A stretch of DNA of 64,000 bases, from positions 6,735,127 to 6,799,126 of the forward strand of contig OX422185.1 in the NCBI GenBank assembly GCA_949130485.1, read 5' to 3'. Source of the DNA: Agelas oroides. Lineage: Eukaryota; Porifera; Demospongiae; Agelasida; Agelasidae. The notes under the pieces were generated by a model that saw only the letters and a list, made by a program, of their open reading frames with translations, had not been told where the DNA came from and did not search any database. Positions 1 to 64,000 of the stretch are shown here, one piece after another. Position 1 is the first letter of the stretch; each line of letters starts with the position of its first letter. Position numbers and translations under genes: made by a program.

Positions 1-991
1 GGCCGTAGCAAGCTCGATAAAAGACGATCGCAGTGTGAATCATGCACTATCAGTGTGCCGAAAGCTAGTCTGCACTTTCTCCCACAACTGGAGGAAAAGG
101 CTGGAGCTTACCAGAGCTCAGGTTGACCATGGACTTCCGAACCACTCACTTGTTGCTGACAATCCATTGCAATGGGGCTCACAGCAGAAAATGATTGAAC
201 GAATCTTGGAGCAGGAAGCAGCACTGTGCCAAGTTCTTAGCTCGCATCTGCTTCCTAGCTGGAGGGATATTGATGTACTTCAATCAGTGAAGAAGGCTCT
301 TGGCCCCCTCAGAGAGTTCGCCGATGTTTTGTCGGACAAGAACTATGTGATGGCGTCAGCAGTCAGGCCAATTCTTCAACACATGCGAGAAGAGATTCTC
401 AGTAAAGTCGAGGGTGATACACAGCTTGCAGTTGACATCAAACACAAAGCTGTGTCATATATGGATTGTAAATATACTGATCCTGCTATCAGCAAGCTCC
501 TCAGTGTCGCTACCTTTCTCGACCCACGCTTCCGAACTGACTATATTAACACAGTTGACCTGGAGGGAGTGAAGGAGAGAGTTGGTAGCGAAGCTGTTGA
601 ACAGCTGCGAGGCTTGTCCATCGATCAGTTACAAGCTACTGTACAGCCATCCAAGAAGAGGAAATTGGGGGACGTTTTGAAGAAATCAAAGGAAAGAGCC
701 AGCATTTCGTCAGCTACATCTCCAGTCGAGATTGTTCAGCAGGAAATCGAGCGATATCTACAAGCCCCACAGCCAGACGTAGACTCAGATCCTTTGGATT
801 GGTGGAAAATCAATGAAACCATCTATCCAAATCTTGCAAAACTAGCCAAGAAATATCTCTGTATTTGTGCCACCAGTACGACTGCAGAGAGGCTGTTTAG
901 CACCTCAAGTGATACTGTTACTTGCAAGCTGAGGTCTTGCCATAACCCAGACAAGGTGAACATGCAGGTTTTCCTTGCCAAGAATTTGTAA
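1..991 (+). CDS. hAT-family transposase (ZBED-like), 3' part, cut by window start
   Basis: The reading frame is open from base 2 to the TAA at 989-991, so the visible 318+ residues are the C-terminal part of a longer protein that begins outside the window. Near the C terminus it has the hAT dimerisation signature: a DPLDWWKIN block, then LAKKYLCICATSTTAERLFS and a region ending in VFLAKNL. This arrangement is known from Ac/hobo/Tam3 transposases and domesticated ZBED proteins, which cut and paste DNA through an RNase H-like core and dimerise by this C-terminal helix bundle. The stretch KKRKLGDVLKKSKER may be a nuclear localisation signal. No introns or stops interrupt it, so it may be a young element or a domesticated gene. 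The BED finger and most of the catalytic core are not visible. Confidence 0.85.
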   Translation, partial: AVASSIKDDRSVNHALSVCRKLVCTFSHNWRKRLELTRAQVDHGLPNHSLVADNPLQWGSQQKMIERILEQEAALCQVLSSHLLPSWRDIDVLQSVKKALGPLREFADVLSDKNYVMASAVRPILQHMREEILSKVEGDTQLAVDIKHKAVSYMDCKYTDPAISKLLSVATFLDPRFRTDYINTVDLEGVKERVGSEAVEQLRGLSIDQLQATVQPSKKRKLGDVLKKSKERASISSATSPVEIVQQEIERYLQAPQPDVDSDPLDWWKINETIYPNLAKLAKKYLCICATSTTAERLFSTSSDTVTCKLRSCHNPDKVNMQVFLAKNL

Positions 992-2357
992 CATGCTGTC
1001 CTTGTAAAAATTTTGCTGATTCATTTCTCATGTTTTACTTGGTCAAATCTTATCATGGGCTGCATGTGCGCAGTAATAATGAATGCAGTGGCCATATGTT
1101 GATGGATAATGTTGTACTTCCTGTCTAGATACCAAAGTCAGGTATTCAGGTATTCGACTAGTGAAATCTTAGGATCCATTCAGGGAGAACGTGCTGTCCC
1201 ATCGTAGCAACAATTAGTGCACTCTGATTGCATTCCAAGGGCAAGAAATGTGGATGCATAGATCACTCTACATAAGTCACAACAGTTTTTCGACTAAGCT
1301 GAAGCCATCTGGCTAGTGGAAGTTGGTTGTTATTATGACTCACCTCACAAGGTAAGCTTGCCAGTTCAATGCTAGGTGAGTCACAAGAGGCCATTTTAAC
1401 TGCCAGACATCTTCAGCTTTGTTGAAAACCTTGCACGCCTATTGCACCTATCATGACTTGGTCCATAGAGCTGTTTGATTAGCTTGTATTCACACTTCTT
1501 GATCTTGTAATTGTCACTTTATGTGAGTGATCACACCCATCTATAGTTACCCACCAATCATATATTCCTAGTAAAACTGGTATCATGATACAACATTCAG
1601 TAACATGTATTCATTAGACCACTACTGGTTTGTGGGAACTTGTAGATACCGCTCTCAGTTGTCTGTAGGAATACTTGTGGTATTGTTAATGTCAATGGCG
1701 TGTGTGAGTCATTTATACATGAACAATTAACAAACCACATCTCCCCAATGTACTACATACCACGATAATGTTACTTTATTCAGCCATACATGTACACTGC
1801 GGCTTTTAGTGAATAAGCCACACTTGAGCTACCACTGTACAATGGAGATCAATGGCTTGCAGTGAATAGTTCTGCCCACATCAAAGGAGGAACGCTAAGT
1901 GGGTACATGCAGTTCCTCTCTCACACTGTATGCATATGTGGGTATACATGAACATCAACGAACCACATCTCCCTAATAAAAAGGCCCAGTGAACAGTGGT
2001 GTAGCAAAGGCCGGGCCTGGCCGCACATGTGCCCGGCCAAAGTCACGTGATCTCGCGCGAGCGCTAGTGTTGTTAGACTCACTAGAGCAAGCGTACAGCA
2101 GGTGCCCGGCCAATACCAATGACCTGGCTACACCACTGCCAGTGAAGTCATCCACTGCGCAGGACGCATGTATCTGATAGTCGTACTTGCCTATATGTAC
2201 GTACGTACCCATCCTCATGCATCCTACACATCATAACCTTCTTTTCTAGCCTTATTCCCAGGCGCCCATCCAGCTTTCTGTCACTCAGTACGGTAAAGCA
2301 ACGGAAAGCTGGGCAGGGACCTGGGAAAGAGGGTATTCCTTTCCCTCTCCCCTTTCC
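992..2357. other. Intergenic stretch without recognised gene
   Basis: This lies between the hAT stop codon and the last recognised CFAP96 exon. It is AT-rich, with only short open frames. It contains a duplicated ~35-bp phrase (around 1715 and 1943) and the palindromic element listed at 1993-2145. The 3' untranslated region of CFAP96 (- strand), or one more short 3' exon, should fall here. Confidence 0.5.
1993..2145. repeat. Short TIR element (ends CAGTGGTGTAGC)
   Basis: The stretch starts with cagtggtgtagc and ends with its reverse complement gctacaccactg. GC-rich inner arms (ggccgggcctgg on the left, ggtgcccggcc on the right) also partly pair. There is no coding capacity, so it looks like a non-autonomous foldback or MITE copy. 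A related start (gcagtggcatagctacacc) lies at about 9280. Confidence 0.6.
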
Positions 2358-5300
2358 TCACCTCATAACATTCTGTTGCATGACGGAGCGTGTAGGCATA
2401 GACTTGGGACAGGGAGGAGGTCTGAACACGCCCCCCTTCATCTTATCAGGAGTACGGGTCACCTTCAGGTTCTGATAGGTCTCCTCTGAGTGCTTTGGGT
2501 AGGGGTCAAAGGTCCCGGCCTTGCAGCCACCAGCCTGGGTAGTCAAGTGTGTAGTATAGAAGATCAAATACAGACCTTGTTAAATTTTATATGTGCACTG
2601 ACTAGTATATATAGCCATGTTCCCAGGCTACTCACTCCTTAGGTTTGCATATAATGTACAGCTTAGGAGGGGAGGAGCCTGGGAATGAGACAAAGTGGGT
2701 GCTCATAGTAGTTGCATGTGCATTATTGACAATGCTGAGACAAGCTCTGCCTTGCAAGTGTGGAGCATATCAGATCATCATGTGAAATGAGTAGAGTGTG
2801 GAGTGTATGTACATCAAGTCAAAGGTCGTGTGAAATATACTTGTAAGCATTCTTTTTTGTATGTGAACTGAGTGGACTTAAATTGTAGTTCCACTGATAA
2901 CGTATTTGAGACAGTGTGAATCCAGAACAGCGCCTAGCCATTGCGCTAAGTCGTTTGTAACCATACACAGATGTCTACATAATAGTTATATGTGTAGATG
3001 CGCTCAACTTTGGTGCTTAAATCTTACCTTGAGCTAGCTCTTCTGTAGTCAAGAGGCTGTACTACATGTTATAGATACGTATCAGCAAGAGTGCATAAGA
3101 ACAGGCGGCTTGAGTAAGAGCGTGTAACTCCATAAAATTTGAAACCGGGCGGAATTTATCGCCAGTATTGAAAATAGTAACACGTACGTACTGCACAGCT
3201 GCACGTAGACATAAGCCATTGTTGCTAAGCACGTGACCGGGTGTTCTATTTTTAGTAGAGTTTAATAATTTTGACCAGACTATGGGCTTCTATTGGAGTT
3301 ACACGCTCTTACTTGAGCCACCCGTTCTTATGCGCTCTTGATATCATCAATGCCGATATGCAGCAGTTGCAAACTGTGCCAGTTGTTTACACACAGTTAT
3401 GCACAGGTACTAACCCATGGCTTAGTTGTGATACCTTTACTGCCTCCAGTATGCAATGACCCACTTCCATATTTTCATATTGAAAGTGAGCTGGATGCGG
3501 ATAAGGCTAACTATTGGTGAAGGCCAACTGACTTGTAGATAATTAAAGCTTATATGTACAATTGTAGTGTTATGTAACTGACTCATGTATGCATACAATT
3601 GTAGCATTATGATAGTTAACTCTTCACTGACCAGTTTTGCGGGTGAGCTTGGTTTGAAAGGTTTGAATTTCTCCTTCAAATCCTTTACTTCCTTTGCTGG
3701 AGGCAGTGCTGGAGAAGAGAGGAAGAAGTGAGGGGAGGAGAGAGGGAAGGAGGGGAGGGAGGAAGGGAGGGAGAAGTGAGGGGAGGAGGGAGGGAAGGAG
3801 GGGAGGGAGGGAGGGAGGGAGAAGTGAGGGGAGGAGGGAGGGAAGGAGGGGAGGGAGGAAGGAAAGGTAGAGAGAGAGGGAGGGTGGGAGGGTGGGAGGG
3901 AGGGGAGTGTGAGGGAGGTGGAGAGAAGGAGGGGGGAAGGATGGAGGGGAGGAGGGAAGGGGATAGTACAGTGAACTGTATTAAGTCTCGGAAAAAGTGG
4001 GGAGTATGTAACTGCCAAATTAAGAACTTAGAGAAGACACGTGCAACAAAAATAGTATGTAAAAGATAATATATACATATCTAAACCAAACCTACGTTTG
4101 TCCGACCGGTAAGGATTCTCATCAAAGAGATCTTTAGGGTGGGTGTTGAGTTTGAATGGGCCTCCCTTGACCTTCTTCTTGGCTAGATCGTGTTCTTTCT
4201 GCGTGGAATGTATACAAATAGTTATTAAGGTTAGTTAGTAATATTACTTAGTTAACAACCTAGGTTAGTAAACCATATACGTGCAAATACACTCCTTGTT
4301 CTATCCTCGTTCCCAGGCCACTCCCCAGCCAGCTGCATGGGTCATCCTATGTGTGCTCATTGTGTTTCATAGATTTAGTACTAGAAACTTTTTTACGTAG
4401 AGAAAAAAAACAATTCAGGCACTGCCTGCCTAGCTTTTCGGCAAGCAAGTGCACAAATACCTCTTACATTACAAAAATCAGGGCAATCCAACAAATGAAG
4501 TGTAAGCAAGCACACATGCACACACACGCATACATGCACATCCTCACACATGCAAATACACACACCCTCATGCATACCCACAGCACTAACACACACACAC
4601 ACACACACACACCTTTCTGAGCTCTTTGCTTCGATCATAGGGCTCAGAGGAGCACTTGTAGCTGGGGCCTATGGTCACACCTACATAGCTGAGACATACA
4701 GGTACAGGGCAGAGTAAGATACACTGGCCATTACAACTAACAGTGTGCAGGTCAATTATACCAGTATAATAAACGTCAACAAAAGTATTGATTTGCAAGT
4801 GTAAGTAGCTTTGTTCCTCCAGGCCCCCTATAGCTAGCTTGTACATGTATAAGGATTGATGCACACTCCATATCATATGCATGTGTACCACTCTAAAATA
4901 GCTGCCCCCCCCCTGAAAGCACAGAAAGAGGTAATAACTTGCATTGTCCTCAGGTCCCCATCCAGCTTTTGTACTAGCTATATAAGGGATAAAAAGCGGA
5001 TGAAAAGCTGGGATATGGGGATGAAGCTATACAGTGTACAAGAGTGCATAAGAACGGGCGGCTAGAGTAAGAGCGTGTAGCTACGTAAAATTCGAAACCG
5101 GGCGGAATTTACCGCCAGTACTAAAAATAGTAACACACCCTGCGCACGCTGCGTTGATATAAGCCATTATGCATTGTTGCTAAGCACGCATGTGACCGGG
5201 TGTTCTATTTTTAGAACGGTTCAGTAATTTTGACCGGACTACAGGCTTCTATTGGAGTTACACGCTCTTACTCTAGCCGCCCGTTCTTATGCGCTCTTGA

Positions 5301-7807
5301 GTGCTGAACATGGATTGGGCCATGGACTTGGTTGATGGTTCATACGCTCTGATCACTTCACTTGTTTATTGCCCACTGGATCGTAGCACATGACACTACT
5401 TTCAACAGCTAAAGTGTATTTCTAACTGCTGTTAATGTACACATGTTGAAATATGAAATTGAATTTGTGGTACTTAAGAAAAACATCTTGGTTTTACTTA
5501 TGCAAATACAAACGATGACTCTTTGTTTCAATAGTTTCAGAACGACTATGAAAACAAAACTGCATTAGGTCGACTCCAATTGTTGGGAGTGGGGACGAGG
5601 GCAGGAGAGCCCGGGGACAAACCCCACCGACATACCTACGTATCTACTTTTGTCACGTTCTGGTCTCATACTGCTGTGTATATGTACATGCTATATAGCA
5701 AGAGCGCATAAGAACGGGCGGCTTGAGTAAGAGTGTGTAACTCCAATAGAAGCCCATAGTCCGGTCAAAATTACTGAACCGTAGTAAAAATCGTAAAACA
5801 CCCAGTCAGTCACATGCTTAGCAACAATGCCCTATGTCTACGTCTACGCAGCATGCCCAGTACGATGTGTTACTATTTTTAGTACTGGTGGTAAATTCTG
5901 ACCAGTTTCAAATTTTACGAAGTTACATGCTCTTACTCTAGCCGCCCGTTCTTATGCAAGGTGCATAGAATGGGTGGCTTGAGTAAGAGCATGTACATGT
6001 AACTCCAATAGAGACCCATAGTCTGGAAAAAATTATTGAACCGTGTACTAAAAATAAAACACCCAATCAGCCTTAAGTCTACATATGTAGCATATGCCCA
6101 GTATGTGTTACTATTTTAGTACTGGCAGTAAATTCCGCCCGGTTTCAAATTTTACACTCTAGCCGTGTGTTCTTATGTGCTCTTGTATATAGTTATCATA
6201 ATCACAGATTGTAAACCTACGTTAAATCTATGTCATAATACAACTACACACACACAACACATCTAACCACTCAGCTCACCCGTATCCAGTCCCTATCTTT
6301 CCTGGGTTGGTGGTAAAGTTCTTCCCGGGAGCTTTGTACTTCTCCTTTGGTCGTACAGCAGCACTGACAGCTTCAACGGGGCCTCCCAAAGTGCCATAAT
6401 GGTTCCCCAGACCAGACCTACAGTATACAGTGTAAGCGGAGTGTGAGTGGAAAGACTGAGATGAAAGATGTTTTTATTATCAGGAGCACTTGGTGTATTT
6501 ACATGCTGTTCAGTTATGAAATGATCGAGTCCTGTGTGAGAATGTAGACCAGAGTTAAAAAGCAGAATGTAAACTAAATGTGATAGCCTTGTTCCCACCT
6601 AGGCCCCATCCAGCTTTCTGTCGCTTGCAGTATGGAATGAGGCTTTGTGATATCATATTTGCACAAAGTGGTTGTCAGGAAGCATTCTTGTGTACATTGT
6701 GCATGTGCATGTAGTATCATATACTGTGTTTTAGATATGGGACCATACAGAGCTTAACCTAGAAAAGTGAAAAAACAAGATTGTAAACACACATGTAACA
6801 TACGTACATGTTATAAGGCCACTATTTGTTGTATAACAGTTTCTCATTCCCTACCAACACTGGGGCTCACTTCTGTAGCCATTACTGTGATTACCGTGCA
6901 CCCTCTTAGTTTATCGATCTCACGCTCTGAATACTCATGAGTGAATAGCAGTCTTCATGATTTGTGAACACTGCAAAACTCCTGAAAGCAGTCTTTTTCC
7001 CAAACTAAGCGCTTGCCCACAGATATTATATTTCATGGTTTTTCGTGGGAGCCGATTTTCTTTTTGCTGTTGACAAATAATGCTTAATTAATGGTCATAC
7101 ATGTAGCCGCCCACATCAACTTCAAGCCCTTGATGAGAAACTGACAATCAACAGATGTTAGTGGCCTAAAGCATTCATAGCTAGCTGCATGGGCATGAAA
7201 GTTGGGTCCAGCCAAAACTCAACCAGTCAGAGTATAGCCTTGTTACAAGCCTAGTAACAAGGCTAGCCGCAGTGGCGACACTGTGGCGGGAGGATATGAG
7301 ATAGAACTGGAAACAAGACTACATACTGAGATATGACTTACGGTTTCTTACTGCCGCTGCTGGGTACCCAGGCCTTCCCAATGTTCTTCTTGGCTTCTTT
7401 TAGTCGCATCTGTCTGCGATGCTTTACTGGGTCAGAGTATGCCTCTCCCTGAGGGGTGGGGGAAATGGGACGAAAGATGAGAGGGAGTGGAGAGGGGGAA
7501 AGAGAGAGGGTGAGAGAGGGGAAGTATGCAATTGGTAAAGACAGTTCACTCTCAAACCGTCAATGAAGTCATTGTAGCTCTAAACTGTCAATGAATATCT
7601 TTCATTGTCATGAATAGCTCTAAACTGTCAATGAATATTGCACTACATGACATCACACTAAACCCACAAGTGTTAGGAACAAGCCTGGGTATATAAGAGC
7701 AGCCTTAATTAGCTCATGTGAAATGTCGAATGTTGTCAGCAGATAGCTTGTGAAGCGAATTTTTGGAAGACCCAGTTTAACTGGGTCTACACATCAAACA
7801 TATCAGT

Positions 7808-7838
<31 letters not shown>

Positions 7839-10516
7839 CACAAACACACACGAACACACACTCATACACACACACACACACACACACAGTTCTATGTATG
7901 GTCTACTCAGTGTGGTATGTACGCACCACCATGACTCTGTCAAAGGTCTTCCCAAAGTAGCCATCCTGGAGGGCACTCTTGCCTTTTGCGCCACCTGGTA
8001 GCATCTGCTTGCCCTTACCAGCTGTACCAAAAGGCTCTGTGTGTGTGTACATGTGTGTGTGGTATTACATGGGTAACTATAGAAAACAATATGTAATGAA
8101 CAAGGAACAAGAACGCATAAGAACAGGTGGCTTGAGTAAGAGTGTGTAACTCTAATAGAAGCCCATACATTACGTCTACACAGCATGCGCATACAACAAA
8201 ATTTTCCAGATCTACCAATCGAAATTATTGAACCATACCCAAAAAATAGAACACCCAGTCACATGCTTAGCAACAATGGCTTACATCTACCCAACATGCG
8301 CATACATGTTACTATTTTTAGTACTGGTGGTAAAATACGCCTGGTTTCGAATTTTATGGAATTACACGCTCATCTAGCCACCCATTGTTATGTGCTCTTG
8401 CTAGAATATTGTTTCAATGGATAGCATGCACAGTGATATGTTTTGTGTATTTTCAGGTGTATACTGTACAGATAATACGATACTTTCAGTCAGCAACAGA
8501 CATGATGAACAGTTTGGTCAATATAAGTGTTCCCCAGGCCCACCCAGCTTCTGGTTGTTAGCAGTAGGGGCTGTGAACAGTGAGTGGGGCCATCAAAAGT
8601 GCATAAGTTTGTTTCCCAGGCCCACCCAGCTTCCGGTTGTTAGCAGTAGGGGCTGTGAACAGTGAGTGGGGCCATCAAAAGTGCATAAGTTTGTTTCCCA
8701 GGCCCACCCAGCTTCCGGTTGTTAGCAGTAGGGGCTGTGAACAATGAGTGGGGCCATCAGTGGGAAGAGTGCATAAGTTTGTTTCCCAGGCCCACCCAGC
8801 TTCCGGTTGTTAGCAGTAGGGGCTGTGAACAATGAGTGGGGCCATCAAAAGTGTATAAGTTTGTTTCCCAGGCCCACCCAGCTTCCGGTTGTTAGCAGTA
8901 GGGGCTGTGAACAATGAGTGGGGCCATCAAAAGTGTATAAGTTTGTTTCCCAGGCCCACCCAGCTTCCGGTTGTTAGCAGTAGGGGCTGTGAACAATGAG
9001 TGGGGCCATCAAAAGTGTATAAGTTTGTTTCCCAGGCCCACCCAGCTTCCGGTTGTTAGCAGTAGGGGCTGTGAACAATGATTGGGGCCATCAAAAGTGT
9101 ATAAGTTTGTTTCCCAGGCCCACCAGCTTCTAGTATCCGGTAGTAAGTGATGGGGGGCTAGGTGCAGCCTGGAAATTAAATAAGCCCAGACTTTACAGGT
9201 TATGTGTTCATGGAACAAATGATGGCCCAGCTGGTATCCAGAGATGACATCAATCAGATAGATTCTACATGTACGTATGCAGTGGCATAGCTACACCTGG
9301 GCACACCCGGGCCTGTGCCGACATAAAAATAATGTAGAAAGCTAGAGCATCCAGTTTCCATGGTACTATGTCATATTGGAGGTCAAGTGTTGAGTTCATG
9401 TGGAGGTCTAGTCTCGCAAGCCAGACCCAACCAACCCCAGCGCGGATCGCTTTCAGTATCACGCATGGGGAAGGAAGGGTCTGGTGACTTTCGGTAGGTT
9501 TCCGTGTGCTACGTTGTGATTGCCACGTAGACAATCTGATTGGCTACAGTCACATAACTTTGAACTAATCTTGATGTGTGAAACCGCTGAATCGGAAGAG
9601 CGTAATGGCGAAGTTCATGACCCACACTAGTGCTCATAGCACCTGCTTAATTAATGGCTATATCGAATATTAACCTCGTGATTTTCTGTGCATTCCACAT
9701 GCACACGGAAACCTACCGAGAGTCACTAGACCCTTCCTTCCCCGTGCGTGATACAGAAAGCGATCCGTGCTGGGGTTGGTTGGGTCTGGCTTGCGAGACT
9801 AGGGAGGTCAATACTGGTCTGTTGGCATAGTAGCCTCGAACCCAGGCTTTCCATTCCAGATTTTGTCTTGCAGCTTTGGAGATTTTTCTCCAAAGCTGCG
9901 AGACAAAATCTAGAATGGAAAGCCTGGGTTCGAGGCTAGTAACATGCACACATTCTACAGCAATTCAGGCCAGACAGGGACTGTATTTAACTTCTTATCC
10001 CCCACCTGCACCCTTTTTTGGGGACCCACTTCGCTTGCCATTATCGTGTACTCGTTTGTCGATACTGCTGATTTATGTGCTGATTTGAAACTACTCAGCG
10101 TACTGCAAAACAGCTGAAGATGTCTCCTTCCCTAAAACATACATGCTTTACCCCTAAATGTCCATTTCGTGCTTATTTCACAGCAGGCATGCCCCCTCTC
10201 GAGATTAGGAGTCTAACATTTTTTGCATTCAACGAATGATAGTAATGACCACCTGCCCACATGAACTAGTCCCTGATGACAAACTAATATGCAACAATTA
10301 GTGGTCTAGGTATACTCAGGGGCATTTGCTAAACTTCGATTGTGCGACTTTCCTTGATCTCCAATATGACATGAAGAAAGAACAAGAGCCTGGGTATGAC
10401 ACTAACAGGTTCTGCATGCACTCACTGCTGTTGGGTGGGACATAAGGGTCCCCGATACAGGTGTACCCCATCTCACTGAAGAGGCCAATACGGTCAAGGT
10501 CTGTCTTTGCTGCCAT
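2358..10516 (-). CDS. CFAP96: Cilia- and flagella-associated protein 96 (C4orf47 family), 8 coding exons
   Basis: Coding exons in transcript order are 10516-10426, 8036-7927, 7448-7342, 6417-6280, 4688-4613, 4198-4096, 3696-3632 and 2534-2358. Every junction is GT-AG and all phases join, giving 288 residues plus TGA. Family landmarks recognised in order: KTDLDRIGLFSEMGY at residue 4, GKGKQMLPGGAKGKSALQDG, AKKNIGKAWVPSSGSKKP, GLGNHYGTLGGPV, EKYKAPGKNFTTNPGK then GTGYG, YVGVTIGPSY, KGGPFKLNTHPKDLFDENPY, FKPFKPSSPAK, and CKAGTFDPYPKHSEETY near the end. Vertebrate C4orf47/CFAP96 has the same blocks in the same order and is about 309 residues. It is a ciliary/centrosomal protein of poorly known mechanism. 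The last codons read ATGAGgtgagg, so the frame could instead splice at AG|GTGAGG into an unseen exon encoding the roughly 20 residues missing from the C terminus. The gene is divergent to WAPL and has an X-box-like site upstream. Confidence 0.9.
3087..3339. repeat. AAGAGYGCATAAGAAC MITE, copy 1 (CFAP96 downstream intron)
   Basis: About 253 bp with long terminal inverted repeats: the left end reads aagagtgcataagaacagg and the right end is its approximate complement, ending gcgctctt. The inner arms (gtaagagcgtgtaactcc against ttacacgctcttac) also pair. It carries no open frame and is a non-autonomous foldback element. Other copies are at 5040, 5700, 5958, 8109, 19146 and 39450. Confidence 0.8.
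3721..3965. repeat. (GGGA)n polypurine tract
   Basis: A long gggaggga/ggaaggagg tract. On the minus strand it is a polypyrimidine tract that runs almost up to the acceptor of the CFAP96 exon at 3696, so it probably serves as, or grew out of, the pyrimidine tract of that splice site. The open frames here on both strands are low-complexity artefacts. Confidence 0.9.
5040..5298. repeat. AAGAGYGCATAAGAAC MITE, copy 2
   Basis: Same family and size (about 259 bp) as the 3087 copy, with both inverted ends intact. It lies in the CFAP96 intron between the exons ending at 6280 and starting at 4688. Confidence 0.8.
5700..6184. repeat. AAGAGYGCATAAGAAC MITE, copies 3 and 4 back to back
   Basis: Two adjoining copies. 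The first runs from 5700 and is cut at its right end (cttatgcaag at about 5957). The second starts at about 5958 with a diverged left end (aaggtgcatagaa) and ends tgtgctctt at 6184. The second is more diverged and internally shortened. They lie just downstream, in the transcript sense, of the CFAP96 exon at 6280-6417. Confidence 0.75.
7641..7889. repeat. Short dispersed element with internal (CA)n, copy 1
   Basis: The unit begins with a 'ctgtcaatgaatat' phrase, then cacaagtgttaggaacaagc, ctgggtatataagag, and a small hairpin ttggaagacccagt...ctgggtctacac, followed directly by a (CA)n tract at 7808-7889. The same order occurs at 16640 and 17985. The microsatellite is therefore part of the element or was seeded by it. 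Confidence 0.7.
8109..8399. repeat. AAGAGYGCATAAGAAC MITE, copy 5
   Basis: It has both family ends (aagaacgcataagaac on the left, tgtgctctt on the right). It is more diverged and carries an extra internal stretch around 8190-8220. It sits in the first CFAP96 intron, upstream of the exon at 8036. Confidence 0.7.
8531..9125. repeat. 82-bp minisatellite, about 7.5 copies
   Basis: The phrase ggcccacccagcttc recurs at 8537, 8619, 8701, 8789, 8871, 8953, 9035 and (as cccaccagcttc) 9117, giving a period of 82 bp with one 88-bp unit (extra tgggaag). Units differ by a few substitutions and drift from left to right, as expected for slippage or unequal exchange. It lies in the first intron of CFAP96. 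The unit begins like the dispersed cccaggcccacc repeats seen elsewhere. Confidence 0.9.
9409..9801. repeat. TAGTCTCGCAAG-ended TIR element (393 bp), intact
   Basis: The left end is tagtctcgcaagccagac and the right end is its complement, ending cttgcgagacta. The inverted ends are over 90 bp long, with indels. Flanks tggaggtc (9401-9408) and gggaggtc (9802-9809) look like a target duplication with one change. It has no transposase, so it is non-autonomous. The same family, almost the same length (396 bp), interrupts the Ig gene at 59140. Confidence 0.85.
9837..9939. repeat. Perfect-hairpin element, twin of 51163-51270
   Basis: A foldback with arms tagcctcgaacccaggcttt and complement. The core is cagctttggag / ctccaaagctg around atttttctcc. 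An almost identical hairpin lies 41 kb away at about 51163-51270. Both have 'ccattc(c/t)(a/g)gattttgtcttgc' arms, so they are two insertions of one short family. Confidence 0.8.
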
Positions 10517-11393
10517 ACTGCCAAATCTGTGTATGTGTACATGTATATGAGTGTGTGTGTTGTCCATAATTTGTGTGTGTACATGTACATGTACATGCAT
10601 GTGAGACTGTCAGACTAGCTGTATGAAGGTAGTCTGGACCCCAGACCCTGGGTCGGGGGTCCAGACTACCATGAAAGGTTACATAGCATGCAAAGAGTTA
10701 CACTCACCAATACTACAGTTCGTAATAATCAAGTCAGCAGATACATGTACAACCGTGACAACGAGTCTAACGACAGGATCTACAGTTTGCGTTGCTATGG
10801 CAATAAAGCATAAGTGGGTGTGGCTGACCTGGCTAGCCTAGCCTAGCCGGCAACCTGTAGAGCCTACAAGCGGCGCAGCGCAACGGGACTGAAGTTTAAA
10901 ATTTGCGCGGGTCCCGCATGCATGGGCTTTAAATAGAACTTACATGCTCACGTGCTGATAGCTAGGAGACTAGCCCAAAGCCTAGCCAGGCAAAGGCGTC
11001 TACAGCTTAGGGTGCTTATCGTGAAGTCAGTCTCTTTTTACGTCGTTGAAGTAGACAAAGGTTTAGAAAAGAGAGTGAGGAGGTGAGTGGCTTAAACCAA
11101 CGGCCTGTGGGAAGGTGTAGATATTTGTTTTTCTTGCCCCGTGTCTCCCAAGTGTTGTGTGAAGGAGGTTATGCATACTTATGTAATCTGTAAATATTTC
11201 TGGGAGCTGTGGTGAAAGTGTAGCGGGTATTAGCGGTAATTTACACGTCAGTAGGCGTGCATAATTTTTAAACTTTACTGTGCAGGTGTGCATTTAATGG
11301 AATTTATATGTAAACTATAGTTATCCAGTGATATGGAATTGTCAGTTGGTGTTGAATACATGTACCTTCTCTGCATGTGTCTGTACTAACAGA
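10517..11393. promoter_or_regulatory. Divergent promoter region between CFAP96 and WAPL
   Basis: The two ATG codons (10516 on -, 11394 on +) are 877 bp apart and point away from each other. The WAPL start codon follows an acceptor (gtactaacag at 11383-11392), so a 5' untranslated exon must lie upstream. A good donor, gaggag|gtgagtgg at about 11092, suggests that exon ends there and that WAPL starts transcription at about 10.9-11.1 kb. GC-rich sequence at 10860-10920 (gcggcgcagcgcaacgggac) may be the core of the shared promoter. Confidence 0.6.
10791..10804. promoter_or_regulatory. RFX X-box-like site upstream of CFAP96
   Basis: The sequence gttgctatggcaat matches the palindromic ciliary X-box GTTGCCATGGCAAC at 12 of 14 positions. 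It lies 275 bp upstream of the CFAP96 start codon. RFX factors bind X-boxes in promoters of ciliary genes across animals, so the site fits the identity of the gene it precedes. Binding is inferred. Confidence 0.55.
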
Positions 11394-46323
<34,930 letters not shown>

Positions 46324-47320
46324 CTTCATAACTTTTCTTCCTCAATCAACAAGGTCTTCTTCACATGGCTGGCTGGCCTAGTTATTATACTGATGTAAAC
46401 ATTGATTTGGGATTTTTTTTTTTTTGATAAATTTTGCAATTTGCAACCTGTGAAGTTCAATACAGCATATAATGCACATGCACAACATATAATTATTCTG
46501 AACAGCATGCTGCATTGTGAATGTATGTACACATGTAAATGTGTACATACATTCTAATCGAGTTTTCTTGTCACATGGTGCAGGGTTGCTCTCCGATCTA
46601 AGAGCTCAAATCTGATTGCAGAATGCATAATTATATGTTGTGCATGACGTAAGCAATTGTGTTTGGAGGTGGAAAAGCTTACCTCACAGCATATCGTGCA
46701 CCAGTCTAAGTACAGTTGAACCTCTCTTAGGACACCCTGAAGTAAGGACACCTTGGACCACCATCAATCAGGACACTTAACCCAGTCCCAAACAAAATAA
46801 GGACACCTCACTCAGTAGTCAGGGCAAGGTACCAATGGTGTCTTTTGTAGGGAGGTTCCACTGTAGTCAAAAGCTCAGGATGTATAATGTTGAGGTAGCC
46901 TCATTCTACCAACTAAGTTGGAGAAATAAGTGTACCACGACCTATAGCCTCCCCCGCAATGTTTCTGAAACAAACCAGAAGTAAATCCCTGCCTGACCCT
47001 ATACCCTACCCTTTGTTTCTGAAACACACTTCCTGTTGGGGGAACTATACGTTCCCAGGCCTACCCGGTTTTTTGTTCTTCGGTTTGCATAATACACGGA
47101 GGCGGAAGAGCTCGAAAAACGGGGTTCCGTGTATTGTATTGAACGCAAACCGAAGAACAAAAAACGGGGTAGGCCTGGGAACGAGCTCGAGGCTAATGTA
47201 GAGGCGCTTTTTTGGTGCTGGTCTCGTCCCCAGACCGTGGGTTGGTTTTGGGTCTGGGACTGAGACATGCATTCATGATTATGCTGGCATTTTCATGGTG
47301 CGGGCACAAAAGGCGACAGC
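46324..47320. other. Intergenic region between WAPL and the 7TM gene
   Basis: It follows the WAPL stop codon. It contains a TA-flanked TIR element (46713-46863, ends cagttgaacctc and gaggttccactg) and a foldback at about 47050-47195 (gttcccaggcctacccggtt ... gggtaggcctgggaac). No coding sequence is recognised. The 7TM promoter should lie at about 47.2-47.3 kb. Confidence 0.6.
46713..46863. repeat. CAGTTGAACCTCTC TIR element with TA flanks
   Basis: A 151-bp element between TA dinucleotides, with several internal 'aggacacct' words. It belongs with the 20205-20527 family. Confidence 0.7.
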
Positions 47321-49751
47321 ATGAAACTAGCAAAGATTATAATCCTGTTTTATGCAGCTATTACCGCTGGATTGGCCACAGAACTTCACGAACCTTGTAT
47401 CAAGTGGAGTCGTAGCGATTCGCGGTTACAAATCACTGACAAATTTGAACGCTCAAATGCTTCCAGCGTCCTCGTGGAGGTGAACGTTTCGCCATCTGAC
47501 GCTCAAGTTCCTCATCAAAGTTTAATCGTTGTGGTGAAAGCAGTTGGAAACTACTCGAACGGCAAGGTAGAAGAGATCGGAACATGGACCGCAACCGCAT
47601 CGCACCTGTACTCGGCGATGTCTCCCGTTTTATTCGATGCATTGACGCTGGGAGCATTGGATGTCAGCGAGAGATACAATCGTGTGCTGTACGTGGAGTT
47701 CACCACGCCGATTTGTGAGGGGAGCGCACCAGATGTTATGGAAGGAGTTGTCCAGTCGGTAAGCGAACCATCTTGCGTTGCCAGACCTAGCTGCCGCTGG
47801 ACCTGGCGGCGTGAGAATGCCGTAGATAGTAGACTCATTTTTGCACGATCTAGCTTAATAATAGCTCAATCTGCCTCATGCGACTACTTCAGCAGACGCG
47901 CGTTTTAGGGGATGCCTATATGTATTTTTTTGCGAAGCAAAACGCGACCAGCCCTTGTATTGGTCTGCTAGCCTAGTCTCGTCTGTGTGGTGGAAACCTG
48001 GCGCACATGCTTAGTTTGTGCATATGTCCACAAGATTTTTCCAAAGTGTACTCAAGTTACACCAAGTGACGAACCCAGCTCTTATATCTTCTGATTATGT
48101 TCCTTTTGTAGCAGACAAAGTTTCACCCATCACTTCAAATGAAAAGATGTACTCTGTTACTATCAAAGCAATTATCATATCTCCAAAAGAGCCTGAATGT
48201 GTCTAATTGGAAACCTAATCCTGCAGTTGCTTTCCAGTAACTGATCCAGAAAATATTTTTTGTATGCAAGTTACTAAGTGAACATTATGCATGTTGAAAT
48301 GGTGTGCCCCACGCTCTTGATGGCCTGTCTGCTTGAGAGTCTGGGACTGAAGATAAGCATACTATGTTGTTACTTGTTCCACTGCTGTTTGTGCATGCTA
48401 CATATCATCCCACGATTTACAATTGCCACAACATCATCATGATGTTTTCCATAAATGCCCGGCTATGTCCTAGCTGAGATGTTTCATACACTTGAAATGG
48501 CTCTCTGCTGGCACTTGTCCTGTCTTTGTGACTGTTACATAGATGGGAGTCCTCTCTACATTGATGAGCTCATACACACACACACACTATACACACACTG
48601 CACACATATACACTTTTCTGTTTTCTGTTCACGCATGAAACATGCAGATCCTGGACAAAGCTAGAATTGACAGTAAATCCAAGTGGACCATTCAACAGTA
48701 CAACCAAACGGTGACACTCCACAGCTCTCAAGTGTTTCTCTTTATGGCCACTGGTCTAATAGCAGTCTTCACAACCTTCATTACCGTTCCGTTCATCTCC
48801 CTCGTATTCATCCACACTTGTCAATGCTGCAAGAAAATCAATACTGATCAAAATGCTCATTTAAAAACAGCGGTAGTTGTGAGTTTGTGTACTGTAGCAG
48901 CCATGTTGGACTTGGCGATATTAATTTATTGGGGAGTGATGGCTTGCTATTACTACAGGTTTGATGATATTAGTAGAGTCTTGTTTCCAGATGCTCTTCT
49001 CTCACCATTCTCAGTCGCTCTAATCTTCTACTCCTTGACAGCACTGACCACTTTCATGGGAGGTGTATGCTTCTCTAAATGCTCCCTTTCCAACTATTCT
49101 AAATGTTCACTGCTACTCAAACTAGGGCTTGGCTTAGCATCAGTCACTCTGTCTGCGGGTGTATTTCATTCCTTTTATGTTGTGCTGGCTTTTGTCCAAG
49201 ATGTTGTTACAGTAACGTCATACCTGATTGTCTTATCAACAATGCTGTTGTTGCTGTTCCTTAGCATTGCATCTATTGCGTATCAGTACCAGAAAACACA
49301 TCTTAAAGGCTTTTTTGCTCTTGTTATTGCTTTGAAATTTATAATCTTTGCAATTTATCTTATCTCTGTCCATGCTTTCAAGAAGCTATTACTTGAAAAT
49401 TGTCTCACAGCTACCAAAGCCTGGTTGGTGATTGTGACGTTGCTATCAGTATTTGCTCTTAGTTTCTCAGTATCAATATTTGCACTCCTCATCAAGCAAC
49501 CAAATGCTGCCAAAGAGAAGCAGAGAGATGGAAACACTTCAGAATCAGACAACAGGAGAGCAGCTGATGCTGAGAGTGGAAGGAACACCTGCAAAGAGTT
49601 GGTTCCCAAGAAATTGGCCCTGACCCAGTCCCGGGAAATTGAGCTAGTGATGCTTCTGCCAGCGGTCGTAGAAACCTGGAATAGGAGGGTGATAATGAAG
49701 GGAGAGAAAAGGGAGGAACCAGAACGGCAAACCCATACTGAAGAGATTTGA
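47321..49751 (+). CDS. Orphan seven-transmembrane protein with secreted leader and ectodomain
   Basis: Proposed exons 47321-47758, 48015-48200 and 48648-49751 join in phase 0 throughout and give 575 residues. Residues 1-19 (MKLAKIIILFYAAITAGLA) are a signal peptide. Residues 20 to about 236 are an extracellular domain with NxS/T sites and cysteines in HEPCIKW, TPICEGS and SPKEPEC. The third exon encodes seven hydrophobic segments starting near VFLFMATGLIAVFTTF, KTAVVVSLCTVAAMLDLAI, PFSVALIFYSLTALTTF, KLGLGLASVTLSAGVFHSF, SYLIVLSTMLLLLFLSIASI, FFALVIALKFIIFAIYLISV and AWLVIVTLLSVFALSFSVSI. An 80-residue hydrophilic tail rich in Lys, Glu and Arg follows. The topology is that of a G-protein-coupled or GOST-like receptor, but I see no DRY or NPxxY motif and do not recognise a family. 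Exon 2 depends on the weak sites ttag|TTT and TGT|gtctaa; exons 1 and 3 are firm. Confidence 0.7.
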
Positions 49752-51162
49752 CTGTTGCTCCCTCAGCTACAAGTAGTTCTTCCATACTCACTTTATTAGT
49801 ATAGTAGACTGATATAGCCTACTTTTGTTACACAATAGTATCATAGCACATTTTGATGATTGTATTGCACAACATACTTTGATTAGAAAATGGTCATGAA
49901 ACTTGAAGTCAAGGGTTGGTGATTTGGGCTTACTTTGAATGTGTAACCAGTGACTCGCCACTGGTTTTGAAGCTGACATCACTCCAGTCAGGAAGTTATG
50001 TGAAGAAAATAGAGCACAGGTGGATACTTCATTGAACAAATGATGTATTTCTACATCATAAAAAGACAAGCATAGTTTGGCAGGCACTCTCCATGGGCTA
50101 GATTGAGATGCCTATAGTCTTTTTTTTTTGTACCTGATGGAGTACCGCTGCATGGAGTACCATGCATGCTACAGGGATGCCTAATACTGGAAGTAAAAGT
50201 GGGAACATGATAATACACCTGGAATTTTGAATTGGGTGGTTCCAAGTGGGTTCCTAGGCAATGTCTGTGTTCAATCTATTCTCTCGCGTTTTGAGAGGGG
50301 TAGCTACCTAGGGAAAGGTTTGTGTGTACTGTTGGTCTGATGGTGATGTGCTAGAGCTCATCTGCATTTATCTACATATTGGATTTACTGATAAAGGATT
50401 TGGGAAGTGAAAGCTAATTGTGTTTTGAGAGCTAGAGCTAGGCTAGCTACTAAGAAAGGTTTGTATGTAGTTGTGGTCTGATGGTGGTGTTAGAATTCAT
50501 TAACACTTAAGTTGTCAGTTTGCTAGTGAAGGATTGAATGTGTAGCTGTGCAAGTTAAGCGTAGCTCAGACACCTTGCAGTACTAACAGAATGCTCAGCC
50601 AGAACCTGAGAGCAAGACTATAATTTACGTATACAAGTATGATTGGTATATTTGTGTGGCATGACCTTGGGCATGCCAGAGGAGGCTGGCTGTGTAGCAT
50701 TTATGGGTGTGATATACCGAGAGGGAGCGTAGCATATCACATATAAATTCAGTTTGAGTGCATCCATTGACCATGCATAACTAGTTCACAATGCACACAG
50801 CTATGATGTTGCTACACTACAAAAACTGATCTAACCTAAGAATCTTAGGTTAAATCAACTTTCCAGTCACCTGAGTTGCGGGGCCTTGGTCCATACCACC
50901 TCCCACTTTTACCACAGTGTAACTTTTGTGTACTCAAAGATCCAATAAGGCATGAATTCATGTAACAATACATGAATGCTGCCTAGAGGTAACCCATAGT
51001 ACATGGATATTTCCAGAGTTCATCCAGAATATAGCTAGAGTTCCACCCCTTTTGACACAAAATTTCAATTTTCATTTTCAACCAAATTTATATTTTGCTG
51101 GAATCCTTGACTAGACAAGGGTTGTAACCAAAACCATGGCAAAAGGAGGTGGGTTACTACTT

Positions 51163-51270
51163 GAACCTGGGCTTTCCATTCTGGATTTTGTCTTGCAGCT
51201 TTGGAGAAAAATCTGATTTTTCTCCAAAGCTGCGAGACAAAATCCGGAACGGAAAGCCTGGGTTTGAGGC
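51163..51270. repeat. Hairpin element, twin of 9837-9939
   Basis: Arms ggctttccattctggatttt and complement around the core cagctttggagaaaaatc / gatttttctccaaagctg. The phrase gtgggttac occurs just before (about 51149-51157) and after (about 51276-51285), a possible 9-bp target duplication. Confidence 0.8.
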
Positions 51271-51865
51271 TAGCTAGTGGGTTACCACCTGGATGAACCT
51301 TGAATGCAACTGAGATGACTTTTTTGGGCAACCTCCAATTTCTTTTACAGTGTGGTACAACCTATGTACACCATGTGAACACTAGGCCTCAGGTGTGGAT
51401 TAATCAGGTGGTCATTATTTAGCTCTTTCCTAGGCTCCCCAAATATGAGGCTAGCTAGCCATCTTCATGACTCAATTGTATGCTCATAAACTCTTTCAAT
51501 AATATAGGCTCTTCCAACTGCCATGAGCATACCTGCCATCCTGGCTATGACTACAATACCTTAATATGCTGCGAATGTATGCTAGTACTGAGTTTTAGTA
51601 AGTTTAGAGAGGATTGTATGCACAAGGAACGTATGAGGAATCTCCTTGCATATGAATATGTTAGCTGCAATTTGGTGATCTTTACGGCTTTCTTAGTATG
51701 CAAACATACTCTTTCATCCTACCTTGTTTGGATACTTATTGGAGGGTCATCCCTACATCTATTTATATTTTTAATTTTCCATTCACTGGCTAAGAAATGA
51801 CTAAGGCAATGGGGGACTTCCCATCTTCACTTACATATAACAACCTGTTACCTAGGCAACATATA

Positions 51866-51975
51866 ATAGTTACATCCCTCCCTGGGGTGTGATCTTGCAC
51901 ACTGGTGTCAGGCTACGCCTGACACCAGTGTGCAAAACAACCACCCCCCTCAGGGAGAGATATAACTATTACTTA
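51866..51975. repeat. Palindromic element TAATAGTTACATCCCTCCCTG
   Basis: Left arm taatagttacatccctccct and right arm agggagagatataactatta. The centre has the perfect palindrome cactggtgtcaggc/tacgcctgacaccagtg. About 110 bp in total. Confidence 0.8.
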
Positions 51976-52750
51976 ATGCAAGAAAATTAATTTATGAACA
52001 ATTAGATGATGTCATAGAGCTCCATCTCTACATTTTTTCACACTGTGGTGGTGGACTGAACTTTGTCCTATTGTTAGTTTGTTTAAGGTGCTGGTTTGTG
52101 CTAATTAGGTGTTAATTTGTTGTTTGACCTTCTTGCTTTCTTCTAGTTTTGTATGAGACCTCATCTTAGTGCTTTGTTGTATTTGAATAGATCTTTGTTG
52201 CATTCTCCCATGATGTGTAGCTAGGCCCAACTGTACATTTGCGCCACTGTACACTGTACTTCTGTACGCACCCGCACTTTTGTACTCTTTGATCTCTTTT
52301 TGTATTTAATTTTGCATTGCTCTTCTCTGTCAGTACTAATAACAATCGTTGAGTTACCTGTGAGGAAAAGTGCCGTGTCATTGTGCTGGAGTACCCCCAG
52401 CTTTCCAATGTGCAAATGTGATTGGTAGTTTGAAATTGCTGGCCAAAAGGCTTCATGACACTGGCTCTTCCTTTGAGGTGCCCACACAAAAGTAATTGAA
52501 AAAGTTCAAACTCAATCAATAGCAAACAGGTGTATTACTAAAAGAAATGAATAATTGATTATGAATACTGTAAGTTAATTACATTGCCCTTGGTCCTCAA
52601 TTGGTATTCTACAGTTGTTGAGTGTACAATTCTCCTTCAAAACACAAGTCAATCAGCCTTTGGCTTCTTCCTCACAACACAACACAATCATGGAGATACT
52701 AGTTGTGAAGTTCCCCTTAGCAAGTGTTGTTAGTCCAATATCGTTCAGGA

Positions 52751-53344
52751 CATGTATCTAGGCTCCCGCACATTATGCTTCATTGCTACCCTATTATGCT
52801 ATTCCTTTATTCCTGATAATTTTACCAATTATGCTCAGTTATATTCCCCATTATGCCCAATGTGTACACAGCTTTTACGTGACAGTTCTGATCGCGTAGG
52901 GGCCTTGAGTCGGTCCAGCAATGATATGTGGACTCCGTCTCCTTGGGCACACTACCCGAGCTCTGATATGAGCTTTTGCAAGAGTCAGACGTTGCGATCC
53001 TCGTGCTAGTAGTACCTAGCGTGAGCAGTATATACGTATACTACAGTGTCTTTAGATTTCCATTAATAGCAGAACGTTAGCATCCGTAAGCTATACAGTG
53101 ATTTATACGGGTAGGGTGGGGTTAGGGTTGGGTTAGGGCTGGTATAAATACCGTATAGCATACGGATGCTAACATTCTGTCGTTAACGGCTTGTTTACTT
53201 TACACGTGGCATTCAGTCCAAAGGTTACAAAATTACGTAAGCGCGCGTTGCGCTTACCTATTATGCTCGAAATTGTGCTTATGCTAATAGCTGCCTATTG
53301 TGCTTTAAATTATGCCGGCATAATGTGCGCATGTCTACATGTAT
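52751..53344. repeat. ATTATGC-rich element with interstitial telomere-like core
   Basis: The word ATTATGC(T/C) recurs at least eight times near both ends (cacattatgcttc on the left, gccggcataatgtgcgcatg on the right). An inner inverted pair (agcatccgtaagctatac ... gtatagcatacggatgct) encloses gggttagggttgggttaggg at about 53116-53135, three TTAGGG-like units. Its right edge meets the end of the second death domain of the neighbouring gene. Confidence 0.6.
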
Positions 53345-53971
53345 CAGCACATCCCAGGTAATCGGTCTGCCTTTTCCTTCCATCCACTGCTTTACAATCT
53401 CAAAGATAATCCGGTCAGGATCTTGGTGGCATTTTGATGCAATTGCTTCCATTTTTGCTCCAGTTTCATCATTTAGAAGCAGCACTCCAACTGAACAGTA
53501 CTGTTTCTGAATCTGAAAGGAAAATTTGCATTGCATATCATTACTGTTGTCTCGTGCAACAGCGCCCGCCCTCGAAAGAGCGTCGACCCCCTACCTTTGG
53601 GCCTATTTCCTGTTTCACAGTACTTCAGCCTCAGTCGGTCCGCATGATACTCTTCACGGACAAGAGGACTGCTAAGAGCACCAACCAAGTCGTTCCACGT
53701 TGGGTGCGGACTGGTTGTAAGCCACTGTTTTACCATTTTACACGTACAGTTCAAAGGATCCGAGTTCTGGCTCTGTATAGGATCAAGATCCGTATCCTTC
53801 CAGCCCAACTGTAGGCCAATGTAGTACCACTTTGGGGTGACATCTACCAACTCTGATAGCACTTCTCGTAGGTCGTCGCTGGTCAAGACTTGAAGAGAAT
53901 TCAGCAGTGTAAATATATAACTAGCTAGTCACAACATGACATGCACTCTTACCTTGCAATTGGACTGCCAT
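53345..53971 (-). CDS. Death-domain protein, 3' end replaced by repeat
   Basis: Proposed exons are 53971-53953 (MAVQLQ), 53888-53595 and 53490 to about 53345. The last intron uses AAAG|gtaggg and gtactgttcag|TTGG and keeps phase. The first death domain reads LTSDDLREVLSELVDVTPKW, then IGLQLGWKDTDLDPIQ and MVKQWLTTSPHPTWNDLVGA. A second repeats the pattern as GAKMEAIASKCHQDPDRIIF followed by IVKQWMEGKGRPITWDVLI. These match the six-helix death fold used in apoptotic and innate immune adaptors, and the wording is typical of the expanded sponge family. After WDVLI the sequence becomes the ATTATGC repeat and the frame runs on only to a stop at 53279. The gene therefore looks truncated, or another exon is missing. 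No enzymatic domain is visible. Confidence 0.6.
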
Positions 53972-56900
53972 GCTTGGTGCAAGCTGTTTGCATAATGCGT
54001 ATTAGTTGTCTCTGTAGTTGTCCAAGACCGGCGAGGCCGCAGGGCGCGCGCGAACAATTTAGTATGGGGACAAGAGTGGGAACTGGAAATGGGAAATGGG
54101 ATACGGGAAATGGTGAAAGAAAGCTAGCCTGATGAGCAAGAACAGGAAGCAGTTTCCACCGTTCTGCTGTTACATCTACCAGGGAGAAATGTGATGGTGG
54201 ACAATATAGTCTGTTCTAGTCTATCAAGCCAAACACTCTCTCACCCTCGAGAAAAGCCAGCATGACGACTTTCCAGCAACCTGGAAAACTCTCAGACAAA
54301 AGAGCCCCAGCAGGAGTGAACTTAGCGTCGCAAGCCCAACCTACCCGAAGGAAGTGTGCTTATCTGTGCCTCATGTTTGTACGATTCCTATACAATGAGT
54401 TCACAATCCTAGAAGTCAATCTCCTCAACTCCTCCTTTGTTCAACACCCAGGAGATCAGTACAACATCCCGAGGGAGAAAATGCCACCCTTTACTTTGTT
54501 CTGAGTGTTGGCTACACTCCAGGTCAATGGTGCTCAGAGTGGCTTCTCTGAACAATCATTGTCGTTGCTCACTAAGGTGAGGGGGAGTGGAGTGTAAGTG
54601 GGTGGGGTGGAGTGTGAGTTGTACAGTGTGAGGGAATACAAAGTATGCCGTTGAAGTATGATTGTAAGTGGGTGGTGTGGAGTGCTGTTCGAGCTTGTGG
54701 TCCCACAATACCAACTAAGCTAATCACTCTATCCATTCAGGTTATCTGATGATGGTTCTTGCACATTTAACAACTGGAGGGCATATGTTGGCTATTGAAC
54801 CATAAATAATTTGATTGGTCCTAAAACTTTTGTACACACAATTGCACTATAAACACAGTGAAACAACTTCCTGTGGTATCAACTTCCTGTAATGTTTGAA
54901 ACCATGTCCTTACACTACACTACTATTGTCCATAATGAAACGAAAATCAATAACTTCCTTCCGGTGAGTATATGAGAATTGTTATCCACAAGAAAAAAAT
55001 TGAGAATACATAAGAAGGCCTATCTGGTTAGTAGTAAAGCAGAATGTTTTTTCAGTGTAAAATTATTTCAACACATCAACATGCTACTAGCTATAGATCA
55101 GGAAATTTTTGGTCCGATGAACGTTAGAGCACCAAATATTATGTACATGTTACATTGCAAGCAATGAAACAGTTAAATTTGAAGACATGAAAACTTCCCA
55201 ATCTACACTATCCCAGCCTAGTAATCCACAACAGTTGTAAACCACCAGTGTACACAATACTGGTAAACAGTTGACCCTTTTACTACAGTTGGGCAGCCGG
55301 TTGGCCTTGTGGTTAGTTTCTCCAAAGGAGTGTAGTGGCAGCCATTGCTCTGATATCCTGTCTACACTTCCATCACAACCACAACAAGCAAGCCAGTGTT
55401 GTTGACCTCACATAAGGATCACTACCATGCTGATAGCAAGTGCCACTCAAGGAGTGCTACTCCAAGCAGCTATACAGCAGCAGCAGAAGTTCATCAAGGT
55501 CTAGAAGCTCAAGTGGGAGTGAGGAGGAAGAGGAGGAGGGGTATGTGGAAGAACAAACAGTTGACAGCCATGAGGTGCAGCAAAAGTACGAGGGAGAGAA
55601 GGAGGAGGTTACAGTGAGATAGTTGAGCAGCCAGTGAAGATGTCTACTATACATATCAAGGAGAAGCCCAAGAGGTGGCAATGTGGATGACTTAAACAAG
55701 TTGAACTACATCTCTCTGTAAAGCGACACTATTAAATTCTCCTGCTCTTTTGTTCCGGGTGCAGCAGGTATAGATATTTATAATTTACCCAAATTTCCAT
55801 GGTTATTAGCTAATTTGCCATGTCAGGTATGCAGCAGCAACCACAATTCGGGCACCACAATGATTGCATAATAATTATACCATGTGTACATGTACCTTGC
55901 CTTCCACAGCACATGCAGCTTTTCTCACTGCCATGCTAACTACGCAAACCTAACAGTTACTAGTATATACTGAATCTACCTGTGTCGTCCCTTTGCCCGT
56001 ACTTTGCTAGGCTGTGGCAGTGGCAACGAGAGATTGTGCTTGGATTCAGACTTGTGTGACCGCATCAAGCCTAGTAGATCAGCCCCCAAAAATTGGTGCA
56101 GGCGGGGGAGAGAATCTAAATTGTGTGGCCTTGGAAGATAGATGAATAGATCGATAGATAGGTAGATAGATGGTTATCTCCTACACTGAGTGTGAGAAGT
56201 TGCAACCCTCCACATTTGTTGTACTCAGTACTGTACAATCATGTATTTTCAGTGTTTCATCAGATAGTAGAATACTACTGCACTTTGTAATATTAGTCTC
56301 GTCCCCAGTCCCTTCCTCCAGGCCCCTTCCTCAGAGGGTGAGGAAGGGGCCTGAGGACGAGGCTACTATAATATACTAGTTATTTTTGTTGGCAGACTGC
56401 CTGCAGATGTGAAAAATGCAGTTTGGGAATGAGCATCAAGCCAACCGATCCGCCTGGCCTTCCAAAGGTCGAAGTTCATACATCTGCAATCATCATTGGC
56501 CTCTTCGGGTCAAAACACGCAAAGGAAGGGGAAATAAGGACAAAAAAAAACTGACGATAAGACAGTGTGTAGCATGCTTCCGCTTGCATCTGTGCACATG
56601 CTGTCGTGTCTGAGGTGCCCATGTTTGCTGCTACTCTCAGCAATCTCCCGTTTAACCCCCTTCATTTGGCAGCCACTGCGACAACTTGTGTGTTCACGAT
56701 ATTGTATTGTTTGACTAGTATGTATGTTGCTTTCTCTTTGCTGTTGTATTCTGGATGCCCATATTGGGCGAATCAGATAAATGAACTTCGAATTTTGGAG
56801 GTGAGGGATTTTCCCCGGGACATCACCGCTTTTACCTTCCGTATATACTTTCTCTGCTCACGCCAGAAAGGAGCCTTTGGGACTTAGTCCAAGTTTTGCA

Positions 56901-57443
56901 GCAAGCGACGGTTTGCGTGTGGCTACTGGCACTACTGTAAGTATCTGTGCTATATATGTGTTCGAGCGCAATTTGGGATTAATGAATGGCTATTTAATAA
57001 TTGCACACATGAATGAGGCGAAGCCGAGTGCAATTATGCCATTCACGAGTGCTGTTAATCCCAAATTGTACGAGAAAACGAAAACATGATATCATAAACC
57101 TTGTCAAGTTGATAGTACACTGCAATAAGTATGAGTACATGTATGTATGAGATAGGCAAGTTATGCATGTTTACAGTACACTGTATAGTTAACAGCCAAT
57201 TGTTGTTACAAGTTACAAGTTTACAGTACATTAGATTACAGCAAATTACAAGTCACTGACCAATCAGTGTATTACACTTTTGCAGTGTTGACAGTCAGTC
57301 TAACCAGAGAGCTATTACACTTTTTTCACTGTTGCTCAACCAATCAGAGAGCTATTTTTCACTGTTGCTCAGCCTGTCAGAGAGCTATTACACTTTTTTC
57401 ACTGTTGCTCAGCCTGTCAGTGAGCTATTACACTTTTTCACTG
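53972..57443. other. Region without confident genes
   Basis: Short frames only. A + frame at 55440-55622 is Ser/Arg- then Glu-rich (SSSRSSSRSRSSSGSEEEEE...) and may be a stray exon. Frames at 56416-57089 overlap repeat DNA. The region includes the TIR element 56294-56365 and an inverted repeat at 56962-57066 (aatttgggattaat ... attaatcccaaatt). A quartet of ~48-bp repeats (ctattacactttttcactgt, tgctcagcctgtcagagag) at 57267-57445 leads into the tRNA-bearing structure. Confidence 0.4.
56294..56365. repeat. TAGTCTCGTCCCCAG TIR element (72 bp)
   Basis: Ends tagtctcgtccccag and ctgaggacgaggcta. Inner arms ggccccttcctcag and gtgaggaaggggcc form a strong hairpin. Flanks ttgtaatat and ctataatat agree at 7 of 9 positions, as for an old 9-bp target duplication. 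Confidence 0.75.
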
Positions 57444-57840
57444 TTCCTCTATTTTCGCCTCATAACATCTAAAATTCCTTTATTTCCAGCGTGAGGCAAG
57501 ATGCTCTGAGCATTTAGAGTGAGAAAACCACTCAGCATGGGTTCTTTCCTGATGGAGAGAATTTTCCGGTCGACCCCTAACGGAGTTCTGACGGCACATA
57601 CTGAGTGGCTGCCGGGTGTGCGACTGAGGCATTCAGTACCACCTGTGCAGTATATATAGAGGATTGTGAGGGCTGGTGGTTGTCCGGTTGCCGTAGCTCA
57701 GTGGCAGAGCACTGGCGGCTCAAGCCAGGTGTCCTGGGTTCGACTCCCGGTGGCTGCCGGCCTTTTCCACTTTCCTCTATTTTCGCCTCATAACATCTAA
57801 AATTCCTTTATTTCCAGCGTGAGGCAAGATGCTCTGAGCA
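57444..57840 (+). repeat. 69-bp direct repeats enclosing a tRNA-like gene
   Basis: The 69 bases starting ttcctctattttcgcctcat and ending gcaagatgctctgagca occur at 57444-57512 and again, without visible change, at 57772-57840. The 259 bp between them hold the tRNA-like sequence at the right end. Identical direct repeats suggest a very recent tandem duplication, or a small terminal-repeat retroelement. Confidence 0.85.
57687..57758 (+). tRNA. tRNA or tRNA-like gene, anticodon loop reading CTC
   Basis: The 72 bases fold as a cloverleaf: acceptor gttgccg/tggctgc (one mismatch and two wobble pairs), D stem gctc/gagc, anticodon stem ctggc/gccag with loop ggctcaa, T stem ctggg/cccgg with loop ttcgact. 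The internal Pol III boxes are ideal (tagctcagtggc and ggttcgactcc) and a TTTT terminator follows at 57763-57766. Loop position 33 is G instead of the nearly universal T. The gene may therefore be a decayed tRNA or the head of a tRNA-derived SINE rather than a working glutamate (CTC) tRNA. Confidence 0.5.
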
Positions 57841-57859
57841 GCAAAACAAATCGATTTTG

Positions 57860-58207
57860 GGACAATCAAACATAGGAATGTGCAACTTGGTAATATTTTA
57901 ATATCATAGCCAGGTGTAGTACATGTAGTACAAGTAGCTGGTCAGAAATTTTTGCAAATATGACTTATTCTGTTGTGTAAATCCTACATATAGCACAATA
58001 CTTGTATGATAAACAATTCTACTATGCTATGCTGCACTGCTTCAAAAAAGTGCCTACAAACCCCCCTATTATGCTCAAACACTCTCTTGTGGTTTGCAGG
58101 TCCTTAACAATCCCACATAAGTACATTCATTCACTGCGGTGTTTGTCCCCACTTAATTGGGGGTCTCCCTGAGGAATTCCCTAAAGCATTACAGCCTGGC
58201 ATCCACC
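57860..58207. repeat. Left arm of an inverted repeat pair around the Ig gene
   Basis: From ggacaatcaaacataggaat through catagccaggtgtagtacat, cctacatatagcacaatact and gaggaattccctaaa to cctggcatccacc. It returns in reverse complement at 62461-62742 with moderate divergence and a few length differences. Confidence 0.8.
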
Positions 58208-58606
58208 ATTCTAGCTTCTGAAGACAGAAGTGTGCAAATGTTTCTGCGTCTACAACCTGTGACTGTTAAAAAACTGGAGGTTGATTTAACTCAAAACATG
58301 TCATCTCTTATGATCATGAAGGAGGTAAAAATGGTAATATGCCATGAATTACAATTACACTGAGAAAACACATTCAGTCAGTCTCAAGCATGCAAGCTAG
58401 GCCAAGAAAACAACCGTCTGGTGTAATGCAAGAAAAAGGGGTGACATTCGTAAACAGCTAGAGATTATGGGCTATGGGGTTTTTAGGAACACACTTAGAA
58501 GTCAGTTGTAAAACAACTGGGCCTGCAAGAGCATGCCACAACTTAGGATTTATAATCCTTGTACTGCTGCAAATTGCAAAACTGACTTATTCCCTTTACA
58601 GGCACA

Positions 58607-61600
58607 ATGGCGTTCAAGCAGCGATTGCTCCTCTACACCTATGTGTTAGTACTAGTGACAGTGATGCCCTTCGCCACTGCACAGTCTCTTCAATTGGTCT
58701 ACACAGGACGACCTGGAAACCCTAACCCGAACCCAGGAGCTAATCGGATTTCCCTTGAGTGCCAACTTAATAGTATTGCTGTATCCAATCCTCAGATCTT
58801 TGTTGAGCGGTCAGACCTAGGCAAGCAGTCAGTCACAATTGTAAGTGGAGAGACTACCGTGGTAATTGAGATAACCCAGGACCTAGAAGGGTTGTACTCT
58901 TGCAGCCACAACGGTGTTGGGTCCAGCAATACGCTGAGACTTGTAGGTGAGGAGAACTGCTATCACATGCATGATTATCAGTGAGATGTTGTGATGATGA
59001 CTTCTTCACTTCTCTTTTCTTTCTGTAGCTTATCCTCGAGCGAATCTCAGTATTCCTTCAATCTATGCCTTCCAAGCAGGACTATCAGCCACCATTCAGT
59101 GTCGGGTAATGCCAGGAAGGCTCAGCCAATACTACAGTGTAGTCTCGCAAGCCCGACCCACTTCCGCTAGAGAAGGGAGAGGGTCTGGTGAACAGCGTAT
59201 ACAAGCCGTGTCCCGCCGCACTGTACAGTGCGGTACAATCAGATTGCAGTATTTTGTCACACGATGCATTACGTCACTGTTTGAGTAGCAATAGCAGTCT
59301 TCAAAACGGCGAACATGAGCTAGGGCATCTTTTCCGCTGCTGCAGAAGCTGTAAAAACACTTCGACTATACTTCTCAGGGAGCGTGCTTACTCCGCAACA
59401 GGTAATTCAAGAGTGCATTATTTGAAATCTGGTTACGTCATCCAGCTAATTGCATTCCGTTGGGACACGGCTTGTATACGCAGTTCACCAGACCCTTCCC
59501 TTCTTTTGCGGAAGTGGGTCGGGCCTGCGAGACTAACTACAGTGTTAGGTGGATGAAAAATGGTGCACCTATTGCCACATCAAATCCTCGTATTGTGGTG
59601 CAAGGATACCAACTCCATGACACCTTTTCCCTCACCATCAATAACATACAACTGAGTGATTCCAGTACAAGTTATCAATGCATTGTAACTCTCAATGACC
59701 CTGAAACAACTCGCAATGATGACATAGTTTACAACCAGAACTTGGGCCTTGGCAATATCACAGTGAGAGTGTATGGTAAGTCACTTGGTATATGCACAGA
59801 CACGTGTATTTTCAAATATTAGTGGTATGCTTATGTTTACCAAGTGCCGTAATTAACTTTATTATCCAGTTGATATTTCTACAACAGTATTTTCCTATTC
59901 CCGTGCCGTGCAATATCACACGATATTGCACGGGTAGTTATTGCACGGGTAGTTATTGCACGGGCCCTGGGGCTATATACGCGTGATATCCTAGCAACCA
60001 GCGTGCGCTTTAATTAGAACCAGTGCGTTCGAACGGCGAGCTACTCGGGACTTTGCAAGAAGAGACACGACGCTGTTGTGGTAATGGATAATAAATACTT
60101 TATTACACTCGTTAGCGTGCATATCGCGGTTATTGCACTCGTGGGCTGCATTTTCACTCGCCTTCGGCTCGTGAAAATACCACGCCCACTCGTGCAATAA
60201 TTCGCGATGTTGCACGCTAACTCGTGTAATAAGGTATATATATTGATCCATGTTTTATTTAGCATGCCATTTTCATACATTGTGTACAGTTCCTCCGACT
60301 ATTGTAATTGCTCCGGAGCCAAGGGTGGTTGCAATGGTGGGAAGGGGTCAACCAAGCACCACGTTCATCTGTGAGGCAACCAGAATTCCTGCATGTACAA
60401 CACAGATCTTATGGATACACAAGGGGCGGAACACAAGCAAAATGAGAGATCGGAGATTTCAGGCAGACACCATTGATTCCAGTGGGAGGATCATTAGAAG
60501 CAGACTGAATGCCACACGGCTCAGGGGGAGAGACAGTGGGAGGATTGACTGTGTTGCTTACTGCATGGTTGATGTTCCTGGTGATAGGCGACCAATGGTG
60601 TTAGCTCTTAGTACCTCCAGAAACACCACCCTCTCAGTTCTGAGTAAGTGTGTTGGAAGTTGGTTTGTGAAGCCACATAATAATATTGGTCAGCTCCTGA
60701 TGCCACAGGTATGCATAACTATATAGAAATGACAATTAACTGTTGATCTTTTGCAGCTCGAGACTACGAGGCAGTTGTTTCAGTTACAACCAACGGTGAC
60801 TTGTTCTTCAGGATTAACTTTGATGATGGCTACCGAATTCTGGAGCAAACAAGGCTGCTAATGAATTATACAGATAAAATGAGCCTACAGTCTACAAAGA
60901 TGATGTCTGAACGAGCATTTGTGAATAGAAGCAGCATAGTGTTGGAGGTGGCCCGTTCCAGGGTGCCTTATTCGCATTTCCAAGTTCATGTTGCACTGCA
61001 AGTGGGCGATGAAGTTGGACCATTTGTTTCAGATGGAAAAACCCATGGTAAGCATGTACACTCATGCTATTGTCTAAGTATGTTACAAATTGTTGACTTT
61101 GACTGTTACAATCATAACTTTTCCTTTTAATTGCAGAAATAAAGGACAATACAAAAACATACATCATTGCTGGATCAGTTGCGGGTTGTGTGGTTCTGAT
61201 AGTCCTGTCGATACTTGTGATAAGTACGATGGTGTTGTGTTACTGCTACTGCAAGGGAAAAAGTCGACAGAAGGAAAGTGAGAAACAGAAAAATATTGCA
61301 TTAGCAAAATTGGAAAATGAAAAGGCTAAAACAAGGGTGAGAGCATTGGAAGAATTAGGGAAAATTGGGGGGCCAGAATTGTTCAATATGGAGCCTGAAC
61401 AAATGGAACAGCATCTGAAACCAATCAGTGATTTCATTAGTCGTATTACAGGTGACTTTGATGAACCAGCTGACATTCCTTGTGAAGCTAACCAACCAGC
61501 CAAAACCAACCGTGTAGTTTCAGATGGAGATGAAAAGAGTAAAGAAGATAGAAAGACAAAGCGACAGATTGTGGATAATTTTCTCAAGAATGTGCACACA

Positions 61601-61645
61601 CAAGTCCAGACACACACAGATAATAAGCTTCATACTCCATCCTAG
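58607..61645 (+). CDS. Three-Ig-domain type I membrane protein; exon 2 carries an inserted element
   Basis: Exons 58607-58946, 59029-59775, 60290-60643, 60757-61047 and 61137-61645, all introns in phase 1. Signal peptide 1 to about 26 (MAFKQRLLLYTYVLVLVTVM..). Ig1 lies in exon 1 (SLECQL ... GLYSCSHNG). Ig2 lies in exon 2 (ATIQCRV, VRWMKNG, SYQCIV). Ig3 lies in exon 3 (TFICEA, ILWIHKG, GRIDCVAYC). Exon 4 encodes a beta-rich juxtamembrane region. Exon 5 gives a membrane span (TYIIAGSVAGCVVLIVLSIL...), a CYCYCKGK border and a Lys/Glu-rich tail of about 130 residues with no tyrosine, so no ITIM or ITAM. One-domain-per-exon, phase 1-1 structure is usual for exon-shuffled Ig receptors. A 396-bp TIR element plus a 9-bp duplication (405 bp) splits the Ig2 exon. 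The insert keeps the frame length but brings an in-frame TAG at 59286. Without it the protein would be 611 residues. The gene is otherwise intact; ligand and function are unknown. Confidence 0.85.
59140..59535. mobile_element. TAGTCTCGCA TIR element inserted in the Ig2 exon
   Basis: Left end tagtctcgcaagcccgaccc, right end gggtcgggcctgcgagacta. The inverted repeats run about 75 bp, up to gcgtatacaagccgtg. The nine bases actacagtg occur at 59131-59139 and 59536-59544. It has no transposase. Same family and size as 9409-9801. Removing the element and one 9-bp copy joins CAATACTACAGTG to TTAGGTGG and restores the Ig strand with its core tryptophan. Confidence 0.93.
59880..60231. repeat. Repeat island in Ig intron with 130-bp hairpin
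   Basis: A triplet of attgcacgggtagtt units at about 59925-59965 is followed by a near-palindrome at 60101-60231. Its arms are tattacactcgttagcgtgc and gcacgctaactcgtgtaata, closing on cactcgccttcggctcgtg. The transcript would form a very stable stem in the intron before the Ig3 exon. Confidence 0.8.
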
Positions 61646-64000
61646 TTTTATTTATTCTCTTTAGCACTGCGTGTACGCATTAGACATTAGATGTTATAGC
61701 TAGCCCCCACTCTAGATAGAAATTGTAACTGTAGTAGGTACTAGCTACGTATTAGTATTCTTTTTAAGAAGAGGTTGTTACATTTTCACTTGATTGGAGT
61801 CCATACATACAGATATCATGACACTAGCAGGAATAACACTAGCCCAATAAGTTATATACACATCCTCGACTAATCACTTAAGCTCAAATTCATTTGTGGT
61901 TCCTTGGGCCATTTCCTTAGTATGTAAACCCACCTCCTCCCACTTTCTTGGTAGCTACAGAGTCTATCAGCCAAGGACATTGCTGAACTTGACATTCCTG
62001 AAGTAACTGGTTTTAAAATACGTGATTTTCAGGTCTTATAACATTGTATGGACAACCACACCTCAGTTTGTTGTGTATGCTTGAAAATGACCTTCACTAA
62101 ACTATGTTCTTATAGAATGATTTTCCTGACTATGTGGTTTTAGGAAGCATTGTTATACTGCCTATAACAGCAAAACTTCCCAGATCAGTCTAATTAATAT
62201 AGGCTGATGTATAGGTTTCAACTTGATCTTACTATATACATGTAAAACGACAGAATGTTCACTCAACACAGGGTCCCAGCACATCCCTAACTTCCTGTAA
62301 GTAACATCCTGCATGAGATTGTTTTTGGGTGTAAAGTGGCACCAACTGTCTCAGGTAGATAAATCTCTGTCAGCTTTCACAGTGAGTCAGTCACACAGCT
62401 ATTGCAGGTACATAATATAATTCATGGCATATCACCATTATTACCTTCTTTGGGATCATAGGTGGATGCCAGTTTGGGGAATTCCCCAGGGAGAACCCCT
62501 GGCAACAAACATAGTAGTGAAGCAAGTTATCAGGGATTGTTAACCTGTGAACAACAGTCCCATCTATTCATCAGGACCTTGATATAATACAACTTGTTTA
62601 TCATACAAGTATTGTGCTATATGTAGGATTTACACCACAGAATAAGTCATATGTGCAAAGAATTTCTGACCAGCTACATGTACTACACCTGGCTATGATA
62701 TTAAAGTATTGCCAAGTTACACATTCCTATGTTTGATTGTCCAGAGAATTCATGGACCGGGCACCAACAGTGAGTAATTTTACATGATCTAGCAAACAAG
62801 TTGTTAGCCATTGTCCCTGTCTTTCCTAAACCCTCCCCATGTCTCAATAAATAGGGAAGAAAATCTGTTACCATGGTGATAGGAGTGTATATTGTATATA
62901 CAGTAGAAGTACTAATCTTACGAAAGCACTAGCTACGTAATAAATATGTAATAAATATCAGTTGAATGTACCTACAGCCCACAAGACCGACCTAAGCATC
63001 CCTCTTTGGTAGAAGGGTCTTAGTGGGAGAGAAGTACTGACAAAAGCACTAGGACATGTCGATTCCCCTCCTACTGCCATCATGATGATGTAATGACATA
63101 TGCGGCTTTCACACTGCACCTTTAATATGTGCCGATCAATGGTGTATCCCACATTGCATACCTGGGGCAGATGTTAGAGAAAGGAGGGAGATTTGCCGTC
63201 AGAATCTTCTCCGAGGGGTTGGTACTTAGTTGAGATTGTCCCAATCCACTCAAATGGCATACACATCCTCTTTCGTTGTGTGAAATGTCTTTGGAAAATT
63301 CTTTGTGACTTCCACAATCCCCATGTCTTCCTGTCACACACCGTGCATGACAGGAAGACATCAAGCCTCAGGTATTGTAGGTATAGGCATACCACTGATA
63401 GCCGCATTACGTGACCCATGGCGAAATGATGGAAACAATGACGCTGACAGAAGTGTTGAGCTGTGAAATGGGACAGTTGTGCAAAGTAGCTCAAGTATTT
63501 GCTAGAGAAGGTAAGCCTATAGTTTGGGGAGTAGGAGGAAAGTAGAAAGAATAAATCAACACTATCATAGCATGGATCAAAGAACTGGAGTGTGTGCACA
63601 TATAATTCCATCATCCATCCAGCACATGTAAACTATTAATTCACACACAGTAATGATATCAATGTCTGATCTCCACAGAGCTGGTTTGTGTAGCTGTATC
63701 CACTGAAGAATGACCATAAACAGGCATTTTGTGGGTTCATATTGTAATGCATGGAATAATACTGTTGTAAAAAATAGTAGTGTGCTGTATGCACTGTGGC
63801 TGTAATGTGAGAGAAATAAACATGGATCTCTGACAAGCTGCCAAAAGTGAAGTACACAGCGCATGGAGCTAGATTGCAGACTGTGATGCAATGCCCTTGC
63901 ATACTAGATGATCTCATTGAATGTGTGGATGGGCCTCTCCCTTCTTCTCCCTTCTTCCCTCCTTTCCTCCCCCTTCTTCCCTCCTTTCCTCTCCCTTCTT
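61646..64000. other. 3' flank without recognised gene
   Basis: This includes the Ig 3' UTR, the right inverted-repeat arm (62461-62742) and anonymous sequence. A short hairpin cttcctgtcacacaccgtgcatgacaggaag sits at about 63329-63360. The window ends in a polypyrimidine tract (from 63934; cccttcttccctcctttcct), which in this genome often marks the 3' end of an intron on the + strand. Confidence 0.4.
62461..62742. repeat. Right arm of an inverted repeat pair around the Ig gene
   Basis: Reads ggtggatgccagtttgggga ... gtttgattgtcc, the reverse complement of the arm at 57860-58207, with about 10-15% visible differences and a shorter middle. Confidence 0.8.

Follow-up and report, generated by a model that had tools for sequence, protein, structure and literature searches.

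Background

Does a receptor gene of the sponge Agelas oroides carry a transposable element in one of its coding exons, or is the inserted DNA an intron that is removed from the transcript, and what could the inserted allele still produce? MITEs inserted in coding exons are a general phenomenon, and our literature search for sponge-related reports of a MITE in an exon returned none that was relevant by its title or the start of its abstract.

In the present study, we analysed a window of 64,000 nucleotides (the whole stretch of DNA under study, contig OX422185.1, positions 6,735,127 to 6,799,126 of the forward strand), for which a preliminary description had proposed that an element splits an exon of an immunoglobulin (Ig) receptor. 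Positions given below are those of the window, unless a region fetched from elsewhere in the genome (L followed by a number) is named.

Results and discussion

Structure of the receptor gene

The receptor gene was modelled with five exons, as follows.

58607..58946, + strand: exon 1, counted from the start codon, with a signal peptide and an Ig1-like domain (both by eye), 340 nt
59029..59775, + strand: exon 2 (Ig2, Pfam I-set) with the element inside, 747 nt with the insert and 342 nt without it, phase 1 at both ends
60290..60643, + strand: exon 3, judged Ig-like by eye and from weak hits among solved Ig chains, unmatched in Pfam
60757..61047, + strand: exon 4, membrane-proximal domain that has no name in Pfam
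61137..61645, + strand: exon 5, with a hydrophobic segment (taken by eye as transmembrane) and the cytoplasmic tail, ending with TAG

All four modelled introns are GT-AG, exons 2, 3, and 4 are in phase 1 at both the start and the end, and the frame of the empty site, that is, the gene without the insert, is open for 611 codons. The preliminary description had stated that the rest of the gene has no other defects, and we saw none. Ig2 is the only Ig stretch matched in Pfam (I-set, 1.4e-8), and over Ig1 to Ig3 the sequence weakly matches solved Ig chains, among them Roundabout, NCAM, contactin-2, and 8qpx_A. Together with the signal peptide and the transmembrane segment, both judged by eye, these domains are those of an Ig superfamily receptor.

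Several repeats lie in and around the gene. Inverted repeats bracket it (57860-58025 and 62584-62742, 89% identity over 168 aligned positions), and so does a second inverted pair (58309-58351 and 62418-62460, 86% over 43). When a 546-bp query was searched and the best 40 of 43 candidates were scored, the long inverted-repeat arm was found at the receptor locus only, and other parts of the query had short matches at 38 other places. Intron 2 contains a 151-bp imperfect palindrome (60091-60241, 77% identity to its own reverse complement). Direct repeats of 80 bp (57433-57512 and 57762-57840, 97.5%) flank a predicted tRNA-Glu gene (57686-57759).

The insertion and its target site

The features of the insertion within exon 2 are as follows.

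59131..59139, no strand: left copy of the target-site duplication, 9 bp (ACTACAGTG)
59140..59535, + strand: non-autonomous TIR element (MITE), 396 bp, probable AcademH derivative
59140..59223, + strand: left terminal inverted repeat, about 84 bp
59286..59288, + strand: in-frame TAG stop created by the insert
59453..59535, - strand: right terminal inverted repeat
59536..59544, no strand: right copy of the target-site duplication, 9 bp (ACTACAGTG)

The two copies of the duplication are perfect over the 9 bp and stand 405 bp apart; thus, the coordinates and the spacing that had been described for a TIR element within the Ig2 exon were found again. A tenth matching base, T, follows both copies; the element opens with the left T, and the right T belongs to the host. 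We took the length as 9 bp, not 10, in agreement with the other copies of the element. The element starts with TAGTCTCG and finishes with CGAGACTA, and its inverted arms pair over 39 nt (complementary at 92%) and over 44 nt (89%). As had been claimed, removing the element and one copy of the duplication gives a continuous Ig2 reading, ...QCRVMPGRLSQYYSVRWMKNG...SYQCIV..., which is stop-free.

We also considered the element as a coding insertion and rejected it, because the host reads its frame 2, which has five stops, and not frame 0, which has a single stop at the first codon. The openness of frame 0 for 131 codons after that first codon may be due to chance. Among 40 other copies of the element (described below), frame 0 is stop-free except for the first codon in 25, and further or other stops occur in 15, six of which have theirs only at codon 130.

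The empty site in paralogs

The left flank (58900-59139) was searched against the same genome, and all six candidates were scored: the locus, with the one exact match, and five others that are 72-78% identical to the flank. A second haplotype or empty allele, sought in this assembly with the same flank, was not seen. The gene therefore has at least five paralogs, a number that is a lower bound; region L059 was left out of the counts, because it repeats one place in L058. Exon 2 is continuous in all five paralogs and shares 61-69% protein identity with the empty-site exon. BLASTN alignments of the window with the five distinct paralog exons break at 59140 and resume at 59536, with an overlap of 10 bases on the paralog side in every case. 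For three of the paralogs, the fetched stretch showed recognisable matches to exons 1 and 2 only. Short matches to the 396-bp element were observed in region L057, one (1934-1962) about 135 bp upstream of the first coding match of the paralog and another (9285-9400) further downstream.

The continuity of the paralog exons across the site speaks against the two halves of exon 2 belonging to different genes, and we rejected that reading on this basis. The insertion in a coding exon had been said to be refuted if the element lay in an intron with normal splice sites or if the halves came from two genes; the five continuous exons oppose both.

Could the insertion have struck a relic, that is, a gene that was already dispensable? 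The receptor family has at least six members, and the dN/dS ratios against the paralogs are not very low (0.35 to 0.82), which would suit such a gene. dN is lower than dS in all 15 exon comparisons with the paralogs, all of them stop-free. The 611-codon frame that is open apart from the insert and the canonical modelled splice sites speak against a relic, and we regard this explanation as unlikely. The receptor gene was presumably working until the insertion.

Is the element an intron?

If the element acted as an intron, in the manner of an introner, splice sites at its edges would remove it and the receptor would be normal. Some motifs fit such a reading: the right duplication has ACTACAG, which could serve as a 3' splice site and has CTAAC shortly before it, a GT stands within the left duplication, and inside the element an acceptor-like site ends at 59345 and a donor-like site lies at 59402. 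However, neither of the GTs at the left edge reaches six of the nine consensus positions, and joining them to the AG of the right duplication would remove 406 or 404 nt instead of the 405 nt that restores the frame. Using 59346-59401 as an exon (56 nt) would shift the frame too, and none of the five paralogs has an intron at the site. Because of the frame shift and the intron-free paralogs, we rejected this reading as the leading idea, and consider it extremely improbable that the element is spliced out to leave a normal receptor. The donor-like site at 59402 agrees with the consensus at 8 of 9 positions, equal to the real donor of exon 2; thus, some mis-spliced transcripts are possible.

The repeat family in the genome

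The insertion in the coding exon belongs to a family of repeats. The genome was searched with the 396-bp element, and the best 40 of 785 first-look candidates were scored. The 39 further regions fetched contained 40 other full-length copies, which are the best-scoring ones and not a random sample. They are 394-399 bp long, and 36 of these 40 best-scoring copies have an exact 9-bp duplication, which argues that the duplication at the same ends in the window is not due to chance. In the remaining four, 8, 6, 3, and 1 of the 9 bases match. The 36 copies represent 31 distinct sites, since six of them (in L038, L044, L045, L046, L047, and L048) have their flank and duplication in common; these six may be one insertion carried inside a larger repeat. 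The preference for a target sequence is weak, at most 0.24 bits (38 sites, symmetrised).

With a 26-base tag from the end of the inverted repeat and at most one mismatch, we obtained 206 forward and 195 reverse matches in the genome; a reversed control gave 0 and 0. The element is thus short, ends in inverted repeats, is uniform in length, and is present in many copies, as MITEs are.

Age of the insertion

The copy in the window has two differences from the consensus of the 17 closest copies, one of which is private (absent from the other 40 copies), and five differences from the consensus of all 40. The closest copies, in L013 and L014, are each 99.75% identical to it over 396 bp (one difference each). 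Its near identity to the closest members of the family bears out the earlier proposal of a recent event. From the two differences, the nearest copies, and the identical duplications, we consider the insertion to be young.

A larger element with similar ends

Among the tag matches listed, about the first hundred, we looked for pairs of inverted ends at spacings other than 396 bp and fetched six of them, as well as one pair in the opposite arrangement. One pair delimits an element of 6,010 bp (L061:213-6222) with its own 9-bp duplication. One end of it shares 99% identity with the 396-bp element over the first 120 bp of the latter. The opposite end matches the left arm of the short element at 98% over 86 bp, but the right end of the short element at only 91% over 89 bp. 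The fetched pairs of 2,898, 1,001, 731, and 60 bp have exact 9-bp duplications, and the 637-bp pair matches at 8 of 9 bases. The pairs of 637 to 2,898 bp hold long stretches of the 396-bp element as well as other DNA. The 60-bp element (L067:208-267), which consists of the two inverted ends only and has a 9-bp duplication, is an extreme minimal form.

Ten reading frames of at least 100 codons in the 6,010-bp element were scanned singly for Pfam families. Two frames match DEAD (1.8e-17), Helicase_C (1.6e-14), and RecQ_Zn_bind (5.5e-8), as would a RecQ-like helicase, and three match consecutive parts of DUF6589. Of the remaining five frames, four have no match and one has two weak ones that fall below their cut-offs. 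The helicase segment was found in the genome as one full copy, with fragments at one diverged place. DUF6589 may be the Academ transposase, although a literature search for DUF6589 found no paper.

Which superfamily do these elements belong to? The founding AcademH paper reportedly places the lineage, by its title, in animals and fungi. In passages of one article, the transposons named as sources of DEAD and Helicase_C domains are AcademH, KolobokH, and Helitron (PMC10799480). According to passages of another, AcademH duplications are 9 or 10 bp and AcademX duplications are 3 or 4 bp, a difference related to the helicase and the nuclease (PMC10045372). In our material, the 9-bp duplication is found in the window copy, in the 36 other copies, and in the 6,010-bp element, and the last of these, whose ends are similar to those of the short element, encodes the helicase. 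Kolobok elements target TTAA and Helitrons are not known to make a target duplication; AcademH therefore fits best.

Membership in the Mutator-like (MULE) superfamily would also account for the long inverted repeats and the 9-bp duplications, as duplications of 4 to 10 bp are given for the IS256/MuDR group (in passages of PMC10045372). Yet the larger element with the same ends carries the helicase and DUF6589 matches, and no match to a MULE family was found in its ten frames of at least 100 codons at E-values up to 0.1. Judged from this one larger element, a MULE origin is very unlikely. We prefer AcademH: from the duplication length and the domain matches, the 396-bp element would probably derive from AcademH as a non-autonomous form, and the 6,010-bp element is its likely parent.

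Product of the inserted allele

We infer the fate of the RNA and protein of the inserted allele as follows. When exon 2 is included, translation reaches the in-frame TAG at 59286, which agrees with the stop described earlier, and ends after 199 codons; the final 49 of these codons contain bases of the element. The truncated product would carry Ig1 and the beginning of Ig2, including the first Cys, but would not have the core Trp and the second Cys of Ig2, which makes its stable secretion doubtful. Exon 2 continues for 487 nt beyond the stop. A stop in such a position is expected to trigger decay where the pathway depends on downstream junctions. Given this position and the incomplete Ig2, the secreted truncated product that the preliminary description had suggested does not seem the likeliest outcome.

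Exon 2 is in phase 1 at both ends, so that skipping it keeps the frame: when it is left out, 497 codons are open to the normal stop, as against 611 at the empty site, and the product would be a receptor of 497 amino acid residues. As judged from the exon phases, skipping would be a route from the inserted allele to a membrane receptor for which no new splice site is needed. Conceivably, most transcripts leave out exon 2, and a shorter membrane-bound receptor without Ig2 is still made. However, the splice sites of exon 2 are intact and good (13 of 14 pyrimidines at the acceptor, and a donor that fits at 8 of 9 positions); inclusion is thus expected, and predominant skipping seems rather unlikely.

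Conclusions

In our reading, a 396-bp non-autonomous DNA transposon entered the Ig2 exon recently and duplicated 9 bp of its target; it was probably moved by proteins from an AcademH-type element with shared ends. Transcripts containing exon 2 would stop at 59286 and end as degraded RNA or as a misfolded fragment, and a minority product without Ig2 could arise through the frame-keeping skipping of the exon. We consider it highly probable that this is a recent transposon insertion into an otherwise intact receptor exon, probably AcademH-mobilised, and that the allele is probably loss-of-function or weak. A more far-reaching scenario, in which a still active AcademH-derived element gives presence/absence variation, an exon-skipped membrane receptor without Ig2 is made, and two forms of the ectodomain segregate, is quite doubtful.

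The locus presents a clean gene disruption with its empty state documented in five paralogs, and draws attention to a young family of DNA transposons that is probably AcademH. If the insertion is polymorphic, it would be a natural marker for testing the role of the receptor. To the preliminary description we add that the element is probably of AcademH origin, that five paralogs show the empty state, and that exon skipping is an alternative to a secreted fragment.

The event itself is not unusual in kind: a short DNA transposon, inserted recently, lies in an exon. Like MITEs inserted in other coding exons, the 396-bp element is short, many-copy, and non-autonomous, makes a target duplication, and interrupts a gene, and there is no difference in principle from them. 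The host protein shows weak sequence likeness to Ig-domain receptors such as NCAM, Roundabout, and contactin, with an I-set Ig2; it differs from the chain 8qpx_A, which is named as a receptor tyrosine kinase fragment, in having no match to a kinase domain (E-value up to 1). Like AcademH, the family has inverted repeats, 9-bp duplications, and, in the same genome, a larger element whose ends are closely similar and which encodes a helicase, although the 396-bp and 6-kb elements share only about 120 bp on the left and 86-89 bp on the right.
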